Source: Streptomyces armeniacus
Lineage (GTDB): Bacteria > Actinomycetota > Actinomycetes > Streptomycetales > Streptomycetaceae
DNA length: 64,000 nt
Assembly (NCBI RefSeq): GCF_003355155.1
Contig: NZ_CP031320.1
Span: 1,102,369-1,166,368, forward strand
Reading direction: 5' to 3'
Each line of letters begins with the position of its first letter. Positions within the stretch are counted from its first letter, which is position 1. Below are positions 1-64,000 of this stretch, one piece after another. The notes beneath the pieces are model-generated. The model was not told where the DNA came from and searched no databases. It was given only the letters and a program-made list of their open reading frames with translations. The position numbers and the translations under genes are program-made.

Positions 1-1257
1 GACACCGAGCCCGTACTGGACTTCCTCGCCCGCACCGAACACCCCCGGCTGGCCGCGCTCGGCACCTCCTGCCCGGACCACTTCCTGCGGACGAAGGTGC
101 GGCCGCTCGTCCTCGACCTGCCGCCGGACACGCCGTACGGCGAGACCGTGGCCCGGCTGCGCGAGCTGCACGAGGCGTACCGCGCCGACTACCGCGCCTA
201 CTACGAGCGGCACGCCGGCCCCGGCTCCCCCGCCATGCGCGGCGCCGACCCGGCGGTGGTGCTGGTGCCCGGCGTCGGGATGTTCTCGTACGGGCGGGCC
301 AAGCAGACGGCGCGCGTGGCGGGCGAGTTCTACCTCAACGCGGTCAACGTGATGCGCGGCGCCGAGGCCGTCTCCTCGTACGCGCCCATCGAGGAGCCGG
401 AGAAGTTCCGCATCGAGTACTGGGAGCTGGAGGAGGCCAAGCTGCGCCGCATGCCCGCGCCCAAGCCGCTCGCCACCCGCGTCGCGCTGGTGACCGGCGG
501 CGGCTCGGGCATCGGGCGGGCCATCGCGCACCGGCTGGCGGCGGAGGGCGCGTGCGTGGTCGTCGCCGACCGCGACGCGGAGAGCGCGGCCACGGTCGCG
601 GGCGAACTGGGCGGCCCTGACACGGCGGTGCCCGTCACCGTCGACGTCACCTCGGAGGAGCAGGTCGACGCGGCCCTGCGGGAGTCCGTACTCGCCTTCG
701 GCGGCGTGGACCTGGTGGTCAACAACGCCGGGATCTCGCTGTCCAAGCCGCTGCTGGAGACCACGGCGGAGGACTGGGACCGGCAGCACTCCATCATGGC
801 GCGCGGCTCGTTCCTCACCTCCCGCGCGGCCGCCCGGGTGCTCACGGCGCAGGGCATGGGCGGCGACATCGTCTACATCGCGTCCAAGAACGGCGTCGTA
901 GCCGGCCCCGACAACATCGCGTACGGCGCCGCCAAGGCCGACCAGTCGCACCAGGTACGGCTGCTCGCCGCCGAGTTGGGCGCCCACGGCATCCGCGTCA
1001 ACGGCATCAACCCGGACGGCGTCGTACGCGGCTCCGGCATCTTCGCCGGCGGCTGGGGCGCGCAGCGGGCCGCCGTGTACGGGGTGGAGGAGGAGAAGCT
1101 CGGCGAGTTCTACGCCGGACGCACCCTGCTCAAACGGGAAGTGCTGCCCGAACACGTCGCGAACGCCGTCTTCGCCCTGACGGGCGGCGACCTCACGCAC
1201 ACCACGGGCGCGCACCTGCCGGTGGACGCGGGTGTCGCCGCGGCGTTCCTCCGCTGA
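1..1257 (+). CDS. rhaEW: Bifunctional rhamnulose-1-phosphate aldolase / L-lactaldehyde dehydrogenase (3' part)
   Basis: The reading frame is open from base 1, so the gene starts upstream of the window; about 418 C-terminal residues are present. The family (RhaEW/YuxG) fuses a class II zinc aldolase to a short-chain dehydrogenase. It splits rhamnulose-1-phosphate to DHAP and lactaldehyde and oxidises the lactaldehyde in the cytoplasm. The linker motif GTSCPDHFLRTKVRPL is seen at 61-111. The SDR part shows the Rossmann loop TGGGSGIGRA, the NNAGIS motif and a YGAAK active-site motif. Rhamnulokinase follows after 9 nt, so the two are almost certainly one rhamnose operon. The aldolase metal site lies outside the window. 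The role is confident from the family and the neighbour; substrate specificity is inferred. Confidence 0.9.
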   Translation, partial: DTEPVLDFLARTEHPRLAALGTSCPDHFLRTKVRPLVLDLPPDTPYGETVARLRELHEAYRADYRAYYERHAGPGSPAMRGADPAVVLVPGVGMFSYGRAKQTARVAGEFYLNAVNVMRGAEAVSSYAPIEEPEKFRIEYWELEEAKLRRMPAPKPLATRVALVTGGGSGIGRAIAHRLAAEGACVVVADRDAESAATVAGELGGPDTAVPVTVDVTSEEQVDAALRESVLAFGGVDLVVNNAGISLSKPLLETTAEDWDRQHSIMARGSFLTSRAAARVLTAQGMGGDIVYIASKNGVVAGPDNIAYGAAKADQSHQVRLLAAELGAHGIRVNGINPDGVVRGSGIFAGGWGAQRAAVYGVEEEKLGEFYAGRTLLKREVLPEHVANAVFALTGGDLTHTTGAHLPVDAGVAAAFLR

Positions 1258-1266
1258 GGCCGCGGC

Positions 1267-2742
1267 GTGGCTCCTTCCTCCCCTGACCTCCCCTTCGCCG
1301 CGGTCGACCTCGGCGCGTCCGGCGGACGCGTCATGGTCGGCCGCGTCGCGCCTGGTTCACTCGGCCTCCAGGAGGTCCACCGCTTCCCCAACCGGCCCGT
1401 ACGCACCGGCGGCACGCTGCACTGGGACGTACTCGCGCTGTACCAGGGCGTCCTGGATGGGCTGCGCGCGGCGGGCCCCGTCGCGTCCGTCGGCATCGAC
1501 TCGTGGGCGGTCGACTACGGCCTCCTCGACACCGACGGCGCCCTCCTCGGCAACCCGGTGCACTACCGCGACACCCGTACGGAGGGCATGGCCGATGCCG
1601 TCGGCGAAGTGCTGCCCGCCGCGGAGCTGTACGCCGCCACCGGGTTGCAGTACCTCCCGTTCAACACCCTCTACCAGCTCGCCGCCGCCCGCGGCACCGC
1701 CCAACTCGCCGCCGCCGACCAGCTGCTGCTGATCCCCGACCTGCTCGCGTACTGGCTCACCGGCGAGCGCGGCACCGAACTCACCAACGCCTCCACCACC
1801 CAGCTCATCGACCCCCGTACGCGCGACTGGTCCCGTACGGTCGCCGATCCGCTCGGCATCGACCTGTCGCTGTTCCCGCCACTGCGGCTACCGGGCGACC
1901 CCGGCGGCGAACTCCTGCCGGGCATACGGGCGGAGGCGGGGCTGACCGGTCCCGAACGCGTCCCGCTCACCGTCGTCGGCTCGCACGACACGGCGTCGGC
2001 GGTGGCGGCCGTACCGGCGGCGGACGACCGCTTCGCGTACATCGCCACCGGCACGTGGTCGCTCGCCGGGCTTGAACTGGACGCCCCCGTTCTCACGGAG
2101 GACAGCCGCCGCGCCAACTTCACCAACGAACTCGGCGTCGACGGCACCGTCCGCTACCTCCGCAACATCATGGGGCTCTGGCTCCTCCAGGAGTGCCTGC
2201 GCACCTGGGAGTCCGAAGGCCACCGGCCCGGCCTGGACGAACTGCTGCGGCAGGCCGCGCGGTCCACCCCGCTGCGGTCGGTGGTGGACGCGGGCGACCC
2301 GGAGTTCCTCGCCCCGGACTGCATGCCCGCGCGCCTGGCGGCGGCGTGCCGCCGCGGGGGGCAGCCCGAGCCGCGTACGCCCGCGGAGTTCACGCGCTGC
2401 GTGCTCGACTCCCTGGCGCTGGCACACCGGCAGGCGGTCGAGGACGCGCAGCGGCTGACGGGGCACGAGGTGGACACGGTCCACATCGTCGGCGGCGGCG
2501 CCCGCAACGAGCTGTTGTGCCAACTGACGGCGGACGCCTGCGGGCTGCCGGTCGTCGCGGGCCCGGCGGAGGCGGCGGCGCTGGGGAACGTACTGGTCCA
2601 GGCACGGGCGGCGGGAGCGCTGCGGGGGTCCCTCGCGTCGCTGCGGGGAACACTCCGGTCGTCGCTCCCCCTGCGCCACTACGCCCCGACGTCCACGCCG
2701 CCCCGCTCGGCCTGGTCCGCCGCCCAAGCCCGCCTGCGGTGA
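1267..2742 (+). CDS. rhaB: Rhamnulokinase (FGGY kinase family)
   Basis: A 491-residue carbohydrate kinase that phosphorylates L-rhamnulose with ATP, feeding the aldolase encoded just upstream. The N-terminal FGGY signature AVDLGASGGRVMVGRV, the substrate motif GIDSWAVDYGLLD, FNTLYQL, the ATP-domain TGTWSLAG and the adenosine motif IVGGGARNELLCQLTAD are all present in the expected order. The length fits RhaB (about 480-490). The GTG at 1267 starts 9 nt after the aldolase stop, which suggests translational coupling. The pair forms the end of a rhamnose-use operon. It ends 10 nt from the stop of the minus-strand toxin-like gene, so transcription converges there. Confidence 0.92.
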   Translation: MAPSSPDLPFAAVDLGASGGRVMVGRVAPGSLGLQEVHRFPNRPVRTGGTLHWDVLALYQGVLDGLRAAGPVASVGIDSWAVDYGLLDTDGALLGNPVHYRDTRTEGMADAVGEVLPAAELYAATGLQYLPFNTLYQLAAARGTAQLAAADQLLLIPDLLAYWLTGERGTELTNASTTQLIDPRTRDWSRTVADPLGIDLSLFPPLRLPGDPGGELLPGIRAEAGLTGPERVPLTVVGSHDTASAVAAVPAADDRFAYIATGTWSLAGLELDAPVLTEDSRRANFTNELGVDGTVRYLRNIMGLWLLQECLRTWESEGHRPGLDELLRQAARSTPLRSVVDAGDPEFLAPDCMPARLAAACRRGGQPEPRTPAEFTRCVLDSLALAHRQAVEDAQRLTGHEVDTVHIVGGGARNELLCQLTADACGLPVVAGPAEAAALGNVLVQARAAGALRGSLASLRGTLRSSLPLRHYAPTSTPPRSAWSAAQARLR

Positions 2743-2752
2743 CGCCTGCGGT

Positions 2753-3871
2753 TCACCTGGTGCCCCCGCCCTTACCCCCAGGCGGAAGGTAGTGAGCCAG
2801 TGCGAGTACGGCTGCGAGCTCGGCAAACGTGCGGGTCCAGCTTGCGTGGTTGCCGAGCCGAACCGGGTTCGCCTGGTGGTTGCGAGTGATGTCGAGCGCG
2901 AAGCGCGAGCCATCGTTCCAGTTGTTGATGAGCTCGTTGTTCTGCTGTGTCAGCCGTGGATTCGAGCCAGATTCGATCGCATCGGTAATCTGCCGGGAGA
3001 GAGTGCTGAACCGAGCGGCTTCCGCTGTCGCGACGATAAGGGTTCCCAGCGCTCGCCTCAAATCCGAATCGTCTATTCCGCTGCCCGGGGCGAAGAATCC
3101 AGGCCTCGCACTCTGCAAGGCCGCGGCGGCATCAATCAAGACATGCCTGCCGAGCGTAAGCCTTTCGCGACTTGGAGCGGTCATGTTCAGGCTTCCGTAG
3201 TCTTCGCCTATCCTCGTGTCCTCGGTGCGGTCGTACCGACCCCGGAGATCCCCCAAGTCGGTGTTGCGGAGGGCGAATAGCGTCTGGTTGCTGGTGAACG
3301 GCTCATCAAGTACCCACCCGAGGAGGTACATGTTGTGTGCCTGGAAGAGCAGTCCGACGGACCCAGCATCACCGATGTTGATGTTGAGCTGGATATACCG
3401 GTGTCGGTCCTGCGTCGTTATGCGCATGTCCTGCCGGTAAATGGGACCGGCCGCTGCGCGCAGCGTATTGATCATCCTGTCGTAGACACGCGCGTTGTCT
3501 GCGTACCAGGCCTCGCTTGGGGAGCCCAGGTTCCAGGTCACATGGCGAATGTCCACAAGGTTGTTGCCAGAGCCCTCGCCCTGGTCTTTACCCTTGTCCT
3601 TCTCCTTACTCTTGTCCTTGTCCCCTTGGTGCTCGCCCTTGTGGCCGTGGTCGTGCTTACCGCGCTTCTCGTTCCCCTTCTTCTTTGCCCCTTCCGGGAG
3701 CTTGTTGGCGGCGCCGTGTGTCGTGACGGCGGCCTTGTCGTCCTCCTTGTCGTCGGGCTTCGTCTGCGCGTAGACGGTCGTGGAGATCACGGCCAGTGCC
3801 ACGACGCACGCCGTGAGAATCGCCCAACGCCGACGGAGCCTGCTCCTGTCATCTGTCGCGTTCTGCGTCAC
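2753..3871 (-). CDS. Secreted ribosome-inactivating protein (rRNA N-glycosidase) homologue
   Basis: 372 residues from a GTG at 3871, chosen because GGGGGAAG precedes it; upstream in-frame starts lack a ribosome site. Residues 13-35 form a signal peptide or membrane anchor (RRRW, a hydrophobic run, then VYA|Q). A very Lys/Glu/Gly/Asp/His-rich linker covers about 38-100. The remainder matches the RIP (ricin A-chain, Shiga A) fold. Every active-site position can be matched: Tyr182 in HNMYLLGWV, Tyr213 in GRYDRTED, Glu284 and Arg287 in AEAARF, and Trp318 in NNW. The family removes one adenine from the sarcin-ricin loop of 23S/28S rRNA. A characterised Streptomyces member is RIPsc of S. coelicolor. 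The gene uses more AT-rich codons than its neighbours, suggesting transfer. Export and the target (eukaryotic competitor or predator) are inferred. Confidence 0.85.
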   Translation of the reverse strand: MTQNATDDRSRLRRRWAILTACVVALAVISTTVYAQTKPDDKEDDKAAVTTHGAANKLPEGAKKKGNEKRGKHDHGHKGEHQGDKDKSKEKDKGKDQGEGSGNNLVDIRHVTWNLGSPSEAWYADNARVYDRMINTLRAAAGPIYRQDMRITTQDRHRYIQLNINIGDAGSVGLLFQAHNMYLLGWVLDEPFTSNQTLFALRNTDLGDLRGRYDRTEDTRIGEDYGSLNMTAPSRERLTLGRHVLIDAAAALQSARPGFFAPGSGIDDSDLRRALGTLIVATAEAARFSTLSRQITDAIESGSNPRLTQQNNELINNWNDGSRFALDITRNHQANPVRLGNHASWTRTFAELAAVLALAHYLPPGGKGGGTR

Positions 3872-4026
3872 GTGCTTCCCCCAAGTCGAGATGCCACTGC
3901 GCGTGACAGCGGTCGGCCCGCGAATGCGGGCGCTCAAACGCTACGGACTGGCACGCCCGGGAGAATCCCCCGCGAGAGGACGATTGCGGGGTAGCTCTGA
4001 CGGGGGACCAGGCCGCGTTCGGCCGG

Positions 4027-4144
4027 GCCCGTCCGGCGATTGAGGACGGCCCGGGACGGGCCACCGGCCCGCGGGTGGGCCGACATCCCGTGGCCCGGCG
4101 AGCCGCCATCGTGGCCGAGGGCCGTCCTCAAACGCCGGACAGGC
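4027..4144. repeat. 118-bp intergenic repeat, copy A, with inverted ends
   Basis: The left arm (4027-4049, GCCCGTCCGGCGATTGAGGA...) and right arm (4122-4144) are near-perfect inverted repeats. The right arm abuts the stop codon of the minus-strand ATPase gene (4145). The centre is nearly identical to copy B at 6037-6154 in the same orientation and of the same length. The arms resemble a short repeat found after many Streptomyces genes, where it could act as a transcription terminator. A MITE-like origin is equally possible. Confidence 0.8.
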
Positions 4145-4612
4145 TCAGGCAAGAATGCGAACCGGGGCCGCCTCACGGGCACGCCGGTGTTCCCCGTCGT
4201 CTCTTGCGCACAACAGCGCCCACACCCGCTTCCCGCAGGGGAGCACGTCGGTGCCCCAGTCCTCGGCCAGCTGCGCCACGAGCGCGAGGCCGCGCCCACT
4301 CTCCTCATCGGCGCCCGGCTCCTGAAGCGACGGAGGCACCTTCGAGAAGTCGATGACGCCGATGCGCACCCGCGCCGCGCCAGGATGGTCGATCGCGACT
4401 CGGATGCATGGCCGCCGAGCGTGCTGGACCGCGTTCGACACCAGCTCGGAAACGATCACGGCCCCATCCCCGGCAAGGTCGTCCAGTCCCCGGACACTCA
4501 GCGCGACGCGCACCAGTCGTCGGGCGGTGGCGGCGCTCTCCGGCTCTCGCGGCAGGGTCTCGCTGTACCCGGGGTATCCAGTGGGACGCGCCCGCGTCGT
4601 AGTTCGCGGCAT
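4145..4612 (-). CDS. ATP-binding protein, RsbW/SpoIIAB-like anti-sigma-type HATPase
   Basis: 155 residues of the HATPase_c_2 family common in Streptomyces. The N-box is SELVSNAVQHA, followed by a degenerate G1 region (VIDFSKVPPSLQ) and the G2 motif ESGRGLALVAQLA. These proteins usually bind a partner regulator or sigma factor and may phosphorylate an antagonist. The gene lies 124 nt downstream of a same-strand XRE-TPR regulator, and the two are framed by the 118-bp repeats. ATG start; no targeting signal. The partner is inferred from position only. Confidence 0.85.
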   Translation of the reverse strand: MPRTTTRARPTGYPGYSETLPREPESAATARRLVRVALSVRGLDDLAGDGAVIVSELVSNAVQHARRPCIRVAIDHPGAARVRIGVIDFSKVPPSLQEPGADEESGRGLALVAQLAEDWGTDVLPCGKRVWALLCARDDGEHRRAREAAPVRILA

Positions 4613-4736
4613 GTCGGTCTGCTTTCTCAGATCGGCCGAGCCCCGGGGCCGTCACGCGGCTACCAGGGCACTGTCCGCTCATGTAAGCGACATGCAGGAA
4701 ACGCATACAGGGGCGCAACGTCCCACTTTCAGCACG

Positions 4737-6014
4737 CTATTCGCCGACCCCCAGGAATTCCGCCAACGGCCGGAGTCCCGGCGGATGGTTGGGGAGCGCC
4801 CACAAGTCGCGCACGATGGCCACGGCCAACGTGTGGTGCTGCATCCACGTCGGCGCCACCCGGCGCAGGGACTCCAAAGTCTTCACGGCACCGGCCGCAT
4901 CCCCGATGTCCGTGTGGGCGCGTGCCACGTCCAGCAGCAGCCACGTCCGCCAGGACGGCGGGGTGTCCTTGCTCAGCCGCATGCCCTTGGCCAGCGCCAA
5001 GGCCTCCTCCGGGTGACCGTACTGAACAGCGAGCCGGACGCGTTCGATGCGGACTGACGACGGGCTGAAGACGCTGACCATACGGCTGTCGCCACCGTCG
5101 GGCAGCTTCGAGACCCGTGCCGCTCCCTTCTCCGCCGTCTCCATCATCGCCGCCGCGCGCTCGTAGTCGCCGCTCCGCGCGGCCGAGGTGGCAGCGCTCA
5201 TGGTCAGGGCGCCCCACACCTTCAGACCGTCCGCTGTCTCGTCACGGCCTGCGTTCACCATGTCCTCGGTGGCGCGGAGCGCGATGCTCAACGCGTCCTC
5301 CAGGCGGCCCTGCCGCTGATACGTCCATGCCGTGGAGTTGACGATCATCGGCAGCAGCAGTGGGTCGGAGGACCGTCCCGCAGCGTCGACGGCACGCTCC
5401 AGACTCGTCAGGGCAAGGTCGGTCTTGCCCATCCGCACCGCGACGTGTCCCGCGAGTTGAAGTGCCTTGCCCAGGGCTGCCCAACCGGCCCTGCGATCGT
5501 CGTCGTTGCCCGAAGCCGTGGCAGTACGCGCATCCGAGAGAAGGTCCGGGAGCGCCTTCATCACGGTGTCGAACTCGGCGGCGTGGTACTGCGTCCAGCC
5601 GTCCGCGATCTGCTCACGGAGACGCTCCAGCGAGAAATCAGGCCCTGGCGGCCCCGGCACCGGCCCCCAGAGCACGGGCATGATGGCGCGGCGTACTGCC
5701 ACGAAGCGTGGTCCGTCGTTCTCCCCTGTGGAGGAGACCGCGGGCGGGTCGCCCAGGAGCGTGGTCAGTTCCACTCCGAGACCGTTGGCCAACGCGTGCA
5801 GTGTGGGCAGCCGCGCCGAGTGTTTTCGCCGCTGTTCGAGCTGGCGGACCACATCGACGGACACGCCGGAGCGCTCGGCCAGCTCCTCTTGCGTCAGGGA
5901 GGCCAGACGGCGCAAGCGGCGCAGGATCCTCCCCAGGTCTTCGTTCGCCACGCCGCCACGGTACGCCGCTCCCGGGGCGGGGCGCACCGCGTCCCGGGGC
6001 GCCACTCCGCTCAT
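4737..6014 (-). CDS. XRE-family regulator with C-terminal TPR-like helices
   Basis: 425 residues from the ATG at 6014, chosen because AGGGGA lies 7 nt upstream; a GTG at 5951 would give 404 residues. The helix-turn-helix covers about residues 24-80 (LGRILRRLRRLASLTQEEL, then SGVSVDVVRQLEQ). A long helical tail of repeated A/L-rich pairs (WAALGKALQLAGHVAVRMG, ALSIALRATEDMV) looks like tetratricopeptide repeats. This layout is typical of actinobacterial regulators that sense a small signal or protein through the TPR. The downstream ATPase gene is a common partner. Targets are unknown. Confidence 0.82.
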   Translation of the reverse strand: MSGVAPRDAVRPAPGAAYRGGVANEDLGRILRRLRRLASLTQEELAERSGVSVDVVRQLEQRRKHSARLPTLHALANGLGVELTTLLGDPPAVSSTGENDGPRFVAVRRAIMPVLWGPVPGPPGPDFSLERLREQIADGWTQYHAAEFDTVMKALPDLLSDARTATASGNDDDRRAGWAALGKALQLAGHVAVRMGKTDLALTSLERAVDAAGRSSDPLLLPMIVNSTAWTYQRQGRLEDALSIALRATEDMVNAGRDETADGLKVWGALTMSAATSAARSGDYERAAAMMETAEKGAARVSKLPDGGDSRMVSVFSPSSVRIERVRLAVQYGHPEEALALAKGMRLSKDTPPSWRTWLLLDVARAHTDIGDAAGAVKTLESLRRVAPTWMQHHTLAVAIVRDLWALPNHPPGLRPLAEFLGVGE

Positions 6015-6036
6015 CGCTATCCCCTGTGCTTTTCCA

Positions 6037-6154
6037 GCCCGCCCGGCGCTTGAGGACGGACCGGGCCGGCCACCGGCCTGCAAGTGGGCCGACAGCCCGG
6101 TGGCCCGGCGAACCGCCATCGTGGCCGAGGGCCGTCCTCAAACGCCGGACGGGC
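6037..6154. repeat. 118-bp intergenic repeat, copy B, with inverted ends
   Basis: Same length and orientation as copy A (4027-4144). The left arm is 6037-6059 and the right arm 6132-6154. The central part, including GAACCGCCATCGTGGCCGAG, differs from copy A at only a few positions. It lies between the start of the XRE gene and the stop of acpS (6163), so it probably also ends acpS transcription. Confidence 0.8.
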
Positions 6155-6162
6155 TCAAGTGG

Positions 6163-6531
6163 TCACCGCTCCGCGATGACCACCGCCGACGCCACCCCCG
6201 CGTCGTGGCTGAGCGACACGTGCCAGTGCCGGACCCCCAGCGCCGTGGCCCGCGCGGCCACCGTCCCCCGTACCAGCAGCACGGGCTGGCCGGAGTCCTC
6301 CGTCACGACCTCCGCGTCCGTCCAGCGCAGCCCCCGCGGCGCGCCGAGCGCCTTCGCCAGGGCTTCCTTGGCCGCGAACCGCGCGGCCAGCGAGGCGACA
6401 CCGCGCCGCTCCCCGCCGGGCAGCAGCAACTCCCCGGTCACGAACAGCCGTTCCGCCAGCTGCGGCGTACGCTCCAGCGCCGCCGCGAACCGGTCGATCT
6501 CGGCGACGTCGATCCCCACCCCCACGATCAC
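6163..6531 (-). CDS. acpS: Holo-[acyl-carrier-protein] synthase
   Basis: 122 residues, the usual AcpS length. It moves 4'-phosphopantetheine from CoA to a serine of acyl carrier proteins. The Mg-binding signatures [12 protein letters not shown] at the N-terminus and [14 protein letters not shown] in the centre are intact, and the end [19 protein letters not shown] is typical. The GTG start at 6531 lies 25 nt downstream of the glmS stop on the same strand, so they are probably cotranscribed. Order and strand agree with the conserved glmS-acpS stretch of streptomycetes. Confidence 0.95.
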
Positions 6532-6556
6532 CGCGCGAACCGCCTCGTTCCGCCGC

Positions 6557-8404
6557 TCACTCCACCGTCACCGACTTGGCCAGGTTCCGCGGCTGGTCGA
6601 CCTCGTTTCCGCGGGCCGTCGCCAGCTCGCAGGCGAAGACCTGGAGCGGCACCGTCGCCACCAGCGGCTGGAGCAGCGTCGGGGTGTGCGGCACCTCGAT
6701 GAGGTGGTCCGCGTACGGACGCACCGCCTCGTCTCCGCGTTCGGCGATCACGATCGTACGGGCGCCCCGTGCCCGGATCTCCTGAATGTTGGAGACGATC
6801 TTGTCGTGCAGCACGGACCGCCCGCGGGGCGACGGCACGACCACGACCACCGGCACGTCGTCCTCGATCAGCGCGATGGGCCCGTGCTTGAGCTCACCCG
6901 CCGCGAAGCCCTCCGCGTGCATGTACGCGAGTTCCTTGAGCTTGAGGGCGCCTTCCAGCGCCACGGGGAAGCCGACGTGCCGGCCGAGGAACAACACCGT
7001 GTTCTTGCCGGCGAGCCCGCGCGCCAGCTCCCGTACGGGCTCCATGGTGGTCAGCACCTCCTCCACCTGCGTACCGATCTCGGAGAGCTCCCGGATCACG
7101 GCGCCCACCTCGTCGCCCCACTTGGTGCCGCGCACCTGGCCGAGATAGAGCGCGACCAGGTAGCAGGCGACGAGCTGGGTGAGGAACGCCTTGGTGGAGG
7201 CGACGGCGACCTCCGGACCGGCGTGCGTGTACAGCACGGCGTCGGACTCGCGCGGGATCGTGGAACCGTTGGTGTTGCAGATGGCCAGCACCTTCGCGCC
7301 CTGCTCGCGCGCGTGCCGCAGCGCCATCAGCGTGTCCATGGTCTCGCCGGACTGGCTGACGGCGATGACCAGCGTCCGGGTGTCGAGGATCGGGTCGCGG
7401 TAGCGGAACTCGCTGGCCAGCTCCGTCTCGCAGGGCATACGCGTCCAGTGCTCGATCGCGTACTTCGCGATCATCCCGGCGTGATAGGCCGTGCCGCAGG
7501 CCACTATCACCACCTTGTCGATCTCCCGCAGCTCGGAGTCGGGCAGCCGGAGCTCGTCGAGGGTCAGCGAACCGCTCGCGTCGATGCGGCCGAGCAGCGT
7601 GTCCGCGACGGCCTTCGGCTGCTCGGCGATCTCCTTGAGCATGAAGTAGTCGTAGCCGCCCTTCTCGGCGGCGGACGCGTCCCAGTCCACGTGGTACGTG
7701 CGGACGTCGGCCGGTACGCCGTCGAAGTCCGTCACCTGGACCGCGTCCCGGCGCAGCTCCACGACCTGGTCCTGGCCCAGCTCGATCGCCTCCCTGGTGT
7801 GCGCGATGAACGCGGCGACGTCCGACGCCAGGAAGTTCTCGCCGTCGCCGACGCCGACGACCAGCGGCGAGTTGCGGCGTGCGCCGACCACGACGTCCGG
7901 GTCGTCGGCGGAGACGGCGACCAGGGTGAAGGCGCCGTCGAGGCGGCGGCACACCTGGCGCATCGCCTCGGCGAGGTCGCCGCTCGCGGAGTAGCACTCG
8001 GCGAGCAGGTGGGCGGTGACCTCGGTGTCGGTCTGCGAGGAGAGTTCGTGGCCGCGCTCCGCCAACTCCGTACGCAGGGCGGCGAAGTTCTCGATGATGC
8101 CGTTGTGCACGACCGCCACGCGCCCGGAGTTGTCCAGGTGCGGGTGCGCGTTCGCGTCGTTGGGGGCGCCGTGAGTGGCCCAGCGGGTGTGGCCGATGCC
8201 GGTCTGGCCGCTCGACAGCGGGCGCTCGACGAGTTCCTTCTCCAGGTTGGAGAGCTTGCCCTCCTTCTTCGCGGCCGCCAGCCCGCCGTCGGCGAGCACG
8301 GCGACCCCGGCCGAGTCGTAGCCGCGGTACTCCAGCCGCCGCAGCCCGGCGATGACCACATCGAGGGCGGACTGCCCTCCCACGTAACCGACGATTCCGC
8401 ACAT
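6557..8404 (-). CDS. glmS: Glutamine-fructose-6-phosphate aminotransferase (isomerising)
   Basis: 615 residues. It makes glucosamine-6-phosphate from fructose-6-phosphate and glutamine, the entry to peptidoglycan amino sugars. The catalytic Cys follows the initiator Met ([10 protein letters not shown]). The N-terminal glutaminase domain shows HTRWATHG and NGIIENF, and two SIS sugar-isomerase domains follow ([28 protein letters not shown]). The C-terminal [10 protein letters not shown] is diagnostic. It works with GlmM, encoded at 11969-13327 on the same strand. No glmS ribozyme is apparent upstream, where a short minus-strand gene begins. Confidence 0.97.
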
Positions 8405-8450
8405 GCGGGCAGCCTACGACGGCACGGTCCGGGAGCGACCACGGCACCAG

Positions 8451-8696
8451 TCACCGCTCGTACGCGATCCGCTCGATCGCGTCCTGCATCAGCTCCAGAT
8501 ACTCGGCCTCCTCGCACCGCGGCTTGCTGCCCAGCTCGTACAGGTCCAGCGACTCGGACAGGTCATCGCCGAGGTCGTCGTCGGGCAGATCCGCGGCGAT
8601 CTCCTCCTGCGCACGGCCGGGGCAGCGGGTGCGCGCGGGAGCGGCGGCGGAGGGTCTTCGGCGTCTCCGCCGGATGCGTGCGATCAGTGATGCCAC
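8451..8696 (-). CDS. Small acidic hypothetical protein upstream of glmS
   Basis: 81 residues from a GTG at 8696 preceded by GGGGAGA. The N-terminus is strongly basic ([11 protein letters not shown]) and the rest acidic and leucine-rich ([40 protein letters not shown]). No enzyme motif is visible and I do not recognise a function. It lies 46 nt upstream of glmS on the same strand, so it could be cotranscribed. Its start is just beside the 9-bp tandem repeats. The clear ribosome site and amphipathic composition support a real gene, though it remains a short call. Confidence 0.6.
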
Positions 8697-8742
8697 GGTC
8701 TCCCCATGGATCGGTCGGATCGGTCGGAACGCTTGGATCGGT

Positions 8743-8787
8743 CGGAACAGTCGGAACGGTCGGAACGGTCGGAACGGTCGGAACGGT
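8743..8787. repeat. Tandem array of 9-bp units (CGGAACGGT)
   Basis: Five adjacent 9-bp units, the first with one change, preceded by degenerate relatives from about 8709 and followed by another to about 8800. The array sits between the divergent starts of the small glmS-linked gene (8696) and coaA (8898), so it occupies the shared upstream region. The copy number is likely to vary between strains. Confidence 0.85.
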
Positions 8788-8897
8788 CGGTCGGATCGTT
8801 GACGAGTGCGTCGGAACGTAGACCCGAACCCGGGCCCGCGTACACCCTTCCGGCACCCCGGCAGGGAACGTCCGCGCCGTCCGCGCAGAATGGAACC

Positions 8898-9869
8898 GTG
8901 CCGACGAAGACCGCCAGGACAGCGAAGCCGTACGTCGATCTGTCCCGCAGCGAGTGGAGCGCGCTGCGGGAGCGTACGCCGCTGCCGCTGACCGCCGCCG
9001 AGGTCGAGCGGCTGCGCGGGCTCGGCGACGTGATAGACCTCGACGAGGTCCGTGACGTGTATCTGCCGCTGTCCCGCCTGCTCAACCTGTACGTCGGCGC
9101 GACACACGGACTGCGCAGCGCCCTCAACACCTTCCTCGGCGATGCCGCGAACGGCAGCGGCGCCCAGCATGGCACGCCCTTCGTCATCGGCGTCGCGGGC
9201 AGCGTCGCCGTGGGCAAGTCGACGGTCTCCCGTCTGCTGCGGGCGCTGCTCGCCCGGTGGCCCGAGCACCCCCGCGTGGAGCTGGTCACCACGGACGGCT
9301 TCCTGCTGCCGAACGCGGAGCTGCGCAGCCGCGGCCTGATGTCCCGCAAGGGCTTCCCCGAGTCGTTCGACCGGCGCGCGCTCATCCGCTTCGTCGCGGA
9401 CGTCAAGTCCGGCAAGGCGAAGGTGTCCGCGCCCGTCTACTCGCACCTCATCTACGACATCGTGCCGGGCGAGCGGCTGGTGGTGGACCGGCCCGACATC
9501 CTGATCGTCGAAGGGCTGAACGTGCTCCAGCCCGCGCTGCCCGGCAAGGACGGCCGCACCCGGCTGGCCCTGTCCGACTACTTCGACTTCTCCGTCTACG
9601 TGGACGCCCGCACCGACGACATCCGCAGCTGGTATCTGGACCGCTTCCGCAAGCTGCGCGCGACCGCGTTCCAGGACCCGGCGTCGTACTTCCGGAAGTA
9701 CACGCAGGTGTCCGAGGAGGAGGCGCTGGACTACGCGCGGAACACCTGGCGCACGATCAACCAGCCGAACCTGCGGCAGAACATCGCCCCGACCCGCGGC
9801 CGCGCCACGCTCCAGCTGCACAAGGGCCCCGACCACAAGGTCGAGCGCCTGTCACTGCGCAAGCTCTGA
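8898..9869 (+). CDS. coaA: Pantothenate kinase, type I
   Basis: 323 residues from the GTG at 8898, which gives the normal CoaA length (about 316); a longer frame to 8706 would translate the tandem repeat and is rejected. It phosphorylates pantothenate, the controlling step of CoA synthesis. The P-loop is [12 protein letters not shown], followed by [11 protein letters not shown], the [11 protein letters not shown] motif, and YSHLIYDI and [11 protein letters not shown], all typical. CoA supply links it to AcpS encoded nearby. It converges with the exporter permease gene, whose stop is about 70 nt away. Confidence 0.95.
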
Positions 9870-9902
9870 CCCCGCGCCCCCACCGCGCCCCGCGCGCGTC
9901 AT

Positions 9903-9942
9903 GCCCGTACGTCCCGTCACTCACGCCCGTACGTCCCGTCAC
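9903..9942. repeat. Short direct repeat in a convergent intergenic region
   Basis: Two exact 18-bp copies of GCCCGTACGTCCCGTCAC at 9903-9920 and 9925-9942. The second copy overlaps the stop codon of the ABC permease gene (9939). No clear hairpin forms between direct copies, and no function is assigned. Confidence 0.6.
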
Positions 9943-10748
9943 GCCCGTGCGCGGTACGCCCGCATCGCCAGCGGGATGAACACCGCGGCTATCGCCGCCG
10001 CCCACACCAGCGACCACAGCACGGGCTCACCTATGCCGCCGTCGACGAGCAGGCCGCGGAAAGCGTCGGAGAGGTGCGTGACCGGATTGATGTCGACCCA
10101 CGCCTGCAGCCAGCCGGGCATTGTCTCGACCCGCACGAACGCGCTGCTCGTGAACGTGATCGGGAAGATCAGCGTGAACGCGAAGACCTGCACCTTCTCC
10201 GGATCGCCCGCCAGCATCCCGATCAGCACCGCGCTCCACGACACCGCCGCCGCGAACACCATCAGCAGCAGCGCGGCGCCGAGGAAGCCGCCCACTCCGC
10301 CGGTGATCCGGAAGCCCAGCACCGCGCCCAGGCCGATCATCAGCAGCATCGCCCACAGCTGCTTCGCCAGGTCGGCGGTGATGCGTCCGAACAGCGGCGC
10401 GGACCTGGCTATCGGCAGGCTGCGGAGCCGGTCGAAGACGCCCTTCGTCAGGTCGCTGTTGAGCGCCATCGCGGTGTACATGCTCATGAACAGGGTGTTC
10501 TGCACGATGATGCCCGGCAGCGCGTACTGCAGGTAGTCCTCGGGAGAACCGGCCATCTGGCCGCCGAAGACGTAAGTGAACAGGAACACGAACATGATCG
10601 GCGTGATGCTGTAGTCGACCAGCTCCAGCGGATTGTGCTTGACCGACACCAGGGACCGCCACGCCATCGTCCCGGTCTGCCGCATCCCGGCGCCCGGCCG
10701 CACCCTGCCGGTCTTGGTCAGCGATGCGGTCAGCGTCGCCGCAGTCAT
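9939..10748 (-). CDS. ABC-2 type exporter permease (DrrB-like)
   Basis: 269 residues with about six membrane segments; the N-terminal cytoplasmic part contains WRSLVSVKHNPLELVDYSITPIMFVFLFTYVFG cut by a membrane turn, and the EMA-like central region is FDRLRSLPIARSAP. DrrB-type proteins form the membrane channel of drug exporters. The ATG at 10748 overlaps the stop of the ATPase gene by 4 nt (ATGA), a strong sign of coupled translation. The substrate is unknown. Longer upstream starts would overlap the ATPase in another frame and were rejected. Confidence 0.88.
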   Translation of the reverse strand: MTAATLTASLTKTGRVRPGAGMRQTGTMAWRSLVSVKHNPLELVDYSITPIMFVFLFTYVFGGQMAGSPEDYLQYALPGIIVQNTLFMSMYTAMALNSDLTKGVFDRLRSLPIARSAPLFGRITADLAKQLWAMLLMIGLGAVLGFRITGGVGGFLGAALLLMVFAAAVSWSAVLIGMLAGDPEKVQVFAFTLIFPITFTSSAFVRVETMPGWLQAWVDINPVTHLSDAFRGLLVDGGIGEPVLWSLVWAAAIAAVFIPLAMRAYRARA

Positions 10749-11767
10749 GACCGCGTCTCCGCCCGTGCGAGCGCGCCCTCGTCGGCGCCCGGGGTGACAG
10801 CGGCGTCCGCGGCCGTCTCGTCCTCCGGGACCTCCGGCTCGGCCCGGTGGCCGGTCAGCGCGAGGAACACCTCGTCCAGCGAGGACCGGCGCAGCGCCAG
10901 CTCGCTCAGCTCGATCCCCTCCCGGTCCAGCCGCCGCACCACGGCGGGCAGCAGACCCGGCTCCTTCACGGGCGCGATGATCAGCTCGCCCTCTATCTGC
11001 GTCTGCGGCCCCGCGGCCTCCGCCACCAGCGCGGCGGTCGTGCCGAGGTCGGCGGCGTGCACGGGCCGCAGCTGGAGCACCTGGCCGCCGACGGCCGACT
11101 TCAGCTCGTCGGGTGTGCCGTCGGCGATGACCTTGCCCTTGTCGATGACGACGATCTCGTCGGCGAGCTTGTCGGCCTCGTCCAGATACTGGGTGGTCAG
11201 CAGCGCCGTGACGCCCTCCGCGACGAGCCCCCGCAGCATGTCCCACAACTCGCCGCGGCTGTGCGGGTCGAGGCCGGTGGTCGGCTCGTCCAGGAACAGG
11301 ATCTGCGGCCGCCCGACGAGGCTCGCCGCCAGGTCGAGCCGGCGCCGCATGCCGCCGGAGAACGTCTTCACCGCGCGTCCGGCGGCGTCGCTGAGCTGGA
11401 AGCGCTCCAGCAGCTCGGCCGCCCGCGCCTTGGCCTCACGCCGGGGTATCCCCAGGAGGCGGCCGATGAGCAGCAGGTTCTCGGTGCCGGTCAGGTTCTC
11501 GTCGACCGCGGCGTACTGCCCGGTCAGCCCGACGAGCGAGCGGACGATGCCCGCCTCCCGTACGACGTCGTGGCCGGCGACCGTCGCCCGCCCGGCGTCC
11601 GGGCGGATCAGGGTGGCGAAGATGCGGACGGCGGTCGTCTTGCCCGCGCCGTTCGGCCCCAGCAGCCCCAGCACCGAGCCGGTACGGGCCGCGAGGTCCA
11701 CGCCGTCCAGCGCGTGTGTCTCCTTGAACCTTTTGGCCAGGCCCTCTGCCTGGATCGCGTACGTCAT
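10745..11767 (-). CDS. Daunorubicin-resistance-type ABC transporter ATPase (DrrA-like)
   Basis: 340 residues. Walker A GLLGPNGAGKTT, signature FSGGMRRRLDLA, Walker B ILFLDEPTTGLD and the H-loop region LLTTQYLDEAD are all intact. The C-terminal extension (about 230-340, with LALRRSSLDEVFLALTGH) is characteristic of the DrrA subfamily. It powers the permease encoded by the overlapping downstream gene, forming a two-gene exporter. Such pairs remove hydrophobic drugs or export lipids; the substrate cannot be read from sequence. The operon has been placed between glmM and coaA. Confidence 0.92.
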   Translation of the reverse strand: MTYAIQAEGLAKRFKETHALDGVDLAARTGSVLGLLGPNGAGKTTAVRIFATLIRPDAGRATVAGHDVVREAGIVRSLVGLTGQYAAVDENLTGTENLLLIGRLLGIPRREAKARAAELLERFQLSDAAGRAVKTFSGGMRRRLDLAASLVGRPQILFLDEPTTGLDPHSRGELWDMLRGLVAEGVTALLTTQYLDEADKLADEIVVIDKGKVIADGTPDELKSAVGGQVLQLRPVHAADLGTTAALVAEAAGPQTQIEGELIIAPVKEPGLLPAVVRRLDREGIELSELALRRSSLDEVFLALTGHRAEPEVPEDETAADAAVTPGADEGALARAETRS

Positions 11768-11864
11768 GGCGTGTTCCCTTGGATTCCTGAGCGACCGGGT
11801 CGGTGCTCACTCCTCCCACAACTGTGACGCAAGCCACTGACATTCCGCGCAGGGAGCGGTCAGC

Positions 11865-11926
11865 CGGGCTTTTCAGCCCGTCCGGCGCTTGAGGACACGC
11901 CGTCGCGGCGCGCAGCCACGACGGCG
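11865..11926 (-). terminator. Hairpins downstream of glmM, with a half copy of the intergenic repeat
   Basis: CGGGCT-TTTC-AGCCCG forms a small stem at 11865-11880. Next to it is a single arm of the 118-bp repeat family (11876-11896, GCCCGTCCGGCGCTTGAGGA). A second stem, CGCCGTCG (11898-11905) with CGACGGCG (11919-11926), follows. Together they lie 43 nt beyond the glmM stop and likely end its transcript. Confidence 0.55.
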
Positions 11927-11968
11927 AGGGTCCGGCGGAAGGGAACACCACCGGAGTGGCACGTCCGG

Positions 11969-13327
11969 TTACCCCAGCACCCGCTTCACCACGTCCGCCA
12001 GGCGGTCCGCCACCGAGCGGGCCAGTTCCGTCTCCGCGGCCTCCACCATCACCCGTACCAGCGGCTCCGTGCCGGACGGGCGCAGCAGCACGCGGCCCGT
12101 CTCGCCCAGCTCGCGTTCCGCCTCGGCGACGGCCGTCGCCAGCTCGGCGGAGGTGTCGACGCGGGACCTGTCCACGTCCGGCACGTTGATCAGGACCTGC
12201 GGCAGCCGTTCCATCACGCCCGCCAGCTCCGCGAGCGGCCTGCCGGTGGCCGCGACGCGGGCGGCCAGCATCAGCCCGGTGAGCGTGCCGTCGCCGGTCG
12301 TCGCGTGGTCCAGCACGATCACGTGGCCGGACTGCTCGCCGCCCAGCGAGTACCCGCCACGCTTCATCTCCTCCAGCACGTACCGGTCGCCGACGGCCGT
12401 CTGCAGCAGCTCGACGCCCTCCCGGCGCATGGCGAGCTTGAAGCCGAGGTTCGACATGACGGTGGCCACCACGGTGTTCTTCCGCAGCCCTCCGGCGTCC
12501 CGCAGGCCCACGGCCAGTACGGCGAGGATCTGGTCGCCGTCGATCTCGTTCCCGTCGGCGTCGACCGCGAGGCAGCGGTCCGCGTCGCCGTCGTGGGCGA
12601 CGCCGAGGTCGGCGCCGTGCTCCACGACGGCCGCGCGCAGCGCGTCGAGGTGCGTGGAGCCGCATTCGTCGTTGATGTTCAGCCCGTCGGGGTCCGTGCC
12701 GACCGTGGTCACGGCGGCGCCCGCGCGGGCGAAGGCCTCCGGGGAGACGCGGGAGGCGGCGCCGTGTGCGCCGTCGATGACCACGGAGAGGCCGTCGAGC
12801 CGGTTCGGGAGGACGCCCACGAGGTGGGCCACGTAGTTGTCGAAGCCCTCGTCGTAGTCGCGTACGCGGCCGACCCCGGCGCCCGTCGGGCGGTCCCAGG
12901 GCTGGCCGCCGGCGTGCTGGTGGTACGTCTGCTCGATACGGTCCTCGAGCTCGTCCGCGAGCTTGTGGCCGCCGCGTGCGAAGAACTTGATCCCGTTGTC
13001 CGGCATCGGGTTGTGGCTGGCCGAGAGCATCACGCCCAGGTCGGCGCCGAGGGCGCCGGTCAGGTACGCCACGGCGGGTGTCGGCAGCACGCCCACCCGC
13101 AGCACGTCGACGCCCGCGCTGGCCAGTCCGGCCACGACGGCGGCCTCCAGGAACTCCCCGGACGCGCGCGGATCCCGTCCGACCACCGCGACCGGGCGGT
13201 GGCCCTCGAACGTTCCCGCCTCGGCGAGCACGTGCGCCGCGGCGACGGACAGGCCGAGAGTCATCTCGGCCGTCAGACTGCCGTTGGCAACGCCGCGCAC
13301 ACCGTCCGTACCGAAGAGTCGTGCCAC
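11969..13327 (-). CDS. glmM: Phosphoglucosamine mutase
   Basis: 452 residues. It converts glucosamine-6-phosphate to glucosamine-1-phosphate on the way to UDP-GlcNAc, using the product of GlmS. The start [12 protein letters not shown] is diagnostic, and the phosphoserine is Ser104 in [12 protein letters not shown]. The metal loop [13 protein letters not shown], the sugar motif GGEQSGHVI and the phosphate-binding [12 protein letters not shown] follow in order. It lies downstream of rplM-rpsI on the same strand but is separated from rpsI by an intrinsic terminator. Confidence 0.97.
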
Positions 13328-13391
13328 TGGTCGTTCCTCCGAATCGCGCGGGCGCCGGATGGTTTCCGGCTTCCCTCAACGTACAAAGCAA

Positions 13392-13426
13392 ACGCCCCGG
13401 CGACACGGAACGTGTCACCGGGGCGT
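13392..13426 (-). terminator. Intrinsic terminator after rpsI
   Basis: On the minus strand a 15-bp stem (arms 13392-13406 and 13412-13426, one mismatch) with a 5-nt loop is followed by TTTGCTTT. This is one of the few hairpins in the window with a U-rich tail. It ends the rplM-rpsI transcript before glmM. Confidence 0.85.
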
Positions 13427-13464
13427 CACCACAGAATCGGCGTGCAGCCGGCCCAGCGCCAGGG

Positions 13465-13986
13465 TCAGCGCTTGCTGTACTGCGTGCCCTTGCGGGCCTT
13501 CTTCAGACCGGCCTTCTTACGCTCGACGGCGCGGGCGTCACGGGTCAGGAAGCCGGCCTTCTTGAGCGGGCCGCGGTTGTTGTCCACGTCCGCCTCGTTC
13601 AGCGCGCGGGCCACGCCGAGGCGCAGCGCGCCCGCCTGGCCCGAGATGCCGCCGCCCGCGATACGGGCGACGACGTCGTAACGGTCGTCGAGCTCCAGCA
13701 CCTTGAAGGGCTCGTTGACTTCCTGCTGGTGCACCTTGTTGGGGAAGTACCCCTCCAGGGTGCGGCCGTTGATCTTCCACTTCCCGCTGCCCGGCACGAT
13801 GCGGACGCGGGCGATGGCGTTCTTGCGGCGCCCGGTGCCGGCGGCCGGCTGCGGGTCGCCGAAGCGGGACGCGAGGGACTCGGAGGTGAACTCCTCCGGG
13901 GCGTCGGGGGTCTCGGTCGTGTATTCCTGGACGTCCTCGGTGACGGTCTCGTCAGCGAGGGGGGTTTCGGCGGTGGTCTCGGCCAC
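13465..13986 (-). CDS. rpsI: 30S ribosomal protein S9
   Basis: 173 residues; the core of about 128 residues starts near [16 protein letters not shown] and ends with the invariant [12 protein letters not shown], whose C-terminal KR tail contacts the P-site tRNA. The first 45 residues are an acidic extension rich in Glu and Thr ([17 protein letters not shown]), usual in actinobacteria but absent from E. coli. It lies 41 nt after rplM, in the conserved rplM-rpsI operon. Confidence 0.97.
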
Positions 13987-14027
13987 GAGTTCTCCTGGTT
14001 TCTCTTCGTCTTCGGTGGTGGCCGGAC

Positions 14028-14471
14028 TTACTGCGCGACCTGGCTGATCTCGAACGGAACCGGCTGCTGGGCAGCGTGCGGGTGCTGGTCGCCCGCGTAG
14101 ACCTTCAGCTTCGAGAGCATCTGACGGCCCAGGCTGTTCTTCGGGAGCATGCCCTTGACGGCCTTCTCCACTGCCTTCTGCGGGTTCTTGTCGAGCAGCT
14201 CGTCGTACCGGACGGAACGCAGACCGCCGGGGTAACCGGAGTGCCGGTAGGCCAGCTTCTGCGTCCGCTTGTTCCCGGACAGGTGCACCTTGTCGGCGTT
14301 GATGACGATGACGAAGTCACCGGTGTCGACGTGAGGCGCGTACACCGGCTTGTGCTTGCCCCGGAGAAGGGTGGCGGCCTGAGTGGCCAGACGGCCCAGG
14401 ACGACGTCCTGCGCGTCGATGACGTGCCACTGGCGCTGGACATCGCCGGGCTTTGGGCTGTACGTACGCAC
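14028..14471 (-). CDS. rplM: 50S ribosomal protein L13
   Basis: 147 residues starting [20 protein letters not shown], with [18 protein letters not shown] and [20 protein letters not shown], all diagnostic. It is first in the rplM-rpsI operon. About 235 nt separate its start from a good promoter-like pair, so the message probably has a long leader in which feedback control by L13 could act. Confidence 0.97.
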
Positions 14472-14594
14472 GGTCGTAGCCTTCGCTTCTTCTCTACAGT
14501 GATGGAACCCCCGGGCCGAGGACGGGCGAGGGGTCTCCCCAGGCCCGCCAAGACCGAGGGGACGGGTCCTGACAAGGCCACCCGCAGGTCACGG

Positions 14595-14632
14595 CAGCAC
14601 TGACCGCACATCGGTGACGCAACCGAGTGCTG
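14595..14632 (-). promoter_or_regulatory. Inverted repeat in the rplM leader
   Basis: CAGCACT (14595-14601) pairs with AGTGCTG (14626-14632), with further CGGT/ACCG pairing inside the loop. It would form a stem in the leader RNA between the proposed promoter and the L13 start. Autoregulatory L13 leaders are known in other bacteria; that this is one is a guess. Confidence 0.35.
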
Positions 14633-14712
14633 ATCGCTGGTGATCGGCCGGTGGGCCGGTGTAAGGGCCCCTCACGTGAGAATGAGCAAGCCAATACACA
14701 TAACGAACCCGC

Positions 14713-14742
14713 AGGATACCCGGCGCGCTGTACGGCGGTCAA
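14713..14742 (-). promoter_or_regulatory. Putative rplM promoter
   Basis: Read on the minus strand, TTGACC (14742-14737), an 18-nt spacer and TATCCT (14718-14713) resemble a housekeeping sigma promoter. It would start about 235 nt upstream of rplM and overlaps the stop codon region of the ABC-F gene. Confidence 0.55.
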
Positions 14743-16433
14743 AACCGGTCCCTGGCCACTCTGCCCTCGTCCCAGACGGGCTCCGCCACCTCCCGTACGC
14801 GGCCGTCCGCGCCGAAGATCAGGAAGCGGTCAAACGTACGTGCGAACCAGCGGTCGTGCGTCACCGCGAGCACCGTGCCCTCGTACGCCTCCAGTCCCTC
14901 CTGCAGCGCCTCCGCGCTCTCCAGGTCCAGGTTGTCCGTCGGCTCGTCCAGCAGCAGCGCGGTGGTGCCGGCCAGCTCCAGCAGCAGGATCTGGAACCGC
15001 GCCTGCTGGCCGCCCGACAGCTTGCCGAACGGCTGCTCCGCCTGGCGCGTCAGCTCGTACCGGCGCAGCGCGCTCATCGCCGCCCCGCGGTCCTTCGCGT
15101 GGTCCTTCCACAGGACATCCAGGAGCGTACGGGCCTCCAGCTCCGGGTGCGCGTGGGTCTGCGCGAAGTGGCCGGGGACGACGCGCGCGCCGAGCTTCCA
15201 GCTGCCGGTGTGCGGCACGGCGTCCTCCTCCGGGTTCTCGCCCTCGTACGAGCCCTTGCCGCCGCTCGCCAGCAGGCGCAGGAAGTGCGACTTGCCGGAG
15301 CCGTTCGAGCCGAGCACCGCGACGCGCTCGCCGTAGAAGACCTCGAGGTCGAACGGCTTCATCAGGCCGGTCAGTTCGAGCCCCGCGCAGGTCACGGCGC
15401 GGACGCCGGTGCGCCCGCCGCGCAGCCGCATCCTGATGTCCTGCTCGCGCGGCGGCTCCTGCGGCGGGCCGGCCTCCTCGAACTTGCGCAGCCGGGTCTG
15501 GGCGGCGCGGTAGCGCGACGCCATGTCCGAGTTGTACGACGCCTTCTGCTTGAGCCGCTGGACGAGCTGCCGCAGCTGTACGTGCTGCTCGTCCCAGCGG
15601 CGCCGCAGCTCCTCGAACCGCGCGAAGCGCTCCCTGCGCGCCTCGTGGTACGTGCCGAAGCCGCCGCCGTGCACCCACACGTCGCTGCCCGCTGGCCCCG
15701 GCTCGACGCTGATGATCTTGTCCGCGGAACAGGCCAGCAGCTCCCGGTCGTGCGAGACGAACAGCACCGTCTTACGGGTCTCGCGCAGCCGCTCCTCCAG
15801 CCAGCGCTTGCCGGGCACGTCCAGGTAGTTGTCCGGCTCGTCGAGCAGCAGCACCTCGTCCGTGCCGCGCAGCAGCGCCTCCAGCACCAGCCGCTTCTGC
15901 TCGCCGCCGGACAGGGTGAGCACCTGCCGCCACTGCGCCCGCTCGTACGGCACCCCGAGCGCCTGCGTGGTGCAGGTGTCCCAGAGCGTCTCCGCCTCGT
16001 GCCCGCGCGCCTCGGCCCAGTCGGCGAGTGCCTGCGCGTACTGGAGCTGGGCCGCCTCGTCGTCGCGGGTCATCATGGCCAGCTCCGCGTCGTCCACCTC
16101 CCGCGCGGCCTTCCGGATGCGCGGCTGCGCGACGGACACCAGCAGGTCCCGCACCGTCTGTCCCCTCAGCCCTGGCGGGCTTGGGGAGGCCCCTCGGTCC
16201 CGTACGGAACCGACGAACTGCCGCATGACGCCCAGCCCGCCGCTGACCGTCACCGAGCCGTTCTCCGGGCTGAGTTCGCCGGAGATGATGCGCAGCAGCG
16301 TCGTCTTGCCCGCGCCGTTCGCGCCGACCAGGGCGACGGACGTGCTCTCGCCGACCCGGAACGAGGCGTCGCGGAGCAGCACACGGCCGTCCGGCAGGAA
16401 GTACTCCAGGTGTGCCGCTTCGACGTGTCCCAT
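14739..16433 (-). CDS. ABC-F family ATPase
   Basis: 564 residues from the ATG at 16433 (MGHVEAAHLEYFLPDG). Two ATP-binding cassettes are joined by a charged linker with no membrane segments. Cassette 1 has GANGAGKTT, LSGGEQKRLVLEALL and VLLLDEPDNYLD; cassette 2 has GSNGSGKSH, LSGGQQARFQILLLELA and ALLLDEPTDNLDL. ABC-F proteins act on the ribosome, either resolving stalls or protecting it from antibiotics. No ribosome-binding site is evident, so the message may be leaderless. It lies upstream of rplM-rpsI on the same strand. Subfamily and any resistance role are not settled. Confidence 0.93.
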   Translation of the reverse strand: MGHVEAAHLEYFLPDGRVLLRDASFRVGESTSVALVGANGAGKTTLLRIISGELSPENGSVTVSGGLGVMRQFVGSVRDRGASPSPPGLRGQTVRDLLVSVAQPRIRKAAREVDDAELAMMTRDDEAAQLQYAQALADWAEARGHEAETLWDTCTTQALGVPYERAQWRQVLTLSGGEQKRLVLEALLRGTDEVLLLDEPDNYLDVPGKRWLEERLRETRKTVLFVSHDRELLACSADKIISVEPGPAGSDVWVHGGGFGTYHEARRERFARFEELRRRWDEQHVQLRQLVQRLKQKASYNSDMASRYRAAQTRLRKFEEAGPPQEPPREQDIRMRLRGGRTGVRAVTCAGLELTGLMKPFDLEVFYGERVAVLGSNGSGKSHFLRLLASGGKGSYEGENPEEDAVPHTGSWKLGARVVPGHFAQTHAHPELEARTLLDVLWKDHAKDRGAAMSALRRYELTRQAEQPFGKLSGGQQARFQILLLELAGTTALLLDEPTDNLDLESAEALQEGLEAYEGTVLAVTHDRWFARTFDRFLIFGADGRVREVAEPVWDEGRVARDRF

Positions 16434-16592
16434 GGGGCCGGATTGTCGCCGTGACCGGGCGGCACGGCCAACCGATTTGTGGCCGGGCGCAAGGGGTTCC
16501 CCGCGGCACGGCCACGGGGCCGCCCGCGTACGGCCGGTCCGTACGGTGACGGGCCCGCCGTACGGCCGCGCGGGCGGACTAAGATGCCGCCC

Positions 16593-17426
16593 ATGAGCTT
16601 TGGGCAGGGGGGTCCCCAGTGGGGGGCCGGGGGCGGACCCACCCCCGACTGGGCGGCGCTCGCCGAGGAGACGGAGCGCCGGCGCGCACGCCGTAAGCGC
16701 TGGCTGCTGGTCGGCGGCGGGGCGCTGGCCACGGTCGCGGTCGCGGGCATCGTCGCGGTGGCGGTGGTCAACGAGGGCGGCGGCAAGAGTTCCGCCGACC
16801 CGTCGAGTTCGCTGCCCACCCCGGAGGACATCCCGTCCAGCCCGGGCCAGCCGGAGCCGTCGTTCAAGGAGGACCGGCCGCCGGCGCCGCCGGAGGACTT
16901 CATCGGGGACCCGCAGAAGGACACGGCGCCGCTCAGCACGGAGACGCTGTTCCCGGACGAGACGGTGACCGTCAACGGCCGGAAGTACGCGCGCGCCGCC
17001 ACCGACAGCGCCAAGAAGTGCACGTCCGGCGCGCAGGCGGGGCTCGGTCCGGTGCTGGAGAAGAACGGCTGCGGCCGGTTCTTCCGCGCCACGTACGAGC
17101 GGGGCGGGCTGGCGTTCACGCTCGGCATCGCCGTATTCGACTCGAAGGCGGCCGCGTCCGCCGTGAAGGCCGGCTACAAGCCCAACGTCGCCTCCCTGTC
17201 CGGCGGCGGCGTGCCGACGTACTGCCGCAGCGTGACGTGCCGTACGACGGTCAACGCGCTCGGCCGGTACGCGTTCTTCACCATCGCGGGCCACACCGAC
17301 GGCAAGCCGGCCGGCGCCTCCGACGAGCAGGCCAAGCAAGTCGCCCTGGACGGCTCCGAGTTCGGCTACGGGCGCATCCTCCAGCGCGGCAAGGACCAGT
17401 CCGCGGCTGAGGCTTCGGCGCGCTGA
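16593..17426 (+). CDS. Membrane-anchored hypothetical protein
   Basis: 277 residues from the ATG at 16593 (MSFGQGGPQWG); an in-frame ATG at 16584 is also possible. A Gly/Pro-rich cytoplasmic start is followed by RRRARRKRWLLVGGGALATV and one membrane helix (about 37-57). Next come a Ser/Pro-rich stalk and an extracellular domain with four cysteines (KKCTSG, KNGCGRFF, TYCRSVTCRTT) that could form two disulfides. I do not recognise a catalytic motif. Similar proteins are frequent in streptomycetes. A short hairpin follows the stop. Confidence 0.75.
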   Translation: MSFGQGGPQWGAGGGPTPDWAALAEETERRRARRKRWLLVGGGALATVAVAGIVAVAVVNEGGGKSSADPSSSLPTPEDIPSSPGQPEPSFKEDRPPAPPEDFIGDPQKDTAPLSTETLFPDETVTVNGRKYARAATDSAKKCTSGAQAGLGPVLEKNGCGRFFRATYERGGLAFTLGIAVFDSKAAASAVKAGYKPNVASLSGGGVPTYCRSVTCRTTVNALGRYAFFTIAGHTDGKPAGASDEQAKQVALDGSEFGYGRILQRGKDQSAAEASAR

Positions 17427-17431
17427 CGGGC

Positions 17432-17447
17432 CGCTCCCGGGGGAGCG
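17432..17447 (+). terminator. Hairpin after the membrane-anchored protein gene
   Basis: CGCTCC-CGGG-GGAGCG forms a 6-bp stem 5 nt past the stop codon, followed by CAAGGGTTTTCC with a run of four T. It is a plausible intrinsic terminator. Confidence 0.6.
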
Positions 17448-17488
17448 CAAGGGTTTTCCCCGATTCCGGGCGACGGCTCCCTTCCTAG

Positions 17489-19186
<1,698 letters not shown>

Positions 19187-19301
19187 CCCGGACGTCATGA
19201 CCGGCCGGACGCGGCCCCGGCACACGCCGCGCACCCTGCCTCGTCCGGCCGGCACCGATGCACCCCCCACATCGCAGTGACAGTCCCGAAGTGAGGTCTC
19301 C

Positions 19302-21338
19302 ATGTACGAGATGTACGAGACGTACGAGAGAACGCCCGCCCGAAGACGGCTCGCCGCCACGTGCGCGCTCGTGACCGCCACCGTGGTCGCGATGTTCGCG
19401 GGCGCGACGGCCGGCCCCGCACACGCCGCGGACGCCGGCGGCGAGGGCGCCATCGCGGCCGCCACGAGCGCCGACCGCGTCGACGGCAGCTACATCGTCG
19501 AACTCAGGGGGAACCCGTCGGTGGCGCACGCGTCCCGGCAGCTGGCCGCCGAACACGGCGGCGACGTCACGCGCGTCTACACCACCGCGCTGAACGGCTT
19601 CTCGGTCCGTACGGACGAGCGGTCCGCCCGCGAACTGGCCGCCGACCCGGCCGTCCTGCGGGTCGAGGCAGACCAGCGCGTACGCGCCACCGGCACCCAG
19701 CCGAACCCGCCGTCCTGGGGCCTGGACCGGGTCGACCAGGAGCGGCTGCCGCTGGACGGCAGCTACACCTACCCCGACACGTCGTCCGGCGTGACCGCGT
19801 ACGTCATCGACACCGGAATCCGCGTCACGCACGAGGACTTCGGCGGCCGCGCGAGCTGGGGCACCAACACCGTCGACAGCAACAACACCGACTGCAACGG
19901 CCACGGCACGCATGTGGCGGGCACCACCGGCGGCACCGACTACGGCGTCGCCAAGCAGCCCCGGCTCGTCGCCGTGAAGGTGCTCAACTGCCAGGGCAGC
20001 GGCACCACCGCCGGCGTCATCGAGGGCGTCGACTGGGTGACCCGGAACGCGGCCAAGCCCGCCGTCGCCAACATGAGCCTCGGCGGCGGCGCCTCCACCA
20101 GCCTGGACCGCGCCGTGGCGAACTCCATCGGCACCGGCATCACGTACGCGGTGGCCGCGGGCAACGAGAACGAGAACTCCTGCACCGGCTCCCCCTCCCG
20201 CGTACCGGAAGCGATCACGGTGGGCGCCACGACCCGTACCGACAGCCGTTCCGGCTTCTCGGACTTCGGGAACTGCCTCGACCTGTTCGCGCCGGGCAGC
20301 GACATCACCTCCGCCTGGATGAGCAGCGACACCGCGAGCCGGACCATCAGCGGTACGTCGATGGCGTCGCCGCACGTCGCCGGCGCCGCCGCGCTGGTGC
20401 AGGGCGCGCACCCGGACTGGACGCCGCGGCAGATCCGCGACCACCTGGTGGCGAACGCCACCGACGGCGCCGTACAGGACCCGCGCCCCGGCTCCCCCAA
20501 CAAGCTGCTGCGCGTCGTGAACGACGGCGGCGGAAACCCGGACCCGGACAACGACTTCACCCTCTCGGCCAGCCCGGCCTCGGCCACGGTCAAGGCGGGC
20601 GAGCAGGCCGGCACCAAGCTCACCACCGCGGTGGCGAAGGGCACCGCCGAGAACATCAGCCTCACCGCCTCCGGGCTGCCCGGCGGCGTCCAGGCGAGCT
20701 TCACCCCGGCTTCGGTACGGGCGGGCGAGTCCTCGTCGCTCACCCTCACCACCTCCGCGAGCACGCCGTCCGGCACCCACGAGGTGACCGTCAAGGGCAC
20801 GTCGCCGTCCGCCGAGCACAGCGTCACCTTCACCCTGACGGTGACCGACGGCGGGGGCGGCACGTGCACTTCCCCGGGCCAGAAGCTCGTCAACCCGGGC
20901 TTCGAGTCCGGTACGACGGGCTGGCGGGCGTCCGCGAACGTGATCGGGCAGTGGACCGGCCAGGCCGCGCACAGCGGCACCTGGAGCGCGTGGCTGAACG
21001 GGCACGGCAGCACGCACACCGACAACGCGCAGCAGAGCGTGGCGCTTCCGGCGGGCTGCACCACGTACAAGCTGAGCTACCACCTGCACATCGACACGGA
21101 CGAGGGGCCGGGCACCGCGTACGACACCTTCGCGGTGCAGGTGCTCAACGAGAGCGGCTCGACGCTGGAGACGCTGAAGTCGTACTCCAACCTGGACTCG
21201 GCAAGCGGCTACCGCCAGCAGTCGCTGGACCTCGCCAAGTACGCGGGACGGGACATCCAGATCCGCTTCACCGGCCAGGAGGACGCCTCGCTGCAGACGT
21301 CGTTCGTGGTCGATGACACGGCGGTGGACGTGTCGTAA
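19302..21338 (+). CDS. Secreted S8 subtilisin-like serine protease
   Basis: 678 residues. The start MYEMYETYERTPARRR is followed by a hydrophobic signal ending GPAHAAD. An I9-type propeptide (SYIVELRGNPSVAHASRQLA) precedes the catalytic domain, with Asp in YVIDTGIRV, His in NGHGTHVAGT, the oxyanion Asn region AAGNENENS and Ser in GTSMASPHVAGAAALV. A bacterial immunoglobulin-like domain and a jelly-roll, carbohydrate-binding-type end (GFESGTTGWRA to FVVDDTAVDVS) complete it. It is autoprocessed and acts outside the cell. AGGT lies 4 nt before the ATG. It stands between two M28 genes. Confidence 0.95.
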   Translation: MYEMYETYERTPARRRLAATCALVTATVVAMFAGATAGPAHAADAGGEGAIAAATSADRVDGSYIVELRGNPSVAHASRQLAAEHGGDVTRVYTTALNGFSVRTDERSARELAADPAVLRVEADQRVRATGTQPNPPSWGLDRVDQERLPLDGSYTYPDTSSGVTAYVIDTGIRVTHEDFGGRASWGTNTVDSNNTDCNGHGTHVAGTTGGTDYGVAKQPRLVAVKVLNCQGSGTTAGVIEGVDWVTRNAAKPAVANMSLGGGASTSLDRAVANSIGTGITYAVAAGNENENSCTGSPSRVPEAITVGATTRTDSRSGFSDFGNCLDLFAPGSDITSAWMSSDTASRTISGTSMASPHVAGAAALVQGAHPDWTPRQIRDHLVANATDGAVQDPRPGSPNKLLRVVNDGGGNPDPDNDFTLSASPASATVKAGEQAGTKLTTAVAKGTAENISLTASGLPGGVQASFTPASVRAGESSSLTLTTSASTPSGTHEVTVKGTSPSAEHSVTFTLTVTDGGGGTCTSPGQKLVNPGFESGTTGWRASANVIGQWTGQAAHSGTWSAWLNGHGSTHTDNAQQSVALPAGCTTYKLSYHLHIDTDEGPGTAYDTFAVQVLNESGSTLETLKSYSNLDSASGYRQQSLDLAKYAGRDIQIRFTGQEDASLQTSFVVDDTAVDVS

Positions 21339-21375
21339 CCGCAGTTCGCAACCCCCGTTCACAACCCCCCACACC

Positions 21376-21413
21376 GGGGCGCCGGCGTGCACTCCCCTGT
21401 ACGCCGGCGCCCC
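21376..21413 (+). terminator. Hairpin after the S8 protease gene
   Basis: GGGGCGCCGGCGT (21376-21388) and its exact complement (21401-21413) form a 13-bp perfect stem with a 12-nt loop, 38 nt past the stop. No T run follows. Confidence 0.7.
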
Positions 21414-21453
21414 CGCCCCGCAGGCACCGGGCACACGCCCCGGCACCCTCGTC

Positions 21454-21492
21454 CGGGCCCAGGGCTCCAACCCGGCCCCGGCCCTGGGCCCG
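21454..21492 (+). terminator. Second hairpin in the S8-M28 gap
   Basis: CGGGCCCAGGGC (21454-21465) pairs perfectly with 21481-21492, a 12-bp stem with a 15-nt loop. It may back up the first hairpin or affect the leader of the next gene, whose start is 66 nt away. Confidence 0.5.
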
Positions 21493-21557
21493 GCCCTCCG
21501 CACGTACGGCCCGCCCCCCGGCACCCGACCTGCACCCAACCCCCCAGAGGAATCACC

Positions 21558-22448
21558 GTGAAGAGACGACTCCTGCCGGCACTCGCCGCCCTGCTGCTCG
21601 CCCTCCTCGGCGTCAGCACCGCCTCCGCCGACACCGCCGTCGCACCCGCCTCCGCCACCGCGCGGCAGGCGCCGCCGCAGATCCCGGCGGAGAACGTGAT
21701 GGCCCACCTTGACGAGTTCCAGAAGATCGCGGACGCCAACGGCGACACCCGCGCGCACGGCACCCCCGGCTACGAGGCGTCGGCCGACTACGTCCAGTCG
21801 GTCCTGGACGCCGCCGGGTTCGAGACGGAGCGCCAGGCGTTCACGTACAACGGCCGCACCGGCTGGAACGTCATAGCCGAGTGGCCGCACGGCGACACCG
21901 AGAACGTCGTGATGGCCGGCGCCCACCTCGACAGCGTCACCCGCGGCCCCGGCCTCAACGACAACGGCTCCGGCAGCGCCGCCGTCCTCGAGGTCGCCCT
22001 CGCCGTGTCCCGCGCCGACCTGCGGCCGGAGCAGCGGCTGCGGTTCGGCTGGTGGGGCGCCGAGGAGAACGGGCTGATCGGCTCCGACCACTACGCCGGC
22101 GAGCTGGGCCAGTCCGGGCGCGCGAAGCTCGACGCGTATCTGAACTTCGACATGGTCGGCCAGAAGGCCCTCACCGACATGGGCGTCTACACCCACGACG
22201 CCGCGATCAGCGGCATGTTCGAGGCGTACTACGAGGCGCAGGGCATCCCCACGTACGGCATCCGCTGGGACGGCAGTTCGGACCACTCGTCGTTCGCGCA
22301 GTACGGCGTGACCGTCGGCGGCATCGGCTCCGGCGACGACCCGTGCTACCACAGCCCGTGCGACACCGTGAGCAACGTCGGCGCCGACGTCGTCGGGCAC
22401 AGCGCCAACGCCATCGCGCACACCGTGTGGCAACTCGGGGGCGCCTGA
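21558..22448 (+). CDS. Secreted M28 zinc aminopeptidase, minimal form
   Basis: 296 residues from the GTG at 21558 (AGAGGAAT 6 nt upstream). A signal peptide (VKRRLLPALAALLLALLG...ASA) precedes one M28 domain. It is a paralogue of the 17561 gene: [29 protein letters not shown] and CYHSPCDT supply the same zinc ligands and disulfide. The immunoglobulin-like and PPC tails are absent. Upstream starts would translate the terminator hairpins and are rejected. It likely acts with the subtilase, trimming peptides released by it. Confidence 0.93.
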   Translation: MKRRLLPALAALLLALLGVSTASADTAVAPASATARQAPPQIPAENVMAHLDEFQKIADANGDTRAHGTPGYEASADYVQSVLDAAGFETERQAFTYNGRTGWNVIAEWPHGDTENVVMAGAHLDSVTRGPGLNDNGSGSAAVLEVALAVSRADLRPEQRLRFGWWGAEENGLIGSDHYAGELGQSGRAKLDAYLNFDMVGQKALTDMGVYTHDAAISGMFEAYYEAQGIPTYGIRWDGSSDHSSFAQYGVTVGGIGSGDDPCYHSPCDTVSNVGADVVGHSANAIAHTVWQLGGA

Positions 22449-22456
22449 CGGATCTT

Positions 22457-22490
22457 GGGGCCGTACGGGGCGCGGCGCACGTACGGCCCC
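22457..22490 (+). terminator. Hairpin after the second M28 gene
   Basis: GGGGCCGTAC (22457-22466) and GTACGGCCCC (22481-22490) form a 10-bp perfect stem 8 nt past the stop codon. Confidence 0.7.
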
Positions 22491-22646
22491 CGGCGGCGGG
22501 ACGTACGGCTCCCGCGGCGGAAATTACTGCTGAGCGACCATTGAGCTCCGCATTCCGGATGGCTAAGGTCGGCACGATATCCCGCTCATGCTGGAGGGGG
22601 AGCCATCGCCGACAACGCCGCACCGCCGCACGCGTTCACCGCGCGG

Positions 22647-25463
22647 GTGGGCGCGTTCACCGCACCGGCCGCGCCGACCGTCCCACCGGCGCCATCCCTG
22701 GTGGGCCGGTCGGCGCTGCTCGCGACCGTCGAGTCGCGCCTCGCGGCGTACGGCAGCGTCGTCCTGACCGGCCCCAGCGGCATCGGCAAGACCGCCGTCC
22801 TGGAGGCCGCCGGCGCGGCGGCCTCCGCGCGCGGCGAACTCGTCCTGCGCGTCGCCGGCGCCGAGACGGACCGCTGGATTCCGTACTCCGGGCTGGCCGA
22901 CCTCCTCGACCAGATCCCCGCCGCCCCGCTCGCCGCGCTCCCCGAGCCGCAACGCACCGCGCTGCACGGCGTCCTGCTGCGCGACCGCGAGACAACCGCG
23001 ACCGGGCAGGGCCGCTCCGTGTGCCGGCTGGCCTGGCGCGGCCTGCTCGCCGAGTGCGCGGCGACCGCGCCCGTGCTGATCCTCGTCGACGACGCGCAGT
23101 GGCTGGACACCGCCACCGTGGACGCCACCCGCTACGCCGCCCGGCGGCTCGCCGCCCGCGGCGTACGCGTCGTGGTGGCGGGCCGCTGGCCCCCCTGCCC
23201 CGGCGCGCGCGAGAGCGCCGGGCCCTCCTGGTCGCCGACGCCGACGGCGGTCGAACTGGCCGTGCCGCCCCTGGCGCCCGACGCGCTCGCCGAACTCCTG
23301 GAGCGCTACGGCCTCCCCGCCCGTATCGCCAACAAGCTGCACGCGGACTCCGGCGGCAACCCGTATCTCGCGCTGGCGCTCGGCGGCGCCTTCACCGACC
23401 GCATTCCCCGGCACTGGCGCCCCGCGCCCGTCCCGCAGCGCGTACACGCGCTCATCAGCGAACGTCTGAGCACCCTCACCGCCGGCACCCGCGAGACCCT
23501 GCTGATGGCCGCCCTCGCCACCCGCCCCACCGCGGGACTGCTGGTGCGCGCGGGCCGTACGGAGGCCGAGCACGACGTACGGCAGGCAGCCGCGGCCGGA
23601 CTCCTCGTCACCGAGGGCAGCCAGCTCCGCTTCACCCCGCCCGCCGTCGGCACCGTCCTCGCCGAACACGCCGACGCCGCCCACCGGTCCCGCGTCCACA
23701 CGGCGCTCGCCGCCGTCGTACCGGACGCGGCCGGGCGCATCCGGCACCGCGCCCTCGCCCAGTCCGGCCCGGACGCCGAACTCGCCCGCTCCCTGGTGAC
23801 CGCCGCCGAGGCCGCCTCCCGGCAGGGCTCGCACCGCATGGCCGCCGAGCTGTATCTGCTGGCGGCCGACCGCACCCCCGCCGAACCCGACGCGCAGCGC
23901 CTCGAATGGCTCGTCGCCGCCGCCGAGGCGGGCGCCTCCGCCGCGCTGCCCGGCCTCGTGCACCGCGCCGCCGACGCCGTGCTCGCCGCCGACTCGCCCA
24001 AGGCCCAGCGCGTACGGGTCCGGCTGGCGCTGATCGACCTGTCCGGGCAGGGGCTCGCGGAAATGGACGAGATCCTCGCCGCCGCCCTCGTCGACGCCGA
24101 GGGCGACACCGGGCTGACGGCGCTCGTACGGCTGCGGGCGGCGTGGTTCGCCCTGGTTGCGGGCCGCCCGGAGGACAGCGACCGGGAAGCGGAACGCGCC
24201 CAGCGGTACGCGCGGGCCGTCGGTGACACCGCGACCGAGGCGATGGCGCTCACCAACCGGGCCATGACGGCGCGGATGCGGGGCCGCGACGACCACGGCC
24301 GGTTCCTGGAGCAGGCGCTGCGGCTGCCCGACCCGCCGCTCAGCGGCTGGCTGCACATGGCGCCCCGGTTCTTCGCCGCGCGCTTCGCCGTGTTCGACGA
24401 CCGCCTCGAGGACGCCCGCGAGGAGCTGCTGCGCATGCTGGCCCTGGTGGAACGCGGCTCCGGCGAGGAGGTCGTCCACGTGCTGCGCGGCCTCTCGGAG
24501 GTCTCGGTGCGGATGGGCCGCTGCCGGGAGGCGCTGGACTTCGCGGACCGCGCGGTCCGTATCGCGGAGGAGGCGTCTCTGAGCCCCGGGCCCGGCTGGT
24601 ACAACGCCGCCGTCGCGGAGCTCGCCGGCGGCACCATCGCCCGCGCCACCACGTACGCGGAACGCGGCCTGCGCGCCTCCGAGCAGGAGCACGACGCCAT
24701 CTTCCGCTGCCGCCACCTGCACGTGCTGGGGCAGGCACGGCTGCGCTCCGGCGACGTACGGGGCGCGGTCGAGGCGCTGGAACGGGTGCGGGACACGGAG
24801 CGTGCGCAGGGCGTGTGCTCACCCAAGACGTACCGCTGGCACGGCGATCTCGCCTCCGCCCTGGCCGCGTTCGGCGCACCGGACCGCGCCGAGGAGGTCA
24901 TCCGCGCGGCCCGCGCGGCCGTCGGCGACCCCGCCCGGGGCGGCGCCGTCACCGCCCAACTGGACCGCGCGGAGGCCGCCGTACACGCCGCACGCGGCGA
25001 ACCGGACGCCGCACTGGAGCTGCTGCGCGGCGCGGGACGCCGCTTCACCGAGCTGGGGCAGCCGCTGGAGGTCGGGCACTGCCTGCTGGAGGCGGCCCGC
25101 GTCGAACGCCGCCGCCGGCGCCACGCCCCCGCCCGCGCGGCGGCCGACGAGGCGCTGGCCCTGTTCACGCGCTGCGGCGCACGCGCCTGGGCGGACCAGG
25201 CGGGCCGCGGCCTCGCCGGCCTCGAACAGCCCGGAGAGGTACGGGTGTTCCCGGCCCTCACGGCCAGCGAGGAACGCATCGCGGTCCTGGTCGGCGAGGG
25301 CGCCACCAACCAGGAGGTGGCCTCCCGCATGTTCCTGAGTGTCAAGACCATCGAGGCCTCGCTGACGCGCATCTACCGCAAACTCGGCGTCCGCTCCCGC
25401 ACCCAGCTCAGCACCTGCCTCCGGCACGCCTCGAACACCGCCCCCGGCCACCCGGACGGGTGA
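22647..25463 (+). CDS. Large LuxR-family (LAL/MalT-type) ATP-binding transcriptional regulator
   Basis: 938 residues from the GTG at 22647. The AAA-like nucleotide-binding domain starts LVGRSALLATVESRLA, with Walker A TGPSGIGKT and Walker B PVLILVDDAQWLD. A long TPR-like helical region follows, then a LuxR helix-turn-helix at the C-terminus (ERIAVLVGEGATNQEVASRM, SVKTIEASLTRIYRKLGVRS). LAL proteins activate nearby operons in response to a bound ligand. The true start is uncertain: GGAGGGGG at 22593-22600 sits just before an in-frame ATC at 22605, while the GTG has no visible ribosome site. It may control the peptidases upstream. Confidence 0.92.
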   Translation: MGAFTAPAAPTVPPAPSLVGRSALLATVESRLAAYGSVVLTGPSGIGKTAVLEAAGAAASARGELVLRVAGAETDRWIPYSGLADLLDQIPAAPLAALPEPQRTALHGVLLRDRETTATGQGRSVCRLAWRGLLAECAATAPVLILVDDAQWLDTATVDATRYAARRLAARGVRVVVAGRWPPCPGARESAGPSWSPTPTAVELAVPPLAPDALAELLERYGLPARIANKLHADSGGNPYLALALGGAFTDRIPRHWRPAPVPQRVHALISERLSTLTAGTRETLLMAALATRPTAGLLVRAGRTEAEHDVRQAAAAGLLVTEGSQLRFTPPAVGTVLAEHADAAHRSRVHTALAAVVPDAAGRIRHRALAQSGPDAELARSLVTAAEAASRQGSHRMAAELYLLAADRTPAEPDAQRLEWLVAAAEAGASAALPGLVHRAADAVLAADSPKAQRVRVRLALIDLSGQGLAEMDEILAAALVDAEGDTGLTALVRLRAAWFALVAGRPEDSDREAERAQRYARAVGDTATEAMALTNRAMTARMRGRDDHGRFLEQALRLPDPPLSGWLHMAPRFFAARFAVFDDRLEDAREELLRMLALVERGSGEEVVHVLRGLSEVSVRMGRCREALDFADRAVRIAEEASLSPGPGWYNAAVAELAGGTIARATTYAERGLRASEQEHDAIFRCRHLHVLGQARLRSGDVRGAVEALERVRDTERAQGVCSPKTYRWHGDLASALAAFGAPDRAEEVIRAARAAVGDPARGGAVTAQLDRAEAAVHAARGEPDAALELLRGAGRRFTELGQPLEVGHCLLEAARVERRRRRHAPARAAADEALALFTRCGARAWADQAGRGLAGLEQPGEVRVFPALTASEERIAVLVGEGATNQEVASRMFLSVKTIEASLTRIYRKLGVRSRTQLSTCLRHASNTAPGHPDG

Positions 25464-25584
25464 AGCCCGGGCGTTCTCCGGCGGCCCGAACGCCCACGGC
25501 CGATGATCACTGCCGGGGCACCCGACACCGGCGTAGCCTGGCAGTGACGACGAGCCGTCGACGACGGTGCTGAGGAGGACCGCG

Positions 25585-26202
25585 ATGAGCGTCGATCCCG
25601 CTGTTGAGCCAGTGGCCCACCAGGACCCCGCTGACCTGCTGATCGCGATCGAAAAGGCATCCGCGGAGCCGATCCGGCCCGAGTATGTCGAGGGGTTGAT
25701 TCTCGTGCCGCCACAGCCCGACTACCAGCACAGCAAGGGCGCCTTCAAGCTGAGCGTTCAGCTCGACGCAGCCGGATTCGGCTTGGCGGGCATGGGCAAC
25801 GGCTACCGGGTAGGGCAGAGAAGCGGCGCCACCCTGGCGCTCGTCATCCCCGACTTCTACGTGCTGCACCGGGAGCCCACCGACCTCGACGAGGCGTACC
25901 GCAAAGCGCACAAGGGCTGGTACCCGATCGACCTGGTCGCCTTGGCGGGCGAGGTCACCTCCACCAACCACGAGACCGACAGCGGCCCCAAGCTGCGCGC
26001 CTGCGCGACGGCCGAGATCCCCGTGTACGTGCTGGTCCACCGGCAGCACGGCACGGCGTACGCATACTCGGAGCCGCTCTCGGACCCCGAGGACTCCTCC
26101 AGGAGCCACTACCGCGCCGTGTCCTCCGTCGAGCTGGGCGGCAAGCTGCAGTTGCCCGAGCCGTATCCGGCTCTCGACACGGGGCCGCTGCTCCGCGGCT
26201 GA
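25585..26202 (+). CDS. Uma2-family (DUF820) nuclease-fold protein
   Basis: 205 residues from the ATG at 25585 (GAGGAC upstream). The PD-(D/E)XK-type core is visible: Asp in ALVIPDFYVL, Glu in VALAGEVTSTN and Lys in GPKLRACATAEIPVYVLV. Uma2 proteins are abundant in streptomycetes and cyanobacteria; they are predicted nucleases of unknown role. A second, divergent copy lies at 58633 inside the defence island. No toxin or antitoxin partner is seen here. Confidence 0.88.
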   Translation: MSVDPAVEPVAHQDPADLLIAIEKASAEPIRPEYVEGLILVPPQPDYQHSKGAFKLSVQLDAAGFGLAGMGNGYRVGQRSGATLALVIPDFYVLHREPTDLDEAYRKAHKGWYPIDLVALAGEVTSTNHETDSGPKLRACATAEIPVYVLVHRQHGTAYAYSEPLSDPEDSSRSHYRAVSSVELGGKLQLPEPYPALDTGPLLRG

Positions 26203-26289
26203 TCGGTGAGGGTCTTTCGGGGGACACGGGGGCCGTATCGCATGTGATCTCATGGAGGGCTGGAATCTGGCTTGATCTTGGGGGACCTC

Positions 26290-27177
26290 ATGGCGATCGG
26301 CGGCAGTCAGCAGCATGCGTACGCACCCGGGCCGTATCCGCCCCAGCCGCAGCGCGTGGACCCCGGCGTGCTCGCCGGGGTGACGGTCTGGCGGCTGGTC
26401 ATCGTGGTGTGCGCGTTCACCGGGTTCGGCGCGGCGGTCGGCCAGGCGGACCTCGACAGCGTCATGCCGGGCCTGAGTCAGCAGGCCAGCCTGCTGACCG
26501 GCATCTGCTACCTCGGCCTGCTGTGCTATCCGCTCGTCACCGGCGGGCAGCGGCACGAGCCGCGGTCGCCCTGGCTGCGCGGCGCGCTCGCCGTACTGCT
26601 GATCCTGGTCTCCGTCACCTTCATGACGCTCATGGAGGGCGATCTCGACGAGACCTGGTCCCTGTTCGAGCACGCGATCACGCCACTCGTCGTCCTGGTC
26701 GACTGGCTGGCGGTCGGCCGCAACCAGGCAGCCGTGAAGTGGTGGCACCCGCTCACCTGGCTGGCCTTCCCCGCCGCCTACCTCGTGTACTTCGTCGCCG
26801 ACGACGTCCAGCTCTACGGCGACTTCCTCGACCCGGACTCCGACGACTTCGGCCTCACGGTGGCGGGCTTCCTGCTCGGCGTCGTCGTCGCGGGGTACGT
26901 GCTGCTCGCCTGCGCGCTGATCAAGACGGCGAACGGCGCGAACGGGCAGCGGGGGACGACGGGGGCACCGGGACCGTACGGGCAGCAGCCGTACGGGCAG
27001 CAGCCGCAGCAGCCGTACGGCCAGCCCCCGTACGGCCAGCCGCAGCCCCCGCAGCAGCTGCCCCAGCAGCCCCCGGCGCCCGCCGCGTACCAGGGCGGCG
27101 GCGCTCCGTACGGGCAGCAGTACCCGGGGAGCCCGCCGTACGGGCAGCAGCCGCCACCGCCGTACTACGGCCCGTAG
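26290..27177 (+). CDS. Pr6Pr-family integral membrane protein with PYGQ-rich tail
   Basis: 295 residues from the ATG at 26290, with GGGGGA 4-5 nt upstream. Six membrane segments are seen between about residues 30 and 215, including WHPLTWLAFPAAYLVYFV, which is typical of the six-helix Pr6Pr (FAR-17a/AIG1-like) family. The cytoplasmic tail has repeated PYGQQP/PYGQPP units, a low-complexity segment common in Streptomyces membrane proteins. Function is not known. It converges with truA, with 13 nt between the stops. Confidence 0.82.
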   Translation: MAIGGSQQHAYAPGPYPPQPQRVDPGVLAGVTVWRLVIVVCAFTGFGAAVGQADLDSVMPGLSQQASLLTGICYLGLLCYPLVTGGQRHEPRSPWLRGALAVLLILVSVTFMTLMEGDLDETWSLFEHAITPLVVLVDWLAVGRNQAAVKWWHPLTWLAFPAAYLVYFVADDVQLYGDFLDPDSDDFGLTVAGFLLGVVVAGYVLLACALIKTANGANGQRGTTGAPGPYGQQPYGQQPQQPYGQPPYGQPQPPQQLPQQPPAPAAYQGGGAPYGQQYPGSPPYGQQPPPPYYGP

Positions 27178-27190
27178 CGGAGCCGCGGGC

Positions 27191-28075
27191 TCAGCAGCAG
27201 CCCATGCCCGCGGCCGTGCTCGCGGCGCCGGCGCCCGCGCCCGGCAGCACCCGCTTGTTGCGCGACTCGGCGTTGCGCGCGGCCAGGGCGTCGTCCGGCG
27301 GGTAGCCGACCTCCTCCAGGGTCAGCCCGTGCGGACGTACGACCTGCACCGCCGAGTCCCGTACGCCGGCCGCCAGGACCTCGCCCGGCCAGGACGGCGG
27401 GCGGTGCCCGTCTCCGACGAAGAGCATGGCGCCGACGAGCGCGCGGACCATGTTGTGGCAGAACGCGTCGGCCCGCACGGTGGCCTCCAGCACCCCGTCG
27501 GGCCGGCGTTCCCAGCGCAGCGTCCGCAGCGTACGGATGGTGGTGGCGCCCTCGCGCTTCTTGCAGAACGCCGCGAAGTCGTGCTCGCCCAGCAGCCGTT
27601 CGGCGGCGGCGTTCATCGCGTCGAGATCCAGCGGCCAGTTGTGCCACAGCACATGGCCCCGCAGCAGCGGGTCGACGCCGCCGGGGTGGTCGCCGACGCG
27701 GTACGCGTAGCGCCGCCAGACCGCGGAGAAACGCGCGTTGAAGTGCGGGGGCGCCTCGGCGACCCGGTGGACCCGTACATCCATCGGCAGCCGTCCGGCC
27801 AGCCTGCGCAGCAGCTGCCCGCCCTGGTCCGCCCACACCTGCTCCGGCAGGTCCACGTGCGCCACCTGGCCGCGCGCGTGCACGCCCGCGTCCGTACGGC
27901 CCGCCACCGTCAGCTCCGCGGGCCCGTCCAGCCGCAGCACGACGCGCAGCGCGTCCTCCAGCTCCTCCTGTACGGTGCGGCGCCCGCGCTGGCGCGCCCA
28001 GCCGGAGAAGCCGCTGCCGTCGTACGAAAGATCCAGCCGCACCCGTACGGAACCGGGCTCCACCTCGTCACTCAC
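27191..28075 (-). CDS. truA: tRNA pseudouridine(38-40) synthase
   Basis: 294 residues. It isomerises uridines 38-40 in the anticodon arm of tRNAs. The N-terminal [16 protein letters not shown], the catalytic Asp in [17 protein letters not shown], and [16 protein letters not shown] and [18 protein letters not shown] are all conserved. The C-terminus contains CC at the very end, unusual but not functional evidence. In S. coelicolor truA directly follows rplQ; here they are parted by a 2.7-kb divergent insert. Confidence 0.96.
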
Positions 28076-28176
28076 AGCCCGATCCTCTCACCGCCCGGCT
28101 CCGGGCCCGCACGGGCGGGCGTGGCCGGTGCGGGGGCGCGGTGAAGAGTGTCGGGTCTTTGTTTACTCGGGGGTAG

Positions 28177-28200
28177 GCCCGACTCGGGCTCTTGCTATAC
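28177..28200 (+). promoter_or_regulatory. Possible operator and -10 box upstream of the oxygenase gene
   Basis: The palindrome GCCCGA-C-TCGGGC (28177-28189) is followed 5 nt later by TATACA (28195-28200), a -10-like hexamer. No good -35 is spaced correctly, suggesting an activator-dependent or repressor-controlled promoter. This is a by-eye suggestion only. Confidence 0.35.
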
Positions 28201-28288
28201 AGTCCGTCAACAGCGGGCGGGGTTTCCGCCGGTAACCCAGTGCAGCAACGGACGAGGACCTTCCCGACTCGACTCGAGGAGCCCCAGC

Positions 28289-29203
28289 ATGGCAAGCAGC
28301 GCCGCGCGTCCGGCGACCGACGACCGGACCCCCGAGAACGACGTCGCGAGCCGGCTGCTCGACTCGTCGGCGCAGCTCTCGTACGACCCGCTCACCGAGG
28401 TCGACTGGGAGACGCCGCTGGACAAGGACTTCCACGGCGCCAGCCCGGAGTGGAGCACCCTCTACGGCACCGCGTACTGGCACGAGCTGACCGAGGCCCA
28501 GCGCAAGGAGCTGACGCGGCAGGAGGCCGCGTCCGTGGCCAGCACCGGCATCTGGTTCGAGATGATCCTCCAGCAGATGGTGCTGCGCGACGTCTACGCC
28601 AAGGACCCGACCACCGACCAGGTGCAGTGGGCGCTCACCGAGATCGCCGACGAGTGCCGGCACTCGATCATGTTCGCCCGCGGCGCCAGGAAGCTGGGCG
28701 CCCCCGCCTACCGGCCGCACCGGGTCGCGGTCGAACTCGGCCGCGCCTTCAAGACGCTCGCCTTCGGCGAGGCCGCGTACGCGGCGATCCTGGTCGCCGA
28801 AGAGGTCCTCGACGTCATGCAGCGCGACTGGATGCGCGACGAGCGGGTCGTGCCGTTCGTACGCACCATCAACAACATCCACGTCGTCGAGGAGTCGCGG
28901 CACATGAAGTTCGCCCGCGACGAGACGCGCAAACACCTCGCGCGCGCCGGCCGGATACGCCGCCAGATCCACTCCTTCGTGATCGCGGTCGCCGCCTACG
29001 TCATCGTCACCAGCATGGTGAACAAGAAGGTCTACGCGAACGCGGGACTCGACGAGAAGCGCGCGATCGAGGCGGCGAAGAACAACGAGCACCACAAGTC
29101 GATGATGCGGTCCAGCTGTTCGGGCCTGATGGACTTCCTGGCCTCCGCCGGTCTGCTCACCAAGCCCGCGCTGGCGTTCTACAAGCGCGCCCACCTGATC
29201 TGA
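28289..29203 (+). CDS. AurF-like diiron N-oxygenase
   Basis: 304 residues from the ATG at 28289 (GAGGAG upstream). AurF converts arylamines to nitro compounds with a diiron centre. All seven metal ligands can be matched: Glu91 (WFEMIL), Glu122 and His125 (DECRHSIMF), Glu171, His198, Glu202 and His205 (IHVVEESRHMKF). The spacing equals that of AurF (E136/H139, E196/H223, E227/H230). The gene for a ferredoxin/FAD reductase starts 13 nt downstream and is the likely electron supply. Substrate is unknown; no biosynthetic cluster surrounds it. Related proteins can also act as fatty-acid or amine oxidases. Confidence 0.85.
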   Translation: MASSAARPATDDRTPENDVASRLLDSSAQLSYDPLTEVDWETPLDKDFHGASPEWSTLYGTAYWHELTEAQRKELTRQEAASVASTGIWFEMILQQMVLRDVYAKDPTTDQVQWALTEIADECRHSIMFARGARKLGAPAYRPHRVAVELGRAFKTLAFGEAAYAAILVAEEVLDVMQRDWMRDERVVPFVRTINNIHVVEESRHMKFARDETRKHLARAGRIRRQIHSFVIAVAAYVIVTSMVNKKVYANAGLDEKRAIEAAKNNEHHKSMMRSSCSGLMDFLASAGLLTKPALAFYKRAHLI

Positions 29204-29216
29204 CCGGGCGGACCAC

Positions 29217-30722
29217 ATGGCCTACGCGATCACCCAGACCTGCTGCAACGACGCCACCTGCGTCTCCGTCTGCCCGGTCAACTGCATCCATCCGACGCCG
29301 CAGGAGCGGGAGTTCGGCAGCACCGAGATGCTGCACATCGACCCGAAGACCTGCATCGACTGCGGCGCCTGCGCCGACGCCTGCCCGGTGGACGCGATCT
29401 TCCCCGTGGACAGCCTGACCGGCGGCCGGCGCGAGTACGCGGGGATCAACGCGGCGTACTTCGCCGACGTCGCACCGCCCGAACCCGCTCCCGGCAGCCC
29501 GAACTTCCACACCTGGGGCGAGCCGTCCTTCGAACGCAGCCTGCCGTCCGACTTCGGCCCGCTCCGGGTCGCGATCGTCGGCACCGGCCCCGCCGGCATG
29601 TACGCCGCCGAGGACCTGCTGCTGCACACCAAGGCCGAGGTGACCCTCGTCGACCGGCTGCCGACGGCCGGCGGCCTCGTACGGTACGGGGTGGCGCCGG
29701 ACCACACCGCCACCAAGAAGGCCGGCGAGACGTTCGCCCGCTTCCACTCGCATCCGCGCGTACGGATGCACCTGGGCCTCGAAGTCGGCAGGCACGTCAC
29801 CGCCGGCGAACTGGCCGCGCACCACGACGCGGTGATCTACGCCGTCGGGGCGTCCACCGACCGCCGCCTCGGCATCCCCGGCGAGGACCTGCCCGGCAGC
29901 ATCTCCGCGACCACGTTCGTCGCCTGGTACAACGCGCATCCGGAGGTCGCGCCCGACGCCGTTGACCTGTCGGGCGAGCGGGTGGTCGTGGTCGGCAACG
30001 GCAACGTCGCACTCGATGTGGCACGCATCCTCGTATCCGACCCGGACACCCTGGCCGGCACCGAGATCGCCGGCCACGCGCTTGCGGCGCTGCGCCGCAG
30101 CAACGTACGGGAGGTGGTGCTGCTCGGACGGCGCGGCCCGGAGGACGCCGCGTACACCAGGTCCGAACTGATCGCGCTCAAGCACATGGACGGCGTCAGC
30201 CTGGTCGTCGACGACCACGACCCGCGCATCGCCGCGGCGATCGACGAGGCCTCCCCGCGGGACAAGGCAGGCGCGCTGCGGGACGTGGCACGGGAGCGGG
30301 TGGACTGGGCGGCGGCGCCGCGGACCGGGCGGCGCATCGTGTTCCGCTTCCGCTCCGCACCGGTCGCGGCCACCGGCGACGGGCACGTCGCCGCCCTGCG
30401 GGTCACGGGCCACGACGGCGAACTGGACCTGCCGGCCGGCATGGCGCTGCGCGCGGTGGGCCACCGCGGAGCGCCGGTGCCGGGGCTGCCGTTCGACGAG
30501 ACGACCGGCACCGTCCCGAACGAGGGCGGCCGGGTGCCCGGACGCCCCGGGACGTACGTGGTGGGCTGGATCAAGCGCGGCCCCTCCGGCGGGATCGGCG
30601 CGAACCGCCGCTGCGCGGCGGAGACCGTCGGCACACTCCTCGCCGACGCCGTGGCGGGGGCGCTGCCGGAGCCGACGCGGAAGCCACGGGCGTTCCGGCG
30701 GCTGGCGCGCGCCCGGCGCTGA
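29217..30722 (+). CDS. Ferredoxin-FAD/NADP oxidoreductase fusion (FprB-like)
   Basis: 501 residues. The N-terminal ferredoxin (about 1-80) has cysteines in CCNDATCVSVCPVNC and CIDCGACADACPVDAI, which suggests a 3Fe/4Fe or 4Fe-4S pair. The reductase that follows has the FAD loop GTGPAGMYAAEDLL, the NADP loop GNGNVALDVAR and the C-terminal GWIKRGPSGGIGANRRC. Mycobacterial FprB has the same layout. Starting 13 nt after the oxygenase, it very probably passes NAD(P)H electrons to it. Some Streptomyces homologues stand alone. Confidence 0.92.
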   Translation: MAYAITQTCCNDATCVSVCPVNCIHPTPQEREFGSTEMLHIDPKTCIDCGACADACPVDAIFPVDSLTGGRREYAGINAAYFADVAPPEPAPGSPNFHTWGEPSFERSLPSDFGPLRVAIVGTGPAGMYAAEDLLLHTKAEVTLVDRLPTAGGLVRYGVAPDHTATKKAGETFARFHSHPRVRMHLGLEVGRHVTAGELAAHHDAVIYAVGASTDRRLGIPGEDLPGSISATTFVAWYNAHPEVAPDAVDLSGERVVVVGNGNVALDVARILVSDPDTLAGTEIAGHALAALRRSNVREVVLLGRRGPEDAAYTRSELIALKHMDGVSLVVDDHDPRIAAAIDEASPRDKAGALRDVARERVDWAAAPRTGRRIVFRFRSAPVAATGDGHVAALRVTGHDGELDLPAGMALRAVGHRGAPVPGLPFDETTGTVPNEGGRVPGRPGTYVVGWIKRGPSGGIGANRRCAAETVGTLLADAVAGALPEPTRKPRAFRRLARARR

Positions 30723-30750
30723 GCCGCCCCCCTGCACCGCCGCACGCGAA

Positions 30751-30780
30751 CGGGCCCGCCCCCCGTGGGGAGCGGGCCCG
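30751..30780. terminator. Bidirectional hairpin between the reductase gene and rplQ
   Basis: CGGGCCCGC (30751-30759) pairs with GCGGGCCCG (30772-30780); the C-rich/G-rich loop adds further pairing. It lies between converging genes and can stop transcription from both sides. Confidence 0.75.
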
Positions 30781-30819
30781 CCGACGGCACGGAACGAACC
30801 GTACGAACGGAGCGAACGC

Positions 30820-31377
30820 TCAGGCGTCCTTCTCGTTCTTCTCGTCCTTCGACTCGTCCGAGGTGTCCTCGGCCTCGACCGCGGCGTCCTCCGCCGCGTC
30901 CTCGGCCTCGGTGGCCTCGGAGCCCTTCTTCAGGTCCGCCGCGGCCTGGTCACCCGCCGCGTCCTTCGCCGTACGCTTCGTCGCGGCCTCGGCCTCACCG
31001 ACGGCCTGCTGCTGCACGGTCAGGGCCTCCACCAGCTCGATCACGGCCATGGGGGCGTTGTCCCCGCGGCGCGGACCGATCTTGGTGATACGGGTGTAGC
31101 CACCCGGGCGGTTCTCGTAGCGCGGGCCGATCTCGGTGAACAGCGTGTGCACGACGCTCTTGTCCAGGACCGTCTGCATGACCTGGCGACGGTTGTGCAG
31201 GTCGCCCTTCTTGGCCTTGGTGATCAGACGCTCCGCGAACGGGCGCAGGCGGCGGGCCTTCGCCTCGGTCGTGGTGATGCGGCCGTGCTCGAAAAGGCTG
31301 GTGGCCAGGTTCCCCAGCATCGCCTTCTGGTGCGCGGCGCTGCCGCCCAGACGGGCGCCCTTGGTGGGCTTCGGCAT
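30820..31377 (-). CDS. rplQ: 50S ribosomal protein L17
   Basis: 185 residues from the ATG at 31377 (GGAGAAGGAAC upstream). The conserved core [39 protein letters not shown] and [18 protein letters not shown] fills about 1-120. A long acidic tail ([20 protein letters not shown]) rich in Glu, Asp and Ala is an actinobacterial addition. It is the last gene of the alpha operon. Confidence 0.97.
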
Positions 31378-31456
31378 GTTCCTTCTCCTTGATCTCTGCA
31401 CCGGCCGTATCAGGTACCGGTGTCAGGTCGGCTGAGCGGTCGCCCAGCCGAAACTC

Positions 31457-31491
31457 GGGGGCCCGGGGCGAGCGGCCCCGGACAGGCCCCC
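31457..31491 (-). promoter_or_regulatory. Strong hairpin between rpoA and rplQ
   Basis: Outer arms GGGGGCC (31457-31463) and GGCCCCC (31485-31491) enclose inner arms CGGGGC (31464-31469) and GCCCCG (31475-31480) around a 5-nt loop. The 208-nt gap is the widest inside this operon's 3' half. With no T run it may attenuate read-through or set RNA processing rather than end transcription. Confidence 0.5.
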
Positions 31492-31585
31492 GCCGCCGCG
31501 GCGGTCAGCCACGGCGGCGAGGTCCGGCGGGTCCGTACCGACGGGCGCGAGCGCCGCGTACGGTCCGGCAGGCCGCCGTTCAGGC

Positions 31586-32608
31586 TCAGTACTGCTCGGT
31601 CTCCACGAAGCCCTGGTCCGCGTCGTCGTCCGCGCCGAAGGCGTCGGCGGCGGCCGTCGGGTCGAATCCGGGCGGGCTGTCCTTGAGGGCCAGGCCCATG
31701 CCGGCCAGCTTCGCCTTGACCTCGTCGATCGACTTCGCACCGAAGTTGCGGATGTCGAGCAGGTCCGCCTCCGAGCGGGCCACGAGCTCGCCAACGGAGT
31801 GGATGCCCTCGCGCTTGAGGCAGTTGTACGAGCGCACCGTGAGCTCGAGCTCCTCGATCGGCAGCGCCAGATCGGCGGCGAGCGCGGCGTCCGTCGGGGA
31901 CGGGCCCATGTCGATGCCCTCGGCGTCGACGTTCAGCTCGCGCGCCAGGCCGAACAGCTCGACCAGGGTCTTGCCGGCCGACGCCATGGCGTCACGCGGC
32001 CGCATGGCCTGCTTGGTCTCGACGTCGACGATCAGCTTGTCGAAGTCGGTGCGCTGCTCGACTCGGGTGGCCTCGACCTTGTACGTGACCTTGAGGACCG
32101 GCGAGTAGATCGAGTCGACCGGGATCCGGCCGATCTCCTGGCCGACCTGCTTGTTCTGCACGGCGGAGACGTAGCCGCGACCGCGCTCGACGGTCAGCTC
32201 CATCTCGAGCTTGCCCTTGCCGTTCAGCGTGGCCAGGACCAGGTCGGGGTTGTGCACCTCGACACCGGCGGGCGGGGCGATGTCCGCGGCCGTCACCAGG
32301 CCGGGGCCCTGCTTGCGCAGGTACATCACGACCGGCTCGTCGTGCTCCGAGGAGACGACCAGGCTCTTGATGTTGAGGATGAGGTCGGTGACGTCCTCCT
32401 TGACGCCCGGCACGGTGGTGAACTCGTGCAGGACCCCGTCGATCCGGATGCTGGTCACGGCAGCACCGGGGATCGAGGAGAGGAGCGTACGACGCAGGGA
32501 GTTTCCGAGGGTGTAGCCGAAGCCCGGCTCCAGCGGCTCGATCACGAACCGGGAACGGAATTCGTCGACGACCTCTTCGGTCAGAGAGGGGCGCTGAGCG
32601 ATCAGCAT
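31586..32608 (-). CDS. rpoA: RNA polymerase alpha subunit
   Basis: 340 residues from the ATG at 32608 ([14 protein letters not shown]), the standard actinobacterial length. The N-terminal assembly domain shows [20 protein letters not shown]. The C-terminal domain (from about 245) has [20 protein letters not shown] and [18 protein letters not shown], which bind UP-element DNA and activators. GGAGG precedes the start. It lies between rpsD and rplQ. Confidence 0.98.
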
Positions 32609-32717
32609 GAGAGATGTGCCTCCAGTCTTCGGCAACCGCTATTTGATGCCGTACTGCAAGGGTACGGGCGATACGGCCGTAATGGCAGCCGTACCGCCCG
32701 GACCCGTATACGAACTG

Positions 32718-33344
32718 CTACTTCGAGTAGAGCTCGACGATCAGCTGCTCCTGCACCTGCGTGTCGATCACCTGACGCTCGGGCATCGAGTGCACGAGAA
32801 TCCGCAGCTGCGACGGAACGGCTTCCAGCCACGCCGGAACGGTCCTGTCGCCGGCCTCCGCCTGAGCCACCTGGAAGGGGGTCAGGTTACGGGAGGACTC
32901 CCGCACCGCGACGATGTCGCTCGGTACGACGCGGGCCGACGGGATGTCGTTCTTCCGGCCGTTCAGCGTGATGTGGCCGTGCTTGACCAACTGACGTGCG
33001 TGGTCGCGGGACTTGGCGAAGCCGGCCCGGTAGACCACGTTGTCGAGGCGGGTCTCGAGGATCCGCAGCAGGTTCTCGCCTGTCTTGCCCTGCTGGCGGT
33101 TGGCCTCGTTGAAGTACCCGCGGAACTGCTTCTCCAGGACGCCGTAGATACGCGCTGCCTTCTGCTTCTCGCGCTTCTGCAGCAGGTACTCGGAGTCCTT
33201 GGTGCGCCCGCGCCCGTGCTCACCCGGGGGGTAAGGACGGATCTCGATCGGGCACTTTGCGCTCTCGCACTTAGCTCCCTTGAGGAAGAGCTTCTGCTTT
33301 TCCCGACGGCATCGCTTGCAGTCGGCCCCGGTGTAACGCGCCAT
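32718..33344 (-). CDS. rpsD: 30S ribosomal protein S4, zinc-binding form
   Basis: 208 residues. The N-terminus contains a four-cysteine zinc site (CKRCRRE ... CESAKC), so this is the C+ form. [31 protein letters not shown]-like core and the S4 RNA-binding domain ([34 protein letters not shown]) follow. It sits between rpsK and rpoA, the ancestral alpha-operon place. In S. coelicolor, as I recall, rpsD is elsewhere and zinc-free, so this position and form are noteworthy. Confidence 0.97.
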   Translation of the reverse strand: [208 protein letters not shown]

Positions 33345-33371
33345 TGTCTATTTTCTCCTGTTTCGCTGGTC

Positions 33372-33776
33372 TCAGACTCGGCGGCGCTTCGGCGGGCGGC
33401 AGCCGTTGTGCGGGGTCGGGGTGACGTCCTGGATCGAGCCGACCTCGAGCCCGGTCGCCTGGAGCGAACGGATCGCGGTCTCCCGGCCGGAGCCGGGGCC
33501 CTTCACGAAGACGTCGACCTTGCGCATGCCGTGCTCCTGCGCACGGCGTGCGGCGTTCTCCGCAGCCATCTGCGCCGCGAACGGCGTCGACTTGCGCGAG
33601 CCCTTGAAACCGACGTGGCCGGCGGAGGCCCAGGAGATCACATTGCCGGTCGGGTCAGTGATCGAAACGATGGTGTTGTTGAACGTGCTCTTGATGTGGG
33701 CGTGCCCGTGAGCGACGTTCTTCTTTTCCTTGCGGCGCACCTTCTTGGCGCCAGCGGTACGGCCCTTCGGAGGCAT
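33372..33776 (-). CDS. rpsK: 30S ribosomal protein S11
   Basis: 134 residues with the invariant [20 protein letters not shown] and the C-terminal [18 protein letters not shown]. It forms part of the 30S platform near the E site. It lies between rpsM (68 nt upstream) and rpsD (27 nt downstream) in the alpha operon. Confidence 0.98.
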
Positions 33777-33844
33777 ATACGTTTACTCCTGTGGAGGTGA
33801 TCGGTCCAACAGCTGGGACCGCTTGTCAGCGTGTCCGCTGCGGA

Positions 33845-34225
33845 CTACTTCTTGCCCGGCTTCTTCTTGCCGGCGATCGCGCGACGCGGACCCTTGCGGG
33901 TACGGGCATTGGTCTTCGTGCGCTGACCGTGGACGGGGAGACCGCGGCGGTGCCGCAGACCCTCGTAGCAGCCGATCTCCACCTTGCGGCGGATGTCGGC
34001 CTGAATCTCCCGGCGGAGGTCACCCTCGGTCCGGAGGTTGTTGTCCACGTAGTCACGGATCTTGACCAGGTCTTCCTCGGCCAGGTCCCGTACGCGGGTG
34101 TCCGGGTCGACCCCGGTCTCGCTCAGGGTCCGCTGGGCAAGGGTGCGACCGATGCCGAAGACGTAGGTGAGGGCGACCTCTACGCGCTTCTCACGCGGGA
34201 GGTCAACGCCTGCGAGGCGTGCCAT
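33845..34225 (-). CDS. rpsM: 30S ribosomal protein S13
   Basis: 126 residues from the ATG at 34225 with AGGAGCC upstream; a longer frame to 34291 has no ribosome site. [21 protein letters not shown], the helix-hairpin-helix region and the basic tail [20 protein letters not shown] are typical. A 212-nt gap separates it from rpmJ, which may hold an internal promoter. Confidence 0.97.
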
Positions 34226-34437
34226 GGATGTGGCTCCTGATGGGTTTTCGGAGGTCTTCCGCAGCACCGTTCCCGTAAGACTCTGCAGCATTACGAGCCG
34301 GGTCCCCGGCCTCCGACCGGGGGTGTCGTCCCCACCGGCAGTGACGGATCACGGCGGGGGGTCGGGTGTCTGCGTATGTACTTTTCACTTGCGTCGCGCG
34401 ATGTGCGAGAAGTGCGTAAGGCCGGGGGTCGGCTGCT

Positions 34438-34551
34438 TCAGCCCTGGCGCTGCTTGTGGCGCAGGTTGTCGCAGATGACCATGACCCGGCCGTGGCGGCG
34501 GATCACCTTGCACTTGTCGCAGATCTTCTTGACGCTCGGCTTGACCTTCAT
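34438..34551 (-). CDS. rpmJ: 50S ribosomal protein L36, zinc-binding form
   Basis: Only 37 residues. The translation [20 protein letters not shown] continues [17 protein letters not shown]. The C-x2-C-x12-C-x4-H zinc ribbon is complete. It lies 61 nt downstream of infA, the usual actinobacterial order infA-rpmJ-rpsM. Confidence 0.97.
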
Positions 34552-34612
34552 GAAATCGAGGTTCTCCGGGTCAGTGCCCGTCACCCCACGGGAAGCGGGA
34601 TGCGGACAAGAT

Positions 34613-34834
34613 CTACTTGTAGCGGTAGACGATCCGCCCGCGAGTCAGGTCGTAGGGAGAGAGCTCCACCACGACCCGGTCGTCGGGAAGGATACGGATA
34701 TAGTGCATCCGCATCTTGCCGCTGATGTGCGCGAGGACCTGGTGGCCGTTCTGGAGCTCCACCTTGAACATAGCGTTCGGGAGAGACTCGACGACCGTGC
34801 CCTCGATCTCGATGGCCCCTTGTTTTTTGGCCAT
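34613..34834 (-). CDS. infA: Translation initiation factor IF-1
   Basis: 73 residues from the ATG at 34834 ([20 protein letters not shown]), an OB-fold protein that blocks the A site during initiation. The motif [20 protein letters not shown] is conserved. It begins the infA-rpmJ-rpsM-rpsK-rpsD-rpoA-rplQ stretch. Confidence 0.98.
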
Positions 34835-34909
34835 GCTTGAGCGCTTCACCTTCCGGGATCGGCTACCTGGGGTGGACCAGGGCACGAACATGCCCGGGAC
34901 CGACGAGCC

Positions 34910-34939
34910 AGTCTACGTCAGGGCATCCCGAAAGACGAA
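34910..34939 (-). promoter_or_regulatory. Putative infA promoter
   Basis: On the minus strand TTCGTC (34939-34934), an 18-nt spacer and TAGACT (34915-34910). The -10 is a very good streptomycete match; the -35 is weak. It lies about 75 nt upstream of infA. Confidence 0.45.
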
Positions 34940-35015
34940 TTCGGGTAGCCTCCCCCGGAACCAAGATCCTTAAGCGGGACGGCCCCTCAACGGCGGGCCG
35001 TCAGCGCCGGGCCCC

Positions 35016-35852
35016 TCAGCCCAGCGGGTCGGGCGCCGCGGTGATGCCGTACTCCGCGAGCTTCGCCTTGCCGCCGTCCGGCGCGGTCAGCACCAGCGGG
35101 CCCTGCTCCGTGATCGCCACCGAGTGTTCCCAGTGCGACGACCAGGTGCCGTCGTCCGTCTTGACCGTCCACTCGTCGGCCAGCACGTGTGTCTTCGGCG
35201 TGCCCAGGCTCAGCATCGGCTCGATCGCCAGGCACACTCCGGGCACCAGCTTGGGACCGCGGCCGCGCCGCCGGTCGACGTAGTTCAGCAGGTGCGGGTC
35301 CATGTGCATCTGGGAGCCGATGCCGTGGCCGCCGTAGTCCTCGATGATCCCGTACTTGCCGGACGAGGGGCGGGGCTGCCGCCGTACGTAGCCCTCCACC
35401 GCCTTGGAGATGTCCACCAGCCGGTTGCCCTTGCGCATGGCGGCGACGCCCGCCCACATGGACTCCTCGGTGACGCGGCTCAGCTCGTGCAGCTCGGCCG
35501 CGTGCCCCTCCCCCACGAACACGGTGATCGCCGCGTCGCCGTGCCAGCCGTCGATGATCGCCCCGGCGTCGATGGAGATGATGTCGCCGGACGCGAGCAC
35601 GGTCTGGGTGTCGGGGATGCCGTGCACCACGACGTCGTTGACGGAGGTGCAGATGTTGCCCGGAAAGCCGCCGTAGCCAAGGAAGTTCGGCTTGGCGTCG
35701 TGCTCGGCGAGCACCTTGGCCGCGACCTGGTCCAGATCCTTGGTCGTGGCGCCCGGCACCGCCGCCTCACGGCACGCCTTGTGCATGGCGGCGACGACCA
35801 GCCCCGCCGCCCGCATCTTGGCGATCTGCTCCGGGGTCTTGATCTCCACCAT
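35016..35852 (-). CDS. map: Methionine aminopeptidase, type I
   Basis: 278 residues. It removes the initiator Met from new proteins. The metal ligands are Asp in ISIDAGA, Asp in WHGDAAIT, His in YGGHGIGSQMHMDP, Glu in LAIEPMLSLG and Glu in SHWEHSVAI. The N-terminal extension that binds SH3-like partners is absent. It lies between adk and infA, separated from adk by a 22-bp perfect inverted repeat. Confidence 0.97.
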   Translation of the reverse strand: MVEIKTPEQIAKMRAAGLVVAAMHKACREAAVPGATTKDLDQVAAKVLAEHDAKPNFLGYGGFPGNICTSVNDVVVHGIPDTQTVLASGDIISIDAGAIIDGWHGDAAITVFVGEGHAAELHELSRVTEESMWAGVAAMRKGNRLVDISKAVEGYVRRQPRPSSGKYGIIEDYGGHGIGSQMHMDPHLLNYVDRRRGRGPKLVPGVCLAIEPMLSLGTPKTHVLADEWTVKTDDGTWSSHWEHSVAITEQGPLVLTAPDGGKAKLAEYGITAAPDPLG

Positions 35853-35890
35853 GACGGCTGCCTTTCTCTTTCCGGTGTCCTGTCCCCGCC

Positions 35891-35949
35891 CGCGACTGAG
35901 CCCCGCCGCGACGGGCGGAGTCCGGCGGTCGCGGCGGGGCTCAGTCGCG
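35891..35949. terminator. Perfect 22-bp inverted repeat between adk and map
   Basis: Arms 35891-35912 and 35928-35949 are exact complements with a 15-nt loop. It starts 38 nt upstream of the map start and lies just 12 nt past the adk stop. With no T run it is probably a rho-independent-like or RNA-stabilising hairpin that ends the spc transcript. Confidence 0.8.
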
Positions 35950-35961
35950 AGGGCTGCGGAC

Positions 35962-36612
35962 CTAGTCCCGGCCGAGCGCCTGCATGGCCCGGGCCGTGAC
36001 CTCGTTCACCGCGCCGAGCGCGGAGATCGTGGTCACCAGGCCCTGGGCCTTGTAGTAGTCGATGATCGGCTCGGTCTCGCTGTGATAGACGGCCAGCCGC
36101 TTGCGGACCGTTTCCTCACTGTCATCCTCGCGCTGGTACAGCTCGCCGCCGCACTCGTCGCAGACTCCCGGCTGCTCCGGCGTGCTGTACTCGGCGTGGT
36201 AGACGTGACTGCTGTCGTTGCGGCAGATGCGCCTCCCGGCGATCCGCTTCACGACCTCGTCCTCCGGGACCTCCAGGTCCAGCACCGCGTCCAGCTTCAG
36301 ATCGTGCGCACGCAGGAAGCCGTCGAGCGCCTCGGCCTGGCCGATGTTCCGCGGAAAGCCGTCCAACAGGAAGCCGCCGGCGGCGTCCTCCTGCATCATG
36401 CGGTCCTCGGCCATCCCGATGGTGACCTCGTCGGGCACCAAGTGGCCCGCGTTCATGTATTCCTTGGCCTGACGCCCGAGCGGTGTGCCCTGGCTGATGT
36501 TGGCCCGGAAGAGGTCACCCGTGGAGATGTGCGGGATCGCCAGGTTCTCGGCGAGGTACGCGGCTTGCGTGCCCTTGCCCGCCCCTGGCGGTCCGACGAG
36601 GACGATACGCAT
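35962..36612 (-). CDS. adk: Adenylate kinase
   Basis: 216 residues. It interconverts ATP+AMP and 2 ADP. The P-loop is GPPGAGKGT (residues 7-15), with ISTGDLFRANI and LLDGFPRNIGQAEAL typical. The LID domain keeps cysteines in ICRNDSS and CDECGG, suggesting a partial metal site. The ATG at 36612 shares one base with the secY stop (TGATG), so translation is coupled. Confidence 0.98.
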   Translation of the reverse strand: MRIVLVGPPGAGKGTQAAYLAENLAIPHISTGDLFRANISQGTPLGRQAKEYMNAGHLVPDEVTIGMAEDRMMQEDAAGGFLLDGFPRNIGQAEALDGFLRAHDLKLDAVLDLEVPEDEVVKRIAGRRICRNDSSHVYHAEYSTPEQPGVCDECGGELYQREDDSEETVRKRLAVYHSETEPIIDYYKAQGLVTTISALGAVNEVTARAMQALGRD

Positions 36613-37925
36613 CAGCGGAGGAACCCTTCGTAATGGCGCTGCTGAAGCTGGCTCTCGATCTGCTTCACCGTCTCAAGCCCGACACCCACGATGATGAGGA
36701 TGCTCGTCCCTCCGAACGGGAAGTTCTGGTTGGCGTTGAGGGTGATCAGCGCGACGGTGGGGACCAGGGCGATCAGACCCAGGTAGAGCGAGCCGGGCCA
36801 CGTGATGCGGTTCAGCACGTAGCTCAGGTACTCCGCGGTGGGGCGTCCTGCCCGGATGCCCGGGATGAAGCCACCATACTTCTTCATGTTGTCAGCAACT
36901 TCTTCGGGGTTGAAGGAGATGGCGACGTAGAAGAAGGCGAAGAAGACGATGAGCAGGAAGTACGTGATGATGTACGTGGGGCTGTCACCAGCGACCATGT
37001 TCTCCTGAATCCAGGTCGCCCACCCTGCCTTGGAGTTGCTGAACTGCACGATCAGCGCCGGGATGTAGAGCAGCGACGACGCGAAGATGACCGGAATCAC
37101 ACCGGCCTGGTTGACCTTCAGCGGGATGTACGTGGACGTACCGCCGTAGGAACGGCGCCCGATCATCCGCTTCGCGTACTGCACGGGAATCCGCCGCTGC
37201 GCCTGCTCGACGAAGACCACCAGCGCGACCATGGCCAGGCCGCAGACGATGACGGCGCCGAACTCGATCCAGCCGTCGGCCAGCTTGCCCTGCTCCTTGA
37301 TGGCCCAGAGCGCTCCGGGGAACCCGGCCGCGATCGAGATGAACATCAGGATGGACATGCCGTTCCCGATGCCGCGGTCGGTGATGAGCTCACCGAGCCA
37401 CATGATCAGCGCTGTGCCCGCGGTCATGCAGATCACCATCGTGACGGTGGTGAAGATGCTGTCGTTGGGGACGATCTCGTCCCTGACCTGGCACTGCGGG
37501 AAGAGGGTGCCGCTGCGGGCGGTGGCCACCAGGCCGGTGGCCTGGAGGATGCCGAGCGCCACGGTCAGATAGCGGGTGTACTGGGTGATCTTGGCCTGCC
37601 CGGCGGAGCCCTCTTTCTTGAGGGCTTCCAACCGCGGGATCACGACAACCAGCAGCTGCAGGATGATGCTCGCCGTGATGTACGGCATGATCCCGAGCGC
37701 GAAAATGGTCAACTGCAGCAGTGCGCCACCGCTGAACATGTTCACCAGGCCGAAGAGGCCACTGTTCGACTCGGCCTCATCCATGCACTGGTTGACGTTC
37801 TCAAAGCTGACGCCCGGCACCGGGACATGAGCCCCAAGCCGAAAGAGGACGATGATACCGAGCGTAAAAAGCAGCTTCTTGCGCAGGTCGGGCGTCTGGA
37901 ACGCCCGGGCGAACGCGGTGAGCAC
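36612..37925 (-). CDS. secY: Protein translocase subunit SecY
   Basis: 437 residues from the GTG at 37925, preceded by GGAGG at ideal spacing; the longer frame to 37952 lacks this. Ten membrane segments; the start LTAFARAFQTPDLRKKLLFT and PYITASIILQLL, GTSTYIPLKVNQAGVIPVIF and PGIRAGRPTAEYLSYVLNRI are diagnostic. It forms the export channel with SecE and SecG. The gap to rplO is 161 nt. Confidence 0.98.
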   Translation of the reverse strand: MLTAFARAFQTPDLRKKLLFTLGIIVLFRLGAHVPVPGVSFENVNQCMDEAESNSGLFGLVNMFSGGALLQLTIFALGIMPYITASIILQLLVVVIPRLEALKKEGSAGQAKITQYTRYLTVALGILQATGLVATARSGTLFPQCQVRDEIVPNDSIFTTVTMVICMTAGTALIMWLGELITDRGIGNGMSILMFISIAAGFPGALWAIKEQGKLADGWIEFGAVIVCGLAMVALVVFVEQAQRRIPVQYAKRMIGRRSYGGTSTYIPLKVNQAGVIPVIFASSLLYIPALIVQFSNSKAGWATWIQENMVAGDSPTYIITYFLLIVFFAFFYVAISFNPEEVADNMKKYGGFIPGIRAGRPTAEYLSYVLNRITWPGSLYLGLIALVPTVALITLNANQNFPFGGTSILIIVGVGLETVKQIESQLQQRHYEGFLR

Positions 37926-38086
37926 GGTGCCTCCTGCGCCCCCCGCGCTCAACTACGCGAGAGGTGACGGTCTTGAGGATCGACGGATACGACAGTGCAC
38001 GCCACCTTACCGGCGACCGTGCCCCCCTTGGAACGACCAACCGGGGACGCCCTCACAGGACATCCCCGGCCGGTCAGCCAACGAAC

Positions 38087-38551
38087 TCAGCCAAGCTCGG
38101 TGACGGTGCCGCCCGCAGCGGTGATCTTCTCCTTGGCGGAGCCGGAGACCTTGTCGACGGTCACCTGCAGCGCGACGGAGATGTCGCCGTTGCCGAGCAC
38201 CTTCACGAGCTCGTTCTTGCGTACCGCGCCCTTGGCGACCAGGTCGTCCTTGGTGACCTCGCCGCCCTTCGGGAACAGCTCGGCCAGCTTCTCCAGGTTG
38301 ACCACCTGGAACTGCTTGTGCGCGGGGTTCCGGAAGCCCCTGAGCTTGGGCAGCCGCATGTGCAGCGGCATCTGCCCGCCCTCGAAGCGCTCCGGCACCT
38401 GGTAACGGGCCTTGGTGCCCTTCGTGCCACGACCTGCGGTCTTGCCCTTCGACCCCTCGCCGCGACCCACACGGGTCTTGGCGGTCTTGGCGCCGGGGGC
38501 CGGCCGGAGGTTGTGGACCTTCAGCGGCTTGCTGCCCTGCGGCTCAGCCAT
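38087..38551 (-). CDS. rplO: 50S ribosomal protein L15
   Basis: 154 residues. The glycine-rich N-terminus [19 protein letters not shown] and [10 protein letters not shown] are typical. It follows rpmD by a single base in the spc operon and precedes secY. Confidence 0.98.
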
Positions 38552-38552
38552 G

Positions 38553-38735
38553 TCAGTCGACCTCCTCGACCGTGATGAGGTGCCGCACGGTGTGCACCAT
38601 GCCGATCACCTCGGGACGGGCCTCCCGTACGGAGACATCGTTCACACGCTTCAGACCGAGCGTCCGCAGCGTGTCGCGGTGGTTCTGCTTGGTCCCGATG
38701 ACGGAACGCGTCTGCGTGATCTTGAGGCGAGCCAT
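38553..38735 (-). CDS. rpmD: 50S ribosomal protein L30
   Basis: 60 residues ([20 protein letters not shown] to LITVEEVD). The ATG at 38735 shares one base with the rpsE stop (TAATG), and a 1-nt gap leads to rplO. It is a normal-length single-domain L30. Confidence 0.97.
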
Positions 38736-39337
38736 TACGCGCTCACCCCGGCACGCGCCCGCAGCAGAGCGGCGGGAGCCACGTCCTCCAGCGGCAGGCC
38801 ACGGCGGGCGGCGATCTCCTCGGGGCGCTGAAGCCCCTGCAGAGCAGCCCTCGTGGCGTGCACGATGTTGATCGGGTTCGACGAGCCGAGCGACTTGCTC
38901 AGCACGTCGTGGATGCCCGCGCACTCCAGCACGGCACGCACCGGGCCACCGGCGATCACACCGGTACCGGGCGAAGCCGGCTTGAGCAGCACGACACCCG
39001 CGGCTTCCTCACCCTGGATCGGGTGCGGAATGGTGCCCTGGATACGGGGGACCTTGAAGAAGTGCTTCTTGGCCTCCTCGACACCCTTGGCGATGGCGGC
39101 CGGCACCTCCTTGGCCTTGCCGTAACCGACACCCACGGTGCCGTCACCGTCGCCCACCACGACCAGCGCGGTGAAGCTGAAGCGACGACCACCCTTCACA
39201 ACCTTGGCGACGCGATTGATCGCGACGACCCGCTCGACATAGGCGGTCTTCTCGGCGGCACCGCCGCCGTCCCGGCCCTTGCGGTCCCGTCGCTCGCCGC
39301 CACCGGCGCCGCCTCCGCGGCGCTGGGGTCCAGCCAT
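38735..39337 (-). CDS. rpsE: 30S ribosomal protein S5
   Basis: 200 residues; a Gly/Arg-rich start ([18 protein letters not shown]) precedes the dsRNA-binding fold ([35 protein letters not shown]). It shapes the 30S decoding region and is a spectinomycin contact point. It is part of the rplR-rpsE-rpmD-rplO series. Confidence 0.98.
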
Positions 39338-39372
39338 TGGAATTACCTCTCTCGTTTAGCTACGGAACGCGC

Positions 39373-39756
39373 TCAGAACTTGAGCCCGGCCTCGCGGGCG
39401 GCGTCAGCCAGCGCGGCGATCCGCCCCGCGTACTTGTTGCCGCCCCGGTCGAACACGACCGCTTCCACGCCGGCTGCCTTCGCACGTTCCGCGACGAGCG
39501 CACCGACCTGCTTGGCCTGGTCGCTCTTGGCGCCGTCGGCACCCCGGATGGAGGCGTCGAGGGTCGACGCGGACGCCACGGTGTGACCCGCGATGTCGTC
39601 CACGACCTGGGCCACCATGTGCCGGTTGGAACGCGTCACCACCAGCCGCGGGCGCTCGGGCGTGCCCGAGACCTTCTTGCGGATGCGGATGTGACGGCGC
39701 TTGGCGGCGGCACGCTTGTACGCGTCACCCTTAGCGATCTTCACGCCGTATGCCAT
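39373..39756 (-). CDS. rplR: 50S ribosomal protein L18
   Basis: 127 residues; binds 5S r[23 protein letters not shown] and [20 protein letters not shown] are conserved. Only 3 nt separate it from the rplF stop upstream. Confidence 0.98.
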
Positions 39757-39759
39757 GGC

Positions 39760-40299
39760 TTACTTACCAGCCTTTCCGACCTTGCGGCGGATGACCTCGC
39801 CCGCGTACTTCACGCCCTTGGCCTTGTACGGATCGGGCTTCCGCAGCTTGCGGATGTTCGCGGCGACCTCGCCGACCTTCTGCTTGTCGATCCCCTCGAC
39901 GCTGAACTTGGTCGGGGACTCGACCGCGAAGGTGATGCCTTCGGGCGCCTCGACGAGGATCGGGTGGCTGTAGCCCAGCGAGAACTCCAGGTTGGAGCCC
40001 TTCGCCTGGACGCGGTAGCCGACACCGCTGATCTCGAGGTTCTTGCTGAATCCCTGGGTCACGCCAGTGATCATGTTCGCCACCAGCGTGCGGGACAGGC
40101 CGTGCAGGGCCTTGTTCCGGCTCTCATCGTTGGGGCGGGTGACGGCGAGAGCACCGTCCTCACCCCTGGCGATCTCGATGGGAGCGACAACGGTGTGCGA
40201 GAGGGAGCCCTTGGGGCCCTTCACCGCGACCGTCTGGCCATCGATGGTGACGTCCACACCGGCGGGAACCTGGATGGGGAGCTTGCCGATTCGCGACAT
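39760..40299 (-). CDS. rplF: 50S ribosomal protein L6
   Basis: 179 residues from the ATG at 40299 ([20 protein letters not shown]). The second domain ends in the conserved [20 protein letters not shown]. It contacts the sarcin-ricin loop region, the target of the RIP family. A longer frame past 40299 runs through rpsH and is rejected. Confidence 0.98.
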
Positions 40300-40319
40300 T
40301 GCTGTACCTCCGTTCCCGA

Positions 40320-40718
40320 CTACCAGACGTAGGCGAGGACTTCCCCGCCCACGCCCTTCTTCTGAGCCTGCTGACCGGTCAGGAGACCGTGGGACGTGGA
40401 GATGATCGCCACGCCCAGGCCGCCGAGGACCTTCGGCAGATTGGTGGACTTCGCGTAGACCCGCAGACCCGGCTTCGAAATCCGCTTGATGCCTGCGATC
40501 GAGCGCTCGCGGTTCGGGCCGAACTTCAGCTCGAGAACGAGGTTCTTGCCCACCGGGGCGTCCTCGGTCTTCCAGCCGGTGATGTAGCCCTCCTGCTGGA
40601 GGATCTCCGCGATATGCGACTTGATCTTGCTGTGGGGCATCACGACGGAGTCGTGGTACGCCGAGTTCGCGTTTCGCAGACGAGTCAACATGTCTGCGAT
40701 CGGATCGGTCATGGTCAT
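40320..40718 (-). CDS. rpsH: 30S ribosomal protein S8
   Basis: 132 residues ([20 protein letters not shown] ... [20 protein letters not shown]). S8 is the spc operon regulator in E. coli; a 164-nt gap before it, after rpsZ, could hold a control site but no clear S8-site mimic was recognised. Confidence 0.98.
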
Positions 40719-40882
40719 GTGTTGGCCTTCGGCCTCTCTCGCCGGGGTTTCCTGTATGCGCCATCCCTCTCCCCGAGCTCGGTCGGGACGGGTGCGGTGC
40801 GGGGACCTACGGCGTAGTAAGCGTTGTTGTGCTGCTTACCGAGAGTCCTGGCTGGTCCTGCTGCCGGGGTGCGGCAGAAGGA

Positions 40883-41068
40883 TTACCAGGAGCTCTTGGT
40901 CACGCCCGGCAGTTCACCGCGGTGCGCCATCTCACGGAGGCACACACGGCAAAGGCCGAACTTACGGTAGACGGAGTGCGGACGGCCGCAACGCTGGCAG
41001 CGCGTGTAGCCACGCACCGCGAACTTCGGCTTGCGGCTGGCCTTGGAGATCAGAGCCTTCTTCGCCAT
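40883..41068 (-). CDS. rpsZ: 30S ribosomal protein S14, type Z (zinc-binding)
   Basis: 61 residues ([20 protein letters not shown] to GVTKSSW). Four cysteines in [10 protein letters not shown] and [16 protein letters not shown] form the zinc finger, so this is the short C+ form. It lies 2 nt after rplE. Confidence 0.97.
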
Positions 41069-41070
41069 GA

Positions 41071-41643
41071 TCAGTTCTCCTTGAACGGGAAGCCGAGGTG
41101 ACGGAGGAGGGCACGACCCTCGTCGTCGTTGGTCGCCGTGGTCACCACGGTGATGTCCATGCCCCGGACCCGGTCGATCTTGTCCTGGTCGATCTCGTGG
41201 AACATGACCTGCTCGGTGAGACCGAAGGTGTAGTTGCCCCTGCCGTCGAACTGCTTCGGCGACAGACCGCGGAAGTCGCGGATGCGCGGCAGCGCGAGCG
41301 ACAGCAGACGGTCCAGGAACTCCCACATACGGTCGCCGCGCAGCGTCACGTGCGCACCGATCGGCTGGCCCTCGCGCAGCTTGAACTGCGCGATGGACTT
41401 GCGGGCCTTGGTCACAGCCGGCTTCTGGCCGGTGATCGTGGCGAGGTCCTTGACGGCCCCGTCCATCAACTTGGAGTCGCGGGCGGCGTCGCCCACACCC
41501 ATGTTGACCACGATCTTCGTGAGACCCGGGGTCTGCATGACGTTCTCGTACTTGAACTCGTCACGCAGCTTGCCCGCGATCTCCTCGCGGTAGCGCGTCT
41601 TCAGACGCGGGACCGTGCTGTTGGCAGTGGTGGTGGCAGTCAT
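41071..41643 (-). CDS. rplE: 50S ribosomal protein L5
   Basis: 190 residues; binds 5S rRNA and the P-site tRNA elbow. [20 protein letters not shown] and [19 protein letters not shown] are typical. The ATG shares one base with the rplX stop. Confidence 0.98.
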
Positions 41644-41966
41644 CAGATGTCCTCACCGGTCCGCTTGGCAACGCGGATCTTGTTGCCGTCGTCATCGAAG
41701 CGGTACCCGACGCGGGTCACGACCTTCTTGCCGTCCTTCTCCACGACGAGCTGAACGTTGCTCACGTGGACCGGGGCCTCGGTCGTCACGATGCCGCCGG
41801 TCTTCGAACCACGAGCGGTCTGGCCGGCCTTGGTGTGCTTCTTGACCCGGTTGACACCCTCGACCAGGACGCGGTTCTCGCGGGGGTAGGCCACGATGAC
41901 CTTGCCCTGCTTGCCGCGGTCCTTGCCGGTGATGACCTGGACCAGGTCGCCCTTCTTGATCTTCAT
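41643..41966 (-). CDS. rplX: 50S ribosomal protein L24
   Basis: 107 residues from the ATG at 41966 ([20 protein letters not shown]), a KOW-motif assembly initiator of the 50S subunit. An alternative GTG is one codon upstream. Start and stop each share one base with the flanking genes. Confidence 0.97.
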
Positions 41967-42334
41967 CACAGCACCTCCGGCGCGAGCGAGATGATCCTCA
42001 TGAACTTCTTCTCGCGCAGCTCACGGCCCACCAGGCCGAAGATACGGGTGCCGCGGGGGTCGCCGTCGCCCTTGAGGATGACGGCGGCGTTCTCGTCGAA
42101 GCGGATGTACGAGCCGTCGGGACGGCGGCGCTCCTTGACGGTGCGCACGATGACGGCCTTGACGATGTCGCCCTTTTTCACGTTCCCGCCGGGGATCGCG
42201 TCCTTGACGGTAGCGACAATGACGTCACCGATGCCCGCGTAGCGGCGGCCGGAACCACCGAGAACACGGATGGTGAGAATCTCCTTCGCACCCGTGTTGT
42301 CGGCGACACGCAGTCGCGACTCCTGCTGGATCAC
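41966..42334 (-). CDS. rplN: 50S ribosomal protein L14
   Basis: 122 residues ([20 protein letters not shown] ... [20 protein letters not shown]). It is part of the L14-L19 cluster at the subunit interface. It is preceded by a 118-nt gap after rpsQ. Confidence 0.98.
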
Positions 42335-42452
42335 GTCTATCTCCTGATCGTCTGCCGGTTCCCGGCGGGGTACTCGGACCCCGCCGAGCCTGGCGGAACC
42401 TCTCCTGGAGAACTCCAGGATGAATGTGTCGGAATCCCCTCGCGGGAATTGC

Positions 42453-42743
42453 CTACTTGGCCTTCTCGAGGATCTCGACGATGCGCCAGCGCTTGGTGGC
42501 GGACAGCGGCCGGGTCTCCATCAGGAGGACGCGGTCGCCGATGCCGGCAGCGTTCTGCTCGTCGTGCGCCTTGAGCTTGTTGGTACGGCGGATGACCTTG
42601 CCGTACAGCGCGTGCTTGACGCGGTCCTCGACAGCGACGACGACGGTCTTGTCCATCTTGTCGCTGACGACGAGACCCTCGCGGGTCTTGCGGAAGCCGC
42701 GGTCCTGCTGCTTTGTCGTCTCAGTCACATTCGTCTCGCTCAT
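42453..42743 (-). CDS. rpsQ: 30S ribosomal protein S17
   Basis: 96 residues; the OB fold has [20 protein letters not shown] and [20 protein letters not shown]. The N-terminal 15 residues are an actinobacterial extension. The ATG overlaps the rpmC stop by one base. Confidence 0.97.
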
Positions 42744-42967
42744 CAGGCGCTCTCCACCGTTTCGATGCCCAGCTCGCGCTCGCGCATCAGGGTGTAGATC
42801 CGCGCGATGTCCTTGCGGACGGCCTTCAGCCGGCCGTGGTTTTCGAGCTGTCCGGTCGCCGCCTGGAAGCGGAGGTTGAACAGCTCCTCCTTGGCCTCGC
42901 GAAGCTTGCCGACGAGTTCCTCGTCGCCGAGCTCACGCAGCTCGGCCGCCTTGGTTCCGGCCGCCAT
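42743..42967 (-). CDS. rpmC: 50S ribosomal protein L29
   Basis: 74 residues from the ATG at 42967 ([18 protein letters not shown]). A helical hairpin with [20 protein letters not shown]. It sits at the exit tunnel, a docking site for SRP and trigger factor. It overlaps both neighbours by one base. Confidence 0.97.
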
Positions 42968-43386
42968 CACGACTCACCTGCCTCGCGCCGCACGATCCGG
43001 CACTTCATCGGAAGCTTGTGGGCGGCGCGGATGAGCGCCTCCTTGGCAATCTTCTCGTTCGGGTAGGACAGCTCGAACATCACCCGGCCCGGCTTGACGT
43101 TCGCGACCCACCACTCCGGCGAACCCTTACCGGAACCCATACGGGTCTCGGCGGGCTTCTTGGTCAGCGGACGGTCCGGGTAGATGTTGATCCAGACCTT
43201 GCCGCCACGCTTGATGTGCCGGGTCATCGAGATACGAGCGGCCTCGATCTGCCGGTTCGTCACATAAGCCGGGGTGACGGCCTGGATTCCGTACTCGCCG
43301 AACGCAAGCTCGGTGCCGCCCTTGGCCATGCCCTTGCGCTTCGGGTGGTGCTGCTTGCGGTGCTTTACCCTGCGCGGGATCAGCAT
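42967..43386 (-). CDS. rplP: 50S ribosomal protein L16
   Basis: 139 residues ([20 protein letters not shown] ... [15 protein letters not shown]). It contacts A-site tRNA. It starts 3 nt after the rpsC stop. Confidence 0.98.
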
Positions 43387-43389
43387 TGG

Positions 43390-44253
43390 TCAGGACTCCT
43401 TTCCGGCAGAGCCGGACGAACCAGCGGCATCGGCGGCCGGAGCGGCCGCGGCGGGAGCCTCGGCCTTGGGGGCCGCGTCGGCCTGCGCCTGCTGAGGCTT
43501 ACGGCCGCGGCCACCGCGCTCGCCACCACGACGGGGACGCTCGCTGCCGCCGCCACCGCCACCGCCGCCACCGCGCGACGGGCGGTTGCCCGCGCGGGCC
43601 GCGGCGTTCTCGGCACGGACCTCGGCGATGTTCTTGACGTCGCCCTTGTAGATCCACACCTTCACGCCGATGCGACCGAAGGTCGTCTTGGCCTCGAAGA
43701 AGCCGTAGTCGACGTTCGCGCGCAGCGTGTGCAGCGGCACCCGGCCCTCGCGGTAGAACTCCGAGCGGGACATCTCGGCGCCGCCGAGACGGCCACCGCA
43801 CTGGATCTTGATGCCCTTGGCGCCGGCCTTCATCGTGGTCTGCATGCTCTTGCGCATCGCACGGCGGAAGGAGACGCGGGAGGACAGCTGCTCGGCGACG
43901 GCCTGGGCCACCAGCTGGGCATCCGTCTCGGGGTTCTTGACCTCGAGGATGTTGAACTGGATCTGCTTGCCGGTCAGCTTCTCGAGGTTCCCGCGCAGCC
44001 GGTCGGCCTCCGCGCCGCGGCGGCCGATGACGATGCCCGGCCGGGCGGTGTGGACGTCGACACGGACCCGGTCACGGGTGCGCTCGATCTCCACCTTGGA
44101 GATGCCGGCCCGCTCCATGCCCTGCGTGAGCATGCGGCGGATCGCCACATCTTCCTTGACGTAGTCCTTGTACAGCTTGTCGGCGTACCACCGGGACTTG
44201 AAGTCCGTGGTGATGCCGAGCCGGAACCCGTGCGGGTTTACTTTCTGGCCCAT
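43390..44253 (-). CDS. rpsC: 30S ribosomal protein S3
   Basis: 287 residues; the KH domain ([20 protein letters not shown]) and C-terminal domain ([31 protein letters not shown]) form mRNA-helicase contacts. A roughly 70-residue low-complexity tail rich in Gly, Arg and Ala ([20 protein letters not shown]) is typical of actinobacteria. Start shares one base with the rplV stop. Confidence 0.98.
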
Positions 44254-44600
44254 TACCGGGTTCCTTCCTTGCTGCTGACGACCACCGTGATGTGGCTGGT
44301 CCGCTTACGGATCCGGTAGGCACGTCCCTGGGCACGCGGCCGGAACCGCTTCAGGGTCGGGCCTTCGTCGACGTACGCCTCCGAGATGAAGAGGCTGTCG
44401 GCGTCGGTGTGGTCGTAGTTGTGCGCGGCGTTGGCAATGGCGCTGTCCAGCACCTTGCCTACGGTCACGCTGGCGGCCTGCGGGGCGAAGCGCAGGACCG
44501 CTTGGGCCTCCGTGGCATCCATGCCACGGACAAGGTCCACCACGCGGCGGGCCTTCATGGGCGTGACGCGCACGAAGCGCGCCTGGGCCCTGGCTTCCAT
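44253..44600 (-). CDS. rplV: 50S ribosomal protein L22
   Basis: 115 residues from the ATG at 44600, chosen because AGGGA lies 5 nt upstream; an in-frame ATG at 44624 would add 8 residues. [20 protein letters not shown] and the tunnel-loop [20 protein letters not shown] are conserved. The loop lines the exit tunnel and can affect macrolide sensitivity. Confidence 0.95.
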
Positions 44601-44639
44601 GGTTGTCCCTTCGGTGTCAGTCATGGTCTTCACACCCGA

Positions 44640-44921
44640 TCAGCGACGCCGCGACTTGCGGTCGTCCTTGACGTGGCCGCGGAAGGTGCGGGTCGGCGCG
44701 AACTCGCCGAGCTTGTGGCCGACCATCGACTCGTTGATGAACACCGGGATGTGCTTGCGGCCGTCGTGCACCGCGATCGTGTGTCCGAGCATGGCCGGGA
44801 CGATCATGGAGCGGCGGGACCAGGTCTTGATGACGTTCTTGGTGCCTGCTTCGTTCTGCACGTCCACCTTCTTGATCAGGTGGTCGTCTACGAAGGGCCC
44901 CTTCTTGAGACTGCGCGGCAT
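44640..44921 (-). CDS. rpsS: 30S ribosomal protein S19
   Basis: 93 residues ([20 protein letters not shown] ... [12 protein letters not shown]). It lies in the 30S head and contacts S13. It starts 12 nt after the rplB stop. Confidence 0.98.
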
Positions 44922-44933
44922 CTGAACCGTCTC

Positions 44934-45770
44934 CTAGCGCTTCTTGTTCGTCTTGCGGCGACGGACGATGTACTTGTTGCTGGCCTTCTTCGGCGAGCGA
45001 GTACGTCCCTCTTTCTGACCCCACGGCGACACCGGGTGCCGGCCGCCGGAGGTGCGCCCTTCGCCACCACCGTGCGGGTGGTCGATCGGGTTCATGACCA
45101 CGCCGCGGACGGTCGGCCGTACGCCCTTCCAGCGCATACGGCCGGCCTTGCCCCAGTTGATGTTCGACTGCTCGGCGTTGCCGACCTCGCCTACGGTGGC
45201 GCGGCAGCGGACGTCGACCAGCCGGATCTCGCCGGACGGCATGCGCAGGTGGGCCATGCGGCCCTCCTTCGCCAGCAGCTGCACGGAAGCGCCCGCGCTG
45301 CGCGCGAACTTCGCGCCGCCACCGGGCTTCAGCTCGATGGCGTGCAGTGTCGTACCGACCGGGATGTTGCGCAGCGCCAGGTTGTTGCCGGGCTTGATGT
45401 CGGCGTCGGGGCCGTTCTCCACCCGGTCGCCCTGCTTCAGGCCGGCCGGCGCGAGGATGTAGCGCTTCTCGCCGTCGACGTAGTGCAGGAGCGCGATGCG
45501 CGCGGTGCGGTTGGGGTCGTACTCGATGTGCGCGACCTTGGCGGGCACGCCGTCCTTGTCGTGCCGACGGAAGTCGATGACACGGTAGGCGCGCTTGTGG
45601 CCGCCGCCCTGGTGACGGACGGTCACACGACCGGCGTTGTTACGGCCACCCTTGCTGTGCAGCGGGCGGACCAGCGACTTCTCCGGCGTGGACCGCGTGA
45701 CCTCGACGAAGTCGGCGACGCTGGAGCCACGACGGCCCGGGGTCGTCGGCTTGTACTTGCGGATACCCAT
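44934..45770 (-). CDS. rplB: 50S ribosomal protein L2
   Basis: 278 residues. The conserved [20 protein letters not shown] holds the catalytically important His near the peptidyl-transferase centre; the tail is [20 protein letters not shown]. It follows rplW by 39 nt in the S10 operon. Confidence 0.98.
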
Positions 45771-45809
45771 TTCTCAGTCCTCGTCCGATTCCGGACGACC
45801 AGACCTCCG

Positions 45810-46160
45810 TCAGGAGGTCGGGCCGCCGAAGATGTCGATTCGGTCGCCCTCGGCGAGGGTCACGATGGCGCGCTTGGTGTCGGCGCGCTTCCCGTACCCG
45901 GTGCGGGTGCGCTTGCGCTTGCCCTGCCGGTTGATCGTGTTCACCCCGGAGACCTTGACCGAGAAGATGGCCTCGACGGCCTGCTTGATCTGGGTCTTGT
46001 TGGCACGGGGGTCGACGATGAACGTGTACTTGTTCTCGTCCAGCAGTGCGTAGCTCTTCTCCGAGACGACCGGCTTGATCAGCACGTCGCGCGGGTCCGT
46101 GAACGTCTTGCTGGTGACGGTCGCGGTGGTCGCGGTGCTCTCGGCTGCGGTGTCGCTCAT
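45810..46160 (-). CDS. rplW: 50S ribosomal protein L23
   Basis: 116 residues from the ATG at 46160 ([20 protein letters not shown]). The conserved part [20 protein letters not shown] follows an N-terminal Thr/Ala extension. It docks trigger factor at the tunnel exit. The start shares one base with the rplD stop. Confidence 0.97.
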
Positions 46161-46834
46161 CAGGCGTCGCTCCCTTCGAGCTCGGCCTCGGTCGCGACAG
46201 CCTTGCCCGCCTTCACCGGACCGGCCACGAACGAGTCGTAGGCGGCCTTGGTGAAGACCACGTCGTCGGAGACGAGCACGTCGTACGTGTTCAGCTGGCC
46301 CGGCTCCAGGAGGTGCACCTGGGGCAGGTTGCGGGCGGACAGCCACGCGGCCTCGTCGGAGCGCTCGGCGACCAGGAGCACGTTCTTGCGCTCGCTGACC
46401 TTGCCGAGGAACTCACGCGCGGCCTTCGTGGAGACCTCGCCCTCGACCACGCCGGAGACGACGTGGACACGGTCGTGGCGCGCCCGGTCCGAGAGGGCAC
46501 CGCGCAGGGCGGCGGCCTTCATCTTCTTCGGCGTCCGCTGCGAGTAGTCACGCGGCACGGGACCGTGCACGACGCCACCACCGGCGAACTGGGGCGCGCG
46601 GGTCGAACCCTGGCGGGCGCGGCCGGTGCCCTTCTGGCGGTACGGCTTCTTGCCGCCGCCGCGGACCTCGCCGCGCGTCTTCGTCTTGTGCGTGCCCTGG
46701 CGGGCCGCGGCCAGCTGCGCGACAACGACCTGGTGGATCAGCGGAACGCTGACCTGCACGTCGAAGATCTCCGCGGGGAGCTCGACGGTCCCGGCCTTGT
46801 CGCCTGCCGGCGAAAGGATGTCAATCGTGCTCAT
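46160..46834 (-). CDS. rplD: 50S ribosomal protein L4
   Basis: 224 residues from the ATG at 46834 ([20 protein letters not shown]). The tunnel loop [20 protein letters not shown] is typical. In E. coli L4 represses the S10 operon by attenuation; no such attenuator can be confirmed here. It lies 7 nt after rplC. Confidence 0.97.
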
Positions 46835-46841
46835 GGTTCCC

Positions 46842-47486
46842 TCAAGCCCCCTTGGCCGCACTGCGGACCAGGACGAGGCCGCCGTTCGGACCAGGCACCG
46901 CGCCCTTGATGAGCAGCAGGCCCTTCTCCGCGTCAACGGCGTGGACGGTCAGGTTCTGGGTGGTGACCCGCTCGTTGCCCATGCGGCCGGCCATCCGGGT
47001 GCCCTTGAAGACACGACCCGGGGTCGCGCAGCCGCCGATCGAGCCGGGCTTGCGGTGGATGCGGTGGGCACCGTGCGAAGCCTTGCCGCCCTTGAAGCCG
47101 TGGCGCTTCATGCCGCCGGCGAAGCCCTTGCCCTTGCTCTTGCCGGTCACGTCGACCTTGATGCCGGAGTCGAAGACCTCGGCGGTGACTTCCTGGCCGA
47201 GCGTGTACTCGCTGGCGTCCGGCGTACGGAGCTCCACGAGGTGGCGGCGCGGGGTGACGTCGGCCTTGGCGAAGTGGCCCTTGAGGGGCTTGTTCACCTT
47301 GCGCGGGTCGATCTCGCCGAAGGCGATCTGAACGGCGTCGTAGCCGTCCTTGTCATTGGTGCGCACCTGGGTCACGACACAGGGCCCGGCTTTGACTACG
47401 GTCACGGGGACGACACGGTTGTTCTCGTCCCAGACCTGGGTCATGCCGAGCTTCTCGCCCAGGACACCCTTGATCTGCTTAGCCAT
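46842..47486 (-). CDS. rplC: 50S ribosomal protein L3
   Basis: 214 residues ([20 protein letters not shown] ... [20 protein letters not shown]). It reaches the peptidyl-transferase centre and is needed early in 50S assembly. It lies 14 nt downstream of rpsJ. Confidence 0.98.
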
Positions 47487-47500
47487 CTCTACCGCGCCTC

Positions 47501-47809
47501 TCAGAGCTTGATCTCGATGTCGACGCCGGCCGGAAGGTCCAGGCGCATCAACGAGTCAACGGTCTTGGGGGTCGGGTCGAGGATGTCGATCAGCCGCTTG
47601 TGGGTGCGCATCTCGAAGTGCTCGCGCGCGTCCTTGTACTTGTGCGGCGACTTGATGACGCAGTACACGTTCTTCTCTGTGGGCAGCGGCACCGGGCCCG
47701 CGACCGACGCACCAGTGCGGGTCACCGTCTCGACGATCTTCTTCGCCGAGTTGTCGATGACCTCGTGGTCGTAGGCCTTGAGCCGGATGCGGATCTTCTG
47801 TCCCGCCAT
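47501..47809 (-). CDS. rpsJ: 30S ribosomal protein S10
   Basis: 102 residues ([20 protein letters not shown] ... [13 protein letters not shown]). It also acts as the transcription antitermination factor NusE. It is the first gene of the S10 operon on the minus strand. Longer frames reach 48106 or 48692 but begin in the leader and are rejected. Confidence 0.98.
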
Positions 47810-48441
47810 GGCTACTTCGTAGTCCTGTCTCTCGTAAACGCCCTGGAACCCGCGGGCGGCTTCTCCGTACGGACCTCCGCACTGACTCGCTCCGACCCAC
47901 GCGGTCGGGCGTGTCGCATCCCTTCCCGGAGTTCTCCGAGGGAGATTTCCTTTGGAAGGAGACGGGGGAAGAAACCCACCGGTGCCTGGCTGAAGCCCCT
48001 CCTGCACTTCCCGGAAGATTCCCGTACTTCCGCCCCTGATGAGGGGCGACGAATACGTTGGGACTCGCTTCCGGTCCTCCCGGCGGGAGGCGCGCAGCAT
48101 CGGCACTCAACCGAGCAACCTGCACAGTGTGCCATAGCCCGATTGCCCAAGGCCAATCGGGCCTCGGGGCCTGCGCGCGGGGCGGCGTGACGGGCGTACG
48201 GACCCTCGTACGAGGATACGCACCCGCTCCCCCGTGGCACGGCGGGGCGCTCCGCCGGCGGGGCACACTACACCGCGCGGGTCCGTGCCCCTCGTACGGG
48301 GTGGGGGCTCGTACGCGTGCCCGTACGCGGGCGGGACCGCCGCGGCCGCGCGACCCTTCGGCAGCATCGGCCGATTTGACTTGTTCTACTGCTTTGAGTG
48401 CTTTGCCTGTATTAGTCGATACGTCCCGTATCGTGCGGTTG
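47810..48441. other. 632-nt intergenic region upstream of rpsJ
   Basis: No convincing gene. It must hold the S10 operon promoter and leader on the minus strand and the start of a plus-strand membrane gene. A markedly AT-richer block (48370-48420) with TTGACT at 48376-48381 lies just upstream of the latter, but no matching -10 is spaced correctly. Several short stems (for example TCTCC-GAG-GGAGA near 47934) may belong to the S10 leader. In S. coelicolor this is the border of a variable region between tuf and rpsJ. Confidence 0.6.
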
Positions 48442-49179
48442 ATGGGCGACTGGTGGGCGCGGAACATCATCGAGCCGGGCAAGTTCCCGCTGCTGCTCGC
48501 GCTGAGCGCGTTCGTCGTCACCTTCGCGGTCACCCGCCTCGTCACGCGCATGATCCGCGCGGGCAGGGGCCCGTTCCGCAACGTCACGCCCGGCGGCGTA
48601 CACGTCCACCACGTCGTCCCCGGCATCCTGCTGATGACGGTCGGCGGCTTCACGGCCCTCGCGGGCGGCCGGCACGGCTGGGGCTCGGGCATCGCGGCGG
48701 TGCTGTTCGGCGTCGGGACCGGCCTCGTACTGGACGAGTTCGCGCTCGTCCTGCACCTCCACGACGTCTACTGGAGCAAGGAGGGCTCGCAGAGCGTCGA
48801 GGTCGTGATCGTCACCGTCGCCCTCACCGGGCTCCTCCTCGGCGGGTTCCTGCCGTTCGGCGTCGACTCGATGAGCGCGGACGAGGAGCAGAACAGACTC
48901 AACGCCGTCTCCACCGTCACCGTGAACCTCGCGTTCGTGCTGGTCACGCTGCTCAAGGGGAAGGTGCGGATGGCCGTCCTCGGCGTGCTCGTACCGCCCG
49001 TCGCCTTCGTCGGCGCCCTGCGGCTGGCGCGCCCGGCGTCGCCGTGGGCGAAGCGCGCGTACCGCGAACGCCCCCGCGCCCGCGCCCGCGCGACCCTCCG
49101 CGCGGCCCGGCACGACCGCCGCTGGAACGGGCTGCGCCGGCGCCTCAACTACCTGATCGGCGGCGCTCCCACCGAATGA
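48442..49179 (+). CDS. Integral membrane protein of unknown function
   Basis: 245 residues from the ATG at 48442; a GTG at 48433 is an alternative. Five or six hydrophobic segments (KFPLLLALSAFVVTFAVTRL; FTALAGGRHGWGSG with ILLMTVGG; VEVVIVTVALTGLLLGGFL; LNAVSTVTVNLAFVLVTLLK) are followed by a basic C-terminal tail. The loop GGVHVHHVVPG and the repeated His/Asp in LVLDEFALVLHLHDVYW look like possible metal or ligand sites. I do not recognise the family. It lies between rpsJ and the DISARM genes, 110 nt before drmD. Confidence 0.75.
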   Translation: MGDWWARNIIEPGKFPLLLALSAFVVTFAVTRLVTRMIRAGRGPFRNVTPGGVHVHHVVPGILLMTVGGFTALAGGRHGWGSGIAAVLFGVGTGLVLDEFALVLHLHDVYWSKEGSQSVEVVIVTVALTGLLLGGFLPFGVDSMSADEEQNRLNAVSTVTVNLAFVLVTLLKGKVRMAVLGVLVPPVAFVGALRLARPASPWAKRAYRERPRARARATLRAARHDRRWNGLRRRLNYLIGGAPTE

Positions 49180-49289
49180 CGGGCGCCATCCGCCTGCGGG
49201 TCACAGCACAAGTACGCCCGGACGTAAGCTTTCGGTGGCGTGACGGTGGGACACGCAACCGCAACCCGAAGTGACGAGGGGTACGCAGC

Positions 49290-52200
49290 ATGGCAGTCGT
49301 GAACGTGCGCGCGGATACGGAAGCCGATGACGTACGGCAGCCCCAGTCACCATCCGATGCCCGCCTGCCCGCCCTGGGACAACTTGTCACCGTACGCAAC
49401 CGCCAGTGGATGGTCACCGAGATAGCCCGCTCGTCAATCGCCGCGGACGACCCTGCCCGCGCGGCCGGCGGTGCAGCTTCCCATATGGTCACGCTGGTCT
49501 CAGTCGATGACGACGCCCGTGACGAGGAGCTGCGGGTGGTATGGGAACTGGAGCAGTCGGCGGTAGTACATGACCCTCACGAACTCCCCTCACCCACGAG
49601 CGGGTTCGACTCCCCGGACCGCCTCGACGCCTTCCTGGACGCCGTGCGCTGGGGGGCGGTGGCTTCCGCCGACCGCACGGCACTCCAGTCACCCTTCCGC
49701 TCAGGTGTGGAGATCCACGAGTACCAGCTGGCCCCGGTCGTACGTGCCCTGTCGATGCCCCGTACGAACCTGTTGATCGCCGACGATGTCGGGCTCGGCA
49801 AGACCGTCGAAGCCGGCCTTGTCATGCAGGAACTCATGCTCCGGCACCGCGCGCGCACCATGCTGATCGTCTGCCCTGCTGGCCTTACTCTCCAGTGGCA
49901 GGAGGAGATGCGGGACAAATTCGGCTTGGACTTCCGGATCGTCAACAGCACGCTGCTGCGTGAGCTGCGGCGCTCGAGCGGCCGGTACGCCAATCCGTGG
50001 ACGCACTTCCCCCGCCTGATCGTGTCGGTGGACTGGCTGAAGCGGGAACGACCAATGCGCACGCTCCGCGAGATGCTGCCGCAAGTACCCGAGTATCCCC
50101 GTGCGTTCGATCTGCTGGTGGTGGACGAGGTGCACACTTGCGCCCCTACCGGCACCGGTAAGTATGCGGTCGACTCTCAGCGCACCAAGGCCGTGCGCGC
50201 CCTGGCGCCGCACTGCGAACACCGACTCTTCCTCTCCGCCACACCGCACAATGGATACCTGGAGTCCTTCACAGCCCTGCTGGAGCTCTTGGACGACCAC
50301 CGGTTCGCCCGTGGTGTGAAGCCTTCGGAAGAGCAGCTGCGGCGGGTGATGGTGCGCCGTCTGAAGTCGGAGCTGCCGTCGGCCTGGGATGGCTCGCGGC
50401 GCTTCCCCGAAAGGGTCCCGCACGCCCTGGAGGTCCAGCATTCCGACTCGGCGCGGGCGGCGTACGGGAAGTTGTGCGCGTACGCGGGTTCCCGGCGGAG
50501 CGGCGGGGGCAAGGCCGAGCGGACGGCTTCCGACTTCGTGACATCGCTGCTGAAAAAGCGCTTCCTGTCCTCTCCGATGGCGTTCGCGGAAACCATCGAG
50601 GTCCATCTAAAGACGATGACCGCGCGGGACCACGAGCCGGACGATTCGGCGTCAGCGGCCACCCCCAGCGAACGAGTCCTGCTTCCGCTGATCCAGCAGG
50701 CCGAGGAGGCATCGGACAGCGACGAGGAGTACGGGGAAGCGGCCGAACGGGCGCTCACCGCCGTACGGCAGACTTCGCGCCCACTGACTGGCGAGGAAAG
50801 GGCGCTGCTGCGAGAGCTGTCGGCCTGGGCACGGGAGGCGGGCAAACGTCCGGACGCGAAGTTCACGGCCTTCCGCGGCTGGTTGGACGGGGTCGCCTGC
50901 CCGGACGGGCCGGCGCGCGACTGGACACGCGAGCGCGTGATCGTTTTCACCGAGTACCGGGACACTCAGCGCTGGCTCTACGGCCGGCTGATCGCCGCCG
51001 GATACCCGAAGGAACGCATCGCCCAGCTCTACGGCGGTCAGCGGCCGGACGAGCGTGAGCACATCAAGACCGTCTTTCAGGAAGACCCGGAACTCTCCGA
51101 CGTACGTATCCTGCTGGCCACCGACGCCGCCAGCGAGGGCATCAACCTCCAGGCCCACTGCCACCGGCTGCTGCACTGGGAAATCCCCTGGAATCCCAAC
51201 CGGCTCGAGCAGCGTAACGGCCGAATCGACCGGCACGGGCAGCGAGCGGCGCGCGTGGACGTGCACCACTTCGTACCCCAGGGATGGCAGGGCTTCGCCG
51301 CTTCCGGCACGGACTCCGCGCACGCGGACGGCACTCTGGAGGACGAGCTGCACTTCCTCGCCATCGCCGCACGCAAGACCGAACAGATCCGGGAGGATCT
51401 GGGCAGTGCCGGCGAGGTCATCGCCGCCCAGGTGGAGCAGAAGATGCTGGGTCGCCGATCGGACTGGACCGCCGCCGATACGGAGATCGCCAAGCGTTCC
51501 AGCCGCGAGGTGCTCAAGATCGAACGGGATCTGGCACGGGAACTGGAGAAGCTGGTCGGCGACTTGGCGGGCAGCCGCGCGGCGTTGCATCTCACCCCAG
51601 AGACCCTCGAACGAGTGGTGCGTACAGCGTTGCAGCTCGCGCACCGCAAGGACCTCACCCCTGTCCCCGCTCCCGGCACCGCGCCGGAAGCCAGCGCGCG
51701 TACGGCCGACTGCATGTCCCGTACCGCCCGCTGCTTCAGGCTGCCCGAACTGCCCGGCGCCTGGGCGCAGGCCCGTAATGAAGGCTTGCGGCACCCGCTC
51801 ACCGGCACGGAGCGCCCGGTCGTCTTCGACGAGACCGAGGCACGCGGGCGTACGGATGTCGTGCTCCTGCACCTCGGGCACCGGCTCGTGCAGATGTGTC
51901 TGCGGCTGCTCCGCGCCGAGCTGTGGTCCGGTGCCCGTGAGGCACGGCTCTCCCGCGTCACCGCGCGCGTGGTCCCCGGTGACGTGCTGCCTGCTCCAGC
52001 GGTGGTGGCGCACGGCCGGGTGATCATTTCCGGGAGTGGCGGCGCCCGGCTGCACGAGGAGATCATCACCGCCGGAGGCGTGATCACCGGCGGAGCGCTG
52101 GAACAGGCCCGCCAGGCCGACCTGGACGCCTGGCTTGCCGCCGCCACCGAGGAGCTGCCAGGGGAGACGATGCGTGACCAGCTCGCGGCCCTGTGGCCTG

Positions 52201-52583
52201 GCCTGGAGGATCGGCTCTCGCGTGCTCTGCGCAATCGAGCGCACACCAGGTTCCGCGCTTTGACGACCGTGCTCGGCAAGCGTTGCGAGGAGGAAGTCGA
52301 AGGCGTACGGAAGGTTCTGGACGAGCTGGAGAAAGCCATCCGCGCCCGCCTGGACGACCACGGCTATTGGGAACAGGGCTCGCTCTTCGACGTGGACGAC
52401 GAACGCCGTCAGCTGCGCGCTGACCGTGAAGCGCTGCACGAGCGGCTACGGAACCTGCCCGGCCTGATGGAATCCGAGACCACCGCGCTGCGCCGCCGCT
52501 GGGCCGACCCGACACCGCGCTGGTTTCCCGCCGCTGTCACTTTCCTCGTCCCGTCCGCCCTCGCCCGGGGAGACCACCGCTGA
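49290..52583 (+). CDS. drmD: DISARM protein DrmD, SNF2-family helicase
   Basis: 1097 residues. Superfamily 2 motifs are complete: Walker A DDVGLGKT (165-172), VCPAGLTLQWQEEM, DEVH (279-282), SATPHNG (316-322), then LLATDAASEGINLQ and the arginine-finger motif QRNGRIDRHGQRA in the second RecA domain. The C-terminal 450 residues are helical with no recognised domain. In class 1 DISARM, DrmD is the defining SNF2 helicase and works with a methylase and DrmABC to block phage DNA. GAGGGG precedes the ATG. Its TGA overlaps the next start (TGATG), coupling it to drmMI. Confidence 0.92.
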   Translation: MAVVNVRADTEADDVRQPQSPSDARLPALGQLVTVRNRQWMVTEIARSSIAADDPARAAGGAASHMVTLVSVDDDARDEELRVVWELEQSAVVHDPHELPSPTSGFDSPDRLDAFLDAVRWGAVASADRTALQSPFRSGVEIHEYQLAPVVRALSMPRTNLLIADDVGLGKTVEAGLVMQELMLRHRARTMLIVCPAGLTLQWQEEMRDKFGLDFRIVNSTLLRELRRSSGRYANPWTHFPRLIVSVDWLKRERPMRTLREMLPQVPEYPRAFDLLVVDEVHTCAPTGTGKYAVDSQRTKAVRALAPHCEHRLFLSATPHNGYLESFTALLELLDDHRFARGVKPSEEQLRRVMVRRLKSELPSAWDGSRRFPERVPHALEVQHSDSARAAYGKLCAYAGSRRSGGGKAERTASDFVTSLLKKRFLSSPMAFAETIEVHLKTMTARDHEPDDSASAATPSERVLLPLIQQAEEASDSDEEYGEAAERALTAVRQTSRPLTGEERALLRELSAWAREAGKRPDAKFTAFRGWLDGVACPDGPARDWTRERVIVFTEYRDTQRWLYGRLIAAGYPKERIAQLYGGQRPDEREHIKTVFQEDPELSDVRILLATDAASEGINLQAHCHRLLHWEIPWNPNRLEQRNGRIDRHGQRAARVDVHHFVPQGWQGFAASGTDSAHADGTLEDELHFLAIAARKTEQIREDLGSAGEVIAAQVEQKMLGRRSDWTAADTEIAKRSSREVLKIERDLARELEKLVGDLAGSRAALHLTPETLERVVRTALQLAHRKDLTPVPAPGTAPEASARTADCMSRTARCFRLPELPGAWAQARNEGLRHPLTGTERPVVFDETEARGRTDVVLLHLGHRLVQMCLRLLRAELWSGAREARLSRVTARVVPGDVLPAPAVVAHGRVIISGSGGARLHEEIITAGGVITGGALEQARQADLDAWLAAATEELPGETMRDQLAALWPGLEDRLSRALRNRAHTRFRALTTVLGKRCEEEVEGVRKVLDELEKAIRARLDDHGYWEQGSLFDVDDERRQLRADREALHERLRNLPGLMESETTALRRRWADPTPRWFPAAVTFLVPSALARGDHR

Positions 52584-55500
52584 TGCCGTCTGCCGACCGC
52601 ACTCACCGTCCGGCCGCACCGGGGATGCCCCCGCGGTCGGCGAAGTCGAGGGGTCACGTGCCCGCCCCGGCGGAGCAGCACGAGGAGTGGCTGCGGCTGC
52701 TGCGCCCGGACGGCCCGTTCATCGCCCTCCCGGTGCTCACTGAGACCTTCCCGCAAGGCCTGGACACCGTGCCGGACACCACGCGCGCCCGCATCCGGCA
52801 GGCGTGGGCGGAAGTTCAGGAGGACCCCGCGCTGCTCGGCCACGGCTGGGAGCGGTTGGTACTCAGCGAACTGCTGGGCTGGAAGCCCGGGTTGCGCGAG
52901 GGCGCCACACTGCCCGAGTCTCTGCGCGCGGGCGCGCACACCCCGCACGCCGTGCTCTTCGGCCCCGCCGCCCCCGGACAGGACGGGCCGTGCCCGCGCG
53001 TGCTGTTCTTCCGTATCGGCTGGGGCGAGTCGCTGACACGCGCGAAGGGTGACACTCCCTCCCTGGTGGACCGCGCCGCCGACCTCGCCCGCTGGCGCGA
53101 GGTGCCGATTGCGCTGCTGAGCAACGGCCGTGAGTGGGCGCTGGTGCACGCGCGTCCGAAGGAGGCCACCACCGTCGCTGTCTTCGACGCCGACCTGTGG
53201 TCGGAGGAGCCGCTGCTGCTGCGGTCATTCGCGAGCCTGCTGCACGCCCGCCGTGCCGCACTGCCGCCGAAGGACGCCGCCGGACAGCACTCCAGCTCCC
53301 TCGCCGCCCTCTTCGCCCGGAGCGCCGAGCTTCAATCCGAGGTCACCGACACCCTCGGACGGCAGGTCCGCGAGGCGGTCGCCCTGCTCGTCGCCGAACT
53401 GTCCCGCCTGGACCGCGAGTCGGACGGCGCGCTGCTCAACGGAGTCCGCGGCAAGCACGTGTACGAGAGCACGGTCACGGTGATGATGCGGCTCGTCTTC
53501 CTGCTGTACGCGGAGGAGCAGCGGCTGCTGCCCGCTGAGGACCGCCTGTACGCGGACTCGTACGCGGTGAGCACGCTGTACGCCGACCTGGACGCCGCCC
53601 GCCACCTGTACGGCGATGAGCTGGGCGACCGCCGCGCCGCCGCGTGGCCGCGTCTGCTCGCGCTGTTCGCCGCGATCCACGGCGGCTGCCGCCACGACCA
53701 GCTGCGCATCCCCGCGTACGGCGGTTCGCTCTTCGACCCGGCCCGATTCCCGTGGCTGGCCGACGGGAAGGTCACGGACCGCGTGGTTTACGAGATCCTC
53801 GACGCGTTGCTGGTCCTCCGCCGTACGCGCGCGGGCGGCGACGAAGCCCTCTCGTACAAGGGCCTGGACGTCGAGCAGATCGGTCATGTCTACGAGGGCC
53901 TGCTGGAGTACGCCTGTGAGCGCGCCCTCGATCCGCATGTGGGCGTCGCACTGGGCAGGGACGGCCGGTACGAGGCGGTGCTGCCACTCGCCGAACTGGA
54001 GGCGTGGAAGGCCGCGGGGCCGGACACACTGGAGCGAGAGCTGAAGGAGGCCACCGGAGTCACCGCCGTCGGGCAGATCCGGCGCGCGCTGGCGATGGGC
54101 GCGGGCGCGGACAAGGGCTCTGGGGCCGGTACGGTCCTCGCCGTAACGGGTGAACTGGACGCCGCCTGCGGCAACGATGAGCAACTCGCCACCCGGGTGG
54201 CCCCGTTCACCGGTCTCCTCGATGACGACCTGCGGGGCATGCCGAAGGTATTTCCCGCGGGTTCTGTCGTACTGGTCCGAGCGGGCGACCGCCGAAACAC
54301 TGGAACCCACTACACGCCCAAGGAGCTGGCCGAGGAAGTCGTCAGCCACACCCTCGCCCCGCTCTGCTTCTCCCCAGGGCCGGCGGAGGGAGCGGAACCG
54401 GGGGTGTGGCGCGCGAAGGGGGCGGACGAGCTGCTCCGGCTCCGGGTACTGGACCCCGCGATGGGCTCCGGCGCCTTCCTGGTCTCCACCTGCCGGTACC
54501 TCGCCGATCGTGTCGTCGATGCCTGGCTGCGCGACGGCCTGCCCGAAGCCGTAGGACAGGACGTGGGGCGAGACGACCGGGACGAACTGCTGCGCGTGGC
54601 CCGCCGCCTGGTCGCCGACCAGTGCCTGTACGGCGTGGACCGGGACCCGATGGCTGTCGAACTGGCCAAACTGTCGCTGTGGCTGGTCACCTTGGCCAAG
54701 GGCCGCCCGTTCTCCTTCCTCGACCACGCACTGCGCAGTGGGGATTCGCTGGTGGGCGTCCTGGACGTGGAGCAGATCAAAGCCCTGCACCTGGACGCGG
54801 GTGCCCGGCAGCTCAGCGACGACGTGTCGCGTGCACTGGACGTCACTGAGTCGCTGCTGTCGCAGGCGGCCGAGCTGAGGCAGCGGATCGAGGCGACGCC
54901 GGTCGTGGATATTCGGGTGGTACAGGACAAGGCCGAACTCCTGCGGGAAGCCGAGTCGTTGTCGGGACGACTCCGGCTCGCGGCGGACGCGGTGGTGGGC
55001 GCAGCGCTGGCGGCCGAGGGCATCGACGACGAGGAGGCGGCGGAGCTTTCCGGAGAGGAGAACACGGGCGGCAAGCGCGGAGCGGCGGTGTTCCGTTCGG
55101 TGAAGGAAGATGCGAAGGCGGAGGCGTACGAGAACCGGCTGGCGGCGGTCGCGGGTCTGGTGGTGCGTGCGCTGGAGGACGACGATCCGGAGGCTGCGGA
55201 GCAGGCCCGGGGCATGGTGGACAGGTGGCTGACGGGCCCCCGGGCCGAGCCGGTACGGCCGTTGCACTGGCCGCTGGAGTTCCCGGAGATCATGGGTGTG
55301 GGCGGGACCACGCGGGGCTTCGACGCGGTGGTGGGCAACCCGCCGTTCAGCGGGGGCCAGAAGCTCACCGGAAACCTGGGCCGGGACTACCGCGAGTACC
55401 TGGTCAACCGGCTCGGCGGCGGCACGCGCGGCAGCGCGGACCTGTGCGCGTACTTCCTGCTGCGGAACCTGTCGCTGGCTCCGGGACGCCGTACGGGCAT

Positions 55501-56791
55501 CATCGCGACGAACACCATTGCGCAGGGCGACACCCGCGAGGTCGGCCTCGACCAGGCGACCTCGGCGGAGTGGCGGATCTACCGGGCGATCAAGTCCCAG
55601 AAGTGGCCGGGCACGGCCGCGTTGGAGGTCTCGCTGGTGTGGCTGGGCGGTCACGCGGGCGAGCAGGAGCGGCTGGTGCTGGACGAGCGGGAGGTACGGG
55701 GGATCACGCCCGGCCTCGACCCGCAGTCGCGGGTGAGCGGCAAGCCGTACCGGCTTGCGGCGAACGCTGAGGAGTCGTTCATCGGGTCGTACGTCCTAGG
55801 CAAGGGCTTCATCCTCCCGCCGGAGCAGGCACGGGCGCTGATCGAGAAGGACCCGCGCAACAAGGACGTGCTGTTCCCGTACCTCAACGGGGAGGACCTC
55901 AACTCGCGGCCGGACTGCTCCGCGAGCCGGTGGGTGATCAATTTCCACGACTGGCCGCTGGAGAAGGCGACGACGTACGAGGACGTGTTCGCGATCGTGG
56001 AGCGGGAGGTCAAGCCGGTACGGGCGACGAACCCGAATCGCCAGCGCAGAGAGTTTTGGTGGCGATTCACTCGTCCGACGCTCGATCTCTATGAGGCCAT
56101 TGCCGACCTTGACCAGGTCATCGTGATCGCCTTGGTGAGCCGCACTGTCATGCCCGCACGAGTACCTGCGAATCAGGTCCTCGCCCATAAGCTATGCGCT
56201 TTCACGGCTCAGCAAGCCAGCCAGTTGGCATTGCTGTCAAGCGCAGTGCACTCAGCGTGGGCATGGAGGTACTCCTCAACGATGAAGGCCGACCTCAACT
56301 ACTCACCGTCCGACGTCTTCGAGACGTTCCCACTTCCTCCGGAAAACGATCGCCTCATGGCAGCCGGGAACACACTGGAGAGAGCCCAGCGCAATGCCAT
56401 GGCAGCCCGAAATATCGGACTGACCAAGCTCTACAACGCCGTCCACGACAAGTCCGAGCAGGCCGCAGACGTGGCAGCCGTACGCGCGGCGCACGTCGAA
56501 GTGGACGAGGCAGTTGCCGAGGCGTACGGCTGGGGCGACCTCGACATGGGGCACGGGTTCCATCCGACCCGTCAGGGCGAGCGGTTCACCATCGAACCCA
56601 GCATTCAAACCGAGGTCTTGGACCGGCTGTTGCTACTGAACCACGTGCGCTACAAGGAGGAGCAGGAAGCCGGTTCGCGCACGCCGAAGGCACGGAAGAA
56701 GGCTGTCCCGCAACAGAAGGCGAGGGCCGAGGCCGACCCGGAAGAAGGCATCCAGGGCGAGCTGTTCAGTTCGCCCGGCACCAACTCCTGA
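52583..56791 (+). CDS. drmMI: DISARM adenine-N6 DNA methyltransferase DrmMI
   Basis: 1402 residues. The SAM-binding motif DPAMGSGAFL starts at residue 624 and the catalytic NPPF lies at 919-922 (FDAVVGNPPFSGG), the gamma order typical of Type IIG/PglX-like enzymes. The N-terminal 500 residues and the part after about 1000 (target recognition, with FSGGQKLTGNLGRDYREYLV near the start) frame the catalytic core. The family marks host DNA with m6A so that DISARM can tell self from phage. Its start shares one base with the drmD stop. Specificity is unknown. The C-terminal basic tail (TPKARKKAVPQQKARAEADP) ends near a separate insert. Confidence 0.92.
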   Translation: MPSADRTHRPAAPGMPPRSAKSRGHVPAPAEQHEEWLRLLRPDGPFIALPVLTETFPQGLDTVPDTTRARIRQAWAEVQEDPALLGHGWERLVLSELLGWKPGLREGATLPESLRAGAHTPHAVLFGPAAPGQDGPCPRVLFFRIGWGESLTRAKGDTPSLVDRAADLARWREVPIALLSNGREWALVHARPKEATTVAVFDADLWSEEPLLLRSFASLLHARRAALPPKDAAGQHSSSLAALFARSAELQSEVTDTLGRQVREAVALLVAELSRLDRESDGALLNGVRGKHVYESTVTVMMRLVFLLYAEEQRLLPAEDRLYADSYAVSTLYADLDAARHLYGDELGDRRAAAWPRLLALFAAIHGGCRHDQLRIPAYGGSLFDPARFPWLADGKVTDRVVYEILDALLVLRRTRAGGDEALSYKGLDVEQIGHVYEGLLEYACERALDPHVGVALGRDGRYEAVLPLAELEAWKAAGPDTLERELKEATGVTAVGQIRRALAMGAGADKGSGAGTVLAVTGELDAACGNDEQLATRVAPFTGLLDDDLRGMPKVFPAGSVVLVRAGDRRNTGTHYTPKELAEEVVSHTLAPLCFSPGPAEGAEPGVWRAKGADELLRLRVLDPAMGSGAFLVSTCRYLADRVVDAWLRDGLPEAVGQDVGRDDRDELLRVARRLVADQCLYGVDRDPMAVELAKLSLWLVTLAKGRPFSFLDHALRSGDSLVGVLDVEQIKALHLDAGARQLSDDVSRALDVTESLLSQAAELRQRIEATPVVDIRVVQDKAELLREAESLSGRLRLAADAVVGAALAAEGIDDEEAAELSGEENTGGKRGAAVFRSVKEDAKAEAYENRLAAVAGLVVRALEDDDPEAAEQARGMVDRWLTGPRAEPVRPLHWPLEFPEIMGVGGTTRGFDAVVGNPPFSGGQKLTGNLGRDYREYLVNRLGGGTRGSADLCAYFLLRNLSLAPGRRTGIIATNTIAQGDTREVGLDQATSAEWRIYRAIKSQKWPGTAALEVSLVWLGGHAGEQERLVLDEREVRGITPGLDPQSRVSGKPYRLAANAEESFIGSYVLGKGFILPPEQARALIEKDPRNKDVLFPYLNGEDLNSRPDCSASRWVINFHDWPLEKATTYEDVFAIVEREVKPVRATNPNRQRREFWWRFTRPTLDLYEAIADLDQVIVIALVSRTVMPARVPANQVLAHKLCAFTAQQASQLALLSSAVHSAWAWRYSSTMKADLNYSPSDVFETFPLPPENDRLMAAGNTLERAQRNAMAARNIGLTKLYNAVHDKSEQAADVAAVRAAHVEVDEAVAEAYGWGDLDMGHGFHPTRQGERFTIEPSIQTEVLDRLLLLNHVRYKEEQEAGSRTPKARKKAVPQQKARAEADPEEGIQGELFSSPGTNS

Positions 56792-56847
56792 TCGCATCAG
56801 GCTCCGCTCTGGTGACGGCTGGGAGCGGAGCGTCTGCTGCTGAGCGG

Positions 56848-57054
56848 TCAGTTCACGGCCACGTGCGACACGAACCCCGCCCACGCCTCCGGCGTGACGG
56901 CCAGCTGCGGCCCATGCTCAGCCTTGGAGTCACGCACGTGTATCGTGCCGGGCGTTGCCGCGACCTCTACGCAGTCAGGTCCGTCGTTACTGCTGAAGCT
57001 GCTTTTGACCCACTCCAGCGCCGAGCCGTCTCCGGGGGAAGGCTTGAGCGTCAT
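56848..57054 (-). CDS. DUF397-domain small protein
   Basis: 68 residues with the DUF397 core WVKSSFSSNDGPDCVEVAAT PG and VRDSKAEHGPQLAVTPEAW. In streptomycetes these always partner XRE/DUF5753 regulators (WhiJ-like sets), probably as antitoxin-like or modulating proteins. The ATG overlaps the stop of the upstream XRE gene by 4 nt. It stands on the strand opposite to the DISARM genes. Confidence 0.9.
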   Translation of the reverse strand: MTLKPSPGDGSALEWVKSSFSSNDGPDCVEVAATPGTIHVRDSKAEHGPQLAVTPEAWAGFVSHVAVN

Positions 57055-57932
57055 ATCTCTCCCAGCAGTTTCTCGATGTACGCCAACGACTCGCGCGGCG
57101 TAAGAGCTTGCGATCGGATGATTCCATACCGCAACTCAAGGATCTGCACTTCCTGGGGCTTGGAGATCAGCCGGCTGGTCAGCTGCACCTCGGAGTGTCC
57201 CACCGTCGTTCCGTCGCTGAGCTTCAACAGGCGGATCTCACCCGCCATCCCCGCATGATCGTCACGGTCGTGCGGCATCACCTGGATCTCGACGTGTCGC
57301 AACTGGCCGACTTCCAGCAGACGTTCCAACTGTCTGCGGTGCACCACTTGGCCACCGATCGGACGTCGAAGTGTCGCCTCCTCCTGAACGAACGTCAGCG
57401 TGGGTGACGGGCGTCGCTCGAAAACCTCTTGCCGCGCCATGCGTGCCGCTACCTGCCGTTCGACCTCATCCTCCGGGTATGCCGGGCGCCGCATCTCAAA
57501 CAGCGCACGGGTGTGCTCCTCCGTCTGCAACAACCCGTGCATGTTGTGGTTGCCGTAAGCACCAAGCTCAACCGCCTCCCCCTCCAGCTTGGCCAGATCC
57601 CGTACCTTCTTCGGGTACCGCGCCTCCGCCACGTCCTTCTTCATCGCGGACAACTTCCCGCCCGCGCCCAGCACGTCGTCCGCGCTGTCCAGGAAGTCCG
57701 GTTGCGGGATGCGCTTGCCCGCCTCGACCTTGTAGACCAGGTTCTCGCTGTACCCGATCTGCGAGCCGAACTCCGACTGGCTCAGCCCCGCCTCCGTCCG
57801 CCACAGCTTCACCTGGCGGCCGACCATCTCGATCACCGCGCCCGAGTCGTCCCCCGGATCGAGATCCCAGCCCGGCGCGTCCGCGCCGTCCGTCGTGTAG
57901 TCCGTGCTGCCGCTCTCGCCGTTCACACCCAC
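57051..57932 (-). CDS. WhiJ-like XRE regulator with DUF5753 domain
   Basis: 293 residues from the GTG at 57932, chosen because GGAGGT lies 9 nt upstream; an ATG-type frame to 57980 would add 16. The helix-turn-helix covers about 35-95 (VKLWRTEAGLSQSEFGSQIG YSENLVYKVEAGKRIP). The C-terminal DUF5753 region includes HGLLQTEEHTRALFEMR, FVQEEATLRRPIGG and VQVMPHDRD-like HVEIQVMPHDRDDHAG. Such genes with DUF397 and an HATPase regulate development in Streptomyces. It is divergent from the ATPase remnant at 58095. Confidence 0.9.
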   Translation of the reverse strand: MGVNGESGSTDYTTDGADAPGWDLDPGDDSGAVIEMVGRQVKLWRTEAGLSQSEFGSQIGYSENLVYKVEAGKRIPQPDFLDSADDVLGAGGKLSAMKKDVAEARYPKKVRDLAKLEGEAVELGAYGNHNMHGLLQTEEHTRALFEMRRPAYPEDEVERQVAARMARQEVFERRPSPTLTFVQEEATLRRPIGGQVVHRRQLERLLEVGQLRHVEIQVMPHDRDDHAGMAGEIRLLKLSDGTTVGHSEVQLTSRLISKPQEVQILELRYGIIRSQALTPRESLAYIEKLLGEI

Positions 57933-58094
57933 CGTGCGCCCACCTCCGACGTGCTGCCCCGACACGTGCCTCGCGTCCACGTCGGCGGGTCACGGCGTAC
58001 GGCCCGGACCAGCCCGGACACGCACCTGACAGTCACCGTGCGTACGGGAGTCATCACTGGTCAGCCTAGTAACGTTCCGGCCAACGTGAGCAGC

Positions 58095-58574
58095 ATGAAA
58101 GAAGAAATCACTCGAACCGAAAATTCCGCAATGGCACGCCGCTTCAGCACGCTGCTCTCCCCCACTCGCCGGGGCGCCTAGGTCGCCCGTCAGCTCGCGG
58201 TGGCACAACTCCGTTCCTGGGACGCGCCGTTCGAGACCGCGGCCTACGTCGTAGCGGAACTGGCCGCGAACGCCGTACAGCACGGCCGCGTGCCCGGCCG
58301 GGGCTTCCGTCTGGCCCTGGCCCTGACCCCGGGCGACGGCTCTGCCGGTGACTCCACCCTGCGTATCGAGGTGACTGACGCGCGCGCCGAGCGCCTGCCC
58401 GGCACCCGCCGACATGCCCCGCACCCGGACGACGAGTCCGGCCGCGGTCTCCTCCTCGTCGGCGCCCTCGCCGATCGCTGGGGCGTCATCCCGGGTCCGG
58501 TGCCGGGCAAGACCGTATGGGCGGAACTCGACCTCGCGTCCGTACCCGCGCCTGCCTCCCCGGACAGCCCTTAG
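58095..58574 (+). pseudogene. HATPase of the WhiJ-like set, split by an in-frame amber codon
   Basis: From ATG 58095 the frame reads 28 residues (ending FSTLLSPTRRGA), then TAG (58179-58181), then VARQLAVAQLRSWDAPFETA without a frame change. In intact homologues this region is continuous (TPRGARLARRLAVHQL-like). The remainder has the N-box VAELAANAVQHG and the G2 motif DDESGRGLLLVGALADRWG. A GTG at 58200 could restart a 124-residue product lacking the first strand. So this is a recent nonsense mutation, a read-through gene or a truncated protein; I favour a pseudogene. The first 45 bases are AT-richer than the rest. Confidence 0.75.
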
Positions 58575-58632
58575 AGTGAGGAACGGGACATCCGGCCCCA
58601 CGTCACAGCTGCCGACGGAAGGAGCGAGCGCC

Positions 58633-59223
58633 ATGACGGTCGCCCCCGACCACACCGCGCATGACGCGCTTCAGTATCAGGCGATGCGGGACATCGTCGA
58701 GCGGATACAGGACAGCGTTCCCGGCAAGCTGGAGATCACCAAGGAAGGAATCGCGCACGACATGATGTCCCCGGGGGGCCCGCACGAACTGACGGCGGCG
58801 CGCGTCAGCCGTCGGCTGGAAAAGGTGATGCCCGACGGCCTACTGGCGCACACGGGAACTCCCGATGTGGAGGACCCGAAGGAAGGCGTGCTGCGGCACC
58901 CGGACGTCATGGTCATCTCCGAGGCGGACATGGAGGTGGAGGGAGCCTTCGATCCCCGGACCGTCATCGCTGTCGTCGAGGTGGTCTCCCGGTCCAATCC
59001 GGACAACGACTGGGCGGGGAAGACGCGGGACTATCCGCTGCTCGGCATCCCGGTCTACGTGATCTTCGACCCGCGTACCGCCGAAGGCACCGTACTGACC
59101 GACATCCACCCGACGCCGTCGGGCCCCCGGTACGCGACCCGGAAGGACTTCGTGTACGGCGAGGACATCACCATCGGCGAGTGGACGATCTCCACGGAGG
59201 ATCTGCCCCGTTACGCCCCGTAG
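58633..59223 (+). CDS. Uma2-family (DUF820) nuclease-fold protein
   Basis: 196 residues from the ATG at 58633 (AGGAG upstream). The PD-(D/E)XK-type core is Asp in HPDVMVI, Glu in VIAVVEVVSRSNPDND and Lys in WAGKTRDYPLLGIPVYVIFD. Role unknown for the family. It lies inside the DISARM interval, on the same strand as the drm genes, and converges with the 395-aa gene (21-nt gap). It is distantly related to the 25585 gene. Confidence 0.9.
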   Translation: MTVAPDHTAHDALQYQAMRDIVERIQDSVPGKLEITKEGIAHDMMSPGGPHELTAARVSRRLEKVMPDGLLAHTGTPDVEDPKEGVLRHPDVMVISEADMEVEGAFDPRTVIAVVEVVSRSNPDNDWAGKTRDYPLLGIPVYVIFDPRTAEGTVLTDIHPTPSGPRYATRKDFVYGEDITIGEWTISTEDLPRYAP

Positions 59224-59244
59224 TGTCGCGGCAGGAGCCGCCCC

Positions 59245-60432
59245 TCAGTCAGTGGCCTGCGTGACGGCGAACTCGGTGACGGGCTCCACACGGGCGTGAC
59301 CGCCCCGTGCCACCACGTCGCCGCGTACCGCCACCTCGTGGCCGCGGTCGTGCGCGACGCTGGCCCGGGAGTAGTCCTGTTCCTCCAGGACCATGCGGTA
59401 GCGGCGCGGGCGGCGGTCCCCCTCACCCTCCAGGTTGCCCAGCACGGTGGCCTCACCGGGACCGTGGGTCAGCGCGCGGTCCAGGCGGACGACGTTGCCG
59501 TGCACCAGGACGTTCCGGTGGCCCAGCCGTTCCCGCAGATCCTTCGCGCCCGCCTCCAGCGCGACGAACAGCCGGCGGTTCAAATCGACCGGAGGGGTCT
59601 TCTGGTCCATGGGGAGATCGCCGGACCAGGCGAACGTGAAGTCGTAGGGCCGCCGTTCGTCCCCTGCGATGCGTACCAGCGCCTCGCAGAGATTCGCGGA
59701 CAGGCCGGCCGGTGCGAACTCTGCGAAGTGGTCCAGGGTGTCGTCGCGTACGGCCTGCTCTGCCGCCTGGCGGGCGCAGTACACGCCCGCCCACAGGCGG
59801 CGGGAGACGAGCCGCTCGGCGGGCTCGGACACGCTGTCCGGACGGCCGTCCAAGGGGAGGAAAGCTGGCGGAGGCGGCTCCGAAAGCGGTGTGTGCGCGG
59901 CGATCACGTAACTGCCCACACGCGTCTGGTCCAGCCGTACGGTGGCGACGTGGTCTTTGACCCGCTGGGGCTTCTGGGCGGGCTGGACGGACTGGGGCTC
60001 GGCAGCGAACGCGGCGGCGGCCGCAGCGGTCATCACGTCCTTCAGGCCCGCGAGTGCGGGCACCAGATCCACCAGCGGGGCCGTGCCGGACGGGCCAGGC
60101 GGGGCCAGGCGCAGGAACTGCCAATCGGCGGATGGGAGGGCCATCTCCCGCAGCAATTGGCCTGGGCTGCGGGCCTCCACCGTGGACAACGTCTCCAGCA
60201 CGTCGGCGATGCGGGCGGCATAGTCCCGGGTCCGGTCCAGCGGCACCAGCACCTCGTACGGAGGGCCGCCCGCGAACGGGCCGCCCGGGGTCTGGGGGAC
60301 AGCGAGTGTCCAGAGCTCACCGCGACCGTAGTCACGGTCGTAACTCCAGCCGCGTGACCGCAGGTAACGCAGGACCGCCCGTGGCGACAGCCCGCCTGCC
60401 CGCTCGAAGTCGGCGTCCGTGACCGGTGTCAT
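59245..60432 (-). CDS. Unrecognised 395-residue protein paired with a DUF4365 gene
   Basis: I do not recognise this family. Residues 15-95 look like a small alpha/beta domain (SPRAVLRYLRSRGWSYDRDY, then EVLVPLDRTRDYAARIADVL). An Ala/Pro/Gln-rich linker lies near 135-155. A second part begins DHVATVRLDQTRVGSYVIAA, and a beta-rich end (EVAVRGDVVARGGHARVEPV) resembles an OB-like strand set. No signal peptide or membrane segment. The ATG overlaps the DUF4365 stop by 4 nt, so the two proteins are made together. Location inside a DISARM locus suggests a defence or regulatory role, which is inference. Confidence 0.8.
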   Translation of the reverse strand: MTPVTDADFERAGGLSPRAVLRYLRSRGWSYDRDYGRGELWTLAVPQTPGGPFAGGPPYEVLVPLDRTRDYAARIADVLETLSTVEARSPGQLLREMALPSADWQFLRLAPPGPSGTAPLVDLVPALAGLKDVMTAAAAAAFAAEPQSVQPAQKPQRVKDHVATVRLDQTRVGSYVIAAHTPLSEPPPPAFLPLDGRPDSVSEPAERLVSRRLWAGVYCARQAAEQAVRDDTLDHFAEFAPAGLSANLCEALVRIAGDERRPYDFTFAWSGDLPMDQKTPPVDLNRRLFVALEAGAKDLRERLGHRNVLVHGNVVRLDRALTHGPGEATVLGNLEGEGDRRPRRYRMVLEEQDYSRASVAHDRGHEVAVRGDVVARGGHARVEPVTEFAVTQATD

Positions 60433-60938
60433 GACGCCACCAGCATTTCCCGGAAATCATCCGTGAACAGGTCGTGCAGGGCGCCGACGGTGAGGAGATT
60501 CGTCCGCGGGACGTACACCATGCGGGAACTCTTGTCCGGGCAGTCCGGCTCCTTGTCGTGGAAGCACGCCCAGTAAGCCGCGTGCCGCAGCAGCAAATTC
60601 TCGGCGCTGACGTGAACCCATTCCTCCGCTTTGTCCGGCACAACCACCAGGAAGAGGAACCGGGGGAGCTGATAGTCGCGGCCCGCGAGCCAGTTGTAGT
60701 TCTTACCCCGGAGCGGATAGTGCCACGTGTCCGGGGGCTGCGCGTGAGACGGCGCCCAGCACTTCACCTGGACGTCGATGGAGGGGTACCGGCGGGTCCC
60801 GTGGCGGCCCGGATAGCCCAACTGCCAGTCGACGCCGACGCGGTCGCGGTCCCGGCGACTGGCGTCGAGGTTCGCGACGGCGGCGAGCGCCCTCACGAAC
60901 TGCTCGCCGAAGTCCCCTTTGTGGCCGTTGTCACCCAT
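60429..60938 (-). CDS. DUF4365-domain protein, predicted PD-(D/E)XK-like nuclease
   Basis: 169 residues from the ATG at 60938 (MGDNGHKGDFGEQFVRALAA); a frame to 61031 is possible but lies in the drmA upstream region. The nuclease-like core shows Glu in GEQFVRALAAVANL, Asp in RVGVDWQLGYPG and the motif YPSIDVQVKCWAP, matching the D...(D/E)xK arrangement of DUF4365. W/H/C-rich residues follow (RGKNYNWLAGRDYQLPRFLF LVVVPDKAEEWVHVS). DUF4365 proteins occur near restriction and defence genes. It is coupled to the 395-aa gene and divergent from drmA, 267 nt away. Confidence 0.82.
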   Translation of the reverse strand: MGDNGHKGDFGEQFVRALAAVANLDASRRDRDRVGVDWQLGYPGRHGTRRYPSIDVQVKCWAPSHAQPPDTWHYPLRGKNYNWLAGRDYQLPRFLFLVVVPDKAEEWVHVSAENLLLRHAAYWACFHDKEPDCPDKSSRMVYVPRTNLLTVGALHDLFTDDFREMLVAS

Positions 60939-61177
60939 GTCCAGGGCGTCAACTGTCCCACCCGCGTGGTGACTTTGATGGGGGATGTCACCCGCCGCAC
61001 CGTCCGCCACGCGCTCTCCCCCACTTCGCACCTGTGTCCGTTCGATGGCACAGGGTAGTCACAAGATCTCTGACACGGAAGCCCCGTTGGCCCCTTTCCC
61101 GGAGCTTCTGCTGCCTAGGGCGGCCACCTTCCGCGGACCGGCCCGACAAAGCGGCGGACGCCATCGACAGGGAACGC

Positions 61178-61191
61178 CTGACCGATGTCAG
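61178..61191. promoter_or_regulatory. Small palindrome just upstream of drmA
   Basis: CTGAC-CGAT-GTCAG lies 15 nt before the GTG at 61206, in the divergent region between drmA and the DUF4365 gene. It could be an operator; arms are only 5 bp, so chance is possible. Confidence 0.3.
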
Positions 61192-61205
61192 TGCGCGGAT
61201 CTAGG

Positions 61206-64000
61206 GTGAACGTCGTGACTCAGGAGAGCCTTCCCGCGACAGCGGGCGACAGCCCGGACGGCGGCCCGGAAGACCAGCAGGCGCCGCCGGCCCTCGACGC
61301 GGCGACCCCGCAGCAGATCCGCGACGAGCTGGCCGAGCTCGTCGTCACAGACCTGCTCGGACCAATCGGTGGCCAGGACGAGGAGCTCGACGGCAATCCC
61401 ATCGACCACTACCTCATCGGCAGGCTCGCCCCGGCCGGGATTACCGTCGACGGCATGCTCAAGCTCGGCGGCATGCCCGTCGATCCTGGCACCTTCGACG
61501 AGAAGACGATCGCCGGAGTGCCCGACGCAGAGGAGGGTGATCGCGACACAGATGCACCGAACATCCCCAGCCTCCAGCCGTCTTCACTCGGCTTCACCGC
61601 CCGGGTGGACGGCTCGGTGGACGAGCTGCGGCTGCACTGCTCCTGGGCACGGTATCTGGCGGGACATTCCAGCGACCGGGAGCGCACCGACCGCGTCTGG
61701 CACCGGTCGGCGTTCGCTGACACGGTCACTGTCTGCCTTCAAGAGGGAGAGATCGCCCCCGAGCCGGTCCTGCCACACGAGTTTCCCGACGTCGTCGTGC
61801 GCGGCCGGGCCCGTCGGCATGACGGCGACTGGCTGGTGTCCCTGTTCCTGGTGAACGGCCAGGCCCAGGGAGAGCGGCGGAGTGCGCATAACTGGCTGTT
61901 CCAGACCGTCCTCACTGCTAGCGGTCCAGACGGCACCGCCCCGTTCCTGCCCCGAAGAGCGCCGGACACGGCTGGTGGCGACGCCGCCGAGCGCACCGAA
62001 CGGCGGTCCCTGGCGATGGCCCACCGCTTCCATCCGGAATTCGCCGTCGGGCACGGCACCGGGGTGCGCTCGGAGCCAAGTCCCGGCGATCCGTTGCGCG
62101 CCGCACAGATCACGACCACGGCCGCGCCGTCGTACGAGATCCCGCACACCGACGTGCCCGATCCGCTCGGCGAGCACGACGCGGATCTCGCGGAGTTGCG
62201 TGACCTGGTGCTCGACATGCGGGAGCTCGCCAGTCTGGAGCCGACGGCTCTGCGCACGGCGCTGCTGCCGCTCGTCGAGGGCTACCGTGCGTGGATCGAG
62301 CGCACGGCACAGTCGATTGACGAGCCGGGCACCCGCCTGGACGGGTACGAAGCGGAGGCGCGCGACAATCTGCGGCGAGCGGGCGAAACCGCCGACCGCA
62401 TCCAGGCGGGTGTTGAGCTGCTGACGGAAGAGGCGGCCCTGGAGGCATTCCGGTTCGCCAATGAGGCCATGTGGCAGCAGCGAGTCCACACTCTCGCCAG
62501 TGCCCACCGCCGCAGCGATCAGGAACTTTCGCTTGCTGCGGCGGTGGAGGCAGTAGACCTGCCCCGCAACCGTAGCTGGCGGCCGTTCCAGCTCGCCTTC
62601 CTGCTCCTCAACCTCCCTTCCCTGGCCGATCCCTCGCACCCCGAGCGGTCCGATGACGCAGCAGCGCTCGCTGACCTGCTGTGGTTTCCCACCGGTGGCG
62701 GCAAGACGGAGGCGTATCTCGGTCTCACCGCCTTCACATTGGCCATCCGGCGCCGTCTACGCGGACTTGGCGGGCTCAACAGCGAGTCCGGGGTCGCCGT
62801 GCTGATGCGCTACACGCTGCGGCTGCTGACGATTCAGCAGTTCCAACGCGCGGCAGCGCTGATCTGCGCCTGCGAGACGATTCGCCGGTCCGACCCGATC
62901 CGGTGGGGCGAGGTGCCCTTCCGTATCGGTCTGTGGGTCGGCGGCAGTGTCACGCCGAACTCCACCGACCAGGCACACGGCTGGCTGAAGGACCTCCGCA
63001 AGGACAGGGGCCGCGGCAGACGGCGCGGTCGCTCGGGTTCCCCGCATCAGCTGACGAGTTGCCCATGGTGCGGCACCAAGCTCGACGCCGGACGGGACAT
63101 CAGTGTGGACACCACAGCGCGCCGGACATTCATCGTCTGTCCGGACGTGTTCTCGTGCCCCTTCGGAATGGGCGCACTCGAGGCCGCTTCGGACGAGCGT
63201 GGACTGCCTGTTCTGGTGGTCGATGAGGAGATCTACCGGCTGCCGCCCAGCCTGGTCATCGCCACAGTCGACAAATTCGCCCAGCTGCCCTGGAAGGGCG
63301 AGACGCAGACGCTCTTCGGCAGAGTGGCCAAGTGCTGCACCAGGCACGGCTACGTCACGGCGGATGCTGTGGACAGCGAGTGGGAACGGCCGAGCCACCC
63401 CGCACAGCACGGCCACCCTGCGGCCCGCACACTCGACGTGCAGAGGGTACGGCCACCGGACCTCATCGTGCAGGACGAGCTGCATCTCATCTCAGGGCCG
63501 CTCGGCTCTCTCACCGGGCTGTACGAAGCGGCTGTCGACCGGCTCTCGACGTGGGACATCCAGCCCGGCCAGGCCGTCCGGCCAAAGGTCATCGCGTCCA
63601 CCGCCACGGTGCGCCGTGCGGAGCGGCAGATCAAGGACCTGTTCGGCCGCCGGACTGCCGTGTTTCCACCACCTGGTCTGACCATGGACGACAACTTCTT
63701 CGCGCGGCGCAGAAGTACGGGTGTCAAGCCAGGCCGCCGGTACGTGGGCATCTGCGCCCAGGGGGTGCGCACCAAGTCGGTGGCCATCCGGGTCTACGTG
63801 GCGCAGCTCGCCGCCGCCAAACTCCTCCACGAGCGGTACGGACAGGGTGAGCTCACCGATCCGTACATGACCCTCGTCGGCTACTTCAATAGCCTGCGGG
63901 ACCTGGGCGGCATGCGCAGGCTGGTGGAGGACGACGTCTCCACCAGGCTTGCCCGGGTGGACCGGCGGGGACTGGCCACCCGGTTCCTGGGGGAGCCCGC
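61206..64000 (+). CDS. drmA: DISARM protein DrmA, helicase-domain protein (N-terminal 931 residues)
   Basis: Open to the right edge of the window; the usual length is about 1200-1300 residues. GTG at 61206 or 61215 starts it. Walker A is WFPTGGGKTEAYLGLTAFTL (residues about 493-512), motif II is IVQDELHLISGPLG and motif III is VIASTATVRRAERQIKDLFG. A cysteine pair SCPWCGTKL with CPDVFSCPFG, and CCTRHGY, suggest a zinc site. These match DrmA, whose helicase with DrmB forms the DNA-binding core that is relieved by methylation-free DNA. DrmB and DrmC should follow outside the window. Confidence 0.92.
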   Translation, partial: MNVVTQESLPATAGDSPDGGPEDQQAPPALDAATPQQIRDELAELVVTDLLGPIGGQDEELDGNPIDHYLIGRLAPAGITVDGMLKLGGMPVDPGTFDEKTIAGVPDAEEGDRDTDAPNIPSLQPSSLGFTARVDGSVDELRLHCSWARYLAGHSSDRERTDRVWHRSAFADTVTVCLQEGEIAPEPVLPHEFPDVVVRGRARRHDGDWLVSLFLVNGQAQGERRSAHNWLFQTVLTASGPDGTAPFLPRRAPDTAGGDAAERTERRSLAMAHRFHPEFAVGHGTGVRSEPSPGDPLRAAQITTTAAPSYEIPHTDVPDPLGEHDADLAELRDLVLDMRELASLEPTALRTALLPLVEGYRAWIERTAQSIDEPGTRLDGYEAEARDNLRRAGETADRIQAGVELLTEEAALEAFRFANEAMWQQRVHTLASAHRRSDQELSLAAAVEAVDLPRNRSWRPFQLAFLLLNLPSLADPSHPERSDDAAALADLLWFPTGGGKTEAYLGLTAFTLAIRRRLRGLGGLNSESGVAVLMRYTLRLLTIQQFQRAAALICACETIRRSDPIRWGEVPFRIGLWVGGSVTPNSTDQAHGWLKDLRKDRGRGRRRGRSGSPHQLTSCPWCGTKLDAGRDISVDTTARRTFIVCPDVFSCPFGMGALEAASDERGLPVLVVDEEIYRLPPSLVIATVDKFAQLPWKGETQTLFGRVAKCCTRHGYVTADAVDSEWERPSHPAQHGHPAARTLDVQRVRPPDLIVQDELHLISGPLGSLTGLYEAAVDRLSTWDIQPGQAVRPKVIASTATVRRAERQIKDLFGRRTAVFPPPGLTMDDNFFARRRSTGVKPGRRYVGICAQGVRTKSVAIRVYVAQLAAAKLLHERYGQGELTDPYMTLVGYFNSLRDLGGMRRLVEDDVSTRLARVDRRGLATRFLGEP

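Follow-up and report, generated by a model that had tools for sequence, protein, structure and literature searches.

The DISARM locus of Streptomyces armeniacus raises a simple question. Its drmD and drmMI genes share one base (52583), as a reading of the sequence alone had noted, and drmA begins only 4,393 bp beyond drmMI, in line with the 4.4 kb given there. Is such a split a private accident of this strain, or part of the design of the system? The locus lies in the 64,000-nucleotide stretch of DNA analyzed here (the window), which corresponds to bases 1102369-1166368 of a one-contig 8.08-Mb genome; its features are collected in table 1. The split looks like a recurring design rather than a one-off accident, as the same interruption is found at the same point in many related bacteria. 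We consider it likely that the locus is a class 1 DISARM island with a recurrent slot between drmMI and drmA, made of an antisense DUF397/XRE pair, a divergent HATPase gene, repeats, and variable cargo, and with a putative regulatory role.

Table 1. Features of the S. armeniacus DISARM locus. Positions are those of the window; numbers above 64000 are extended coordinates in the adjoining DNA.
Feature	Coordinates	Strand	Evidence
drmD, SNF2-like helicase	49290..52583	+	PADLOC DrmD 1351.6 bits; NCBIfam NF038317 1295.3 bits (cut-off 610)
drmMI, MmeI/Eco57I-type adenine methyltransferase with target recognition domain	52583..56791	+	PADLOC DrmMI 1562.1 bits; Pfam Eco57I, MmeI_Mtase, MmeI_TRD
DUF397 (BldB-like) protein, 68 aa	56848..57054	-	Pfam DUF397 75.3 bits
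XRE/DUF5753 (WhiJ-like) regulator	57051..57980, start uncertain (57932 or 57980)	-	Pfam DUF5753 159.5 bits, HTH_31 48.3 bits
Operator-like site, degenerate repeats of 11-bp period, XRE-HATPase interval	58010..58047	+	28.1 bits with the clade-a weight matrix (trained on such sites)
AbaA/RsbW-like HATPase gene	58095..58574	+	Pfam HATPase_c_2 33.5 bits
Uma2 (PADLOC PDC-S03), cargo	58633..59223	+	Pfam Uma2 48.6 bits, PDC-S03 44.2 bits, both from longer frame starting 58414
PDC-M02B, cargo	59245..60432	-	PADLOC PDC-M02B 384.4 bits
PDC-M02A, DUF4365, probable PD-(D/E)XK-type nuclease, cargo	60429..60938 or -61031	-	PADLOC PDC-M02A 233.4 bits, Pfam DUF4365 55 bits, longer frame
drmA	61185..64000, ends 64838 (1217 aa)	+	NCBIfam DrmAS 1318.3 bits (cut-off 950)
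drmB, outside the window	64835-66703		NCBIfam DrmB_fam 697 bits (cut-off 240)

Core genes and chromosomal setting

The assignment of these genes to class 1 DISARM withstood a check with DISARM profiles: DrmD, DrmA, and DrmB exceed their NCBIfam cut-offs, and DrmMI, for which no NCBIfam match was obtained, is named by PADLOC alone. The DrmD frame is 1097 aa long and the match to the curated DrmD model begins at residue 27, which places the drmD start at or before ~49368; the start picked by the gene caller, 49485, is therefore too late. For DrmA and DrmB, the solved DrmAB complex from Serratia gives matches at E 3.9e-292 (PDB 7s9v_A) and E 4.5e-174 (7s9v_B), respectively. The two genes overlap by 4 bp in the DNA beyond the window.

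Both drmB and drmC had been expected to the right of position 64000. The former is there and the latter was not found. Among the genes scanned right of drmB, none has a PADLOC match to DrmC, and a search of extended positions 64001-72000 with 13 DrmC queries yielded, for drmC or a remnant of it, a best match of only E 0.042; two PLDc_2 matches lie far off in the same genome. Of the 60 loci whose DNA extends beyond drmB by more than 1 kb, three lack drmC, namely the window locus, L101, and L114. Neither drmE, which PADLOC prohibits for type I, nor drmMII is among the matches listed for the locus genes scanned. The locus thus encodes DrmD, DrmMI, DrmA, and a separate DrmB (DUF1998) in the gene order of class 1 DISARM (drmD-drmMI-drmA-drmB-drmC), from which it departs in that no drmC was found and that a regulator module and cargo part drmMI from drmA. 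As the PADLOC rule for type I DISARM requires all five core genes (PMC9252829), it would not list this locus among complete type I systems. DrmC is described as dispensable and often missing (PMC9142583); since it was not found here, we file the locus as a class 1 variant and not as a complete five-gene member. Our verdict is a class 1 DISARM variant without drmC and with a recurrent regulator-and-cargo slot.

It is extremely improbable that the locus is instead a relative of DISARM with similar helicase and methylase genes, such as ARMADA, a BREX-like system, or a type IIG system. DrmMI does match a type IIG model as well (744.3 bits), and ARMADA has two more genes in common with class 1 DISARM, as stated in PMC12458937. 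However, the same text describes a YprA-like helicase and DUF1998 joined in one protein for ARMADA, and the DUF1998 module as a gene of its own in DISARM (PMC12458937). Here, drmA and drmB are separate genes, both pass the NCBIfam DISARM cut-offs, and both match the DrmAB structure; membership in ARMADA was rejected.

To the right of drmB, an alpha/beta hydrolase gene is followed by tuf, fusA, rpsG, and rpsL, and rpsJ is on the left side of the DISARM locus. On this Streptomyces-type chromosome, the S10 and str ribosomal operons flank the island. The tuf-rpsJ interval measures 20.2 kb here and ranges from about 0.4 to 24 kb across the 18 of 21 genomes that have both genes together (the other three, left out, have no rpsJ match, the two genes far apart, or the two genes on different contigs). 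The island thus occupies an interval of variable length. A 248-aa gene left of drmD was considered as an old flank marker and dropped, because, in relatives that have this gene and tuf on a single contig, the two are not close together.

The drmMI/drmA junction is a recurrent accessory slot

We surveyed the junction in a sample of 199 genomes of the genus, including that of S. armeniacus, taking loci with a drmMI match better than 1e-100. In 13 of the 25 assessable loci, an antisense DUF397/XRE pair directly follows drmMI, and in one it does so at 940 bp. One of the 13, G032, ends 561 bp past drmMI, with just the DUF397 gene and part of the XRE gene visible. The remaining loci comprise two with XRE/DUF397 on the other strand, seven in which drmMI and drmA are contiguous, one with only an inverted drmMI fragment, and one with only a HATPase gene. 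A 26th locus, G099, breaks off within drmMI. The addition of 80 named loci, which are the best-scoring of 575 and not a random sample, brought the total to 103 loci with drmMI; three duplicates (L082, L087, and L132) were removed before the tree, junction, and drmC/HATPase counts.

Among DISARM junctions, the one between drmMI and drmA is a recurrent accessory slot, and the others are almost always closed. A gap of more than 500 bp separates drmMI from drmA in 49 of the 83 measurable loci; another 15 loci extend more than 2 kb past drmMI and do not reach drmA. Elsewhere, gaps of this size were found in 3/98 loci between drmD and drmMI, in 0/68 between drmA and drmB, and in 0/59 between drmB and drmC. 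Even if no regulation is involved, the biased opening of a single DISARM junction amounts to a rule for gene entry into a defence locus. The drmMI-drmA gaps reach 28 kb, and loci of this kind may escape the gap limits of detection rules.

Matches to XRE/DUF397 fall inside the drmMI-drmA gap in 39 of the 103 loci (519 kb scanned), on the upstream side of drmD in two (579 kb), and downstream of drmB in none (268 kb), for queries all drawn from DISARM loci of the genus, so that other kinds may be undercounted everywhere. In its 8.08 Mb, the S. armeniacus genome has ~35 DUF397 genes (46 rows, including split ones). At that density, ~2 occurrences are expected in the drmMI-drmA gap and ~2 upstream of drmD; the count upstream of drmD is thus background-like and the count in the gap is not. 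Spacing past drmMI is similar among loci: the DUF397 gene is mostly at +59 to +91 bp (its edge is 57 bp past the drmMI stop in the window) and the HATPase gene mostly at +1340 to +1420 bp.

A FastTree phylogeny was built from 98 drmMI proteins, G099, L104, L148, L094, and L152 being left out for short or broken drmMI. L099 was kept despite its interrupted drmMI frame, owing to which its regulators are listed at +1640 and beyond. The antisense pair follows drmMI in 26 of the 98 rows, a distribution that needs seven changes, six of them forced by well-supported branches. In 23 of these 26 rows the pair is followed by the HATPase gene, which is absent from L083 and L101; G032 ends too early. Clade a, composed of 12 Streptomyces loci including that of the window, has the antisense pair in all 12. 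In clade b (17 rows), the pair is present directly in 12, at a distance in three, and on the other strand in one, and one row has the HATPase gene only. Single occurrences of the antisense pair are seen in G122 and Streptoalloteichus (L101). Among sister lineages, drmMI and drmA are contiguous in 32 tree rows; a gap of at least 400 bp in which no XRE/DUF397 was detected is found in 21 of 98, two of them with a HATPase gene. By parsimony, several lineages would have gained the antisense-pair slot separately.

These data bear directly on the notion of an insert private to S. armeniacus, which has to be abandoned, the same junction being open in so many relatives. It is very improbable that an ordinary operon was interrupted just once, by a recent 4.4-kb insertion confined to this strain: contiguous loci do exist, both in the genus sample and in sister lineages, but the module is common to every locus of clade a.

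Regulators and cargo in the slot

The sequence-only reading had listed, between drmMI and drmA, an opposite-strand XRE/DUF397 pair, a broken ATPase gene, a Uma2 gene, and a two-gene opposite-strand unit. Pfam and PADLOC matches recovered all of them, identified the ATPase as AbaA/RsbW-like (HATPase_c_2), and named the two-gene unit PDC-M02B/M02A. The content of the gap is not arbitrary: it consists of a WhiJ/BldB/AbaA-type module and PDC-M02AB. Together, DUF397, XRE, and HATPase genes are the set formed by bldB, whiJ, and abaA paralogues in Streptomyces (PMC10294661). As in the clusters described there, such as iosA-whiJ9-bldB9, the XRE/DUF5753 gene precedes the DUF397 gene, and the HATPase gene is divergent, with repeats in the intergenic stretch ahead of it. 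Unlike those clusters, the module described here sits at a constant position within a defence locus.

In the window, all three module genes are present, the HATPase gene being interrupted. A comparison of N-termini revealed an in-frame TAG at 58179-58181 in the frame from ATG 58095; the HATPase domain sits in a downstream 124-aa frame (58200-58574), and intact copies are found in relatives. This stop may indicate that the regulator module of the window locus is decaying, its putative gate weakened or lost.

The history of the regulators differs between clades. In clade b, 14 of 15 fall in one supported clade, the outsider being L143, where the genes are on the other strand. A regulator search across 19 whole genomes returned DISARM-linked copies as its six best matches (query included), and no DISARM was found within the 20 kb fetched around the seventh, in G110 (68%). 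The XREs of clade a intermix with non-DISARM paralogues from elsewhere in the genomes, in a tree whose background rows are those nearest to the window's XRE, four of them being DISARM copies themselves. The window's XRE is 71% identical to a copy elsewhere in G085 and 57-61% identical to the DISARM-linked XREs of clade a. This mixing suggests that, in clade a, the place was kept and the regulator exchanged. The idea that regulator and DISARM were strictly inherited together suits clade b but fails in clade a for the same reason.

Of the cargo, M02AB lies between the regulators and drmA in the ten clade-a loci in which drmA is reached (L084 and L085 end too early). In other lineages it is found before drmD (G015, G039, G122, and weakly L092) or after drmB (L101 and L140). 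As in the PADLOC candidate system PDC-M02, M02A and M02B are both present, adjacent with a 4-bp overlap, and strongly matched. What sets them apart is their company: the ten best M02B matches in the 199 genomes are in eight DISARM loci and two DISARM remnants (G145 and G160), whereas no drmD/drmMI match appeared in the 16-20 kb fetched for each of the next eleven, weaker loci, of which four have a short drmA-like stretch. PDC-M02AB thereby gains a likely partner system; no paper naming PDC-M02 was found in PMC. M02B has no Pfam match, and neither M02A nor M02B has a PDB relative at E up to 1. In M02A, residues D37, Q57, V58, and K59 are invariant in 37 rows, and its DUF4365 fold is probably that of a PD-(D/E)XK-type nuclease. 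M02A may act as a nuclease and, in the most speculative step of our scheme, might stand in for the missing DrmC.

Several clade-b loci carry GmrSD type IV restriction, UvrD-like helicase, and ~2000-aa helicase-nuclease genes before drmA, and a protein-kinase gene before drmD. Only two of ten further cargo proteins have a PADLOC match at 1e-15; the others include a beta-lactamase-fold protein and a poly(A)-polymerase/HD protein. The slot thus holds more than known defence genes. Defence genes are embedded in other defence loci too, for example, in a BREX island that harbours type IV restriction. The DISARM slot resembles such loci by its extra defence genes inside a defence locus and differs from them by the developmental-type regulator module that marks its entry.

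Operator-like repeats and possible regulation

Alignment of the XRE-HATPase intervals points to direct repeats that recur every 11 bp, of the CCGTACAA type in clade b and of the CCGGACA type in clade a. A strict-consensus scan retrieved them in seven of 14 clade-b loci and in one of 12 clade-a loci (G117), always in the XRE-HATPase interval; it missed the window's site at 58010-58047, where the repeats are degenerate. The weight matrices, derived from 10 and 11 loci and scored on their own training sites, give 27-50 bits for these, and ~15 bits or less for matches outside the interval (top four listed per locus). The best listed match outside it in the window reaches 12.6 bits. Neither the strict-consensus scan nor the matrices, with the top four matches listed per locus, disclosed a strong operator-like site before drmD or drmA. 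Within ~300 bp before drmD, the same top-four lists hold two weak, noise-level matches (G140, 14.9 bits, and L088, 12.9 bits). Direct control of drmD or drmA by the XRE is not supported by these scans. With the best repeats lying between the XRE and HATPase genes, the regulator may act on the HATPase gene and not directly on drmA.

Minus-strand genes precede drmA, so the compact drmA-drmB pair probably needs its own promoter. The earlier suggestion that drmA, probably together with drmBC, forms a separate transcription unit agrees with this as far as drmA and drmB are concerned; its drmC part lapses with the failure to find that gene. The methylase and the effector may, as was also proposed there, be expressed at different times. 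We thus picture drmD-drmMI as one transcription unit and drmAB as another. By extension from work on DISARM, DrmMI would mark self DNA, and DrmAB would load on unmodified ends and block invading DNA; unmodified 5'-overhang DNA is given as the loading substrate of DrmAB in PMC9142583. In S. venezuelae, the DNA bound by WhiJ9 comprises three direct repeats, located 113 bp ahead of the iosA start site, and activation of iosA upon loss of BldB requires WhiJ9 (PMC10294661). By analogy, the WhiJ-like XRE would bind the repeats and activate the rightward HATPase promoter, and perhaps what follows, and the DUF397 protein would restrain this activation. Most tentatively, the module might tie DISARM or its cargo to a developmental or stress state.

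A bolder proposal, which we regard as possible but doubtful, is that Streptomyces has its DISARM connected to the BldB developmental network. The DUF397 protein would oligomerise with BldB or its paralogues and gate a WhiJ-type activator, which would switch HATPase and cargo and, via read-through or a sigma factor, drmAB with the life cycle or with stress. Meanwhile, drmD and drmMI would stay on and protect self DNA, and several lineages would have gained this gate independently at the same junction. Among the matches listed in a literature search of PMC, which covers few subscription papers, we found, in the texts as far as accessible, no description of a DISARM system with an embedded WhiJ/BldB/AbaA slot. 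If the module does regulate DISARM, spore-forming development would be linked to innate anti-phage immunity. Some of the BldB paralogues, whose median number is 19 per bldB-containing genome (PMC10294661), would then gain a testable job.

Alternatively, the drmMI/drmA junction might be a permissive hot spot devoid of regulation, in which abundant WhiJ/BldB/AbaA modules land as hitchhikers; we give this somewhat less than an even chance. Such passive landing would accommodate the gaps in which no XRE/DUF397 was detected, the mixing of clade-a XREs with genome-wide paralogues, the lack of a strong operator-like site before the drm genes, and the interrupted HATPase gene of the window. Similar XRE/DUF397/HATPase trios adjoin other genes elsewhere, and these modules have been proposed as toxin-antitoxin systems. 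However, the modules of the DISARM slot keep a similar spacing and the antisense orientation past drmMI, no clade-a locus has lost the module, and clade b has its own DISARM-linked regulator clade. The repeats argue against simple hitchhiking as well. In three of the four loci in which genes separate the XRE from the HATPase gene, a second, weaker copy of the operator-like repeats lies ~130-145 bp before the displaced HATPase gene, scoring 23.2 bits in L129, 18.7 bits in L085, and 15.7 bits in L084; the fourth locus, G136, has none.

Second and inverted copies of drmMI

Three Streptomyces DISARM loci carry, tail-to-tail behind drmMI, a partial and inverted second copy of the 3' end of this gene. 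Long near-perfect inverted repeats accompany this pair (266 nt at 100%, 402 nt at 95% and 246 nt at 99% identity in L045, L141 and L146). Outside these repeats, the two versions diverge, with approximately 30–60% identity per 40-residue window. These loci are thus candidates for a switch that would change the target specificity of DrmMI by inversion, which the arrangement resembles. In G122 (L056), the opposite strand carries a second, nearly full-length match to drmMI between the regulator pair and drmA.

Coordinates and loci of the features discussed
Feature	Locus	Position
Region of inverted drmMI copy	L045	9692-11727
Region of inverted drmMI copy	L141	13064-14951
Region of inverted drmMI copy	L146	13175-15002
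Clade-b GmrSD/UvrD block	L048/L067	
Clade-b GmrSD/UvrD block	L049/L068	
Clade-b GmrSD/UvrD block	L050/L069	
Clade-b GmrSD/UvrD block	L053/L070	
Clade-b GmrSD/UvrD block	L071/L054	
rpsJ-tuf interval	S. armeniacus	window 47810-64000, on to extended 68003

Cargo, remnants, and gene order

Five loci of clade b of the drmMI tree share, between the regulators and drmA, a block encoding GmrSD, a 280-aa protein, a helicase-nuclease of about 2000 aa, and a UvrD helicase. The drmMI-drmA gap reaches 20–28 kb in the four of these loci where drmA was reached. L222 (G145) and L223 (G160) are DISARM remnants: one retains drmMI fragments with M02AB, GmrSD, and UvrD genes, the other the regulator trio and an M02B fragment, with no drm match within 20 kb. 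In 18 genomes, the length of the rpsJ-tuf interval varies between about 0.4 and 24 kb; the interval of G009 also contains a WhiJ-like gene. Gene order is unusual in L112, from a Melainabacteria MAG, where drmMI precedes drmD and drmA.

Related genes outside DISARM

Apart from its DISARM locus, G009 harbors a whiJ/bldB-type pair directly after a drmMI-like gene (31%; L183, G009:C1:6461257). The linkage of such pairs may therefore extend beyond DISARM to further methylase loci. Four distant PDC-M02AB pairs (L226, L227, L232, and L233) are located about 2.5 kb from a stretch 34–39% identical to part of drmA, and perhaps represent a different helicase-based defence system.
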